From NCBI RefSeq assembly GCF_020921035.1, contig NC_063151.1:8122001-8186000 (forward strand): a stretch of 64,000 nucleotides of DNA, in the 5' to 3' direction. Source of the DNA: Rhodamnia argentea. Its lineage: Eukaryota; Streptophyta; Magnoliopsida; Myrtales; Myrtaceae. This document shows, piece after piece, positions 1 to 64,000 of this stretch. Made by a program: the position numbers and the translations under genes. The number at the start of each line of letters is the position of its first letter. Positions within the stretch are counted from its first letter, which is position 1. The notes under the pieces are model-generated. The model was not told where the DNA came from. It saw only the letters and a program-made list of their open reading frames with translations, and did no database searches.

Positions 1-132
1 TCTCTCAGAGGAGAGAGCTGGAAATCAAGAACGAAAAGGTTTTTGGGAAGATTTTGTGAAACCAAGGACTAAGTTTGTGGGATCGAACACCAAGGAGAGA
101 GACCGAGAGAGAGAGAGGAGGTGCAGTTTTCC

Positions 133-285
133 ATGAAAAGAGAGAAATGGAGCTCAAACCCCAAGAAGATGACGTCACAGCTCCGGTCTCCTCTCTGGGC
201 TTCGCTCACTTCGCTCGCGACTCTAGACGGATCGAGGGCTTGCACAATGGTGCACCCATTCTCGGTGCTTCTCCTCAAACCCTAG
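133..285 (+). promoter_or_regulatory. Overlapping upstream ORF in the ZF-HD leader
   Basis: An ATG at 133 opens a 50-codon frame that ends at TAG 283-285, out of frame with and overlapping the main start at 147. Its start context (ttccATGa) is weak, so leaky scanning would allow the main protein to be made. A role in restraining translation is inference. Confidence 0.4.
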
Positions 286-1073
286 ATCACCCCCTACAAC
301 AACGCCCCAATTTGCACCGCCACCTTGACGATGAGGTCAAACCCGAGCGCGAGGACTCGAATCCGGATCCCGTCTCCTTCGCCTTCTCCAGGTCCCCCGC
401 CCTGCCGGCCCCCGCCGGATCGAAGCCGAAACCCGCGCCGTCGCCCGCCGTCAGGTACCGGGAGTGCCTCCGGAACCACGCGGCGAGCGTCGGCGGGAGC
501 GTCTACGATGGATGCGGCGAGTTCATGCCGGCCGGCGAGGACGGGACCGCCGGGTCCCTCAGGTGCGCCGCGTGCGAATGCCACCGGAATTTCCACAGGA
601 AGGAGGTCGACGGCGAGGCGCTGCAGGTCTCCGCCAGCTTCCGGCGGGCCCTGGTCCCCCCGCTCCAGCTGCCGCCTCCGCCGCTGGCGTCCCCGTATCA
701 GAGGTACTCGGTGGGCGTCGTCCAGAGCCCGATGGTGACGCCGATGAGCGTGGCCTTCGGCTGCGGCGGCGGCGGGGGGAACGAGTCCTCGAGCGAGGAT
801 CTGAACCTGTTCGGCTCCGACCACCCCCGCCGCCAAGCGGCGACGGCGCCGCCGTTCTCGAAGAAGAGGCACAGGACGAAGTTCACGCCGGAGCAGAAGG
901 AGAGGATGATGGAGTTCGCGGAGAAGGTGGGGTGGAGGATCCAGAAGCAGAACGAGGAGGAGGTGGAGAGGTTCTGCGGGGAGATCGGGGTGAGGAGGCA
1001 AGTGCTCAAGGTGTGGATGCACAACAACAAGAACAACGGGAAGAACAAGCAGGCATCCGAAGAACCGGCGTAG
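147..1073 (+). CDS. ZF-HD (zinc finger homeodomain) transcription factor
   Basis: Single-exon gene for a 308-residue protein. A conserved ZF-HD zinc finger lies at about residues 103-157: it begins RYRECLRNHA, continues through DGCGEFMP, and has the paired Cys/His pattern ending CAACECHRNFHRKE. A plant ZF-HD homeodomain follows at about 239-300, from KKRHRTKFTPEQ to the recognition-helix signature VLKVWMHNNKNN. In this family the finger mediates homo- and heterodimerisation and the homeodomain binds ATTA-type sites in the nucleus. The linker is proline- and glycine-rich. ATG 147 is the first in-frame ATG; the frame is open further upstream but has no earlier ATG. An out-of-frame ATG at 133 overlaps the start. 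The coding region is very GC-rich compared with the flanks, which explains long shadow frames on the other strand. Family membership is clear; the exact ZHD number is not assignable from sequence alone. Confidence 0.95.
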   Translation: MELKPQEDDVTAPVSSLGFAHFARDSRRIEGLHNGAPILGASPQTLDHPLQQRPNLHRHLDDEVKPEREDSNPDPVSFAFSRSPALPAPAGSKPKPAPSPAVRYRECLRNHAASVGGSVYDGCGEFMPAGEDGTAGSLRCAACECHRNFHRKEVDGEALQVSASFRRALVPPLQLPPPPLASPYQRYSVGVVQSPMVTPMSVAFGCGGGGGNESSSEDLNLFGSDHPRRQAATAPPFSKKRHRTKFTPEQKERMMEFAEKVGWRIQKQNEEEVERFCGEIGVRRQVLKVWMHNNKNNGKNKQASEEPA

Positions 1074-2626
1074 TGACCCATCTCTGCAAGATCAAGGATG
1101 AAGATAAAGATGCAAACTTTTTTTTGAGGTGAGGGACTCCAAACTGATCACTGTCTCGCGTAGCAGTCGATTTATCGATCTTGATGGGTCATCCATGTTT
1201 AGCGTGCAATCTGATGAACCAGTTTAATCTTGTAGTAGAACCCTAGCAAATCCCTTTGCTTCTTGATGGGGTTTTAGTTCTTAGCTAATATTTCGGGTCT
1301 CTCCGCTGTGCTTGATGACCTTGATCTTGAGTCTGCAAAATCTCTCTCTCCTGCATCCAGTTACTTCTTAGCTTTAGGGAAGATGCTGTTTTCGACAATG
1401 AAGATGCTGTTTTCGACAATGAAGCGAAGGGCTCTGATCATCCATGGGTCATGTTCAAACCGATTCACAAGGGTGTGTGTCGAAATGCATCATTAATCGG
1501 GTAAACACCGGATTTAGTATTCACTTTGTAGAATCTTCGACATGGTTTAGGTTTAGGTTTAGGTTTAGGTTTAGGTTAGGATCGTAAATCCTTCAGCTTG
1601 TCTTCTGTCTCTGTCAGGGCTAAAACCATCTCTCGTCTTCAATGTTGGGAAATCGGCTCGCCCCACGCACGGATCCAATGTTTCATCGTTTATGCTCGAG
1701 CCGTACCTTTGCAAAAGTCCTGAGATCGATTGTGAACATTGTCTCTTTTCCAGACAGAACATAATACGGGCATATGGCTTAGAAAAGGAAAAAGAGTTAG
1801 GCTGTTTCCGCCAGACATTTAAGCGGGGGAAATGCTTTTCGGATGATACTATTTAGATCAACATATCATCATCACATGTTTTGCATAAAACATTCATTAA
1901 TTGAAAGATCGTGTAGTCAGAAATAATTTATAGTACTATCAGACTATCATTTTTTTTAAAGTGGTGTTTGGAAAAGAAAAGAACAACGAGAGGAACCAAA
2001 GCCTTTTTAAAAAATATGGGAATTTTTTTTTATTTTGGACTTTTTGTAAGGAGGAGACGGGAAAATTTAAATTCTTATATTGAAGTTCTCCAAATCGCTT
2101 TATCTATTGAGCTTATTTATTTTTTATGTACATATGAATTCCTCGTTCATCGATTTGAGTTTTTTTGGGTTGGATTTTTTCCGGTATCGGAATCGTGTCA
2201 TATGGGATTCCTAATCTTCGAACTTAGTAGTTAGTTTGGCGCTAGATGAGAAGTATATTAATTTGTCGATGTCGTAACGGACGATTCTGATTTCCGCGGC
2301 ATATGACTAGAAATTCATGTTTCGTGTCTCGCAAAACACTGAACAAGTGAACGCGATAAATAGATAAGGGAATTTATTTTATTCAGCTCGCCAGCAAAAG
2401 GCCTTCGAGTACAAAATCAGGATCGACATAATTTCCTTACGGTATTCATTCTAGCTACCAAAGGAGAATTTAACTCCGTCCATAGGATGCTAGCTAGTTC
2501 GCTAGAGACATCCCTCAGGCAAGCCTGGCAATAATTGACCTATTAGCTACACAAGGACTGCAAAATTAGGCATAGAATTGCAGATTATTCGAGACGTAAA
2601 TGCGGGTGAAGTGATTGCCCACGTTC
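1074..2626. other. Intergenic spacer with two small simple repeats
   Basis: No gene is seen. The left part should hold the ZF-HD 3' UTR. It contains a perfect 21-bp tandem duplication (about 1383-1424, unit gatgctgttttcgacaatgaa) and a TTTAGG hexamer run at about 1543-1578. The short frames here lack recognisable protein features. Confidence 0.6.
1543..1578. repeat. (TTTAGG)n hexamer microsatellite
   Basis: About five to six copies of a GGTTTA hexamer. It resembles but is not the plant telomere heptamer TTTAGGG, so it is called a microsatellite or telo-box-like tract rather than an interstitial telomere. Confidence 0.7.
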
Positions 2627-3050
2627 TTATGCTGATGCGGGCGCCGCCGCCGGTTCGTTCTGGTCGCCATCCGAGTTATAGAGGCCGAAACCCCTGAAGT
2701 CATCACAAAGATGGACAAAAGTTAAAACATTAGGAACGAATAAAGCCATATTGCGGAATAAGTAGCGAGGGGAGTGATCAAATTCGGATTGCTGATCGGG
2801 GGTGGGGGGAATGTTTAGGATCGTACTTGAGCTTGCCGGTGAACCAGTCGGACCAGGAAGAGGCGGTGTCCTTAGCGTCCTCTGCCGCCTCCTTCGCGGC
2901 TGCGCCCATGCTCTGGGCCGCGCCCTTCGCCGAATTGGCGGCCTGGCCCAATTGGTCCGCCACCGGCGAGGGCGCGTCCCCTCGCGCCGCGGATTGGATC
3001 GCCAAGACCAGGAGCAGCGAGAGCACAAGGGCCAATGCGATCTTTGCCAT
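2627..3050 (-). CDS. Small secreted alanine-rich protein, function unknown
   Basis: Two coding exons on the minus strand: 3050-2827 and 2693-2627, joined over a 133-bp GT-AG intron (donor CTCAA/GTACGA, acceptor ACTTCAG/GGG). Splicing keeps frame and gives 96 residues. Residues 1-23 form a clear signal peptide (MAKIALALVLSLLLVLAIQS, then a likely cut after ARG). The mature chain is rich in Ala, Ser and Lys, with amphipathic helix-like AKGAAQSMGAAAKEAAEDAK followed by a Trp-containing SSWSDWFTGKL segment, and it ends in an EPAAAPASA tail. Composition recalls LEA-like or arabinogalactan-type small proteins, but I do not recognise a named family. TATAAATA sits at 3234-3241, about 180 bp upstream of the start, supporting a real promoter. 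Without the splice the frame would run through intron sequence, so the two-exon model is preferred. Confidence 0.75.
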
Positions 3051-3233
3051 CTTCACTAACGTTTTTAACCTCCGGAGAAGGGCGGAAACTCGTTGCGACG
3101 GATTGCGAGAGCTAAAAAAAAAAAACAAAGTGCTCTTTTCGTGTTTTTCTCTCTTTTCTTCGATAGAGTCTTTGAAAAAGATGGGAGGAAGTGAAGGCAA
3201 ATTGATTTGGGAAGTGGTGAGATTTTGGCCAAG

Positions 3234-3241
3234 TATTTATA
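3234..3241 (-). promoter_or_regulatory. TATA box of the small secreted protein gene
   Basis: TATAAATA on the minus strand. Transcription would begin near 3205, leaving a leader of about 150 nt. Confidence 0.6.
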
Positions 3242-3875
3242 GGGCAAAGTGGGGGGGAGCTATTCTTAGGGGCGAAAGTGGACGTGTTCGGACGATGAGG
3301 ACGCGACCGCGAGCGAGCGAGAGAGCGAGAAGTGGGAATGGCTGAGAGTCGATTTTGATAAATTTTACGTGTCTTTTGCATGTGCTTGTGGCCTTCCATG
3401 CACGAGAGTGTTTCGGGTGGATGGCAACGCTCCATTTTGGTCGCCCATTGAGAAAAATCCCCTGGTAGCCCAACATCCTCGACGGCAACTGATCTATTCA
3501 TTCACGTACATAATTAAGCGCAAAATACATCTACACGTAATGCGAATGCGATCTTCTTTTCTAAATGTCGAAGCCGATAGAAGTGGATGCGTAGCGAAAT
3601 CAAGAGCTGTTATGTTGATTTGATTACAGCTTGCGCTTAATTATTTTTTTTTTACGAGAAGGATGTATGATAAATAATCTGTCTTTTGGACACTTCTAAT
3701 TATCCTCATGGACACGGGAAAGCGACCGAAAGCGGAATTATAGGCGGCCAGGAAATTATATCGTAGGGGCCATATCCCATATGTGACATAAAAAGGCAGA
3801 CGAACAAGGACGGATCTTGAAATATTATGCTATATATATATATATGATTAAAGCGTAAGCCTACAATTAAAGCGT

Positions 3876-4000
3876 AAAGTGGCTCAAATGGCAAAGCGCT
3901 TGTTTTGTAGGCGAGAGTTACAGGATCGATACCCGGCAAATGGATTCCTTTCACTTAAGTTTTCTAATCTTTTCTTTCTTTCTTTCTTTTTTTTTTGGTT
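3876..4000 (+). mobile_element. tRNA-derived SINE-like sequence
   Basis: TGGCTCAAATGG (3880-3891) fits the RNA polymerase III A box and GGATCGATACC (3923-3933) fits the B box at tRNA-like spacing of about 32 nt. A T-rich tail ((ctttt)n-like) follows at 3968-3999. The cloverleaf is not intact, so this is a SINE head or tRNA pseudogene rather than a tRNA gene. The ends are approximate. Confidence 0.4.
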
Positions 4001-4116
4001 TGGTGTATTTGCCCTGTTTAATCATTCAAGCAAAAAGAAGAGGATGGCGTTTTGATTTTCCCAAAAGACCTCCCAAACATTGCGAGAGATCTTCGATCTC
4101 GCACGGAATCGCTTTT

Positions 4117-4226
4117 ATGTCTGCCGCAACATGTTTTATTCGAGTCAACCATTTGTTTCTAGATGCATAAAATGTCTTCCGCAACATGTTTTATTCGAGT
4201 CAACCATTTGTTTCTAGATGCATAAA
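4117..4226. repeat. 55-bp tandem duplication
   Basis: Units 4117-4171 and 4172-4226 are nearly identical; I see one G/T difference near the start (gtctgccgc versus gtcttccgc). Confidence 0.9.
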
Positions 4227-4487
4227 AGATAAGTACGAGACAGAGAGCACCATAATATTCGTCTTTACGAAAGAAGATGAAATTGAACATTGCATCGTAG
4301 ATACAGAGCTTGACAGACAAACAGCGAGTAGTAGTAATCACACCAGTTGGCGGCATTAGTTAGGGAAACTTTTACGAAACCTGAGGAAAGAGGAAGAGCA
4401 GAATCGCGGCCTTCACGTCGCCCGGCTGCTTGATTCCTTCCGTTTCTTTACGGTTTTACAGATCTTAGGGCGGTTTGCGATCATGCA

Positions 4488-6142
4488 TCAGAGCTTGAGG
4501 TTCTTCAGGAGCCTGCACAGAAGCAAGGCAGCAACTTGAATGAACTTGAGAATATTTGAACTCCAAGATTAGTAAGACTGGGACACCATGCGGTGAGCTC
4601 ACTAGAACGCCCTGTCTTTTGTTAGATTATCGCAGAAGAATGAATTTAATGCATGACCACATTATCGGTTCAGATTGAATTTCCACGCCTCAGTACAATT
4701 TTTCTATGCATCGAGACTCAAATTGCCCGTCTGCACGAGTCTATCATCCGCGACAGCTAATTCTTAATTTATTGGCAAATGTTGCAGATATTGTTTTCTT
4801 TTTTCTTCTTGTTTTTTAAGGTACAAGGAACTCTAATCCCCATGTCCTGAGGATCCTAGATGAGTCAGGAAGAGTGCCATGTATCTATAAATAAAGTAAA
4901 AGAAGAACAAATGCTTTGGGATACTAGACCACCATCTTGAACTGTATGAAACATGTACTTCAGTTTGGCCAGAGGACAAAAAATATGGGAGCATGTGCAA
5001 GAGATCTAAAAGGAGGCAAGATCAGATTTCATGTGACCTTTCTCAACACGAACTAGAATAAGAAAATGGGCAGACAGTGATGGAAATCTACATAAAGTAA
5101 TGGAAAAAATTCATCTTGTTGGGTATGCTGGCAAAGGCTTTGAGCCTGAACTCTAGGCACCAGAAATGGGGAAACAAATGGAACTTGGTGGCATCCTCAG
5201 GAAACGTGGACAACTTATAAGTCCTCAAAAACAGTTAAAAAGTAAAAGAAGCGCGTAGATTATTGTTGGTTCTTGCCCATTCCGATGCATCACACCTGTG
5301 TGCTTAAGAGTTAAAAAAAACCAGATTTGTACTTGTCTCATTGTCTGTCACAGATAACTTGGACAATTTGGTGCTGAGTCAATACTCCTACTTTCCTAGA
5401 AGTTGGTGAACCGAACCAGTATTACAGAACAAGTTGCAAAGAACCTTTCCGACCAGTTCAATCGCAAGAAGCTGTTCCTACTGGCGAGCCTGCACTTATG
5501 GTTCATGGCGATGAAAGACAACACACCTACCACAAAAGATCTGTCCACATTATATTTTCTCAGAAAATTTCTTCCGCACCCTCTTGTAAAGGGCAGGGAC
5601 GTTCTTGATCTTGTGGGGTTTGCAGAAACAGAGTAGGGCTACGGTCATTTACTTCAAAAGCTGATATGTAAAGGGAAAAAGAAAAAAAAAGCTCAGCCCT
5701 TTGACGACCCAATTCATCTAAAACCCGTCGGATCCTTTTGTGGACCTCACACTTGGACCCGCGTGATCTTACATTGGGGATGGATTGGGCGCATATGCAC
5801 CCGGACAGCTCTAGGAAAACATCGGTTTTATAAGGAGGGGGGTGGGGGGGTCATACATTACCTCTGCTCATCAGCAATGGCTCTGCTGGTGCTGAAGGAG
5901 GCAGAGGGCGCTCGGTACCTGGGCAAGGGGACTTGGCCGGACTCGATGTGCATGAGGTCCTGCACGAGGATGTCGTAGTGCCTCTTCACTTCTTCCGCGG
6001 ACTTGTTCCCGCCGACGGCCCGGGCCACGTTGTGCCACCGGTCGGGTGTGTCCTTGTCGTACAAGGCCAGTGCCCTCTCGAACATCTTGTTCTGCATGGG
6101 CGTCCATGACGACGAGTTGTGGGAGAGTGAACTCGATGCCAT
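4488..6142 (-). CDS. RL: RADIALIS-like SANT/MYB protein
   Basis: Two coding exons: 6142-5862 and a tiny 25-nt exon 4512-4488, separated by a 1,349-bp intron (donor GCAGAG/GTAATG, acceptor GTGCAG/GCTCCT). The spliced protein has 101 residues. A single SANT/MYB repeat runs from [16 protein letters not shown] through [18 protein letters not shown] to [15 protein letters not shown], followed by the family-typical [13 protein letters not shown]. The last exon supplies RLLKNLKL-stop, matching the MRNLKLQ-type C-terminus of RADIALIS-like proteins; this is why the exon is accepted although it is short. In snapdragon and Arabidopsis these small nuclear proteins lack an activation domain and antagonise MYB partners. 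TATAAAAA at 6297-6304 marks the promoter. The intron contains no other gene. Confidence 0.9.
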
Positions 6143-6296
6143 TTCTAAATCGTCGGTTCAAAGGGCCCAAGAAAGCGAGAGGAAGAGAGAGAGAGATAGA
6201 GGATGTCGAGGAAAAGGACCTCCTTTTTCTCTCTCTTTCAAGTTGGGAGATCGCGTTCTGTGTTCTTCTTGGGGAAGAGATGGTCGCCCTTGCTCC

Positions 6297-6304
6297 TTTT
6301 TATA
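6297..6304 (-). promoter_or_regulatory. TATA box of the RADIALIS-like gene
   Basis: TATAAAAA on the minus strand, about 155 bp upstream of the ATG at 6142. Confidence 0.6.
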
Positions 6305-8339
6305 CTGGAGAAGGATAGAGAGAGAATGGAGGGATCTTGCAATTTGCAGAATCTCTTTTTCTTCCCTCCCTCCCCCATTTTTTTTTTTTTTTGTCTTACT
6401 TTCCTGGAGATAAATATAAGATGCAAAATGCGATTCCTTCCCATAACAAATGAGTGGGTCGTTTCCAAAGTCCGATATGAATTCATCGATTCGCTTGTCA
6501 TATCTATTCAATGAACCGATCTTAACACGCCCGGCATTTGCCAATAACCCAAAAAAAAAATGAACTTTTCAAAGTCCCTGTCTGGCCATTTCATTTCAGC
6601 AAGTGGGGTTTTTTTTTTTTTTCCCCTCCTTTCAAGCATTTTAGCAGATGGTGGGGATTAGATCCTGAAATTCCCAGAATCCAACGCACGCAGTGAGAGC
6701 CCCCGAAAGATGTTTGCCTTTATTACCAAGAGAAAACATTGGTCAAAAAACGTGGGTGGAGGATATTCTGCCTCAAACTTGTAAGCAACTTGACCCAATA
6801 ACCCTAGTTTGTTTTAACCCAGACAGTATGAACTGTTCTTCTTGTGGCGATTTTTATTATTATCATCTTTGATTTTTTGGGAGGACAATCTTTCGGAGCG
6901 AGGATAAGGTTCAGCAGCAGCAGCAGCAGCAGCCGCCAGATGGGGTTCTCTTATCATGACGTACTAAGGGCATATAATCTTTGCCCGAAAAAGCTGTCAC
7001 TTGGACTCGGGGAAGATTTACTGGCATCAAAATTTGTGTGGAGCAGAGGAAGTCAAGATGACCATGCGTGATGTCAAAGACGGAAAGAAAAACCCAGATT
7101 CTGCATTCCAGTGACCGGGTCTGGATTCTCTTCTTTTCTCTCCCTATGCTTGAACAGAAGTTTTCACATCAAGTCTCCATGTAAAAGGCCAAGTCCCCCC
7201 CGGGGGCGTCGTCATCGGGGTGAGGTCGTATCGAAAGGCAGATTGCGTTGGGATCGCATTTCTCGCCGTTTCTTCGAACCGGATTCTTCGATTTTGACCC
7301 TTCTCGTGTTGTGTCTAGCACAGATTGCCACTATCGTTTTGTTTCTTCTAATCTTCTGAATTGGAATGGAACATGAACCATTTTTTTGAACTGGAGATGC
7401 TGCCTTCAAGTCACGTGTGACTGCTTTTCTAGTTTTCCCATCACCACTGAAAGCAATCCCAGAGAGATCTTTCGGGCAGCGGCCACGAGCCAGGGGGGGA
7501 CTGGACAAAAAGGTCGTTCTGGTTTCTGGGATTTGGTTCTTCTCCACCTGCGGAGTCAAACTGGCGCGCTTTGCTCCTTCTTTAAGGTGCATCGTTCTGT
7601 CCTGTTACAACTTGTCATTTTATGCCTTTTTGTCACGGAGCAAGTCTGATGCTAAATTCGAAATTCTACTTAGTTTTTTCGCAAGATGAATGGATCTGGG
7701 CGGGCTCAAATTCGCCTGTGTGGGTGGCCTCGGGCCCAAGAACGAAATTGCTTAACGCACTTTTCCAAGAGTTCCTCTAAGTTTGAATGTAGGCGTATAA
7801 CGTGTTGCTTTGAAAACCAAGTAGCAAAAGGGTATCTTATCTGTTCTTTTTCTATGTAGTGAACTAAATCTAGAAGTCTTAAAGCTTATATCGAAGTGCA
7901 ATCAAGTTCTGAAATATTTAAATAAAATGACAGAATACTAAAACTTATATAAAAAATGGATGCAATCAAATTTAGCTAGCGGTGGTCCGATCGACAACTT
8001 TTCAAGAAATTTCTCGAGGATGGACACATCAAGACAAGTTGCTTAGATCCCTAATGCTGAACTTCCACAAGCATAGTATAACATTCAGGTAAATGCGCTA
8101 GGAATCTGCCCCAAGAAACAAAGAATCAAATTGTGGACTATTTAGAATCCTTATCAAGTTGTGTCGTTTTTAGGAATGATCGGTTCCAGAGTGAACCGGT
8201 TCGCACCTGAAATAGGTTCCGGAGTGATCACTCTGTACATGTTGATGTGTCACTAAAATATCAATTTTGAAAAGTAAAAAAAGAGACAAATGACATAATG
8301 TATAATGTATATATGTATGTGTGTGTAGATGTAACAAGC
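6305..8339. other. Intergenic spacer, no gene seen
   Basis: Promoter-side DNA of the RADIALIS-like gene followed by unassigned sequence. It contains homopolymer T runs (6380-6392, 6608-6622) and a (CAG)7 tract at 6912-6932. Overlapping open frames at 7111-7690 on both strands have no domain, no conserved start context and no splice logic. Near 8170-8240 is a degenerate GGTTCC/GAACCGG-rich stretch of a dispersed repeat also seen elsewhere in the window. Confidence 0.5.
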
Positions 8340-8583
8340 CCATGCTAGGTCGTCCCTTGCCTAGGTGAGGCCGGCATCGCCCAAGGCTTGCCTGTGGTGG
8401 GCAAGGGTGACCTTCGCCCGACCCTTTTCGGCAAACCGGCCATTGATGAAAAGAAAAGAAAAATTAGAAGAAGGAAAAAAATTCGAAAAACTAAAAGGCA
8501 AAAATACTCTTGACCAATTGAATGTTAAACCCTTATTTGAAAAAACGATAGTACTTGAGGCCTTTATTTGAAAATTTTACCCT
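8340..8583. mobile_element. Truncated MULE-type non-autonomous element
   Basis: A GC-rich core (8340-8445) is followed by an A-rich linker and a terminal sequence whose reverse complement begins GGGTAAAATTTTCAAATAAA and has a second internal CAAATAAGGG motif. The same layout is found at the ends of the element at 35431-36713. No matching left end is visible, so the element is truncated or badly diverged. It encodes nothing. Confidence 0.4.
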
Positions 8584-11500
8584 TTTTAAACTCAAAATCA
8601 CTCTTTTATCTCACTTCTACTAAAATTTTCCTAACATTTCCTCAGCAAAATGAGAAATTATGGATACTAGCATCGTGTAAATTCCTAACTTATGCTTTTG
8701 CGTACAAGGGTACCTTATCCCTTGTAGTTTATCGACGGACGGAAGAGGCCATCGACCATCAAACAATTGTAGAAAAAGAAGTGGCGGAAAACGGATTCCT
8801 CAATCACAAAGGCGACGGGGGGGTTTTGACTTTTCACACCTTATTCCCTTCACTTTTCCCACGTTTTGTTCTTCACAGTGATCGTGTACAAAGAGAGGGA
8901 TGGATGTCCGACGAGTTTAATGAAATCAAAGATCTAATCAATGAAACGGAATCGGTGGTGGATTGACAAGGCCTCGTAACTAATTGGTTTTGACCTTTGT
9001 CCTTCCTTTTGTATATAGTTACCCTCCACGATCTCATCGATAGGCACATTTCGCACAGGACCTCATCTTCGAATCGGTATAGATCGAGGTCAGAAAAAGA
9101 AAAAGTTCGATAAGTGTACTATTTCGAGTCCAAAAGGCATTGGATTCAAAGGGCCACAATTCAAAAGGAATCGTGGAATAAAGGAAACTTTTAGAGAAGA
9201 AATAGATTTTGAAAAAGGTTCATTCTACTGAAAAGCAGTGACAAGGATCATTTTGGGGATAATAGTGGAATATTCCCAAAGATATGGACTAGACAGCACG
9301 AATTTTGATTGGCTCGAAATAACGACAACACCTGATTATGGGCCGGGCGATTCATGGGCCCAGTCGAGGTAGTGCACGCCGCGGAGGTTAAAAGATGGAT
9401 TTGGAGATTCGAAAAAATATTTTCTCAAAGAGGATCACTTACGTTGCTCGAAATAATTAATCGATGAAATTTTTTCACTTTCGACAACAACTTATGTCTA
9501 AACATCTGTGTGGACAAGGAAAGTATTTTTCGTCCATTGACTTTACTTTGGCCCAATGTGCAATGTGGTTCGTGCACTTATAATTTTTTTCAATGTGGTT
9601 CCACGAACTCTAGCTCGATGTGCAATGAATATAATTTCAGGAAGATCGCCACCTTCACACAAATTTCAAATCTCTCGTGAGATGATCTCCTAGCTTAGGC
9701 CTAGAGATTTTATTTACCGAGTTTAGAGTTACCCTAAAGTATCGGTGGAGTTCAAAGTTAAGGAAGATCTATATTTTTTGCTTCCGAATATCTCTTCAAG
9801 GACTGGATTACAGCGGGTTGCACAAGTGGGTGTGTATCTGTGCATTAAGTTTGATCAAATTGAATGGAAATTTAAGGTCTTGACATTTTAAGCAAACTTT
9901 GACACAAAATTCATCGTTATCTTGGATTATTGTTAGACTATATCTTCAGATTAATTATAATAAACCCTGAATACTCTCATAATCTAAACGAAGGAAGAAA
10001 CTGATTTGAAATTTTTAGGGTTCATCTTTAAATCTAATCGATTTTTTTTATAGTAATCACGTTAAGCGTATACATTTCGTGGATTGAAGTCAGAAAAACT
10101 AAAGTTGACCTCAGCCATCCATTTGATTATGCATTTCGTTTTCTGAGTTGGAGTTGAGATTGGCAATTTTGAACGTGATCCATTTACAAAACTCGTAGTT
10201 AAGTATGCTCATGTCAAGTTTAATGGCTTCGTGTCAAGAAAAGGTTAACCTGCAAATACTAAATGTATCGAGTGCAGTCGAGCCTTTTAATCCATTTACG
10301 ACACGTCTAGACACGTTTAACTATACAGTTAATTGTACAGGTTAGCATGTTATTCATATTGAACAATACATTCAGATGCAAACGTTTCTACGCGCGTTTT
10401 ATACATTAATATATGAGAGTTTATTTCTTAAACATGTTAAGCGCGTGACGTGTAACCCACTTAATAAATATATTGTGTTTGAATTTCAAAAATTTGATAT
10501 GAGAAATAAAAAAATTTCACTTAGGTTCAACTTATAATTTGGCGTGACGGAAAAACCAAATTATTAGCCTTTAGCCAATGACTAACCTAATTTTGTTGGA
10601 GGGTGATTCACACTCCCCATCGACAGGAAGATACGGAACTTATGTCCATGTATAGCTACTGTTATTATATATAATTCATTTCTCTTGTAATTGAGAGTTG
10701 TAATATAGAGTTGTGAGATGCTAATTATAGTGAAATTATATTCTGAGTGTAGCCATAGTTTAAGGATGAATAAAGATAAACCTTTATGTTCGATCTTTTT
10801 CTCGCTTTTATTCTTTATTTTGTTGTGATTGTGCGTGTAATCATAACATTCGACTTATTTGCTTAAACAAGTTATGTGAGTCGTGTTTGGGTTACTTGTT
10901 CATAAAATCGGTCATATTTGGGATGGAGATTTTTGACTTGATTATTAAAAATTGTTGTATTTAGATCCACATGTTTATGTCGCACGACTTTAAACAAGAA
11001 TTTTCTTTGGCAAAATTTAAAAGTGAATCGACAACCTTACTCTCGAGAGTAATTTTTCTCTTTAAAATAACAAATAAAAAATGAAATTTTAATTCAGGTG
11101 AAAAAGTCAAAAAGGAAGTTGAAATAAATGGGTAATATCACCAAAAATACAAAGCTAAACCACCCGTGATACATTTTTGCCGAGTTAATTTCGGTAATAT
11201 TCGAGTCGCCAAGATTTCCAAAGCGATACAACCATGACTTGTTTACCTCAAATTAATTTTTGAGAAAAATTACTAAAAAATCCTAAACATATTGCTATTG
11301 TAGTGCCAATTCGGTCGTTCCAGCCAATTTTGACCAGACATTACTAAAAAAAAAAGTTTATGACTAAATTGGCACAGTTGTAATAGGTTTATGATTTTTT
11401 TTTAGTAATTTTCCCCTAATTTTCGTATCACAAAAAATATCAAATCGACACAACCGTGACAAATCTACTCTTCCTCGGCTTCGGTCCAACGATAAGTGAA

Positions 11501-12716
11501 ATTGCCGACATAGAATATACACACGGTAGGCGGCTGATCCGACGCGGACGACTCTTTAAACGATCGTTGTCTTAGGTAAGCCGGATTTGAAGAAAACAAC
11601 GAGATTTTCAAATTAACGAAAACTTCAAATTTGCTCATTTCTCTATCTCTAATCACGAAAACCTCGAGGTAAGATTAGGAACCTTTGCAAAAATTTCAAA
11701 ATACGAGGGAGCTCAAAGTCTGGAAGGGAAGCTGCTGGAGACACCAGGATCTTCACAGATCCTTTGCCGGAGGCTGAGAATTTTATGGGCTTTGCCAATC
11801 TTTCGTGCTAGAGCCCGCGAAGAGAGATACGTTACCGGCCACCTGACCTGAATGCTCGCCGTGAGACGGCGGAAGTTCCCGAGTTATTTTCTCCATGTAA
11901 GAAGAGCTTGAATTTCTGAGGCGAAGTCAATTTTTAATAGCCATTTATGCTAAATTTTCGCAACTACATGCCGGCGCGTGTTTTTCCCAATCAACAATTT
12001 GATCTGACGTTGGACCGAAGTTAATGAAAGGAAAATGTGCCACGCGTATAAAAAAAAATTAATTTTTTCGAAAGGAAAATTATTATTATTATTTTTTGAA
12101 AAATTAGTTCGAGATATATCAGTTTGAAATTTCTATAATATTACAATTATATTGGGGCGAGGTAAATGTGTTGGCCGAGTGCTATTTTGAGATTTTTGTT
12201 GTTGTTGATATTATCCCAAAATAAACTAAAATAAAAAAAAAGGAAGAAAAATGGGGGGGAAATGAAAGCAGCCGTCGCCCCCTCGGTGGCGAAGCCCTAG
12301 CTCAGTCTCAGAAGCAGCTCTCTGCCTCCCAACTCTTCTTCTTCTTCTGCTTCTGCTTCTTCTGCATAGCCAAGCTCGCGTTAATTAGAGTTCACGCCAT
12401 CGATCAACGGTCAGTTCTCAGCTTCAAGCTTCATCTTTTCGCTCGTTTGATTTCTCTGGAAGGTGCACGCAATACTCGCTTCGATGTTTCTCTCGCCTAT
12501 ATCGTTAATTTTCTTTTTTCTTTTTTTCATGTCTTTCAATCATTCGATAAGTCCTCATCTTCAAGAATGTTTTCGATGAAAACTCGCCTCCATCGTAGTT
12601 ACCGTCGTTTGTTTCTTTCTGTGCAGATACTTCGGTCGTCTCTTGGCTTCCACTTATTAGCAGGTCGGTATCTGTTGCTGCTGCCGCAAAATTTCATCTT
12701 GTTCACTGTTGGGGAT
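8584..12716. other. Intergenic spacer, mostly AT-rich
   Basis: No gene is seen until the PPR leader. A possible solo LTR lies at 10594-10848. The end of the stretch (about 12280-12410) is a TCT-rich leader of the PPR gene. From 12410 to 12669 there is probably a 5' UTR intron, with candidate donors CAACG/GTCAGT at 12410 or GGAAG/GTGCAC near 12463 and a candidate acceptor TTAGCAG/GTCGG near 12664. Confidence 0.5.
10594..10848 (+). mobile_element. Possible solo LTR, Copia-like fossil
   Basis: A 255-bp block begins TGTTGGAGGG and ends ATAACA, as Copia-type LTRs do. It contains an A/T-rich promoter-like centre and a TTTTTCTCGCTTTTATTCTTT tract before the end. No internal retrotransposon sequence, primer-binding site or second LTR is seen, and no clear 5-bp target duplication remains. 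It would be an old, non-coding remnant. Confidence 0.35.
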
Positions 12717-15700
12717 ATGAATTTAAAGCACTTAGTGTCCAGACGAACGATCAATAGTTTATCTAGACTGAATAATGCGAGAGAACTATCACAAATTGGC
12801 TGTTCTCAAGGAAGCGTCTCTTGCATCCATTCCCCGGTATCTCCTCCTAGACGTGAACCGTATGTTGGGAAGAAGGCTTCCTTCGATGACCCAACTCGCC
12901 CCGGTTTTAGTTTCACGTTCAGTAGAAGCATACACGCTCTGCAAGAAGCTAATGTGAGCGATTCTGAGGATGATGATGGAACCATGAACGAGTACTTGTC
13001 CCGTTTTGTCTGGATCATGCGAGGAAAGCTCAATGAAGCTTACCCAGATTGCGATAAGCAGACAGTCAGTGGGATGCTATTGATCATTGTGGAGAACGTG
13101 TTCATTGAGATGGAAAAGGGTGGGCTGCAGAGTAAGCTCAGTGGCGATGCGTCCCTTCCTTCCCAAGATTTCAGCGAGGATTTGTGGAAAACAGTGTGGG
13201 AGGTCAGTAATAAGGTTTTGGAGGATATGGAGAAAGAGAGGAAGAAGGAAAAGATGAAGGGGTTTATGCAAGATGAGGAAGTTAAGGAAATGTGTAGATT
13301 TGCAGCTGAGGTGGGGATTCGCGGGGATATGTTGAGAGAGTTGAGGTTCAAATGGGCACAAGAGAAGATGGACGAGAGGGAATTTTACCGGAGTTTGGAA
13401 CGTTTAAGGGAAGAAGCACTGAAGGAGGAAAAAGAAGATGAAGAGAGCAATGACAAGGCTGAAGCTATTGGAGAGGATATTGCGGTTGGTGAGGGTAAAC
13501 CTAAGGTTGTTTCTCTTCCAAAAAGACGAGGAAAGTTCAAGTACAAGATATATGGACTCGATCTGTCAGACCCAAAATGGGCTGAAGTGGCTGACAAGAT
13601 CCATGAGTCTGAGGAGATCACGTGGCCGCAGGAACCTAAGCCAGTTTCAGGTAAAAGCAAACTCGTGACTGAAAAAATTCTTTCGATGAAAGAGGAGGAT
13701 GACCCTTTCCCACTTTTGGCCGAATGGGTGGAGCTTATGCAACCTAATAGGGTTGATTGGACAGCTCTCCTTGATAGACTGAAAGAACAAAATCCACATG
13801 TGTATTTGAAGGTGAGGATTATGCATCTTGGAATATTTAGTTCATAGTAATGGTATGCTAGTACTAATGCTAGACCAAATATTCACAGTGGGATAGCTTG
13901 CAGATCGTATTTTGGATTACCTGTTTCCTTGATCTTTCTGAGAATATGCTCTGTCTCTACTGTCTGTGGAATTATGAATGCATCTTATATTGTCTTATGG
14001 GTCTTCTGCTTAAATTCCATATTGCTGATGAACATGATTTGCAAATCTGGTGATTTGATAGGACATGTAAACAGAGAACTTGATTTTCACGGTCACCAAA
14101 GGACAGTATAGGGCTGTTGTGACCAGACAACATGCAATTATATCTTTCAGTGAAATATTTGGCTTGGTGCATAGTTATTTATTCTGAAGTACATTAAAGA
14201 GCGTCAAGGGGGTGCCTTCCATTTGCAACCTAGGCTTAAAAAAGAGATCTAAAAGATTCTAGGAAAGACTGATTGTTCGAAGAGCTACCACCACAATGCA
14301 AAACAATGAGGTTTTAGCAAATTGTTATTTACAAAAATTGTAGAACTTTCCACATTTTTGAAAGCCCTTGCATATCTTTCCTTCTGTAGAACCCGAAAAT
14401 CTTCAGATTTTCTACCTAGTTCTTTCCACTGCTAGATGCATGTGAGTCCAAATGTTCAGCTTCTGCATTTACCTCACGTCCTTATATGTAGCAGCACTTT
14501 TGCACTGGTTTGTAATAATTTGTGAAAGGGAATCTCAAGCATCATTCAAGAGTACTATCTGGTTTTTGCTCTGAAGGCTAGGACTAGTGCTCATCTGAGA
14601 CACGGTTTGTGGTACTTCGTATTTTGTAGGTTGAGAGCTGCACACTTTCTGCAGTGCTTGGTTCCTGCCGATCCTCCTCCTCCTCCCCCCCCCAAAAGTG
14701 CCAAGTAGAGTCTGCACGTATCACTTGAGATAGATGATAAGTACCGACTTATGCTTATAATAGCCGAGAAGTGAAGAATATCCATTAGGATGCGCTGTTC
14801 TCTCGGACAGATAGCCTTTGTACAAATTCACCTTTTGATATTTCATCAGTAGAAAATACATCAGAGAGCAGAGAGCATCTCCTGGAGAAATTTGTCACTG
14901 CTGTGGTCCGGTCATTGGTTGAATCTTATTTTTCTGAATATTTACTTAATGGGGACAAGGTTTGGCCTTTTTGGCATCCATCTTTGTGATTTTAACGATC
15001 CAAGAGACCTTGGGTTTGATTCCGATCTTCCCCCTCTCCCTACTGGCCTCTCAATCAATAATCAGGTAGAGAATGCTTCTTCCATGAAGGAGTGACATAT
15101 TCTGAAGCACATTGCACGTGGATATTAGTATATTACCGCTAGCTTGCTTGCTCAAGCTGCCCATGAAACTTCATTAACACTATCCATTCTATAGAGACGT
15201 TAGAAAGGAAGAAAAGAGCATGTCAATAAGCAATAGTCTAAATAAATTTTCCATTTTCCCCTACCAGTCATACTTCAAATTAGTGGTAACTTCACATGTA
15301 GAATATCTAGACTTGGTAGGTTGACTTATTGATGACATTAAAAGTCTAAATGTAAATGATAAAGTGATTTCGAAAGCACATTCATACAAGAAATTGTGAC
15401 ATCTAATGAAAACCAAAACCTTTGTGTTGTGACAATTAGGGAATTCTGTCTTTCTTTTTGGTTTCATTTCGTTAATTTTGCCAACCGTTAGAGGTTTTCC
15501 TCTTAAGTGTTTCAGTTTTCTGAATGGTAATAACTTAAGGCTAATCAAAACTTTAGAAGAGTACCATAAGCGACTTTAGTTTTCTAACTTACCCCCTTAT
15601 TTATGCTTTAAAGAAACCTTTTTTTTTGTAAACTTTGAGGCTAACTTTGTTCTTAAACCTCAAAAACTGGAAGCGTGTTTTGCTATTTATTTTAACTTTT

Positions 15701-17200
15701 TGATTTTCATTGATTGCTACATCTTTTAATCACTGCGAAAGGTGAGGGAGCGGTCACAAACTGGGAGGGCCACGTGTTGACTCCCCAGTGGCTTTCCACT
15801 GTGCAGCAAAGTGCATATGTAGTATTACACAGATTATATTAGTTGGAGCAAAATTTCAGTTAGGGAAATGCCTACTTTTGCAACTGTTGATTGTCTATCT
15901 GACATCACTAGGTTTAAATGAATGAAATTCGAGAAGAAACGTTCAGTTGACCTCCACTGCAATTAAGCTCATCCACTGTCACCCGTTTGCATCTTACAAA
16001 GCTTATCCTTGCTAGTTGAAAAATTTAGAGCTTTATCAAGAGCCAGATTTTCCTTTCAGTTACAGTACTGCAGTGCGATTTGCTATCAGTGGACCTGCTT
16101 ATTTACAGTTCAGGGTCTCTATCTGGTAACGTTTTGTGTATTTTGGCATGTAGGTAGCAGAGCATTTATTGAATGTAGAGTCTTTCCAAGCAAATGTTCG
16201 CGATTATACGAAGCTTATAGATGCCTATGCCAAAGATATCAGCCTTGAAGATGCGGAGAGAATCCTCAAGAAGATGTATGAAAATGGTATTCTGCCAGAT
16301 ATTTTGACGGCTACCATTCTTGTTCACATGTATTGTAAGGCAGGGAAACTTGACCGAGCTAAGGAAGCATTTGAAAGTTTAAAGGGTCAAGGCTTCCAAC
16401 CAGACATGAAGGTCTACAACTCGATGATCATGGCTTATGCAAATGCTGGCAAGCCAGCGATGGCTGAGACATTAATGACAGAGAGGAGAGACATGACACC
16501 CTCGGAGGAGATTTACATGGCATTGCTTAGGTCATATGCGCAAAGCGGCGATGTTGCTGGTGCCGCCAAAATCACTACTCGCATGGAGTTTGCTGGGTTC
16601 CAGCCAAGTTTGGAGTCTTGCACATTAATTGTTGAGGCATATGGGCAGGCAGGTGACCCGGATATGGCAAGAAACAATTTTGATTACATGATAAAAATGG
16701 GAATTAAGCCTGACGATAGGTGTACAGCTGGCATGATCTCAGCTTATATGAAGAAAAATCTTCTGGATAAGGCCTTGAATCTTCTATTGCAACTGGAAAA
16801 GGATGGTTTTGAACCTGGAGTCCATACCTATGCCGTTCTTGTGGATTGGTTGGGAAGGCTCCAATTGATCGATGAAGCAGAGCAAGTATTGGATAAAATA
16901 GCACAGCAAGGTGAGGCTCCTCCTTTTAAGTTGCACATAAGCCTCTGCGACATGTACTCAAGGACCGGCATGGAAAAGAAGGCTCTTCAAACTCTCGGTG
17001 CTATCGAGGCTAAGAAGGAGCAGTTGCGATGTGATGATTTTGAGAGAGTTGTGCGTGGGCTTATCGCCGGTAACTTCATTCAGGAAGCTCAGAGGGTGCA
17101 TGCATTGATGGAATCACAGGGTTTTGTGCCTTCAGAGTCACTTAAGGTCGCATTGATGGCATCTCAATCTTTTGGCCGCAATAGACCCGGCATAAGATGA
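12717..17200 (+). CDS. NFD5: NFD5-like pentatricopeptide repeat protein, probably mitochondrial
   Basis: Two coding exons, 12717-13811 and 16154-17200, flank a 2,342-bp intron (donor TTGAAG/GTGAGG, acceptor CATGTAG/GTAGCAG). They join in frame as PHVYLK/VAEHLLNVESF and give 713 residues. The N-terminus (MNLKHLVSRRTINSLSRLNN) is basic and hydroxylated like a mitochondrial transit peptide. The first half has an acidic patch (SDSEDDDG), a helical domain with MLLIIVENVFIEMEKGG, and Lys/Glu-rich stretches. The second exon holds about eight to nine P-class PPR motifs, for example RDYTKLIDAYAKDISLEDAE and KVYNSMIMAYANAGKPAMAE. Size and layout fit Arabidopsis NUCLEAR FUSION DEFECTIVE 5 as I recall it. 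PPR arrays bind organelle RNA; the target here is unknown. An earlier in-frame ATG at 12567 exists but lies in the probable 5' UTR intron. Confidence 0.85.
13812..16153 (+). other. Large intron of the PPR gene
   Basis: A 2.3-kb GT-AG intron. It has no long coding frame. A GGTTTGATTCC motif near 15014 looks like a degenerate polymerase III B box but has no convincing A box upstream. Confidence 0.75.
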
Positions 17201-18283
17201 GAGTGGCTGGTGTCACTGTGTATCAAGTGTTTTGCCAGACTACGAAGCACGCTCAAGACCCCTTAAAATGGCTGGATTAGTTGACAGGTTTTTGTGTTCA
17301 TAATTGCGGCAGGTTGTTTTGGCACACTCGTATGGGGCTCGAAATATCTCACATGTTGCGTCTCTTTAGGGAACAGAAATATTCAGATTGATATCTCTAA
17401 TCTCTATACAAATTCATGCTTGAGCTTTTCGTGAACTTTCTTCTTCTCATTTTTCCTCGTGGCTGCTACAGATGGATATATGGTTAAGCATGCAATTGTA
17501 TTGAATCTGATGCCGCAATGCAGTTTGCATTTCACCAACTGTTGTGCCAAGCAGCGAAAGAGACTGTCGAAAAATTGTATGAACTCTGCTTACTCAGAAA
17601 AGAATGAAGCTTTATCACATAGGATGCGGTTGCCAACAAACATTGTGCAGATTAGAGCGATTAGAGCTGATCTACATATATGAGTGGTCCAGTCTGACGA
17701 GATCGATGATCGAAGCAAGTTCCTTTCTTGGATGACTGGATGGAAGGAAGGAATATTGCCAAAAATGATTCAAGAAAAGAATCTTTGAGATACAGGACAC
17801 GCTTGAGGACATCGTGCAGGTGAGAGAGATTAGAGCCGATCTACATATATGAAACAGTCCAACCAGACAATGTCGATGATCGAAGCAAGTTCCTTTCTTG
17901 GATGACCGGATTGGGGGAAGGAATATCGCGAAGACATCGAGCTGATTGTCAAATATGCCTTTGCTATTCGCGTGTAGCGGATGATTCCTGGTGATAGGAG
18001 GATCGTATGGTGTCTAAAGCAATTTGGGGATTAAAAGGAATGAACTTTTCCTGTTTCTATCCAAATTTTATTTCACAGAAACCTGAAGGCAAATCCGAAG
18101 CAAAGCGGTTAAGATGCTAAACCTACTAAACAAGGTAAAAAAGAGGCAAAGCATCCCATATAACTCAAAAACCAAAAGAAGATTTTGCACATCTGAGACG
18201 CAAAGAAGCCGAGGGTGAGTGTGACCCAAGAAAATTGCACCACCAATATCCCCAAGAGTTTTCTCAAGTATCCTGAAAAAACC
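17201..18283. other. Spacer with a 169-bp tandem duplication
   Basis: Begins with the PPR 3' UTR. Two diverged copies of a roughly 100-bp sequence start at 17660 and 17829 (both attagag(c/c)(t/c)gatctacatatatga, then gatgatcgaagcaagttcc). No gene is seen. Confidence 0.6.
17660..17931. repeat. Direct duplication, period about 169 bp
   Basis: Copy one is about 17660-17758 and copy two about 17829-17931. They share gatgatcgaagcaagttcc and the following ttcttggatgac, with small differences between. Confidence 0.8.
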
Positions 18284-18291
18284 TATATAAA
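18284..18291 (+). promoter_or_regulatory. TATA box of the proline-rich protein gene
   Basis: TATATAAA, about 100 bp upstream of the ATG at 18390, in good position for a leader of about 70 nt. Confidence 0.65.
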
Positions 18292-18389
18292 TGAAAGAGG
18301 AAGACTCCCCAACCCATGTGCATCTGGTCTGCAGACCAAATACCAATCTCTTCTCGTTCAGTAGAGCTTGGTCACCTCTCTAGTCATTC

Positions 18390-20486
18390 ATGGCCGAACA
18401 ACGACAGCCGTTCCGCTTCCGCATCCCATGGCTTTCAGGGACTTCCTCCGCTTCCCGTGCCACGACAGGAACCCAACCCCCTCGCCCCCCGAGTGGAAGT
18501 GCGGCCCCTTCCCAGCCCACGGCTGCCACTTCTGTTCCCCGTCCACCGTTTAGACCTCCTGTAATAGCCGAATCACCGCCACCATCTCCACCTCCACCTC
18601 CACCTCCACCTCCACCTCCACTGCCGCCTCCGCCCCCCCTCCCCCCTCCCAGTCCACCTACAGCCCGAGTCCCAATGCCGCCAAGGCCATTATCTCCACC
18701 GCAATCTCCACCAATACCACGTGCAGCTCCAGAACCCGCCGTCACTCCTAAACTCGAAGAGCCAACCCTAGCGGCGGGTCGACCACAAGCCGCATTCTCG
18801 CCACTGAGGCAGTTTTCAGCAGTGCCCCAAAGTCTGCCTACCTCTCCCCAAGTCCAAAAGCCGCCCGAGGTGACGTTCCAACCGCAATTGCCGATTCTTG
18901 TGTCCCCCGTAGCTACCGCTGCTTCTCAGCCGACAACACCAACGCCGGCAAGCCCTCAACCAAAAGCCCCGTTCTTGCCTCTGTCGCCTTTGCCCAAAAC
19001 TTCACCTCGTGAACCTTTCCTGCCCCCTTCAGGAGAGGAAACAATGGCTGAACCTCAACCTTCTCTGTTGGCTCCCGAGCCGCCCAAAGAAACATTGCCA
19101 CAACCCTCTTCTCCAGCTCGGATGGCAATTCCGCCGCTCCCAGAATCGGCATCTTTGCCTCCACCGCTTGCTCAAAAGAGCTTGCCGCAATCTCCCATTT
19201 CTCAACCGCCACTGGAACCTCCACCTAAAGCAGAAATCAAAGACGAAAGTATCTCCAGGCCTGGAAATGACTATGCCATCAAGGCTCCAGCAAAGCGTGA
19301 TGCAGCACCGATGCAGGTGGCCCCTCTCACCACAAGCGCAACTGCTGACATAGGCCAGATTGAGCCACCAGCCCAGCCGGAGAGACTCGATCCCATGAGT
19401 GCGAGAGGGGTTCACCCCGGTCTGTCAGGTAAAGTATCAGAAGAAGCCAAGGAAGCGAAGAGCGACGGGGAACAATTCCCGAAACAAGAAAGGATTAGAA
19501 GCCAGGACAGCGAAGAAACGCTCCAGGGCACACCAACAGCAGGATTAAGGCTAGATACGCAAACCAGAGAGCCACCAACTGTTGCATCACCAGAAGAGCA
19601 GAAGCAGAAGCAAGAAACTCCCGAGGTGTCATCAGCGACAACCACTCCCGGAGAGCAGAAGCAGAAGCAGAAGCAGAAGCAAGAAACTCCTGAGGTGGCA
19701 TCAGCGACAACAGCTCCCGGCTCTCGTGGAAAGCACGCTAAAGCTCTCAAAAGCACACAATTTCCTAGAGGAAGGCACATGGTTAGTGAGTCTCATGACA
19801 AACCTGTTGCATCCATAGAGGACCAATCTTCCTTACACAAAGAGATAAGGGAAGAGATATCGAAGCTAGTTCACAAGTTGAAGACCGGGCAAACGGAGAA
19901 GACCCCACATGATAAGCTGATCAGCATAACAACCATGGCGGGTGAGAACAGAGGAGCGTTGATGCAGTTAACTTCGGAGTCGGCCAAAAAGGAGGGGTCA
20001 ATTCCCATCCACCGCGATTACAAGTCCGACCCGGATGAGACCCTTGAAGCCACCACCGATGCGGGGGGGTCATCGGAGCAAGAAAGGCAACAAGGCCCGC
20101 AAACTGAACGAGAACCCGGGGCAGAGGCTTTCATTAACAGCAATGTCCAAACTGTCATCAACTCCATGGTGTTCGAGAGCTCGATTTCCGAGAGGAACCC
20201 CGGCGTTCAGGTGGAGCTCTCTCTCAGCAATGCAGAAGAGGTCGAGCCGAGCAATCAGACCGACACCCCAGAGACGCACAAGGCTGAATTTAGCCTCACT
20301 CCAAGCGAGACGCTTACCTATGAACCCACCATAAAGCGAAGGTGCCTGAGAGGCCTCTTCCTAGAATCAGGCGACTCGGACCCTGATAATCCCGCCAAGC
20401 CTCGGCGTCATGGCTGCCGTTACAGCTGCGAGGGGACAACCAAAGAGAAAGATGCCAACGTGGCCGAACCGCGCTCTACCCCTTGA
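18390..20486 (+). CDS. Proline-rich disordered protein, function unknown
   Basis: Single-exon gene for 698 residues. The N-terminus MAEQRQPFRFRIPWLSG is basic and aromatic and is not a signal peptide. Residues ~62-95 are a polyproline tract broken by Ser and Leu; residues ~95-290 remain Pro/Ser/Gln-rich (SPQPKAP-, PPLPESAS-type blocks). Residues ~400-447 contain a duplicated unit, EEQKQKQETPEVSSATT then EQKQKQKQKQETPEVASATT, with expansion of the QK core. The C-terminal third is charged and ends in a Cys-containing motif (RRCLRGLFLESGD, later HGCRYSC). The absence of a signal peptide and of extensin SPPPP-Tyr units argues against a cell wall protein despite its composition. I do not recognise a named family; similar FRFR(L/I)PWL starts occur on plant proteins of unknown function as far as I recall. 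TATATAAA at 18284 and an uninterrupted long frame support a real gene. Confidence 0.8.
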   Translation: MAEQRQPFRFRIPWLSGTSSASRATTGTQPPRPPSGSAAPSQPTAATSVPRPPFRPPVIAESPPPSPPPPPPPPPPPLPPPPPLPPPSPPTARVPMPPRPLSPPQSPPIPRAAPEPAVTPKLEEPTLAAGRPQAAFSPLRQFSAVPQSLPTSPQVQKPPEVTFQPQLPILVSPVATAASQPTTPTPASPQPKAPFLPLSPLPKTSPREPFLPPSGEETMAEPQPSLLAPEPPKETLPQPSSPARMAIPPLPESASLPPPLAQKSLPQSPISQPPLEPPPKAEIKDESISRPGNDYAIKAPAKRDAAPMQVAPLTTSATADIGQIEPPAQPERLDPMSARGVHPGLSGKVSEEAKEAKSDGEQFPKQERIRSQDSEETLQGTPTAGLRLDTQTREPPTVASPEEQKQKQETPEVSSATTTPGEQKQKQKQKQETPEVASATTAPGSRGKHAKALKSTQFPRGRHMVSESHDKPVASIEDQSSLHKEIREEISKLVHKLKTGQTEKTPHDKLISITTMAGENRGALMQLTSESAKKEGSIPIHRDYKSDPDETLEATTDAGGSSEQERQQGPQTEREPGAEAFINSNVQTVINSMVFESSISERNPGVQVELSLSNAEEVEPSNQTDTPETHKAEFSLTPSETLTYEPTIKRRCLRGLFLESGDSDPDNPAKPRRHGCRYSCEGTTKEKDANVAEPRSTP

Positions 20487-21765
20487 CTGAGACAGGCGCA
20501 CCCCATCAAAAAAGAATACAATACAAGTGATGTAAATAAGACATGGACAATAAGCATGCAGAATCTGCTCCTGATTCATGCAATGTATCGGTATAGATCA
20601 CAAGCCGAGCGACTCTGCGTGTATCAATCATATCATAGTTGATGATTCTACATACTTATCAGAGATTAAACTGGTAACCACGGAATTACGCGAAAACCGA
20701 TAATTTTCTCGTCCGAAATCCTTGAAAATGGCAAGCACGTGCGGTCCTTAATCCATATTATACTGCACATTACAAGAGCAATCGTTTCTAAGTTAAATGT
20801 ATGATGTACTGTTAATTAAGTTTCAGAGGGCCTTGCTCCGTTTTGTGCCTCCCTGCTTGTCTCTTATGTCTGGTTTTAGGGTTAAGTACAGATTTAGTCC
20901 AAGAAGAAACTTATTTGCCTGAGTCTGCTGGTTTGTGCCCTGACCTTGTTGGCTCGCACGGATGTGGGCCGCCAACCCCGTGATCAGGTCTATTTTGCGA
21001 TATCTCATTCCCTTTGCTAGGTTATTCCGATCATTTGTCTCTCTCTCTAGACTAAGTTTTTGTTTCTACCACCGTTTATTATAACATATCATTTGGCCCT
21101 TTCAAGCGGTGAGGCCTTCCGCCCGCGCGCCCTTGCCTTTGCCTTTTAGTTGGTGTTTTTTCCTTTTGTTTTTAAATTCACTTTTCAATTTTAACTTTAC
21201 TTTATCACGATTATGGTTAACAAAATAGGATTTAGGTCAAAACAATATCATTTTAGTTTTATATTTCATGTTTTAGTAAATGTGCCATCCACATAAGTGG
21301 GTGGTTTCGAGTTCCACAAACCGGGAATCGATCTTTTTGGTCCGATTCTCGATTTCTAGACGGAAACCGATCTATCCCGAAATCGATCACCTCTAATGAG
21401 AACTCTTCAACTTAAAATCCTTTACATTCACTCAAAAAAATTTCTGATATACTAGACCATAGGCAGCCTAAATCATAGAGTCCTCTATTAATGTGGACTC
21501 TGAAAGCTGATGATGTGCCTCATTTTGTATACATAGGCAAAACTCAAAGGCCGCGCGTCCAGTGCAGTCGGCTCAAGGAATCCGATCCGTTGGATCATAT
21601 GAACCTCACACACGATCTAACGAATGACATGCACTGCGCCTATATGCCCAGGTGCAGCTAACAACTCTCCCTGCCTAAGAAACCCCGGAGGACAAACGTC
21701 AGATGCATATCAAGCACAAACAAAATCAACGGTCAGATCACGTCATCATCGTCCCAATCTCTTTC
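20487..21765. other. Intergenic spacer, no gene seen
   Basis: Follows the proline-rich gene. A short frame at 20823-21008 (minus) has no features. Around 21300-21395 the sequence has the degenerate 'aaccgg/ccgattctcg' composition of a dispersed repeat. Confidence 0.55.
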
Positions 21766-21847
21766 AGCTGGCTTTTGTTCTTCAGCCTTCCCCGTGCAAA
21801 TCTGTGGGATAGGAACAAAGTCGCAGATAAGAGCCAGCCATCCCATG

Positions 21848-21855
21848 TATAAAAG
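21848..21855 (+). promoter_or_regulatory. TATA box, first duplicated gene
   Basis: TATAAAAG, 92 bp upstream of the start codon. The duplicate has TATAAAAT in the equivalent place. Confidence 0.6.
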
Positions 21856-21939
21856 CCTTCACAGTCGCTTTGTTAATCAATACACAGAATCGCAGACAAA
21901 AACAGAGAAGTGATCACCGAGCAAAGCTTGTGAGCAGCA

Positions 21940-22888
21940 ATGGGTTCTTTAATGGCGGGTTGGGACTCGCCGGTCCTTGATCCTAAGCATTGTAAGCCCG
22001 TCTTCCTCATTGCCACTGCCACTTTAGCCAGCAGGGTAAGGCCAAAAATTCTGAATCTTGAATCTTTTTGCAGTGGCTTACCAGAGGAACAGATCGTTCA
22101 CTCAAGGACAAATAGAAGCTTATTGGAGGTCGAGGAAGGAGAGAGCAGAGGAAGAGCTGCGTAAAGCCCCATCCGATGGTACTCGGGTAAAAATTTCTTC
22201 ACTTCATCGTTTTGATGTTCTACCGTTTTGTGTGTAGACACGGATGTGAGAATTGTCGAACTTGTGAATTGGTAGTAAAGAACGGTTCTTTCTGTGGTTG
22301 GTTTTGTTGCGACAGGAGATGGTGTTCGAAGAGTGTGAAAGAAAGCACAAGGGATCGGACTCGCTGCCGGCGGAGCTGGAAGCTGAGACGACCTGGGCGA
22401 GACTCTTCAATAACAGAGGCTGGTGAGTCGAGTATTGCATGATGCTCGGATCGCCGGGGCGTCCTGAGAACCCGGCTGTTCATAGTGATAGCGGCGGGTG
22501 TTATTTCATGCATTGACTTTTATACGGTGTGCATGTGATAGAGAAAATTTACGCATATTCGTTCGGATTAACTGCGTTAAGACCTGAACATGAATTCATC
22601 TGTCTTCTTTTTTAAAATATCAGTTTTTAGTACTCACTTTTCCTTTTATATTATTACATTTGAGGTCGTTAAGCTTGATAGAATTTGAACTACAGTCAAA
22701 TGATTGGCAGGTGGACCAGAAGCAGTTGGGCATTTCTGAATGAACCGCCGGTATTCGAAGGGAGCACCAACAGCTACCCCTCTCAATTCCACATTGCCAA
22801 CCTCCACACAAGTCAAAGGCTTGAATCACGGAACGAGAAAGCTAATCGGGGCTTGTTTGCACAGAATGAGTTTGCTTTGCAATCGTAG
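21940..22888 (+). CDS. Uncharacterised small plant protein, duplicate 1
   Basis: Four coding exons: 21940-21991, 22074-22186, 22316-22422 and 22711-22888, all GT-AG, giving 149 residues. The protein begins MGSLMAGWDSPVLDPKH, has a charged helical middle (RNRSFTQGQIEAYWRSRKER), then SLPAELEAETTWARLF, and a conserved end containing NRGWWTRSSWAFLNEPPVF. This belongs to a plant-specific family of small proteins starting MGSLMAGWDSP and ending (N)GWWT(R/K)SNWAFLNEPPV; I know no established function. Relative to its neighbour copy it carries two extra bases in the last exon (LHTSQRL versus LHKSNA), which shifts the frame past the duplicate's stop and adds about 22 residues unique to this copy. No signal peptide or membrane segment is visible. 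Confidence 0.85.
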
Positions 22889-24932
22889 TTTGTAACTCTG
22901 TAGGTATGTATATACATATGTATGTGATACACATAAGTTATGTGTATAATGTTGAGGAGGCGTTGTACAATGTTGAGGACTTTCAATGTATGAGAGAGTA
23001 AAAGGGTTTGGATAGAGTTCGGATCTGCCTCACGTGCTGTCGGAGTGTTAGGTTTAAACCGCTGACGAAACGCCAACTGCCAATAGGCGAGCGTGTCGTT
23101 ATAGTCCTACTACCAAGTGCTAGTGGAGAAGCCTACTATCGGCCATACACCTAAGTCCAACCCCGTTCTCTGCAAACTAACTGAGGCTTCCTACGACCTA
23201 GGATAGATCGGAGAGTCCAACCCATAACATTTGGCTTACAAATCAAGTCTTGAACTACTCAAATAACTCCCTTGGCGGTGACAAATTACGTTTCCTATAT
23301 GGGTGTTCTGTCCATATTATTTGTCTATTCAATAAACGGAATGACAGATAAATATGTCAATGACACTGAGGCTCACACGAAAAAAAAAAAAAAAAAGGAA
23401 GTTATGAGAATTGCTACTAAGGGTGAGCAAAAAGAATCGATCGAATTGAGAATCGGCGGGTTTGGTCCGATTCCTAGAAGCGTCAATCTGGTTCTCCGGT
23501 TTCATAAAAACGAAACCCGATAATTCTCTATTCGATTCTCGGTTCCAAGGGTGGAACCGACCACCCGGACCGGATCGACAAATTTTTTTTTAATTTTTTT
23601 TAATTTTTTAAACATCTTTGAAAAAATCATTTAAACTCTTAAACTATTATGGGAACTTCTACACATTTAAAATGTGAATATATGTTTCAAGCAAATGGGA
23701 CAGGTTCCACTAGACCGCCCGAGAACCGGAACTGGACCCATTAAGGCCCATCAGCCCAAAATGAACAATGATCGAGCACGGCCGAGCTTCTCCTTTCTTA
23801 CGTATGGCCTGCTTTAAGCCCATCCAAGCCGAATAATATAATAAAAGGTCACTTGATTAACTTTGAAGTATATTTTGATAAAAAAAAACTTTGAAATGGG
23901 CTTTTTGGTCCGGCCCATCGCATTGATCGGGTCCAGTTACTCCTCGAGAACCCGCCCGAACCTCCTTCGAGGTCAAGATCGACCATCATTTCAGTAATTG
24001 ATAACGAAAAATGTGTCGTTTTGGAAGGAACCAAATAAAGTCTCAATTATGAACAAATCAAGATGGATTTGAGAAGTCGACAGTATAACAGTATAATGGT
24101 GCAATCTCAATCGCAAGTGTTATGAATGGAAAAAAATACTTAGAAACCATTACGGGACCTATTGCCGATGTAATGCCTAGCATTCTACTGTTATCTTGTC
24201 ATACCGGCATGTTAGCAGGACCCTCCTACAAATTTCTGAGGATCACAAAATAATTTTTGGATGGTCGATCGATTTGATGAGCCAAGATAGAACGCATTTG
24301 ATGGTATCAAATCGTTGTGTTTGGCCACGCATGCGATGTCGATTGCCGGGGAATGATTCTAACATTACGATCGGATTATAACTTTTCCTAAATATAGAAA
24401 CTTTAGGATTAATAAACTAAACCTTTCCCCTAAAAAAAGGAAAAAAAATAAGAAATGTCGTATCTTATACTTGTATTTTTTTCTACAAAACCAAGTTACT
24501 TCGAAGCATGTGTGAAGATAGAGCAAAAAAAAAAAAAAACTCCATTTGAATGTTTCAAAGTAAATTAATAATACCTAACTATATCAATATTTAAACATTT
24601 GAGTAAAAGTAAGTCGAATAGGATGTACGAAGAGGCTCAATTTTATTACCTCATCTTAGAACTCTCTTTGTGAAGATCGGGGCTTCACATTTCGTTTCCC
24701 CAACTATTGTGGAAGTCGTGGCCACAATCAATATCAAATTACTAGGGTGGCTTACGAAAACGCCCAAATCAAAAGGGTAAATATAGCGTCAATAGAGCAG
24801 AGGCTCCTCATAAACGAGCAAGCATGGTCCAAGAGATTAATCTAAGGGAAAGAATATTGTAATTCTAGCATAATATTGTCATATTCAAACAACAACAACT
24901 TAACCACTCGGTCAAATTTTTTCCACATCAAC

Positions 24933-24935
<3 letters not shown>
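22889..24935. other. Spacer distal to duplicate 1
   Basis: Contains the SINE-like remnant, an A17 run at about 23380-23397 and an AACCGG-rich repeat block at 23426-23735 that is absent from the other arm. No gene is seen; the short frame at 24196-24381 has a non-coding counterpart in the right arm. Confidence 0.55.
23090..23262 (-). mobile_element. SINE-like remnant, left arm copy
   Basis: Degenerate counterpart of the sequence at 27245-27412. On the minus strand it keeps TTGAG...CTTG(A/G)(T/T)TTG(T/C)AAGCCAAA and a decayed B box (GGGTTGGACTC). It lies at the matching place in the duplicated segment. Confidence 0.45.

Positions 24936-24977
<42 letters not shown>
24936..24977. repeat. (CT)n microsatellite
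   Basis: About 21 uninterrupted CT dinucleotides. Confidence 0.95.
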
Positions 24978-24980
<3 letters not shown>

Positions 24981-25135
24981 CGACAATGCTGCTTCTCTCT
25001 TTGAGGTATAATTTCTCATGCCAACATACACACCCCATAATCATGGGCCTCACCAACACTTTGTTGGGCCTCCGGTAGGCCCATATTCGATAGTCATCTT
25101 TGCCCTCTCCTACATGTCCAGTGCTGTCCTCCCCC

Positions 25136-25165
25136 GGGATGGGATGGGATGGGATGGGATGGGAT
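25136..25165. repeat. (GGGAT)6 pentamer microsatellite
   Basis: Six perfect GGGAT units, followed by a further GG. Confidence 0.95.
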
Positions 25166-25795
25166 GGCTGCTTCGACCCATCCAAACAGAGGTATATAGT
25201 AATAATCACAATAATAATAACAATAATACAATTTAATTATTTGGAAAATGACTCTGTATTGTTTATTTAATTTTCTTTTTTTTCCCAGGACGGCCTACTA
25301 TGGGCAATCCGAATGTTACAAATCGATGTTTGGCACGTTGAGGAGGTTTCCCTGGTCTTGCAACCTTAACTAGCGAGGATGCGTTGCCCTTCTAGACGAT
25401 GGATATGGTTGATCGAAGCTAACGTCATTCCAAACAACATCGTCGAAAATATTAGATATGAAGATAATCAATTTATAATCGAATTAATATGCAAAATGAA
25501 GCACATTAATTGTAAATTTATTGAAAATACGTGACGGTGAAACTTTCTCTCTCTTTTTTTAGTGTAATCTCGACCGTAAGCTGAGTTTCCTACTAATATG
25601 TGCATTTACTTAGATGAATCGCTAATGAAGATGTCTTAATAAAACATGGCATCGTGGATAGACAATTTATCTATGATTTTTGCTTGAACATCAAGCTGAT
25701 TGGGAATCCATGACATATGCCAACCTCGAGAAAAATCATGGGCGCCACAAATGGGATGGAAAGATTTCTTCTTCTTTTTGTTTTTTTTTTACTTG
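25166..25795. other. Spacer between the duplication arms
   Basis: AT-rich sequence with an (ATA)n-like tract near 25203-25230. No gene is seen. Confidence 0.55.
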
Positions 25796-25968
25796 GTGGC
25801 CTTGTTCTTTCAGCCTTCTCGGGCAAATCTGTGGGCTGACATGCAGCTCCGACATTCGTGTGCTAAAGAGTTAAAGTGGGGATCAAACAGAAAGAGCTTT
25901 ATTTAATCATAAATTCTATTCTTTGGATAAGAACAGAGTTGCCGATAAGAACTTATCATCCTCCCTCG

Positions 25969-25976
25969 TATAAAAT
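25969..25976 (+). promoter_or_regulatory. TATA box, second duplicated gene
   Basis: TATAAAAT, about 109 bp upstream of the start codon. Confidence 0.55.
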
Positions 25977-26077
25977 AAAAAAAAAAACAACCCTTTCCAG
26001 CCGCTTTTGTGAAGCGATCGAAGAATCGCAGACGAGACCCAAAAGGGTGACCGCTGAGCAAAGCTTTGCGAGCAACG

Positions 26078-26969
26078 ATGGGTTCTTTAATGGCGGGTTG
26101 GGACTCGCCGGTCCTTGATCCTAAGCACGGTAAGCCATCTTCCCTCGTTGCTGCGATCGCTTTAGCCAGTAGGGTAAGGCTAAAAAATTTGAACCTTGGG
26201 TGTTTTGCAGTGGCTTACCAGAGGAACAGATCGTTCACTAAAGAGGAAGTAGAAGCTTATCGGAGGTCGAAGGAGGAGAAAGCAGGGGAAGAGCTGCGTA
26301 AAGCCCCATCCTTCGGCGCTCGGGTAAAAAATACTTGTTCCATTTCTTCCTTTCGATTTCTACCGTTTCGTGTGCAGATATGATCATATATGTATGTGCG
26401 AATCGTCGAACTTATGAATTGGTGGTTGGTTCTTTGGCGAATGGTTTTGCTGCGACAGGAGACGGTGTTCGAAGAGCGCGCAAGAAAGCACGAGAGATCG
26501 AACTCGCTGCCGGCGGAGCTGGAAGCCGACACGGCCTGGGCGAGGCTCATCAGCAACAAAGGCTGGTGAGTTTAAGTACTACATGATTTAGGAACAAAAA
26601 AGAAGTTACTACTAAATACTCCGAGACTGATCGAGTGATTAACCCTCTAATTTGAATGACGGAGATGTCTTGCTTGAACTATTGTGATTGCCGTCGAGAC
26701 AAGACAATTTACCCACACCCATTCAGGTTAATTGCGTTAAGATCCGAATGTTAATTTACTTTGCTTTTTTCGATCATTTTCAAGTATTCGATTTTTTTCG
26801 TTAATTTGGGGCTATTAAAGCTGGATAGAATTTTGGTTATAATCAAATACTTGACAGGTGGACCAGGAGCAATTGGGCATTCCTGAATGAACCGCCGGTA
26901 TTTGAAGGGAGCACCAACAGCTACTCCTCTCAGTTCCACGTTGCCAATCTCCACAAGTCGAACGCTTGA
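26078..26969 (+). CDS. Uncharacterised small plant protein, duplicate 2
   Basis: Four coding exons: 26078-26129, 26211-26323, 26459-26565 and 26858-26969. The first three have exactly the lengths of the neighbour copy (52, 113, 107 nt). The protein has 127 residues: the same MGSLMAGWDSPVLDPKH start, RNRSFTKEEVEAYRRSKEEK helix, SLPAELEADTAWARL and NKGWWTRSNWAFLNEPPVF end, finishing LHKSNA. This C-terminus fits the family's usual end as I recall it, so this copy looks ancestral in form and the neighbour extended. Intact splice sites and frame suggest both are functional. Function unknown. Confidence 0.85.
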
Positions 26970-27244
26970 ATCACACGACGAGAAAGTAAATATGGGCTTT
27001 GCTTGCACCGAAATGGTTGCTTTGCAATCGTAGTTTGTAACACTATGGGTATGTAAATATTTACGTATTCGATACGTGCAATCTCGGAGTGATGTGTATA
27101 GCGTCTCGAAGGCGGTGTAAAATGTTGACGACTTTGAATGTGATCTTGTATGAGCTCTTGTTCTCTGCTAGTGGTAAAGAAGTGAAGACTCTTCGGCTAT
27201 AATTGGCAATGGCTTGTTGGAATATTAAGTTTAAGCCGCTAATG

Positions 27245-27412
27245 ATATAAAATATTTCCATTGGGAGAGTGTATCTAATGCCACCAGGTGCGACTGGGGA
27301 AGCCAAAGACCTGCCTTCGCAAACTAATCAAGGTTTCCTAAGATCGATGGCAAATCTGAGAATCGAACCGATGACCTTTGCTTGCAAACCAAGTCTCTAG
27401 TTGACTCAACCA
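27245..27412 (-). mobile_element. tRNA-derived SINE-like sequence, right arm copy
   Basis: On the minus strand, TGGTTGAGTCAACTAG (27412-27397) resembles a tRNA head with A box and GGTTCGATTCTC (27369-27358) is a good B box, followed by a non-tRNA body that reads back to about 27245. The spacing is right for a tRNA-related SINE. The left arm carries a decayed partner. Confidence 0.5.
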
Positions 27413-28559
27413 AATACCTAGATGAATGGGTACCTAATTGCTACCTCCTTGACTAACGGATTGATTTTCATCATCCACTGCTAATTAAAGGCGTCACGGC
27501 ATTATCTTGTCGGCATTGCGCTGGGCCCACTTAGGCCCGCTATCCCGAAATGAGCGATGAGCGGGCTCGGCCGAGGTTCTCCTTTCTTGGATCCGGCCCG
27601 ATTTAAGCCCGCCAAGTCCTGGCCCATCGCATTGATCGGATCCAGTTGCTAATAAGAGGACAGCGTAGACGTCAATCCTAATTCTTTTCCATGTAGAAGT
27701 GGAATCACGAGCTCCAACCGTAAATTTGGGGTTTAGAGATAAGTATAGATGATAGTAAAGAATATCTTGCTATGCATATAACGTTTTTTTTTAACAGAAT
27801 AAAAAAGTTTGATCTATGAACGACCTATCGATTGTCATTCGCACGAGATAGATTACGTACCCGGAGACTTCGTAAATCTCCGGAAATTAGAGATGAATTG
27901 GTGGCCCGTTGGGTCACAAAAGAAATAGTTTTGATCGATTAATGAAAATCTTTAAAGTGTTTGTGAAATGGGATATCTTAATTAGGCGTATGATAAAATA
28001 CAATTGTATAGATTAGTTTTCCACCGATGGATCGATCCCGTGATCAACGTTGAAATCAAACATTTAGCATGCAATATGATCATTGGTTGGTCCAAAGCCC
28101 ATTTTTTGGGATCAACACTACAACGCAATTGATGGTGCGTTTCATCAAATCATTGTGTTCGGCCACGCCGGCGTGCTGATTGCTTTGGGAATGATTCTAA
28201 CACTAGGCTTATTTATCTTCCCACCCCCAAAAAAAAAAAAACAAACAAAACAGAACATTGTGTCCTGTAATTAGGCTTTCTACGCAAAATCAAGTTACAT
28301 CTAAACGCGTGTAAAGCTTGTACATTAAAGTTCGAAAAAGAAAAATGGACGGCGCCATGTCTGTCCATAATCAAAGGACTAAGCATTTGAATTGGATGTG
28401 TGGAAAGGGTTCGAATTTCCTGTCCCGTCTTTGAACCCCTCGCGAAGATCACGGGTTCTCGTTTCGCCTTTCCCTCATGTTTCGGAAATGGTGACCACAA
28501 TCCATATCAGATTTACTCAGGTGACCGACGCGAAAATGTGCCGAGTCAGAAGAATGAAC

Positions 28560-28714
28560 TCGGCAGTGATGAGACAACGGCTCTGCATAAGAGGAGCAGG
28601 AACGTAGCTCCTGATGTTAATCAGCCCTTTGGGGCCCAGTGATGGAACGACGGCTCTACATAAGTGGGGCGACAACGTAGCTCCTAATGTTAGTCAGCCC
28701 TTTGGGGCTCCAAA
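28560..28714. repeat. 73-bp tandem duplication
   Basis: Two adjacent copies with period 73 share acggctct(g/a)cataag, cgtagctcct(g/a)atgtta and cagccctttggggc. The first copy belongs to the end of the duplicated arm, so this duplication is younger than the arm. Confidence 0.8.
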
Positions 28715-28731
28715 GCTTCTTGGTCAAATGC

Positions 28732-29204
28732 AAATTGTTGTTTGGCAAAATTTTTGGAGAGTCGTAGGGAGATGAAATGCATCTCCAAAGGCATTTAACC
28801 CACGAGAATTCCCGTGGGAACTTTGGAATCCTCCAATTTCGAAACGCAAATACAATTTTCCTTCCAATTTTACCCTCACTCAACTTTGATAATTCATAAA
28901 ATGTCCTTACCTAATGCGATGTTGCCAGTAAGTGTTTGGACAGCCGACAAGGCCAAATGTGGCTGCCTGCAAGCCAAATCTAGTGCCGGATTCTCACATG
29001 AGGTTCGGCGCCTAGGGCACCATCGCTTGCGTTTGTTTGACCCGAGCCAAGTCATCCGGGGTTGGGCGGCCTCATGCAAGGTCGCCGGCGACTAGATTCA
29101 GCCTCCCGTAAGTCGCCGAGTCCTTATCGATTTTGAGTCCTTTTTTTTTTTTTTTTCAAAGCGAAAATTCTTTCCAAAATGCGATTTCGCTAAACACCAT
29201 TTAA
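28732..29204. mobile_element. MITE-like element with GC-rich core
   Basis: Left end ATTGTTGTTTGGCAAAATTT and the reverse complement of the right end AAATGGTGTTTAGCGAAATC are similar inverted termini. The core (28940-29120) is GC-rich, with GGTCGCCGGCGAC-type sequence and a T16 run. No coding capacity; superfamily unsettled. Confidence 0.4.
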
Positions 29205-30561
29205 GCCAAAGTCTAATTTTTTCCCAATGGACTTTACAGTTATAATTTACCGAAACGTTATTTGCATTTTAAAAAACTCCTTTGATTCGAAGGCCTTTGT
29301 ATTTTGTCAAAGGTATTTTTCCCAAATGGTGTGATGTCGGACTTTGAACGCATGACTTGTCGCATTCGAATCAAACGCTTTAACACTCAATCTGATCCTC
29401 TTAACAACCGTCAGACTTTCTCTGTCTCTCTCTCTCTGTCTCTCCTTGAGTTTTAACTTTCCTAACATGCCCGCGAAACCGTCGTGATTCAGGGCCACCT
29501 GTCCGAGCAATCTTCTAGACCCACAAAGCAAAAGCATGCCCTCGGTCCCACCCACCAACCGCCCTAAAGGGCGACTCCTTACCAACCCCCGCCAAATTGA
29601 GCCCCCACCATTGCTCCCAATCCAAGCTTTTCCCTCCTTAGTCTCAATCACTCCCTTTCTTCAATTTCCTAATCTTTACCCCTCACCGTTCGCCAATGCT
29701 CCCCACCCAATCCGCGTCGGCGGTCCTTCACCGGGGTATCAAAAACGAAGTAAATACCAAAAGGATTGAGGGGATGGGTGACCTAATTAGAAGGAAGACT
29801 GTTTGGCATTTGCGGTTTGTTCAATACGCTCTCGCCAACCTCTTTCTCTATCACCAATCACATCAACGATTTTGGGGTCCCAATTAAGAAGACAAATTGG
29901 TACATCCTTTTGCGGCTGGACACTAGGGAATGTATTAAAAATCATCTTCGGGCAAAAAGCTTACGTCGGGAAAAAGAACTTCGTGTGAATTTTCGTATGG
30001 CGCGCGTGTATTTAAATTATGCCAAGTAATGATAGTCGGGGGAGGAGTGAGCGTCTTTGGTTCTAGGGGCAATCAATTCACATGATCCCCGACGACGTCG
30101 AGGAGAAGTCGTCGAACGGTCTCAAAAGACTATGCGGTCCACCTACTTAATCAATTTATTATAACAGAAAGTACGGATGCTCAGCTCAAAAATAGTAGAG
30201 TCTAGATAAAAAATTCAGATCATATTAAAATCGATTCTCCATGATTTTTTGAATCGGGAGTCGATACCAGGTCGTTCCATGATTGACCCGAGAACCGGAC
30301 CAAGCATTAAGTAGTATAGAGATTAATTTGGGAGTGTGAAAATTCGGATAATGGTCATGGCATTGATATCTTTCCTAGGCCTTTCCAAGGTTCAAAACCA
30401 TCTTCAAGGACCAGCCCCGAATTGGTCGGGTAAGATCGGTTTGGCCTTTTGCATGTATACCGAAGAGCGAGACACTTTCATAATTGGATGACGACGACGA
30501 TACGACGATCTCCCCAGGAAGGGCATCTTGGTAAATTCCGTTTCCCTCCCTGCTTCGTTCC
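29205..30561. other. Intergenic spacer, no gene seen
   Basis: Contains short frames on both strands at 29307-30029 with low-complexity content only. At 30180-30310 there is another copy of the dispersed AACCGG-rich repeat. The right end is the PCBER promoter with a TATA-like CATAAATAG at 30561-30569. Confidence 0.5.
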
Positions 30562-30681
30562 ATAAATAGAACTCCGACGTTTTCCCAACACTCCACCTTC
30601 CAACACTCTCCTCGTCACTAGCCATTTCCTTCTTGTTCCAACTGCTTTCGTCTTCTTGTGCAAGGGAATCCATCGACAACA

Positions 30682-32564
30682 ATGGCCGAGAAGAGCAAAG
30701 TCCTGATCATCGGAGGGACGGGCTACTTCGGCAAGTTCATCGTCGAGGCGAGCGCGAAAGCAGGGCACCCCACGTTCGCGTTGGTGAGGCAGAGCACGGT
30801 CGCCGACCCCGTAAAGGGCAAGCTCGTCGAGAACTTCAAGAACTTGGGCGTCACTCTGCTCTTCGTACGTAGTAATAAACCATTGAAACAATCTTGCTTC
30901 CTTATTGTTCTCCGATGATCATTCGGTAGCAGAGAGTCTTGAGGATCGACGTGTGTTTTTATGCGTACGTGTGTGTGATTGGCACAGGGTGATCTGAACG
31001 ATCATGAGAGCTTGGTGAAGGCGATCAAGCAAGCTGACGTGGTGATATCGACGGTCGGGATCATGCAAATGCAGGATCAGACCAAGATCATCGACGCCAT
31101 TAAAGAAGCTGGCAATGTCAAGGTTTGTTTGTTGGTTGGTTCATTTGATTTTGGTCGGGGGTGCTCTGCTTTCGTTTCATTTTCTCGGCTTTCTTGGTTT
31201 CTTTTCACGGATTCTTTTCAGAAACTTTATTTTGATTGCTTTCGCTTTTCCCGGAAAAACAGAGAAATTAGAACTATATTAGGTGGAGTAGGACTGACAG
31301 TTGATCTGTACAAGAAAAGAATTAGAGTGAGTCTTTTGTGAAATCTGTTCTTGTCTGATTACATGTCGAGAATGGAGCAATGATGTGATCGATCACACAT
31401 GAATGCAGAGATTTTTTCCTTCCGAATTCGGCAATGATGTGGACCGGGTGCATGCTGTGGAGCCAGCAAGGTCTTCTTTTGCAGTGAAGGTCCAGATCCG
31501 CCGTGCCGTGGAGGCGGAAGGGATTCCTCACACCTACGTCTCATGCAGCTGCTTCGCCGGCTTCTTCCTCCCTACACTGGTGCAGCCAGGACTCACTGCT
31601 CCTCCAAGGGACAAAGTCGTCATCATGGGCGACGGAAATGCAAAGGGTAATTGACTACTGCTAATAGATCAGTTGTTTCTGCATCGAATCAAATGGATAT
31701 ATATGCATATCAGGGATCATAGCAGCTGGGTGCTGTGACAGTTGCATAGGATTAGGAGCCATCGAATTTATTTACGTTAGCAAGAAATGTCCTCGCTAAC
31801 AGCGAGTAATTCTCGCACTCTTGGTTGATGGTATTTCACTTATCTACGAGGAGTTGTTGCCGGCAGTAGATTTCAAGAAAATGTGCTAAACACAAAAGTA
31901 GCGTAACTGAAACCTTTTCTTCGTGCCGCCCTATCTCGATTGGTCTTGCATCAGTCTGCTATAGATGAATTAAGTAGAGAGAGTGGATCTTCCTCTAGGC
32001 CTTTTTGAATTTGCTACCCTAATGAACTCGGTTTTGCTATAGCAATAGTGAGTGTATTTTTCGTGGGCGTTGATGTCTGGTACTTCTGCAGCGATTTTCA
32101 ACAAGGAAGAAGACATTGCGGCCTACACCATCAAGGCAGTCGATGACCCAAGAACGCTGAACAAGATCCTTTATCTCAGGCCTCATAAGAACATTTACTC
32201 GTTCAATGAGCTCGTTGCCTTGTGGGAAAAGAAAATTGGCAAGACCCTCGAAAAGATTTACCTTCCTGAAGAGCAAATCCTGAAGCAAATCCAGGGTATG
32301 CTTTCCCCTGAATTCCCAGAATGCATTGAAGCCAATTCTTATATTCTTCTCATGATTGAAATTCACGACATGGGGTGATTTTCCAATTCTTTCGCAGAGT
32401 CCCCGATTCCCATCAATGTCATATTAGCAGTGAACCATTCAATCTTTGTCAAGGGCGACAATACCAATTTTGAGATCGAGGAGTCGTTTGGTGTCGAGGC
32501 TTCTGAGCTGTACCCAGATGTGAAGTACACGACAGTCGAAGAATACCTCGAAAACTTTGTCTAA
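30682..32564 (+). CDS. PCBER: Phenylcoumaran benzylic ether reductase / isoflavone reductase-like
   Basis: Five coding exons: 30682-30864, 30988-31122, 31409-31646, 32092-32295 and 32398-32564, giving 308 residues, the usual PCBER length. The NADPH-binding glycine motif GGTGYFGK is at residues 10-17. RFFPSEFGNDVDR starts exon 3 at residue 107, and the catalytic lysine of the family is at position 133 (FAVKVQIRR). Further family blocks are VSCSCFAGFFLPTL, FNKEEDIAAYTIKAV and the C-terminal ASELYPDVKYTTVEEYL. The enzyme is a cytosolic short-chain-dehydrogenase-like reductase that opens the benzylic ether of 8-5' linked neolignans such as dehydrodiconiferyl alcohol, using NADPH. All splice sites are GT-AG. 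Phase-1 joins at K/A (AAAG|GCG) and Q/E (CAG|GAG) fix the later exon ends. No premature stop is seen, so the gene looks intact. Confidence 0.93.
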
Positions 32565-34043
32565 ATTAAGGGCATGCGTCTCCTGCTCTTTTATGGAGTT
32601 ACTGTGACTCCGGTGAACGGTTGATATGTATTAAAAGGTTATCTACCTAAAGAAAAAAGTACCAAAGGTCAGGGTCTTATTTCAAAGTCTCTGACGTCAT
32701 ATCCTTCTTGGTCTTCTTAGACAAGTATTTACTTGTCGTTGCTGTGAGGTCCATGAATTTCCCAGGTTGTTGAGAAGAACTTTGGTTGTCTGAAATAACT
32801 CAGATCTCATGTATGGCCTGTCGTGTATTAATGGGGGATCTTTACCGGCGGTGCGGCCCCCACGCTTTACAACTTGGATCATCATTCTTCTGAAACTTCT
32901 TAAGTAACGCGTTGCCGATATGTTCATCAGGTATAACTCAAAAGGTCAACTCAGAATCCTTACTGAACTCAATGCCCAGTAAATCGTAAACCTAAACAAG
33001 CCCTTTAGATCTAAGGAAGTAACTGGAGGAACATTCTCATTTTCGCAGAAATTTCAAATTTCGTGTGTAACATACATGGAAGCATAGTATAACAATTACA
33101 GTTCAACCCATTGCTCATATGAACCCTGAAACCTACCTTATGCTTTTTTCTTGACAACCATCTCCTCTCTAAAGTTGAAAACAAATGAACAAAATGTTTA
33201 TCTGTAGACTTCTTGCGCCGTGTACTGTCATCTGCATCATGGCCAATTCTGCATCTTCCACAAAGCAAATGTACACAACCCGATTGCCAGTTCAATACTA
33301 CAGCAAATAGATATCGAGATGCCTTGAACAGATGCAAAGCGAGCAAATTATGGATCTGAAATGCCGAAAATCCATAACGTTGACATTGTCATCTTTGTCA
33401 TTGCCGATTCTGCGTTTTGTGGAACCCAACTCTCCAGGCAATCGCTAATCTCTAGAGCAGACAAGGCAAAAATCACATCCAATGCCTGTTTAGAGCTCTA
33501 TACAGCTTTTTAGCAGCAAAAAATATATATGTAAGTAGTGCCATCTATCTTGACATTTGACTTGTGGCAAAACTGGGAATGCTCGAGGCTGCCTTCTAAT
33601 TTTGGGTGGATAAATATATTCCAATTCTTATTACAACGTTATATTACAGTGCAAGCAAATATATCGGAATCTTTTCAACAATTTAATCTCTCGGTCTATG
33701 TGCATCAGTGACAGATTTGCATGAAGAGCCATGCTGAAAAACAAAATACCTCAGTTTAAAGTCGGATAATTTCTTTTTCTTGCTAATTCACTTAAGAACT
33801 CATCCTCAACACCTCTGTCAAGGCTGTGATGATGAATGGAGCTCTGTTCCAGGAACGCGTGTCGCAAGCCATGAACACTTCGCTTCGCCCTCCAGTCTCT
33901 GGCTGTTCAATCTGAATCGATCCACAACCCACTTATATCCAAGTATATAGCTCAACATTGTCCAATGCGTGGCAGCTTCAAAGCTGAGAGATTTTGCAGG
34001 ATCAATCCATGTGACACTGAGTCGATTTCCTCATCCAAAAATC
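32565..34043. other. Spacer between convergent genes
   Basis: Holds the PCBER 3' UTR on the left and the 3' UTR of the minus-strand proline-rich gene on the right. Minus-strand frames at 32697-32927 and 33011-33346 carry no recognised domain. Confidence 0.5.
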
Positions 34044-34432
34044 TCATTGAGGTCGATTTCTGTCAACCCTCGAAGGAGCTGGCTGAGGTTCTGGTGATGG
34101 TGATGGTGATGGCGACGGCAACGGCGCTGGAACTGGTGCGTTGGTGCGTGCCCTGTCCGACGGTTTACTTGCTAACTGTTTCTTCAGGAATCCAAATGCT
34201 TTTCTGGCCCTCAATGTTTCATTATCTGCCAAAAACACCACCAGAAATGGACTTATGAAGATCAAAGCTATGTGAGCAGAACGGTCGTCCCTCATGGAAA
34301 TAATCACATGCAACTCTTACCATCTAGACGCAGCTTGAGTTTGGAGGACTCAGACAGATGAACTAGCGTTGGTGTGATGATTGTCAGGAGAGCCCAGAAG
34401 AAGAATATCACCACATAGGTTCTTCCACTCAT
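34044..34432 (-). CDS. Small secreted proline-rich protein, function unknown
   Basis: Model with two exons on the minus strand: 34432-34321 and 34225-34044, across a 95-bp GT-AG intron (donor CTAGATG/GTAAGA, acceptor TTGGCAG/ATAATG). It encodes 97 residues. The N-terminus MSGRTYVVIFFFWALLTII is a strong signal peptide or membrane anchor. The next part is charged (SSKLKLRLDDNETLRARKAF) and the C-terminal third is Pro/Ser-rich (PAPLPSPSPSPSPEPQPAP). The signal-plus-proline layout recalls the extracellular start of class I formins or small wall proteins, but no formin domain follows. TATATAAG at 34594-34601 is well placed. Further exons downstream cannot be excluded. Confidence 0.5.
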
Positions 34433-34593
34433 CTGTCGGAAGGGAAAAAGACAGGCTGATGCAGTTTGAGAAATTCCTGGAAGGTTTTAATCATGAGGAA
34501 GGAGAGAGAAGACCTCAACACCCTTAGCTGGCCATGTTTAAGGTGCGGAGTGATGACAATACTTATTCAAAACTCTGTTGGTTGGGATTCTTT

Positions 34594-34601
34594 CTTATAT
34601 A
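34594..34601 (-). promoter_or_regulatory. TATA box of the small proline-rich gene
   Basis: TATATAAG on the minus strand, about 165 bp upstream of the ATG at 34432. Confidence 0.5.
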
Positions 34602-35420
34602 TTCCCACAAGGAAAGTCGAGTATTTTAAACAATGACATCCTCAGTTCCACTGGTTAGTAGTTGGAGAGTTGTTATACCAAGTTCGATTGTCTAAAGATC
34701 CCATCAATCAGGCTAAGTCAAAATTTCATCTTGTTGCTGTCTTTAACTTCTCATATTCCTTGATCCGGATCAATTTGCAATTGGTGGGTAAGACAGAGAA
34801 ATTGATAGGATCGAATCATCTTATCAGAGTTTGAACAAACGAGGCTAACATCATCCCGTGTTCTTGTTCCGGGCAAAACTCTCCTGGCTAATGCACCGAC
34901 AGCTCACGATTCACGGCGCCATCGATGCGAAGGAGATGCTTCCGGTAAAATCAACGGTGAGATCACATAAAACGGGGTAGTCCGCTCTCAAGATGCTCCA
35001 ACAGCTGTTTCTGCAATTAAAAATGACAACTCGGCGAAACCTTCGTGCTAAGACTGCAATGCCATAACTCCTCAGACATAATGCCGAAGCCCCAAATTAC
35101 AAGTGGACAGACCAGGTCTAGAGGATCTAGAGTTGGTGTATTTAAAGACTCGGCGCAAATTATTGTGCAAGAATGGGTGCGCCCGCGCTACTGCTCTGTC
35201 CGCCTAGAACGTCAACGATTGAAGCTGCTTCAGCTAATACAACTTTCTTTTGGCCCTCCTGCTTCGTGAGTAGTCAATTAGCCGAAGAACCTAACATTGA
35301 TTACTGCAGATTCTTGCCAACGGTTTCGGAGTCTCCCTTGTCCACATCAATTCTTAGTCCCTACAATGCCTTTTGTTTCAAGGAGAGAAGCGTACCACAT
35401 TCCCACCATTTTGATTGGGT
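34602..35420. other. Intergenic spacer, no gene seen
   Basis: Short frames at 35045-35520 lack features. The right edge abuts the transposon target duplication. Confidence 0.5.
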
Positions 35421-35430
35421 AAAAACCTTC

Positions 35431-36713
35431 GGAGAAATTTCAAATAAGGACTCGAAGTGGAGCTATTTTCTCAAAAAAGAGTCTAGGGTGGATGATATCT
35501 CAAATAAGTGCCTTGAGTGACCAATTAGTTTCAAATAAGGGCCTGAGTGAGAATGTGCATTTCACATGCCAGTTTCCAAAGGCACGATGGGGGCATTTTC
35601 GGATTTTTGTTTTTTCTTTTCGTTTCTCTCTTTCATCTCCTTCTTCGTTCATTCCCCCCAACACCTTCGTGATCGTACAGCCTCGCGAGCCCGAAGCCAC
35701 CGAGCCTCCCGTTCAATTCCTCATCCAGCAACACATTGCTGGCTCTTCACGTCCCTTTGAATGACCACTTGCTCATACCCCTCGGCAAATAAAGGAGCCC
35801 TGAAGCAACACCCTTCAGTACCCGAAACCTCTGTTCCCAGAACAGAGTAACCTTAGGCTCGTCGAACAGGAACCTGTCCAAGCTCCCGTTCCCCATGTAC
35901 TCGTACACCAGCAGAAGATCACCCCTCTATCCGGCGCCAGCCCTGGAGCTGGACCAGGTTCCAGTGGCTGAGCCACTGGATGCTCGCGATCTCCGACACG
36001 AATTCCCGGAGGCCCTACTTCGACTTGTGCGAGACCCGCTTCACTGCAACCTGGATCTTGGACAAGGTCCCCTAGTACACTTTGCCGAACCCGCCTTGCT
36101 CGAGAAGCTCTTTCTCCTTGAACCCATTCGTGGCTTGCTTGAGTTCTTGGTAGGAGAATCGCTAGGGACCGATTTTGAGCTCCCACTGCTCGACCACATC
36201 GGCGTTCTTGATCCTCTGGAAAATCAGGACCATAAGAAAAATAGCAGACACTGCAAGAACAGCTAATGACACTGACACTGCATATCACACGCCGCTGCCT
36301 GGTTTTGCATCCCCGCTGAAATCTAGCTTGGCCTGATTGTCGGGTCGACGGTGTCATCACATCTTCTAGCTGCTTGCCACTAGCCACCCCGCAAGCCCAA
36401 GTCATCTCCATTGATCAGCTTGTGAGATTGATAAGAAATGGTCATGTTTGGCCAAAAAGAAAGTCAACCAGAGAGTTGGCCGGAAGAATAAAGAGGAAGA
36501 AGGGGATGAACCTAGAAAATTAGGAAAGAAAAAGAAAAAACGTGTTCCGAGACAAGAATACCCTAATAAAATGGCATGCGAGATGCATGTTTTTGCTCAG
36601 GCCGTTATTTGAGACCAAGCTAGTCACTTCAGGCCCTTATATGATACAATGCTTGACTTTTGACCTTTTTTGAGAAAACGGCTACACTTCGAACTCTTAT
36701 TTTGAATTTTCCC
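35431..36713. mobile_element. Pack-MULE-like transposon with captured kinase fragment
   Basis: A 1,283-bp element. The left end (ggagaaatttcaaataagg, then ctcgaagtggagct, ttttctcaaaaaa, caaataagtgcc, tttcaaataagggcctgag) matches the reverse complement of the right end (gggaaaattcaaaataagag, ttcgaagtgtagcc, ttttctcaaaaaa, catataagggcc, tctcaaataacggcctgag) for about 150 bp. Direct repeats AAAAACCTTC at 35421-35430 and 36714-36723 flank it, fitting the 9-10 bp target duplication of Mutator-like elements. There is no transposase, so it is non-autonomous. The interior carries a lectin-receptor-kinase fragment and unassigned sequence (35590-35760). This combination of long TIRs, target duplication and host gene fragment defines a Pack-MULE. 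Confidence 0.85.
35763..36400 (-). pseudogene. Captured L-type lectin receptor kinase fragment
   Basis: Read on the minus strand within the transposon. It gives a membrane segment (VSVSLAVLAVSAIFLMVLIF) followed by the juxtamembrane RFSYQELKQATNGFKEKELL, the glycine loop GGFGKVY, the VAIK-type IQVAVKRVSHKSK, then LREFVSEIASIQWLSHWNLV, and further on, in another frame, [18 protein letters not shown] and [15 protein letters not shown]. This is the lectin-receptor-kinase order (TM, juxtamembrane, first kinase lobe). The rest of the kinase and nearly all of the lectin domain are missing. At least four in-frame stops and one frameshift near the GWRRIEG segment show that it cannot encode the parent protein. 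The fragment appears to retain exon sequence only. Confidence 0.8.
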
Positions 36714-36723
36714 AAAAACCTTC

Positions 36724-37452
36724 AGGAGTCGCGAATAAAACTCCTAAGTATTCCCTTCTCTAATGGACAAATGACTAATTCACACTGGCGTGTAATTTTT
36801 GTTGTACTACTCGCGAACTCGAAAACAATACGCAAAGAAATCCTCAGAAGAAACAAGACAATCCCGTAGCTTGGAAACGTGCGGCTAAAATAGCACCGAG
36901 TGCGAAACCAGAAAATGTGAAAACTGCCAGGAAAAGTCCCATAGGTTAGGTCTTTGGAAGGCTGGGTAATCCCTCTTACTTACGCCATCTAACCACAAAG
37001 TCGGTCAGAAAAAAATAACATTTTGAAGAAATCTTCGCATTTCCTAGAACCCCATCGCCTAGCTGAGTGCTATGGCTACTCATTGTAAACGAGATAATAG
37101 CTCAAACTTATTCAAGAGACGAGAAAAGAACCAGTAGTCAATCATCATCAGCTACATTTCTATGACAAAAGAACAAGTAGTCAATCTTTGTCACCCAGAA
37201 ATCTGTCTAAGATACAAAGGAAGAAAAAGGTAGTTGGCAGTCCATTAAGACTATCTAAAGAAAAGAATACTAAGAGATGCGAGTTACCACCGCCAATAAC
37301 GAGAACAGGTGTAACATCAGAGGATAATATGAGAAGCCTTTAACTACGTTTGGACTGGTTGAGAAAAAGGAAAGAAGCATGAGTATTGATGCCATCAGTC
37401 TTTGATTATTTCCTCAGCTTCTCGCTTCCTAATAACAGATTTGGCGAGGGAT
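36724..37452. other. Spacer downstream of RER1
   Basis: Probably holds the RER1 3' UTR near its right end. No gene is seen. Confidence 0.55.
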
Positions 37453-40079
37453 TCAGTCCCTAATTGAGCTACTGCTACTTGCACCTGTCTTCTTTCCCTT
37501 ATACCTCTGTTCCAGCAAGATAAACAGAAATTAGTGCTTCATAAGAGAAGAGGGGTTAGCGAGAGAGAGAGGCAGGAGATTTTTCCAGAGAAAAGTGGAA
37601 TTGGTTCATAAAGATAGCGGGCATAAGGCATGCTAGTTTTGCGAAGAATACCCACACCACTAACCTGTTTTCCAATGCTGAACGGCACATATTTGTACTT
37701 AATCATGTGCATAATTTGGCGCTTCATCGTGAGGACAAAGAGTACAAACCAGTAGCAGAGCAATATTGGCCAGAACACAGGAACGTCAAATACTGAAAAG
37801 AAGGTCATCAGAAAAGCCACGCAGAAAGCTTTTGTGATTGCATACCTGAAATCACCAAAACAAAAACCTTTCAGATCACATTAGGAGCTTGATGGCAGGA
37901 TATGCGTGCATGTTCAAGAATAGCAAGTTATACAGTGAACAATCCGTGATAAAGAAAAAAAGCTATACAGTGAACAATAGTCAAGCTACATTGAGGATAT
38001 TCATAAAGTTAAGACAAAGGAATGGCACTAAGATTGCAGAAAAAATGTGCAAACTTCCCTAAAAAAAAACAAATGTTGCATACTCCCACAATTAGTCCCG
38101 ACCAATGTAAGGCGCACAGAGCATGTTAGGGGTGGGATGCGACTCGAATGTTTCAACAAGAAAGTTCAAACAAGGTGATAAAACAGTGACTTGTGCTCAA
38201 GCAAGCACCAAAACTTTCATACTCGCTCTAGTAGTCCCGACCAATATAAGGCCCACAGAGCATGTGAGGGGTGGGATGTGACTAAATATTAAATGATTTA
38301 ACAAGAAAGGTCAACTTGACCAAAACAAAAAGAACAAGAAAGGTCAACCAAGATGATAAAATGGTGACTTGTGCTGAGGTAAGCACCAAAACTTTCATAG
38401 CTTCACCCGAAATGATCTAATTGACATGGATTAAGCTTGTTCTGAACAAAACAAGTACCAAATCATGATTGCACCTTCCATCACTTGCAGCAGTAATTCT
38501 ATTGTTTACATATCAGAAAGGCCTTCCATTGTTCAATTTCCAGGCATCTTCACAGTAAAGATAGCGCGACAATACAAGTAAACTAAAGAAGCGATATAAT
38601 CAATTCATGCATATATCACTTATGATTTCAGTGTTCTATGCGATAGTGACGTCATTCTTTTAATCATCAATTGCTCATGTCAAAACTAGAGGCCATCATT
38701 GGCCCCAGGTAGGACCATCTGGTTGGGCCTAACTTGTTGCTTTGGTGGGCCTGACCATTAACAACAAATTTATTGTTTTTGGGCCTAGCTCGGCCCATCC
38801 CATTGGACTGGGCTTTTTAACTCAAGGCTGCCCAGGAGCACCTAACAATTTGGCCCAGCAGGCCTGCATGGCCCCCTACGCCACCACACCGTGTTCAAGT
38901 TTAATCACAACATCATTTGATCGTCATTATTAGTGCTCCTATTAACAGAATTGTTGATCTAACTTATATAGCACCAGATAACAGGAGAGACTTTCTAATG
39001 TCTAAAAAATGGAAATAAGACGCATTTATCTACCTAGGATTAGTCGCATAATTCTCCATTGCTCATTTTATTCGTAATTGAGATGAGAACACATTGTGAG
39101 CCATTCCGGATGACCCATCTGTTAGAAAGAAAAATCAACAGGTGTTACACAAGCATCTTATTTATCCCGCAAGAAGATATTTTAATACTCATAGGTCTGT
39201 TTTAGCATCAAGATGAATCTGGCTTCTTTAATAAAAATATTTTGGAACATTTCCAACACTTCCAAGCGGTTGATTTGGCTCAAGAGAGCTGGTCCCCAAC
39301 GCAACACATGTTTAAAACCTAAAATATTTTCATATCATCTGACCGTGATAGGCAATGAGGTTTTATAACTATCTTCTGAATGCAATAGCCAATTTGATTG
39401 CCTAATAGTCACAGGTATAAACTTTGATCTTGCTTCTCAATCACCAGACAATTACTTACAAAGGGATGAGGACAAAAACACGGCCACACGTATGTATAAT
39501 GAACACGGACAGAAAGACGATCTATAGGCAATTCGTAACCTACCAAACTACATCCAAAGAAGATAAAGTGGTAAAGGTCCCCAATAGAATCAGCAAGTTC
39601 GAATGTTTGCAAGAAGTTATCTGAACACGAGTACTAAGATTACCCCGAGTACCAGTAAAGTCAGAAGAGAATTCAATATCTGAGAAGCAAATGATTTGAG
39701 TAAACCACAGCAGTGGAATTTCAGATTACCAGAACTTGAATTCAGGAAGGCGGCGAATGAAAGGCTTAAACTCATCTGATCCTTTCGTCGGCAACGAAGC
39801 CCCGTCCAGCACTTCTACCTCCGGATCAACCTTTGGCGAAAGGAACCCGATCAACAAGTTCAAGATATAGATTCCGAGACCATACGAGACAATGTAAAAC
39901 CCCTGAACATAGTAAACTCTCAACATGTAAATCAAAGCAGCAGCAAGAGTTCCCAGCCACCGCTGCACCGGGTGAGGGGTTGATCGATCCAGATAGTATT
40001 GAAACACCCTCGAGAAATCGTTTCTCCACTTGGCCAGAGGTGCCACGGTTGCGGCACCATCACCCCCAACTCCTTCCAT
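37453..40079 (-). CDS. RER1: RER1-type ER retrieval receptor
   Basis: Three coding exons on the minus strand: 40079-39730, 37845-37665 and 37506-37453, giving 194 residues. Family blocks are near invariant: [92 protein letters not shown], and in exon 2 [20 protein letters not shown] and [20 protein letters not shown]. Four hydrophobic segments are visible. RER1 is a Golgi membrane protein that recognises transmembrane signals of ER proteins and returns them in COPI vesicles. The small last exon gives [17 protein letters not shown], a basic cytosolic tail. A non-coding first exon probably ends at 40588 (donor CTGCAG/GTACAA) and joins near 40115, so the leader also contains an intron. The 1.9-kb intron after exon 1 carries a tandem repeat. 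Confidence 0.95.
38094..38402. repeat. Intronic tandem duplication in RER1, period 139 bp
   Basis: agtcccgaccaat(g/a)taaggc is at 38094 and 38233. Both copies continue with cacagagcatgt, ggggtgggatg, gtgacttgtgct and aagcaccaaaactttcata. The second copy has about 30-40 bp of extra internal sequence. Confidence 0.85.
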
Positions 40080-40588
40080 AGAATTTCTAAAGTATACACC
40101 TTCCTGCAGGTCTGCAAAGAACACAATGTTATGAGGCACGCCAATCACTTCTACTTTGATAATTAGCCAGTGAGACTGAGAGAACCCTTTTTCTTTCCCT
40201 TTTTAGTTACTACTATTAAACCGTCGATTTGCAGTGGTGTCTCCAACTCATCATCAACTCCAAGAAGGGCTCAAGAAAACTAATTATCGGCATTAAATTC
40301 TACGAAGCAACCAACCCCGAACCTAAGCTTCCACAATCGCCAAAGAGCGACAAGAATCGCTAGTCAATGCGAGCTTCCCGTCGACATCGCCAACGAAAAC
40401 CTAACAAAACCCGCGCACGGTAGGAAAAACACCGTACAGAAACATCTTCGAGCTAATCTAATACGGAGAAACACCCAAAGAAGGGCCCGCACAAGGAGAT
40501 AATGCATTTCCGTACGTAGACCACAAGGAATCGCACAGGGCAAATCAATGGAAATCGAAGAAGAAAACGAAGACGGCAAGATTGTACC

Positions 40589-40889
40589 TGCAGATGCAAA
40601 GCGAAGTTTCGGATTATCGCGAGGCGTAGGCGTTCTGCGAGAGAAGACGAATACGGAGAGGCGATCTGCGAGAGCCGAGGCGATCTAATTAATACCGGTC
40701 GTCGCTCTTCGTTTCCATTTTTTGGCGAACGAGAAAGACAGATATGCTCGAACAAGAAGTTCAACCGAGAAGAGGCAAATTTTTGCAGACTTGCGAAACG
40801 CGTTGGTGACGTCGTTTTTAGGATGGATTTACAGGATGGCCCTTCAATATCTATTGGATGTTCGACCCTGCCACTATCCCGATTTTGAT
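40589..40889. other. RER1 leader exon and promoter region
   Basis: The non-coding first exon of RER1 should start in 40650-40760 and end at 40588. A 153-codon minus-strand frame crosses this region but has no protein features. Confidence 0.4.
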
Positions 40890-41192
40890 GGGAAATGGCT
40901 AGAAAAAATTTCAAACCAACACGCTCTTATTGTCTCAAATAAAGGCAGTTGCTAAGGTGGCCTTGCCCTTCCTAAGTGAGGGTTGCCGGCCGAAACAAAG
41001 CAAAAAAATGAAATGGGAAAATATAAAAGAAAAAAACGATAGAAAAATCAAAAAAGAAATGATGAAAGGGTCATTGGTCGGGCTTTTTTTAGAAATAAAA
41101 AGGGCACTTCAAGTTTTTATTTGAAATAAGGTTCACTTTAGCATTTTATTTAAGAAAATAAAATCTCTTCAAGCTCTAATTTGGATTTTCCC
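40890..41192. mobile_element. Short MULE-type non-autonomous element
   Basis: The right end, reverse complemented, reads GGGAAAATCCAAATTAGAGC, then CTTGAAGAG and ATTTCAAATAA, as in the Pack-MULE termini. The left side has matching but decayed motifs (aatttcaaaccaac, tctcaaataaagg). The core is GC-rich at 40950-40990. Coordinates are approximate on the left and no target duplication is found. Confidence 0.45.
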
Positions 41193-41204
41193 AAATAGTT
41201 ATTA

Positions 41205-41754
41205 GGGTGCATTTGTTTCACAGAAAATTCCGTAAAAAAGAACAATGGTTTTCCGAAAAAGGTTTGCTTTCCTTTTTTGGTGAAATGTGACCGAAAATAT
41301 TTTCTAGTGTTTGATTCTCATTTGAAAAATTATTTTGATCACAACACTATATCGTAGGTATAAAAAAAATCAAAATTTTAAATAATTTTTTTTATAGTTT
41401 ATTAGTTTTTCTTTTTTTCTTTTGTCCTTTTCCTTCTTCCTTCTTTCTCCGTCGCGACTTCCTCCGCCGCAATTGGTCGGTGGCGGCCATAGGCCAGCTC
41501 GAGGCTCGCCGGTCGATTGCCGCCGCCGAGGCCCGGCAAGTGGTGGCGATAGGGGAAAAAAAAAAGAAAAAAAAAGAAAGTTAAAAATAAATAAAATTAA
41601 AATTAAATATCAAAATAAATTGAGAGAAGCAAATTCAGAAAGTGTTTTTCTCTTTAGATTTAGAAAATCACTTTTCTAATTTTAAGCATGAGTTTTTCGT
41701 TGATCGAAAAATATTTTTTGTTAACTAAATCATTTTTAATGAACCAAACGGGTG
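41205..41754. mobile_element. MITE, family A copy 1
   Basis: Left end GGGTGCATTTGTTTCAC and the reverse complement of the right end CACCCGTTTGGTTCATTA are imperfect inverted repeats. Inner sequence is AT-rich around a GC-rich core (41450-41560) and a purine run. It shares its TTTGTTTC(A/G)C(A/G)(A)AAA terminus with the copies at 51865 and 53596. Non-coding. Confidence 0.5.
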
Positions 41755-44700
41755 AAAGTCCCGAAATTTAATTCTCCTATAATAATTTCTAAAATATTTT
41801 ATATTTATTTATTTTCTATAAGTCCAAAACAAACTATTAGTCTTATAATAATCAATGACAGCCACATAATTATTTTTCATTAGAAATTTATAAGTAGAGG
41901 TAGCATATATAAACTTGGGCTTTGCTGGCATAAATGCCTTTGAGAGACTATGAAAATAATAGCATGTTATGTGTCAATGTCACAAATTTTCAAAGGAGTA
42001 AATTCCATAAAAATTGTAATTATTTTTTTACTCCAAAATAAGCTATTAATTTCACGGTGAATTAAAAGAGTCACATAATCATTTCTATGTACCCTTCAAA
42101 GTCTATGCATTTTCTCGTCAAAAAGGGCGGAGACCATTTGTTTCCATGCATGAAGCTGGGCTTGTCTGTCAGCGGAGATTTCCTTCTGTTTCCCGTTGCT
42201 GTTGTTTGGAAGCAGTGGATCTCTTCTTGAGACGAGCAGTTCATGCCAGAGGCCAGCAGAGTCCGATGAAGCAAGCACCCGTTCAGCTCTCTCAGCCTTA
42301 TGATGACTAGGGTTCCCAAATGCTGGCTCGCTGAGGCGGCTCTGCTGCAGATTCCAGGCTCTCCGTATCAGGCAGTGAAGCCATGGTCGTGCGAAGCTTT
42401 TTTGAGGAAACTTGGAGAGCTGTTTGTGCATCTACAGTAGCTTTTACACCAACTCTGACTTAGCGTAATACGTTGCACCGTTGGCCGACCGTTGAGGTTA
42501 ATACTTCTATATAGAAGCTTTTTGGAAGCCAAAATTCATCACGATCGTCAGAATATATCATGATCTTGATCTTCACTATCAATTTCAACCAAAATATAGG
42601 GGATTAAAAGGAGCCGTGAATAGGTTTAACCATTTCTGAAACATGTGCATTGCTTGACCGCGAGTAACGATCGCGAGTAATGAGGAGGGCGCAACCCTGC
42701 AAAAGTTCTGAGAAAGCTCACTGATGAAGAGATGCCTTTCGTTTCTCGATGAGCAACCACTTAACTGCAATGTTGCTCAAGTCCATGCAGGTGAAAATGT
42801 TGAGCCCTTTGATGAGAGTGAGTTTGAGAACGTAAAAAACTTGCTCATCGCAATGAAGAGGACGACCGAATGCTGCAAAACCTCCCACAGAACTTATTCT
42901 CATCGACAGGTGTTCTGCCAGAAAAAGTAACACAGTTGCCTTTAAAATCATGTCTCGAAACACTGATGTCGATCAACAAGATGTTTCACAAGTGCAGAGC
43001 AGATGCATGATTAGGATCAGTTGCTTTCTTACCAGTAAGTAATGCGTTTGACTCATTTGTATGCTCCTTCTGGCCTCTGTCCATCTTTTGTGGTTGGGGA
43101 GTAGTCAATGGAGAAATAGACATCTATCTTCTTGAATGTTTAATATATCTACTATCCAAAAAGCAGCACATGCTCTCGAATATGGAGTTTTTCGCATGGA
43201 CCAACAGAGCTCCCGATTCGAATACAGATGGCCCGGCTTTGGGAAAGCCTGGCAAGGTCAGCGGATCATTGCTCGGACTTGCTTCCCCGCAGCTTCCGAA
43301 AATTCGCGTATAACAAGCTCCACGAAATATTTAGAAAGATCAATTCTTTGCTTTGAGAAGGTTTTGTAATCAACAAATATGTTGTAACGAATCTCTTGGA
43401 TGGATGCAGCATTAGCGGTGCAGTCTTCTTGCAACACTAATGATTTGGCTAACAATTTCAGTAATTTTGGTCGTTTTCACTTTGCAATGAAAAGGTTTAT
43501 CGTCGCTCGATACATAAGTCTGAAGTCGCAGCCTCGGCTTTCTTTGATCTATCATTCAGATGCCGAAGCCAAAGTTTATACCCACTGAATCAGCTGGAGC
43601 ATGACAACTTTCTTGCATCCGCGCGAGCCACCGGAGGCAGGCTAAATCTGAGGAGGCAAAGGATGTCCTGAGAAAGCTTCTCGGCAGCAGGCGAACAGCT
43701 CGGTGGATCAGATGGTTGTTCTGTCCGTGAATGATGACCTCGTCTCTCAAGCGTGTGGCTTGAACGAGAGATGTTGGAGCGCAGGAGCCTCGGCCCACCA
43801 TATGTTTTTCATGGAGAGCTGAAAATTTGCTCAGTCTGGTTTAGACAGAGGGTTTACTTCTTGAACTGGTTTGCATGTTTAGCTGTGCAAATCTGGTGCG
43901 GGATTGCAGATCAATTTCCGTGCGAACGTTTGGTTTTGGATTAGTTTTCTGCATTTCATTGCTCATCTTGTTCATCAGTCAAATGTCATTTGACTCTGAA
44001 TAATGGTCCGCGTAAGACGACTTCAAGTCCACGTTCTGAAGGGCAAGGCCAAAATATAATACAACAACTAGTTTCAAAAGATATAGAATGAGAGAACACA
44101 ATTTTATAAACCGCAATTTCTGTAATTAAATAATGATTATCTCATATCATGTATGGAAATATTTTGCATATGATATAAAATGGCAATGCGCATGGTTGTA
44201 ATTTCATGTCACGAATTGTTAAATTTGATCAATGCTAAAACATGATAATACTGCATTAGTGTAGGTGCATTGGCCGAGATCAATTACGGTTTGATTATGC
44301 GTAACCTAAGCCTAAATAACCTTCTAGAAGTTGCATTATGTTATCAAAGGCCACAACTTTCATGGGACTAGAAGAACGAGTAATCATATTCTATAGCAAT
44401 AGTCACATGGTCCATAGCATATCGTCACTCTAAAATATGTGGTACTTGGTAGGACCGTCTTGCTCTCTATATGTATAAAACATTATCAGAAAACAAACTA
44501 GACGCAAAATCGATACGATCTTTATCGAATTGAATCATACTCAACACACGATGTAGTGGATGATATTTAATAAAGATGTTAGTCGATTACAATTATAGTT
44601 TTTTTTTTTTTTGGTCGGAGATTACAATTATAGTTATACACACAGAATAGAGCATGTCAACTAAACCATTTTTTATGACCCCCCCCCAAAAAAATAAAAA

Positions 44701-44828
44701 TAAAAACAAAAATAAATGAATTTTTTAGTAGGCTTGAGATGAATATATATGCTTATATATTGTGTTATTTGAAATACGCTTTGTTCACCAAAAGGCCAAT
44801 CCGAGCATCCACAAACACAACCCACAAG
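41755..44828. other. Spacer with unrecognised protein-like minus-strand segments
   Basis: No recognised gene. Several minus-strand frames read like protein rather than noise but match nothing I know: 42431-42096 (RPWLHCLIRRAWNLQQ...), 42963-42718, 43455-43258 (SIQEIRYNIFVDYKTFSKQR) and 43801-43556. They could be exons of one degraded or live gene transcribed leftward. 43950-44820 is AT-rich with no features other than T and C/A runs and the acyltransferase upstream region. Confidence 0.35.
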
Positions 44829-46214
44829 ATGGCTCCTCCTCAATTCCTCCGATTCATCTCCGACTGTTTCGTCAAACCACCCCAACTTCCGCCGCTTTCC
44901 AACCACCCTCTCCACTTGCCGCCGTGAGACCTCGCCATGCTCTCTTCCCACTATATTCAAAAGGGCCTCCTCTTCCCTCTCCCTCTTCGCTGCCTCGACC
45001 CCGGGTTCTTCGACCGCCCCGCTTTCCTCCATTCCTTCTTGAAAAACCTCAAGCGCGCTCTCTCTTCCGCCCTCTCCCATTTCTACCAGCTTGCTGGCCG
45101 CCTCGCCACTCTCAAGAGGACCGAACCCCGTTCTACACCGTCTTCATCGACTGCACCAACGGCCCTGGGGCCCGGTTCATCCACGCCACGCTCAACATGA
45201 CTATGGCCGACATTCTCTCCCCCACATACGTCCCAGCCATCGTCCAGTCCTTCTTCGACCATGACCGGGCGGTCAACCACGACGACCACGCCCTGTCCCT
45301 GCTGTCCGTGCTGGTCACTGAGCTTGCCGATGGCGTCTTCATCGGAATCTCCATGAAACACGCCGTCGGCGACGGCACCTCCTTCTGGCACTTCGTCAAC
45401 TCATGGTCCGAGATCTTCCAAGCGCAAGAGAAAGGCACCGTCGACGTTGTCCAGCTGTCGCATCCCCGGGTCCTGACCCGGTGGTTCCCGGAGAACCACC
45501 CTGGGCCGGTAAGCCTGCCTTACACTGACGAACCCTCGTCGTTCCGCGTCCGCTACGAAGCCCCAGAGCTAAGGGAGCGAGTCTTCCACTTCTCGACAAA
45601 CGCCATCGCGTGGCTCAAGGCAGAGGCGAACCGGCAATGTGGCAACACCAATATCTAGTCCTTCAGGTCCCTGTCTGCCCTCGTATGGCAGTGCATCACG
45701 CGCGCCCGCCGCCTTCCACCCGGCCAGGTCACAAGCTGCCGGATGGCCTCGAACAACCGGGCTAGGCTCGACCCACCTCTCCCCCCGAAATACTTCCGGA
45801 CCTTCATCTGGCGGATCAAGGGGACGGCGACGGTGGGGGGGAGCTGCTGGGCGGCGGCCTCAGGCAGGCGGCGTGGCTGCTGCATGCGGCGGTGGCGGAG
45901 CTCAGCAACATGAAGCTGCGGGAGCTAACCGAGCATTGGATAAAGAGGCCGCAGGTGTACCGCCCGGACAAGACGGCCGATCCGTACGGCAGATTGGGAG
46001 CTCCCCGAGGTTCGACACCTACAGCAACGAGTTCGGGCTAGGGAAGGCCGTGGCTCTGCGAAGCGGTTACGGGAACGAGATCGACGGCAAGGTCTCAGGC
46101 TATCCGGGCAGCGAAGGAGGCGGGAGCGTGGACCTCGAGATCTGCCTTCCGCCGGCGACGATGGCGGCTCTCGAAGGTGGCGCGGAATTCATGGCCGCCG
46201 TGACGGTTTCGTAG
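44829..46214 (+). pseudogene. BAHD acyltransferase pseudogene
   Basis: An intronless gene body of the HXXXD acyltransferase type (the group of uncharacterised acetyltransferases near At3g50280, from memory). It starts MAPPQFLRFISDCFVKPP and keeps LKNLKRALSSALSHFYQLAG, FIDCTNGPGARFIHATLNMT, the catalytic HAVGDG within IGISMKHAVGDGTSFWHFVN, and near the end FGLGKAVALRSGYGNEIDGK in place of the usual DFGWGKP block, then VDLEICLPPATMAALE. Coherent protein is spread over all three frames: an in-frame stop lies early (near 44925, at a position usually Trp), another near 45656, and at least three frameshifts fall near 45118, 45800 and 46000. The GC-rich body remains colinear along its length, so the decay is probably recent. 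BAHD enzymes transfer acyl groups from CoA thioesters; this copy should be inactive. Confidence 0.85.
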
Positions 46215-47239
46215 GTAGGGTTGGAGGGCCATCACGACACGGTGCCACGTGCAAGTCGAGTCAACGCCATCGGGGAAATAGGAGGAATAAATTTGTTGTT
46301 TGACTTGGAATTTTAATTTGACTTTATTTCGTAATCGAAGTTAATTCTTTTGTCCTTTTCAGGACAAGGACATGCGATGGTAGCGGGCACCGATCAACTG
46401 TCCTTTATTAGGTCATCCTTAAATGTTAACCAAATAAAACGTACTTACCTAGTAGCTAATTTGGATGGTGAAGGACCCAATTCTTCTTTTTGTGATTTCG
46501 GATTCTCAAATCTTCTACCGAGCTGTCGTGAGAGGAAGTACACTCTTGAAATTGTCCAAGGAGGTGAACATTTTGGGAACCTCGGGCACTATAAGTGAGA
46601 TAATCATCTAAATCTAATGATGAAACTATTGAACACACGATGGGCTATGAGAAATTAATTCGATAGTTTCGACATATGATCTTGTTCGATTATATCATAT
46701 TCGACTTTATTTCCTGATAGCCAAACCCATCAACAATTTAGTTTTAACCGCCAAGGATTCGAGCCTTTGGGTATCCGACCTAGTAATTACATCATTGGTT
46801 ATAATCTTTGTACATATCCCTACAAAAGTAACATTGTCCAATCGCCATTTTAGCTGTTCCACAACCAAATAAGGCTGTGGAAATAGGTCCGACCTTGATG
46901 ATTTTTGGCCGATGTCCGTATTTAGATCAATTCATTGCGTGCTTAGGAAGTTACTAACGAACAACTAAAGGTCAGTGACATGGAATTTACTGAACTATTC
47001 GAATAATTACCATCACTGAGAAATGTGGGTTTGACTAACCCCCACCAAGAAGCCTTGTCCCTTAGCATGAAGTTGAGCTATAGATGGAGTCTGTGGGAAA
47101 CAAGCTAAGAATGGCTCCAAACACAAATGCCCTTCCCTGCACCAAGGCAACTCCAACTCTGCAACAACTGGAACGAACAACGCAAACTCGGTCAAACTAG
47201 AACAACCTCCGGCAAACCCGGCGCAGATGAATACCCAAG
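46215..47239. other. Spacer downstream of the acyltransferase pseudogene
   Basis: No gene is seen. At about 46742-46798 a minus-strand GGCTCGAATCC motif with an upstream tRNA-like head suggests another decayed SINE, weakly supported. 47013-47239 may be the 3' part of the LINE remnant. Confidence 0.4.
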
Positions 47240-47730
47240 CTAGCACTGGAGTTCCCAATTTCCACAGAGATCAAGAACCTCCAGAGGAATGGAATGAGAG
47301 CCGTTTTGCAGAAGAGATTCAAACGATATTCTGCGGGAAAACACAACGCTAGCGATCGCTCTCTGTAGTTGAGGATCAAGCGCATCATGAAGAGCCTTGT
47401 TCCTTCCCTTCCATAGAAAATAAGTAGCTAAACTAAGGAGCGCACCCAACTTTTTACCTATTCCAAGGAACTCACTCTCCCGTTCACCAATATGCCTCTA
47501 GATTCACCACACAATGGAAGGATACAACCCCAAGCCAGCCTAAAAAGTTGCAATGGTATGACAGATGCTTCTAGACTCCGGATGCAATTTACAAAGCTGA
47601 CCAACATCATTCGCATCACACCGTCTTTTCATCACATCAGAAGCGAGCAATCTATTTAGGATGATTAACCAGTTAATAAAGCCAAATTTTTGGGGGCCAC
47701 TTAACTTTAGCACCTAGATTCCTCACCAAA
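47240..47730 (-). mobile_element. LINE remnant, C-terminal zf-RVT region
   Basis: Minus-strand translation across frames gives AWSLVRNLGAKVKWPPKIW, then RLLASDVMKRRCDANDVGQL, and finally LGALLSLATYFLWKGRNKAL with HDALDPQLQRAI. This is the order of the zinc-binding (zf-RVT) end of plant L1-type LINE ORF2 proteins, where a YFLWKERN-like block is typical. Stops and a frameshift interrupt it and the reverse transcriptase core is not visible, so it is a truncated, old copy. Confidence 0.6.
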
Positions 47731-48350
47731 CTCCAGGCATCCTTTTGATTAAATTCACCACTCTTAGGACAATTCCTGGAATTTCAGCACGGTTTGAATC
47801 AATTTGATAAATTGGGTTAAGAACGTAGCATTATCCCGTTGAGGCAAACCTGCGGTGACCTCGAGTTGATCTCTAGCAAGGGTGAGCGCTGCTTGTTATC
47901 GACATGAAAGGGGATTCTGAAGAAAAGAAAGCAAAGGTTTCAAATGGAAGCCTTCACTCAAACTAACCAAATCTAGGACTTGTCCCAAGTCAGACAGACG
48001 AAAAATGCCACAACCAACTTGCATTTTCACAAATTTCAGCAGCTCCCGCAGCATTTAACAAGCAAGGAGGGGGGACCTTCATCCATCAAAGGCTTAAATA
48101 TATGTTTCCAGGCCGTCGCTACCAAGCTCAATGAGTTCTTCAAGAGATGAAAATGTAAAAATCGAGAATTCATACAGAAGAGGGCAACATTACCAGCTAA
48201 GGAAGGTGGTGAATTGGATAACAGTCCAAAGACAGACAACCGAAAAGCATTGATCACAAATTGCCATCCACATTTCCTTGTCTCATCTCTAGGAAGACAT
48301 GGACGCAAGGCCTCTAACATAAGACAAGCGATGTGCAGACTCTGGCAAGG
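47731..48350. other. Spacer downstream of the proteasome gene
   Basis: Should include the PAF 3' UTR at its right end. A 94-codon minus-strand frame (48320-48036) has no recognised domain. Whether this stretch belongs to the LINE is unclear. Confidence 0.4.
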
Positions 48351-51315
48351 TTAGATATCCATGGGAGCAGCACCTTCCTCAGCGGGGGCACCTTCTCCTG
48401 CAGCAGTTTCCTGATCCCCAGTATCCCCCGCTTCTGCAGCAGGTGGTTCTTCCTCCCCTACAATCTCAAACGCATCAATTAGTTGTTGTACCGTGTTCTG
48501 GTCCAATATATGGAACGGCTCGCCCACTCCAACCACAGCGACAGTGCATATGGTACTCTTCAACCTCTCTCCTTGCAAAGTTTCCCTTATGGCAATGAGG
48601 GCATCTTTGACCAGATCGTCACGAGAGGAGTCCGTGAAGTTCTCGAACCTGCGTTCCAAGTATGTTTTTGCGGCTTGTGAGCGGGACCCAATGGCAAAAG
48701 CCTGATATTCAAAGTAGTTTCCGCTTGGACAATTGTAATAGAGGTGAGCTCCAGATTCATCTAGTCCAGCTACCAAAAGACCAACGCCATAAGGTCGTTT
48801 CCAGGACCGCTGGGTGCAGACCTGCCAACATTGATTAGGCTATTACTGTCCAAGATATCTTTAGTCTCAAGAAATGCTAAAACCAAAGTTAATAACCACA
48901 GAGAAACCCTGTATCCTGTAAGAAAGTGACTGCAGTACCACCCAAAATTTAAACTGAGGGATTAGATTTGAGTATTTTCACAACAATATCCGTTTCAATA
49001 GTTCTGATTGTCAAATAGCATCTCCAGCGCTTTGAACTTTGATTTAAAGTTGGTTGGGACTCGAGGCACAACTACGCAGCTGGACTTCTTTTCCATCATT
49101 TATCATGTCACTTTAGCATTTCTAGAAACATGAAACTCTGTAAGCATCCAAGTTAGAGCCATCTCAAGGCATAGTCAGTACTGCACAGCTGATCATAACA
49201 ACCCAATGTGCACTGCACAGCTGATTCTAAAACCATAGTCTTTACAGTCAGATTCTAAGCACAAAACTAAGGATTCTATGATGAAGCCACCAAGTGATAC
49301 AATGAACTGCAGGATATTGGCTCACAATCTTTAAAAGCAACATTTTCGCCCGGAAGTAGCAAGGCAGTCATGCGGATCATGCCCTTGAGATTGTTTTGGC
49401 ATAAAATTCTGCATGGCAATATTAGTTAAATGATGACAATGTCTCGAAATAGAACCAATCACAATGTGAGTGTGAAGGCATTGCCCTCTAACAGTAGAAA
49501 GGGTAGTCCATCAAAAGTGCATGCAAAAAAAAAAAAAAAATGAGATAATTGGGACAGTCCAGAAATGAAAGCAACAATCTTATACTTAACTATATCCGAA
49601 GGCAAAGCTTCCAGAAATGAAGCAGTCACCCAAATCTCCAGTAAAGGAGATGACAAAGCATCCAAAACTAGGAGGTACTAGAAAGTCTGGCGTAAAACCC
49701 GTTTCTCAAATTCAGTTACTTTATGATCCAATCAACAAAAGCCAACAGATCCAGTATAGGCAATCAAAAGGGTAAGTTCAAGAAATGAAGGTAGAAGCGA
49801 CCAGTGAAATAAGATGAGTTAGTTTTAGAGAAACCTAAGGTTAGACACAAATTGGAAACTGCTTATAAGGCTTCCAATGTAGTCGTCAAAAATGTATGAA
49901 ATCATAGAAGTAGCGAGGAAATACTACTGACAGCTGGAACAGAATTCGCTAACGTCAAGTGCACTTTAACTGCTACAGTTTTTTAACAGTGTAAAAGCCC
50001 AGGACCAGGGACAAATTTCAGAATCACGGCTAAATCGTGTTTATAATGGAAGCACTATTTCATGTGTCGCAAGCATTGCAGACAATTTAAAACACGAGCA
50101 CTTAGTAAAATTTTCGGTTACAAAGTGACAACCAAATTGCATAATCATTACATTTCTTCCTTTTTCACTGCATGTTTAATTACTTTGGCCACAAAATGAA
50201 TGGATCATTCGTGAAAATGTGAAGTCAAAACAAGAAAGTCATGTCATTCAATGAGAATATGAAAGGATCATTTGCTTATGAGAATGTGAAGTCAAAACAA
50301 GTAAAACTCCTGTCATTTCCACAACAAGAAGAAAATTATTGACATGTACTGAGGTTTCCAATAGAATCCAGGTGTAAGGCACAAACAGATAATAGGTCTT
50401 TCAACAGTCAATGAAGGAGATATAAGCTATTTCCTTCAACACAACAAAGTTCACACAGAGCATCTCCTGAGCTGTTTGAATCCTTAGTGAACCTTCTCTT
50501 CTATATCTGTTTCAACCTATACTACTATTGTCCAATTCACTCCTCATACTTCTGAAGCAAAATCACAGATAAACAGGAAGCGGAAATTTCTATGTCAAAC
50601 AATTAAGAAAAAAGAGCAAGGATTAACCTAAAAAAGAACTGCTTTTTCCACACTAGATAGGCTTCAGTGAGGACATTATGACACAGACTCCTAAAACTAA
50701 GCTCATGCTCTTAAACCCCTTCAGAATCCCACCAAGTCCACACTTCATACTCCTGGAATCAGCAATCCCCAATTCCCTAACATCAGAACAAATTGCACGC
50801 TCATCACAGTTAATTCCGACCCACGCCGCTCTAAAACCCTAATGCCCCAAAGTCTCAATTCACGAAGAGTCACACGAATCAGTAAACTGTAGAAACTATC
50901 TACGCAATTCCAATCGGCAACAACAAATGAAATTACGACAAAGGAATCAGATGAGACAAATCACCTGAGCCTTGTCAGCCAGCTGAACCACCAATCTCCC
51001 GACGGGGAGCGGCGACTCGTAGGTGAAGGCGTGGTTAATGCACTCCGAGCGCATGTACCGCGAGAGCACGCGGCCGTCCGCGGTGAGGCCGGCGATGGCG
51101 ACGCCGATGTGGTCGTCGACCTTGAAGATCTTCTTCTGGTGGGAGGAGAGCTCGTTGTTGGCCTTGTTGACGCAGGCCAGGACGACGTGCGTCTTGGATC
51201 GGAGGCCGATCGCGGCGGAGCCCTGCTTCACGGCCTCCATGGCGTACTCGACCTGGAAGAGGCGGCCCGCGGGGCTCCAGGTGGTCACGTCCGTGTCGTA
51301 CTGGTTCCTGAACAT
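48351..51315 (-). CDS. PAF1: 20S proteasome alpha subunit (PAF, alpha-6 / type 1)
   Basis: Two coding exons on the minus strand: 51315-50965 and 48821-48351, with a 2,143-bp GT-AG intron (donor GCTCAG/GTGATT, acceptor TTGGCAG/GTCTGC). They join at [17 protein letters not shown] and give 273 residues. The alpha-type signature [20 protein letters not shown] / [19 protein letters not shown] opens the protein, followed by [20 protein letters not shown] and, in exon 2, [20 protein letters not shown] and [20 protein letters not shown]. The C-terminal tail is acidic and alanine-rich ([16 protein letters not shown]). Alpha subunits form the outer gate rings of the proteasome, in cytosol and nucleus, and have no active-site threonine. 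A single in-frame start, in MFRNQYD, matches the known family N-terminus. Arabidopsis has two paralogues, PAF1 and PAF2; which one this corresponds to is not decided here. Confidence 0.96.
48822..50964 (-). other. Large intron of the PAF gene
   Basis: About 2.1 kb of AT-rich sequence. It contains an A17 run near 49527-49542 and a short partial duplication around 50225-50300 (aatgtgaagtcaaaacaag twice, 74 bp apart). No nested gene is seen. Confidence 0.75.
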
Positions 51316-51864
51316 GGTTCCGAAGACAACGCCGCTTGGAAGGAGTGAAAAAATGTGAGAGGTTTCTCTCGCTCGAGGTGTGAAATGTTGCGCGTTAATG
51401 GAGGGGGGAGAGAGAGGGGAGTGAGGCTTTGGTCTGTATACTTTGTGGTTTTCTTTTTGAGCAAGGCAAGAGGAAGAAGAAGATGCGAACTAGGGAGTGA
51501 GGTCCGAGAGAGGGTCTGTGATGGGTCGGATCCTGAAATGGGCTTGCACTAATGGGCTTTGCTGATGACTATCCTATTGGGCCTGTGAATACTCAGCAAG
51601 ATTGGACTTGGTTGGGCCGGGCTATTTTAGTTTACTACCTTCCCTCAGCATTGAGCAAGTCCAAGCACTGCGGGCCCAATAGAAGGAACAATTCCAAGTC
51701 TTGAGCGCACGAAATGTCAAAGAAGCAATACATTTTTTTGGTCCAATAAAAAAAAAAAAAGCAATACATTGAACACCGCAAATTTTATTTATTTCTTCAC
51801 TTGATGGAGAGCGTTTCAACATACACATTAATAAAATTCTATTAAGAGACTTACATTTTATTTA
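51316..51864. other. PAF leader and promoter region
   Basis: Holds the PAF 5' UTR and promoter on the minus strand. GGGCC(T/C) and GGGCTTTG elements near 51540-51625 resemble TCP-type site II motifs common upstream of plant housekeeping genes. That role is inferred from motif shape only. Confidence 0.4.
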
Positions 51865-52110
51865 GGCTCCATTTGTTTCGCGAAAAATAAGTGAATTGCA
51901 AAATATTTTTTGAAAAATGATCGTTGATATTACCTACAAAAATCAATAAACGAAATATATTTTCATTGCCTGCGCAAATATTTTAAACACAGAGTCTAAT
52001 TGATAATGAAAATATTTTTCATCGGCTAATTACTTCGGGCGATACATGCGACTATTTTTAGGAAAGTGTTTTTCCGGATTACTCATTTTTCGCGAAACAA
52101 ACGGGGTGCC
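51865..52110. mobile_element. MITE, family A copy 2
   Basis: A 246-bp element. Left end GGCTCCATTTGTTTCGCGAA then AAATAAGT; right end reverse complement GGCACCCCGTTTGTTTCGCG then AAAAATGAGT. These are near-perfect inverted repeats of about 30 bp. It has no coding capacity and is the best preserved of the three family copies. Confidence 0.75.
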
Positions 52111-53595
52111 GGTGCGTGTATGGCGTCCTCGACGTGTCTTAGCAATTGCGTGCGATGGGCTCCAAAGCTCGACTTAGGTTTTATGGACGCACGTACGTTA
52201 CAACCGTTAAAGTGATTGACTTAAAAGTAAACGTTGAGATCATCTTGTGAACTTTTTAATTGAAAAGCGATTTTCAATTAGTTTGATCTCTCGATACGCT
52301 GTTGATTCTCTAGTTGACAGCACGTACATGATTTTCATCGAGAACCAAAAGGCAAGGCCTATGTGTACGTATATTCCGGGGCTTTAACACTTCGTTTTGG
52401 GAAGTAAAGATCGATCTGAAATGATCTGTCGATCGCAAAGCAAAAGACCCTTGACAAATAAAATTAAAGTTAAGAGGTAAAAAAAAAGGCTCTCTCAAGG
52501 CCAAAAAGCGACGTCGTTATATAATGCCTCCTGCTTTTTAGCTTTTAGATCTTCATCCCATCATCATTCGGTAGATCCGATGGTCCAAAGATTCTCCACT
52601 GGAAGGAAAAGGCAGTCACTTGATTTAAAAGTTTTGGTGATGATGATCAGTTTTTCAGCTGTTTCTTTTTAGTATGAACAGGATATGTTAATCGATGAAC
52701 GTCTATCGATACTACATCTTAACTACGTTTCGAGATTTTCTCATAATTCGATTTTTATATTGCATGGAATATATGAGATCTTTTAGTTTTGGCGTTTCGA
52801 ATTTGTATGTCTAGACTCGAGGCGATTCCATGATAGTCAATTATAGGTATGAGCATTGTTCTAAGATAGAACCGGACCGATTTTTAGGTTTCGGGATATG
52901 TGGGGCATGTTCCCGATTTCAAAAATTAGGGAACTAGGTGGCTTGGAACCCGAAACTTGATTTTGTATTTTTCTTGTTCTATGTTTTCGTGTGATCCCGC
53001 AAATTTTTCATAGTGTTTGATAATATGCGTATAATTTAGAACCATTACTCTAAGCTCTCATGTTCCGGCTATATTCATGATCAAGACTTTTCTTTTGTTA
53101 ATAATTTTTTTATTATTGGTGTGTCCACATATGAGTTATGGCTAGCAAACCGCAGCGGCAAATGGTAATCATTAAAAATGATGATTCACTACGGTCATTC
53201 AAATAAAAATAAATGTGGACCCGTTGATAGACTGTGTGACAAGATAGATTCCAAGGTATATAGGGTAGTTTTAAAAGGTTCTAAAAATAAGGCAAAAAGC
53301 TTCGAAGAGTAGGTTACAGGTGGAATCCGAATCGACCTTGAAATCGCTCGCCCCTAGTCATATGGGATTTCTTGTGAATTTGTTATCTTTATTGGGTGGA
53401 GCAACATAATGGCCGAGCCGGTTGCCTTTTTCTTTACGTATATTACGTAGTAAGCTATAAAGATAAACTAGAGTTAGAGGTGAGACGAGTGGTATTTAAG
53501 GAAAGTACGATTAATTTGTCAAATATCGAATGCAAACAATACTTCACGAAGATTTGCGTGCAAAGCAACCCTTGAACCTATTCTTTAGAATCTAA
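52111..53595. other. Intergenic spacer, no gene seen
   Basis: AT-rich. A copy of the dispersed AACCGG-type repeat is visible near 52850-52960 (tagaaccggaccgattttt, ggttcgggat-like sequence). Confidence 0.5.
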
Positions 53596-53812
53596 GGGTT
53601 CGTTTGTTTCACGAACAATGAATTGCTTGAAAAACATTTTACGAAAAATAATTGCTTACGTCTTTCGGAAAAATTAGTCAACGAAAAATGTCTTTTTCAT
53701 CGATATAATCCACGCCTAACTTTTTTCATAGTCGATGAAAAAAAAAATCCATTCATTTATTTTCAAAAAATAATTTTTGAATAATTCATTTTTCACGAAA
53801 TAATTTCACCCC
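53596..53812. mobile_element. MITE, family A copy 3
   Basis: A 217-bp element. Left end GGGTTCGTTTGTTTCACGAA then CAATGAATT; right end reverse complement GGGGTGAAATTATTTCGTGA then AAAATGAATT. Inverted repeats are clear, especially in the inner half. Confidence 0.65.
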
Positions 53813-56359
53813 AAATGACAATATTCACCATCCCGACCATACGGATGCAAGGCAAAGCATGCTCGAGTCCAAACTCGAGAAATCACGTTTGGTTATGAAA
53901 GTTAAAGTGCGCGAGTGAGTCGGCAGATTTGCATCAAGATAACAAGTCAAAACATATCCTCAATCAAGAAGGTTTCTTTTTATTTTTGATTTGATTTTAT
54001 CATATCATATTTTACTATATAAGACATTGTGTGTGCGGGTTGCGAAACTCCGCTCCCTCCTCAAATGTACCCACCCACTCTTCCCCGAAGGTGGGGGTCG
54101 TCTTTTCAAATGAAAAGAGTGGTCACTGCCTTGCTAGAGCAATCTCCAATGATTAATCGAGAAAGTTAATGAGTTCGAAATTACGAAAATTCACATCTTT
54201 TTGTTTCCTTTTCTTTTCCTTTTTTCTCAATTTTGCTTTTGGCATCATCACCGTGTGCCTTGGGAAAGCGAAAGCAAGCAAGCAATTAAAAACGAAGGAT
54301 GGCCATAACCTTCGGGTGGGCCCCAATGGCAAAATAATCTTTCCCGGACTATTGTAAGATGCGCTGCAGAGGATTTTAAACTTGTCATGCAGAGCGAGAG
54401 CTTTTGCAAAGGACGGACAGGAGGGCCCCACTTTCCTGCTTTTACTTTCGTAGGGAAGGAGAGGAGAGCTTCATCGAGAGGGCCCACCGACTTCATCGAT
54501 GCCAGATTTTTTTTTGGCCTTTAAATCTGAGCTCATGCCTTATTTGGCTCTCCAATTTTTGTTTTCGATTCCATCGAATCTTCTGACCTTTTCTCGCATC
54601 CGTGCGATTCGACGGTCTTAAGTCCGATTTCGTGCGCCCGAGTCTCTGTTTTTTTTTTTTTAATCGATTCGTGTAGCAAATCGTTTGGTAGATCAATCCA
54701 CATTTCTAACTAAATGATCGAGTTAATTAATGACGTGACGTGGCGTTGTGTTTGTGCGATAATAAATGATGTGAATTTGGCCCCAAATGAAAAGAGAATA
54801 AATGAACATAGAACCAAATTTACATGAATCCTCGGCCTTGGAGGGCTCGATCACACAAAACGAATATTAAAAGACCAAAGTTGCACGAATTTTGACAATT
54901 AGAAGGCTAAAACTATTATTAACCCAGTTATTAAACCATCGTTCCTTCAAAGTGAAGAAAGATATCATCGAGCGCGCGATTTTTTTTAATTCCTTATTTG
55001 TCTATATAATATGTCCGAAATAGGTAAGCAAGCATACTTTCTGCCAATTGTGCTTTAGACTATGACGATTGGCTTTTCAATCTTAAACCTTAATATCTTG
55101 ATTAACGCCGAGTCGTTATAATTCAAGGAAAACGTGGGCTCTTGCTGCACTTGTTAAAGGTCATTAATTGTGATTTGGAGTGCATACATGTATGTTGCAC
55201 TAGGAACGAAAAATATTGTCATATTATGTATGGTAAACAAGCAGGCACAAATTTTTTTTTTTGGTCGTAAAGCAGGCACAATTTAATAGACCCTTTTTGA
55301 AATGTATTATTGTTCAACTTTCAAAATGTAGTGATATGCGGCGATAATATTTGTAGTAATTTTAATTAGTGTTTTTGAGGCAATTATTGATTTAAAAACA
55401 TTATCCGATCGCGATTAATAAAACTTTTTATAATAACTCAAAAGGATGGCAAAATTGATCGACCCTCATCATTATTGTCGAATTATCCAAACAAACATAA
55501 ATAAATAGAGAAAGAACTAGCCTTTAAACTTGCAATCGACATGACTTGCGATAGGATGCTACCAACGGAAAAAGGTCGCTAAGTCTCGATTTCTCATATT
55601 CCTACGAAAGCAAAAACTTCCATTTTTCACTTTGATTCTTAATTAAAGAATCCCTCGCTTGGCGGCACCACCTCTCTCGCCTTGTTTATTTCCTCCATCT
55701 TGATTCGATCCATTCAACCAAGATGGCTAAGGAACAAGATGTTCGTCTCGCTTCTTCGTCCGAAGCAAGCTCCTCTTTCTATTTCCGCGTTCATCTGGAG
55801 GTCGAAAACCATCCACCGAATCGCAAAGGAACGAATTAAAAGATCCGATGCCTTGTGATCGAACTTGAGATCAACGGAAAGAGCACGTTACGCAGGTTCG
55901 ACGGGATCTACGGATTGATTTTAAGATCCGGCGTCGTACTGAACGTGCTGTAAAAATCCTAGCCTTTTTTTTTTTTTTTAATCTTTTGTCAAAGAGGGAT
56001 GAAAAGCCATGAATGATTGGGCTCGGTGGTCCCAAAATGTATCAGGCTGGCAATGAAGCATCTCTCTCTCGCGTCCATGTGAAAAAACCCTCGTGGGGAT
56101 TTATCATTTGCCTAGAAACCGACGTTTCGCGATGCAAACTGTCAACGACTTTAGGCGTTGACTAAAGAGAATACAGCGAGGCAAGCACCAAGACCGAAGA
56201 ACATCGTGTTTTACAATTCCCTCCTCCGACGTCCCTCATTCGCATGTTTTTCCATAAAAACAACCCAGTTGTCCTGAAGAAGAAACGATTTTTCATGTCC
56301 CCGATTTGATCACGTAACGTGGTTTAACGAATCAGTTACGATAAAGTGGTTTCGAAAGT
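53813..56359. other. Intergenic spacer, no convincing gene
   Basis: A short frame at 55723-55839 starts MAKEQDVRLASSSEASSSFY after an AACCAAGATGG-like start context and ends after about 39 codons. It may be a gene start remnant, but I recognise nothing. Other frames (54153-54700) look random. Confidence 0.4.
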
Positions 56360-56362
56360 TAA

Positions 56363-57311
56363 GGATGTGCATGACAACACTTCTGCTTTAGAAATAACTT
56401 TAGAAGGCGAAGGTGCTTTTCTACTTTTACTTCAGAAGTTGATTTCTGATCAAAGAAAAGCGTTTGATAACAGGACAAAATATCTACGAAAAATTATTGA
56501 TTATAACCTAAAATGCATTTTATTCAAGAAAAGTTAAATGTAAATACCAACTGGTTTTCATGCAAGTCGGAAGACTAATCCTACCAATTACATTCAATAA
56601 AATAAATGCGTAATCAAGTGCACAAACAAAGCACATCAAACACAAATCAAGGCTTCCCTAATATAGTCATAAGGGTTTAGAGAATGTGTGATTAGAGTTC
56701 ATCGATGAATTGGGAGAAATTGGGGACAATTTGCCAATAAGGGCAAAATCGTCAATTTGAAAAGATTGGGGGGTAAAAAAATCCAAAATAGGAATTTGCT
56801 GGTTGATTGTGGCTATTTCTTATTTTTTGAATTTTTTTTTGGAATTTTCAAATTTTTTAGATTTTCAATGATTTTTAGTAATTTTTTAATGAATTTTTTG
56901 TTACTTTTGGAAATTTTTATGAAATTTGTATACTTTTTAACGATTTTTTATTTTTTTATTTAAATATATTTTTATTTAAAATATTTTCTGGACCGGGTCA
57001 ATTCGGCCCTCACCTCTCGAGAGTGAGTACACAGCGAGAGAGAGATAGAGCCCCCCGTGAACAAAAGAAAATGTGAAAAGGGAGGAATGAAAAGAAAAAA
57101 AAAGCTTTTGATGGTGAGAAGTAAGTTTTTTTTACTTCTTAAAAGTGCTGCAAAAATCACTTCTGAAGTAAAAGGTTGTTTCAGAAGTAGAAATTTAAAG
57201 TTGTGAACCAAACGGATTTTTACTTCAGAAGTTACGTTACCAAACGGATTTACGTTCTAGAAATACTTCTGAAGTAGAAATTCTGCTTCAGAAGTGTTAT
57301 TATGCGCACCC
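56363..57311. mobile_element. Tourist-like MITE (PIF/Harbinger type)
   Basis: A 949-bp element flanked by TAA (56360-56362 and 57312-57314). Left end GGATGTGCATGACAACACTT then CTGCTTTAGAA; right end reverse complement GGGTGCGCATAATAACACTT then CTGAAGCAGAA. Inside each end, ACTTCAGAAGT-type palindromes recur. The 3-bp TAA duplication and GGG-starting ends fit PIF/Harbinger-derived Tourist elements. No transposase is encoded. Confidence 0.75.
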
Positions 57312-57314
57312 TAA

Positions 57315-58074
57315 GTGTCACGAGCGATGATAAGCACATGACACTAATAAAGTGTTTTGTCGGTCACGTCATTATCGCGATGTCATTTAGGATAATACGG
57401 TTAGATCCGGTTATTAGCCCAACTCGATTAAGTTTGCCCGTTCGACCGGTATCTCTTTTTATTTATGAGATTTTATGAAATTACTATTAATAAAGGCCAA
57501 CATGTAATCTTCTTCCCGATAAGATCTTAGTATGCTCAGCAGTTCTCTTTGCTTTTTCACTTTCCCCAATTCAAAACCAAATGACATGCCAGGTTGTCTG
57601 AACGGCAACTTCCACAAAATGCCAAGGCGAGTCCTCGCTGGTGATTCTGAATTTGTAGTGGTCCTCGGCGACGCTGATTCGCACCTCTTTTAATTCGTTT
57701 TCAGCGACAAACCGACGACAGAGTAGTCCAATCATTTTTTTTTTTTTTGGTATCGATAAATACGACGCACCGTATCTCCTCCGACTACGGAACCGTCCAC
57801 CGTCTCTGCCGGTGACCCAGCTCGGGGTCTCCCGTGAAAAAATCGCCGATTCCTAAAATCACACGGCCGGTTTTTGTTTCTCTTCATTTTCTCGCCAAAT
57901 AAACAACGAAACTCTCATTTTCTCATCTCTCTCTCGCTCTCGCTCGCTCGCTCGCTCGCTCTGTGCACGGACAGAAGCGAGAGGGCAGAGGAGGAGGCGA
58001 GGGAGGAGGAGGAGAAGCCCGGACGACGTCGCATTAAGCCGTGCACCGAGCCGTGACGCCTCTGGGAGCTCACC
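57315..58074. other. Spacer and leader of the auxilin-like gene
   Basis: 57850-58074 should be the 5' UTR and promoter, with a (CT)n/(GCTC)n tract at about 57928-57961 and a purine-rich stretch before the ATG. No other gene is seen. Confidence 0.5.
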
Positions 58075-61000
58075 ATGTCGACGGAGTACCAAGCTTCGGC
58101 TCCTCCATTCGCGAGAAAGCTCGTGAGCGGGCGGAGCTTCAGCGGGACGAGCATCTACGACGGGGTCTTCGCCGGCCCGGGAAAATACGGAGTCTCCGGC
58201 GTCTCTTCCCGGGCGGAGAACTACGCTGAGATCTTCGGAGGCTCCAGGGACGCGCGCCGCTCTTCGATCCCCGTGCTCGACTTCCCCGGCCTCCACGAGA
58301 GGAAGGTCTCGGTGGATGTTCGGAGCTCGAAGCTCGATTACTCCAAAATATTCGGCGGTTTCGGCGATTTCGGTGATACGGCGTCTTACGAGGAACTGGT
58401 GAATAAGCGCACCGAGAGCAGGAGTTTCGCGAGGCAAGTTCGCATTCCTCTTTTTTTTGCTTGCTTTGCATGTGGTGGTGTTTCTGTTGAATGGGCGCTG
58501 GAAGGGCACGTAGTGACTCCAGTTGCTGGGGTTGATGTTATGTTGACCGGAATATGAGTGCGTTGTTGGGATCGACTTTGAATTGCCTCCGTGTGCTGTA
58601 ATAGTGCGCAAGTTCTGTTTTTTATTTCCATTAGCTTTATCCAGTACTAAGAATCAACTTTCAGTAAGTCAAAAAGCTGAAGAATGCAGTTTTGCTGGCT
58701 AAAGAATGGCTGTGTTTGCACATTGTTGATAGCCTTTCTTTAGTTAGTGGCAGAGTTGAGAGTGGGCTATTTTGGACAGGGATGCGTTCGTTTTGTGGGT
58801 CGTCGTGTGAAATGGTATGTGTTGGACAGAAACATTAGCTTAGACATTTTTACGAAGTAGGAGTTAAAGAGCAAGGAACCATGCAGATGTTCCAAGAGTT
58901 TTTGCAAGGTTTTGAGGTTATGAGGTATTGATTAAGCACAAGCATCCGACACATCAAGCTGCTTCTTTTTATTGCCTCCCCTTCAATTTTGGGCGCTCTG
59001 CCTGTTTAGGAAATTTGAATTCTAAAGCAGGAGAAGAAAGAACTCTGGAGATAGAGTACTCTGGCAAAGGATATTTCTTGTTTAGGGATTAATTCAATGT
59101 TTGTCAATGGCAGCTTAATTAGTCTTTCTTTGATAAGAATCTGTGGAGAGCTTATGAGGTTTATAAAAAAGTGAGCTGTTGGGTTTTTTTTTTTTTTTTT
59201 TGGTCCAAGAGCTGTTGGGTTTAAGAGAGACGATTTTCGTTAAGTAAAAGTTGGACGCTGAGTACTTGAAATAGCTCATGATTCCATTTGCTCTTCCTTC
59301 ATCATTCTTTGTGACCCAGTTTTGGACGCTGAGTACTTGAAATAGTTCATGATTCCATTTGCTCTTCCTTTATCATTCAGTGTGACCCAGCTCACCCTTG
59401 ACTGCATCTTTGTTTGCGCTTGAGCTAAACTTGTGACCATGTGATGTGACTATTTGTGTTTCAACTTGTCTAGGACACAAGATAGCATGAGGTCCTCTTC
59501 AAAATTGTCTTCCAGTAGCTTGAATGAGACTCAGGTGTCGTGTCATGAAGCATCATACCATTCACGTGATAGGGAGAAGAAGTTCAATGTCTCCTACAGC
59601 AAAGTAAATTTGGAAACCAATGGCGAAACAAATAAGAGAGTGCACATTGCCCAGCTTGGAGATGTACCAGGATATGCCCATGTAATTGAAGAAACTGCTC
59701 CCTTGGAACAGTCAAAAGGCAATAAGCCACAGTCTGTGGTTGTGAATGGTTATGCTAGTGGAGATGCTGGTGATGGAATGGTGAATGCCAACAATTGCGA
59801 GAAAGCCATGTCAGGAGTCTCGGCTACCGGTTCTGACAAACCTTCTACAAAAGAAGGGATCTCCATTCAGAAATCTGATCGAAATAGATCGTTTACAACT
59901 GATCTGTTTTTTGGCACATATGAATATGGGCTTAGAAAAGAACCTTTTGGATCTCAAACTCCGATTGACGTCCCATCTAACTCAAAAATATTTGGGGTTT
60001 CTCCAAGCAATGCTTTTGAAGATGTTGCTGGTGTTTATTCGCCACCTGACTTTGATGACAATGTGGATGCAAATTCAGTTGCTGCTGCCTCTGCAGCTGC
60101 AGTGAAGAAAGCAATTGAGAAGGCTCAAGCAAAAATTAAAGTTGCAAGGGAACTAATGGAAAGACGGAAGGAAGGTCTTCAAGGCCACGTAAACTTTAAG
60201 GAAAAGATCGGGGCCGAAGACAAGAGGGCACGGAAAATGGCTAAGAAAGCTAACAGATGCAGTGAGAAGGAACCTCAGAAAATAGGTGAAACTGATAATC
60301 GTGCACAGTTGGCTGCAAGGGCTAGAGGGGCCAATAATGAAAACCTGGGCTTTGTAAATGTAGAATCTGGTGACAAGGAGAACGTTTCCAGTTCAAAAAC
60401 ATTCTCTGGAAGCATACTTCAGCAGGCAAACAAAGAAATTCATGCAGATTTGAGGCTAGGAAAGGTAGGGGAAGAAGCAGAAAATTCTTATGAAGCTGCT
60501 CAAACAAAGCAAAATGGATCAGTGCCAATAGAGCAGCAGAAGGAAGGGATAGGAGTGAATGATATGATGCCATCTTGTGATGAGTGTTCAAGTGAAACCC
60601 TTGCGAAGATAGATTTTGAGCGTTCAACTGTTGAAGAGGCTCTTGATGAGGAGAAAATTGATGAGAAACTGCTTGGCGTAACAGGGGCACAAGAAGGTGA
60701 CAAGCAAGAAGTCAAGGTCCAATCTGCTCAAGGATTGACTCATCCAGAAGAGAGTGAAATTAAGGTAGAAGTAGCACTGGAGCAAGAAGGCAATCTGTGG
60801 AAGTTCATGAAATTTTTTAATCCTTGGCAAAGTCAGGGTAAACCAAAGGAATTGAACAAATCTGAGTTTGATCAAAGGCTTGAAGCTCAGGATTTGGACA
60901 AAAATAATTTACGGAGTCTTGGGGAGGAGTGTGATTGGGAAGGGAATAAGATGAAACAAATAGAAGCTCACAAGAGAGAACTGACTAGTGCACATAATCA

Positions 61001-64000
61001 TGAATTTGATGGTGAGATGAGCAATTTCACATGGAAAGAGATGAGTAGCCAAGAAGTAGATGAGGCACTGCGTGATTCATGTGAGAGGTTGGTAGTTTTG
61101 AGAGAGCGAGAGGAGACTTGCAACCCTAAAGAAAATGATGATGAGCATGACAACTTTGGCATGGAGCCAGATAGTGAAGAAAGGCTGGAGACACTCCATC
61201 AGCAGGAAAGGTTGAAGGAGAGACCTAATGATTTAGTCGAATCCAAGAAAGACAAAGGACTCGAAGAAGAAAAAGAAGCGGGAGATATTCATGAGATTGC
61301 ACGAGCAAACGTGAATGAAGAGATACACGAGGATACTAAACAGATGAATGCTAATGCTGGACAGCAAGAAGCTTTTAATAGCACAGAGACTAATAGAATC
61401 GAGGAAATCACTGGAATGGGAGTTGAAGATGAAGTAGAAGAAAGTCATGAAATTCAGAATAGCGATGATAATGCAATTTGTACATGTGAGAGGGAGGCAT
61501 GTGAGGAGTTTACTGGGACTCCAGAAGGTGATGAACCCAATGAGTCCGATGAAAATATTGATGTACTAATGGATGAAATGGAAAATGAAAGGGATGAAAA
61601 GATGGTGGAAATGAACTCTTCTGTTCGAGGGGAAGAAAATGACTGCAGCTTAGGAGCCTCTGCAAATGATTATGACTTGGAGAAGAGATGTAAAGTTGAA
61701 ACAAGTGATATAACCTGCTTCATGTTGAAAGCCGATGAAATCAATGAGGAGGTAGGTGAAGGTGAAGCCACTGCTGCCCTTGAATTTACGGAGAATTATG
61801 TGAACTTGAGCGATGCAGGAATGAGTAGTGGAGGGAAACAAAATGGACAAGCCATACCAGAATTCAATGCGATTCCAAATTTGGAAGTGCCTGTGCAAGG
61901 ATTGGCTCCTGAATTCAACAACTACAGTAATGATCTGCATGAGGCTGAAAAATCCATGAACTGGAAAGAAGAGTCTGAATTCTCTAAATCCGAAGAAGTG
62001 AATAGTGATGCGGGATCTTCTGATAAAGGTGGAAGTTTTGATGGTGAAATGACTATGCAACCTGAGCAGATTAATGGTACCATCGAACGGAAAGAGAGAA
62101 CTCAGGAAGCACATCAAAGTATTGAAACTTGTCAAAATACAGAAAAAATAGAGGAGAATCATTACACAACCCTGACAATGGAAGAGGGGATATCTGAAGA
62201 TTGTCAACAAAAGGAAATAGGGCTGGACAAAGAATTCCTTAAGAAAATAGATGAAGCAAAAGAGAGGGAAAGGGCACGCGAAAAGGAAAGATTAGCAGTT
62301 GAAAGAGCAATCCGTGAAGCGCGTGAAAGGGCTTATGCTGAAGCGCGGGAAAGGGCAGAAAGGGCTGCTGTGGGAAAAGCAACCATTGAAGCCCGACAGC
62401 GAGTAATAGAGCAAGCTCGGGAGAAGATAGGGAAGGCTTCTAAAGAGACAAATACTAAATTAACTGAGAAGAATTCTATAGAGGCCAGACTTAAAGCTGA
62501 ACGTGCTGCAGTAGAAAGAGCAACTGCAGAAGCACGGGAGCGTGCCCTTGAAAAGGCATTGGCTGAAAAGTTGTCTGGTGCTGGCAAAGATCACAAACTT
62601 GGACAGACATCATCACATGTAAGTATTTTCCATTTATGATGCTCTATTCTCTTCTTTGCGGGATATGATACATGGTGGAGGAGCTCATCTTACCATCTTT
62701 GTAGGATCCACGACATAGAGGCTCATGCCCTTCCGGTGATTCAAGACATCCCAAGTCTTCAGATACTAATGGTATGCCTCAAAAAATTTCACTACCTCTG
62801 ATGACACCCACTCATGTGCTGGGTCACGGTGTGTTGTACAATATGTGGCCAAGCAAAGGAAATGGGTAAAACCCTAGATGAAACTCCTAATTGACGTTTC
62901 ACTAGATGAAAATTCTTCATGCTATTTCTTATATTACCTTTCAAAAAGAGAGGAATCGTTCAAGTCCTGCTTAGTAACTCTTAGCACTTTCCCTTGTCTC
63001 ATGAAGCTACGGGCTCAGGTGAGAAATCTGATGGGACAAACAGCGAATCAGCTCAGAGGCGTAAAGCTAGATTGGAGAGGCATCAAAGAACAGCAGAACG
63101 TGCGGTACGGCTCCTGCTTTTCTTCACACTTTACAATAGATAAATTTTCTGACCTGTGATGAGCTTAATATTGTGCTCTCTCCTCTCAGGCAAAGGCTCT
63201 TGCAGAGAAGAACAAGCATGATCTTCTTGCTCAGAGAGAGCATGCAGAGAGAAATGTAAGTCTTTTCGACTTAGTTTGATAAATTTTTGGTCATTTAGCC
63301 AAGAGGACAGAGATATCCTCGGTGAAAATTTTTTTGCCTTACTTTCTTTGGCTTCCACGGCAGAGGTTAGCGGAATCTCTTGATGCTGATATTAAAAGGT
63401 GGTCAAGTGGGAAGCAAGGAAACTTGCGTGCTCTGCTGTCAACGCTACAATATGTACAGGCTAATTTCTACTCTCTCTTTCTACTCTTCATTTGATAGAT
63501 AAACTTACTTGCTTAACCTATTTTGACTTCCCTAAAAAGAAGGGTGTGCCTAGATACCCTCATTTGATAGGTTTGCTTTAGATCTGATATTACAAACCAG
63601 TAACTTTTACTTGAAAGTAAAATAGCAAAACAAAAAAAATTTCTAACGGTGAGTGTTAACATGATTAAATAGGGTGACTTTGACTTTTACCCCTCAGGAG
63701 GATCCACCCCAATTATGCTAGTATCAAGATCCCTTTTTACAGCATTTTTCTCTACTATCCTCGAGAAGCCACTTGAGAATTCACCTCCTATGCATATGCA
63801 CCTTCGGCTTCTTGCCCAGAAACAGATGGAGATGTTCAGTTTACAGTTCGGTTAATACCGCCACATATCTCAATGATCTTTCGTCCTTAATTGCAGATAT
63901 TAGGGCCTGATAGCAGTTGGCAGCCTGTTTCCTTGACAGAAATTGTAACTGCGGCTGCTGTAAAGAAAGCATACCGGAAAGCCACCCTTTGTGTCCATCC
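58075..64000 (+). CDS. AUL1: Auxilin-like J-domain protein, partial at window end
   Basis: Seven coding exons are visible: 58075-58433, 59474-62618, 62705-62771, 63019-63104, 63190-63255, 63364-63453 and 63897 onward. They encode about 1,305 residues before the window ends. The N-terminus has repeated YAEIFGG / [11 protein letters not shown] motifs. The 3.1-kb exon 2 is rich in Glu and Lys and ends with a long charged coiled-coil region ([20 protein letters not shown], later [20 protein letters not shown]). The later exons give [33 protein letters not shown] and the J-domain start [20 protein letters not shown] / [10 protein letters not shown]. The window stops inside the HPD tripeptide. Large auxilin-like proteins of plants recruit Hsc70 through the J domain to uncoat clathrin-coated vesicles. 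Size and order fit AUXILIN-LIKE 1. The first intron uses a GC donor (GCGAG/GCAAGT); the other introns are GT-AG. Confidence 0.92.
59251..59392. repeat. 71-bp tandem duplication in auxilin-like intron 1
   Basis: Units 59251-59321 and 59322-59392 share ttggacgctgagtacttgaa, catgattccatttgctcttcct and gtgacccag, with about five differences. Confidence 0.9.

Follow-up and report, generated by a model that had tools for sequence, protein, structure and literature searches.

How did part of a receptor kinase gene come to lie between two inverted copies of one sequence on contig C2 of Rhodamnia argentea, and what might the fragment still do there? The window, by which we mean the whole stretch of 64,000 nucleotides that was analysed (C2:8122001-8186000), had been given a first-pass annotation that read this locus as a host gene fragment caught by a non-autonomous Mutator-like element (MULE). 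Searches of the genome (346.7 Mb in 74 contigs) bear that reading out, since they recover a donor gene, further copies flanked by different duplications and a MULE-type family to which the ends belong. The element is almost certainly a Pack-MULE, a non-autonomous MULE that carries a fragment of a host lectin receptor kinase gene. Below we set out the structure of the element, the donor and the copies, and we propose how the chimera arose and what the positions of the donors suggest about capture.

Boundaries, ends and genomic setting

The boundaries first placed at 35421-36723 proved exact, the 10-bp duplication AAAAACCTTC at both ends included, and the element proper occupies 35431-36713 (1283 bp; Table 1). 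MULEs are defined by a target-site duplication of 9–11 bp and by long terminal inverted repeats (TIRs), typically of 100–500 bp, according to the excerpted text of one survey (PMC3310237). The window copy has both: its duplication is an exact 10-bp repeat, and its ends are inverted copies of each other, as had been claimed, with 35435-35575 matching 36709-36568 at 74% over 143 columns (E about 2e-17). The flanking repeat could in principle have been a matter of chance, a concern raised in the first-pass annotation itself, but among 2000 random position pairs in the window an exact repeat of 9–11 bp occurred at only 2. Because the MULE library of one survey was built with an 80% cut-off for inverted ends (PMC3310237, in its excerpted part), the 74% identity seen here points to an old copy.

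Table 1. Features of the element, in window coordinates.
Feature	Position	Strand	Remarks
Left target-site duplication AAAAACCTTC	35421-35430		Exact 10-bp direct repeat at both element boundaries
Left MULE arm	35431-35648		TIR (35435-35575) and subterminal sequence common to other family elements
22-bp piece of donor 3' flank (C10:2860643-2860664)	35649-35670	-	Adjoins the kinase piece at a short shared ACGA
Captured lectin receptor kinase fragment, donor gene C10:2861061-2863151	35668-36275	-	86.8% identity to donor; frame broken
Right MULE arm	36276-36713		Subterminal segment and TIR (36568-36709)
Right target-site duplication AAAAACCTTC	36714-36723		Exact copy of the left one

The arms, together with part of the right interior, recur in two other family elements (L069 and L070) around other interiors. 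Specifically, the subterminal segment of the right arm is common to L070 from about 36292 and to L069 from about 36344. The left arm also contains three direct copies of a GAAATTTCAAATAAG-like 15-bp motif (at 35434, 35494 and 35525, with 80–100% identity and a spacing of 60 and 31 bp), and it is possible that these are putative repeated binding sites of a transposase.

The window is gene-bearing, with Pfam matches in 6 of the 10 reading frames scanned (ZF-HD, PPR, Rer1, a PF02458 transferase and two proteasome-subunit frames); scans of the window for Rfam families at the gathering threshold and for tRNAs gave no match. The nearest recognised gene to the element is RER1 on the minus strand, whose last-exon peptide was recognised by eye. 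The last base of its stop codon is 37453, which leaves 729 bp to the right target-site duplication. The kinase part of the element is sense in the same direction, so that read-through from RER1 would give sense RNA. Elsewhere, the window holds a direct repeat of about 1.15 kb (21853-22989 and 25989-27141; 74.5% identity, 3 kb apart, with short reading frames), which may be either an old local duplication or a pair of old long terminal repeats, as well as two-copy tandem repeats at 59251-59390 and 28564-28708 with units of 71 and 73 bp.

The captured fragment and its donor gene

Taken alone, the window sequence is weak evidence for the identity of the fragment. Two of its frames were scanned: one of 53 aa gave a kinase match below threshold (E 0.011, 15.5 bits against 23.1), and the other, which at 198 aa is the longest reading frame inside the element, gave no Pfam match. 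By way of the donor, the fragment can be assigned securely to a lectin receptor kinase. A DNA search of the genome with 35763-36400, proposed in the first-pass annotation as a means of finding the parent gene, returned 13 matches, namely the window itself, 7 long matches and 5 weaker ones. One of the long matches (L008, C10:2860227-2863751) holds an intact related gene, an open frame of 695 aa in which Lectin_legB spans residues 30-279 and a kinase domain spans 350-619. It had also been anticipated that a parent with introns and higher identity would support capture; the intact donor is there, but the intron comparison does not apply to it, as the donor is a single open frame.

The captured fragment corresponds to donor residues of about 299-505 and has no lectin part. 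It comprises the membrane segment, the juxtamembrane part, the N-lobe and the C-lobe as far as two motifs that we take to be HRD and DFG. The initial assignment of the interior to an L-type lectin receptor kinase is thus upheld, whereas its description as a membrane segment and first kinase lobe was too short. The window copy has its frame broken by five indels, three of them of a single base, and no kinase can be made from the fragment.

A second piece of the same locus adjoins the first. The match of 35649-35670 to the donor 3' flank is exact over 22 bp, and in the donor this sequence lies about 970 bp from the other captured piece. When a 21-mer of the flank was sought in the genome with up to one mismatch, it was found four times, once in the donor flank and three times in copies of the element, and its reversed control was not found at all. 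In copies that retain more sequence, the kinase and flank pieces are joined at ACGA, which occurs in the exon as well as in the flank, and TCATT marks the junction between the flank piece and the MULE arm; the right-hand join of the capture is less clean. The donor also carries 6 bp that are absent from the elements and from the outgroup. It may have been altered after the capture, or the true donor may be a sister gene that has since been lost.

Copies, insertions and decay

Seven long copies of the captured element were found, including the window copy on C2, one copy on C11 (L003) and five on C3 (L002 and L004-L007). The flanks of the C3 copies align with one another at 88–99% in the pieces reported, and in the printed flanks four of the five have TAATTCGAA on both sides, L002 having it on one side only with its other end lost. 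With their shared flanks and shared duplication, the C3 copies go back to a single insertion whose host region was later duplicated. The C11 copy has a duplication of its own, GTGTAATTT/GTATAATTT, a 9-bp repeat with one mismatch, and the flanks of neither this copy nor the C3 group match those of the window copy at E 1e-5. The seven copies represent at least three insertions (C2, C11 and C3), which differ in their duplications and have the capture in common. Of the features expected of a Pack-MULE, the element has a gene fragment, a donor elsewhere in the genome and transposition after capture. When the captured fragment was placed in a maximum-likelihood tree of 9 rows, all seven elements grouped together to the exclusion of donor and outgroup (98/95), and the five C3 copies formed a clade of their own (99/99).

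Counted by codon position, the window copy differs from the C11 copy by 22:19:21 and from the donor by 21:14:32, and the donor differs from the outgroup kinase by 42:29:115, which indicates that the copies have lost most coding constraint and that the donor has kept it. A strict neutral equality of codon positions is contradicted by several pairs of elements in which second positions differ less (for example, 26:15:28 for L002 and L003). Frame-breaking indels, that is, indels that are not multiples of three, are present in all seven copies. Between the window copy and the C11 copy, 10.4% of sites differ; a substitution rate of 7e-9 per site and year would convert this, very roughly, to 8 million years of divergence, and trees may evolve more slowly.

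The transposon family and the search for a transposase

The family to which the ends of the element belong is large. Allowing up to two mismatches, a pattern of 19 bp from the terminus has 1846 matches in the genome (958 + 888), compared with 8 (6 + 2) for the reversed control. Sixty end loci were fetched (L009-L068), several of them views of one element, and from these we picked 26 elements with paired inward-facing ends, a set that includes the copies in the window and on C11 and one of those on C3. We set aside repeat views of one element, three more C3 copies of the captured element (L041, L043 and L045), any locus that had a single end or whose second match was shorter than 30 bp, and a 0.45-kb pair in L027. 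A 9–11-bp duplication with at most one mismatch flanks 17 of the 26, compared with 59 of the 2000 random pairs from the window; in six others the best repeat in this comparison is only 8 bp, although one of these, the C11 copy, has the 9-bp repeat with one mismatch given above, and three have none. Two of the elements (L050 and L055) have the same duplication and are probably not independent within this set.

Other members of the family carry other gene fragments. A sister Pack-MULE at C2:28.996 Mb (L071, 383-2052) combines two captures: a thaumatin fragment (E 5e-9), which has its donor on C10, and part of a SINA-type gene, whose donor on C8 matches Sina_ZnF. A multi-copy subfamily (L031 1497-2721, L018, L028 and relatives) has a GC-rich fragment resembling a patatin-like phospholipase, for which the matches in L028 (E 4e-6) and L031 (7e-4) are both under Pfam's cut-off and which has 19 further long DNA matches at 80–88%. 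Neither the interior of L059, which by eye resembles a polygalacturonase, nor one frame of L063 had a Pfam match at E 0.01. Because this sample of captured genes was picked by similarity to the window element, we claim no enrichment for defence genes from the presence of lectin receptor kinase, thaumatin, patatin and SINA fragments.

Two further observations concern these relatives. At about 1242-2085, L070 is interrupted by some 845 bp of sequence that has many relatives; several of these occur in pairs about 5 kb apart, and the insert is probably a solo LTR inside a Pack-MULE. In the window, 41085-41162 and 8530-8577 are weak matches to the right end of L071, and no paired end was found near 41 kb.

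Matches to PF10551 are abundant in the genome (150 were scored of 474 candidates). These were compared by eye with the family ends (at least 40 and at least 41 matches), and among the PF10551 matches compared with the listed ends we found no autonomous element with ends of the family. Two transposase loci (L072 and L073) were rejected as autonomous partners, each having one family end; the second end was sought with the window element as query, a search that could miss a diverged end. A third locus (L075), with exact termini 4 kb apart, was also rejected, as it holds a 0.8-kb element at 274-1087 and its outer ends have no repeat.

A possible small-RNA function

It has been suggested that the element still acts, being transcribed and yielding small RNAs that would damp the donor or related receptor kinases. 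We consider this unlikely, even though part of the evidence favours it. Against the coding sequence of the donor, the 21-mers of the element (n = 1264) give 8 exact matches, 106 with up to one mismatch and 287 with up to two, and as the captured part has about 590 21-mers, roughly half of these are within two mismatches of the donor, a likeness that is compatible with targeting. Exact identity to the donor coding sequence extends over 24 bp at most, there are 27 exact 21-mers in the C3 copies L002 and L005, and captured sequences of maize, Pack-MULEs included, are described in the excerpts of PMC13317346 as siRNA reservoirs able to silence their donors. Against such a role stand the small number of exact 21-mers in the window copy and the arrangement of the inverted ends, which would pair with each other and not with the kinase part. 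Compared with one other lectin receptor kinase, the element has no 21-mer that is exact or within one mismatch, and six within two.

Origin of the chimera

Alignment to the donor locus demonstrates that a single host locus supplied both of the pieces that a non-autonomous MULE took up between its arms. One runs from the membrane segment to DFG of an L-type lectin receptor kinase gene, and the other is about 22 bp from the 3' flank of that gene. Two of the joins lie at short shared sequences, and we propose that these reflect template switching during repair or replication. The resulting chimera would have been mobilised by a transposase supplied from elsewhere, and it inserted at least three times, the C3 insertion being multiplied with its host region. 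The copy in the window landed at a distance of 729 bp past the stop codon of RER1; it has decayed since then and encodes no receptor. The fit to a Pack-MULE is weakened somewhat by ends that are only 74% alike, by the failure to find an autonomous partner among the PF10551 matches compared, by the 6 bp peculiar to the donor, by the shortness of the 3' flank piece and by the unclean right join.

Could the element instead carry a gene fragment that was retroposed? With a donor that is a single open frame, the absence of introns cannot exclude an RNA step; however, the element includes donor 3' flank from about 970 bp away from the exon breakpoint, and the alignment has no poly(A) tract at the join of exon and flank, so that we regard retroposition as very improbable. 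Less probable still is a degenerate lectin receptor kinase pseudogene, a tandem or segmental copy with repeats inserted on both sides by chance: although some of the 84 PF00139 matches in the genome are partial or contain stops, the element is without a lectin part, the C2, C3 and C11 copies start at the same donor breakpoint, the copies that keep the other side also have the joined flank piece (that of C11 has diverged too far for the one-mismatch pattern), each insertion sits between paired ends with a duplication of its own, the same ends enclose unrelated interiors elsewhere, and the reading is already refuted by breakpoints common to three sites whose flanks differ.

The donor neighbourhood on C10

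Returning to capture by a Pack-MULE, the positions of two donors are suggestive of where the captured DNA may come from. The thaumatin donor of L071, an open 288-aa frame with a full-length Thaumatin match (C10:2834996-2835859), is 25.2 kb from the lectin receptor kinase donor, and between the two sits a diverged MULE copy of the family (L076, C10:2840974-2841762) flanked by ATATTATTG/ATAGTATTG, a 9-bp duplication of its own that was read by eye. A uniform model puts at 4.4e-4 the chance of so close a spacing in any of 3 donor pairs, and the true chance is larger because genes are clustered and because the observation was made after looking. The number of family ends expected between the donors, 0.16 from the 1846 pattern matches, is too low because those matches do not include the resident copy, which has diverged too far. 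This copy matches the ends of the window element at 68–70% over 116–117 columns, a likeness too low for it to be the direct ancestor. In the 5.9 kb around the C8 donor of L071, no family end was found.

It is possible, though we hold it doubtful, that elements of this family capture from their own neighbourhood, the evidence being the donors of the window element and of L071 on C10. Coming from a single donor pair, neighbourhood capture is a hint and a lead to follow, and against it stand the low likeness of the resident copy to the window element and the negative search of the 5.9 kb around the C8 donor. If it holds, captures would record former sites of family members, and the C10 pair would be the trace left when templates for repair were picked close to an element already in residence. 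The pair thereby suggests a question that can be put to the genome as a whole, namely whether donors sit near copies of the family.

Comparison with known systems

The window element is a typical and firmly established Pack-MULE, ordinary in itself, and the kind of event that it represents is well documented. Counts of Pack-MULEs given in the excerpted text of PMC3310237 are 220 for tomato, 2853 for rice, 46 for Arabidopsis and 276 for maize, and a survey of lectin genes reports, in its excerpted part, 6 MULE-like elements within rice lectin genes, one of which supplies exons of a Gal_Lectin gene (PMC2846932). In a limited literature search (Pack-MULE, and Pack-MULE with lectin and receptor or with Myrtaceae), we found no earlier report of this capture and no papers pairing "Pack-MULE" with "Myrtaceae". 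What the locus offers is a capture that can be traced, with donor, breakpoints, joined flank piece, later insertions and regional duplication all readable. It is also one more case for the open question of how host DNA comes to be captured by MULEs.

In the passages available from PMC3310237 and PMC8903248, the Pack-MULEs of rice, maize, Arabidopsis and tomato resemble the window element in their non-autonomy, long inverted ends, 9–11-bp duplication, host gene fragment and several copies after one capture, and the size of the window element is near the 1000–1200 bp that is most common in tomato. It differs from them in the genome, in the donor gene and in the joining of two separated pieces of a donor locus, none of which is a difference in kind. 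The PM-ZIBP family of tomato, as excerpts of PMC3310237 present it, is alike in that one captured fragment has multiplied and the copies group with one donor. Tandem inverted ends occur in 13 of 14 PM-ZIBP copies, whereas the window element has three short direct sub-repeats in its left arm, and unlike in PM-ZIBP the largest group of copies here arose by duplication of the host region. The Pack-TIRs of animals, for which gap filling or fork switching is considered in the excerpted text of PMC8277862, also have short shared sequence at their joins; donors near the element are described there as well, and the corresponding proximity in our case is that of the single donor pair on C10.
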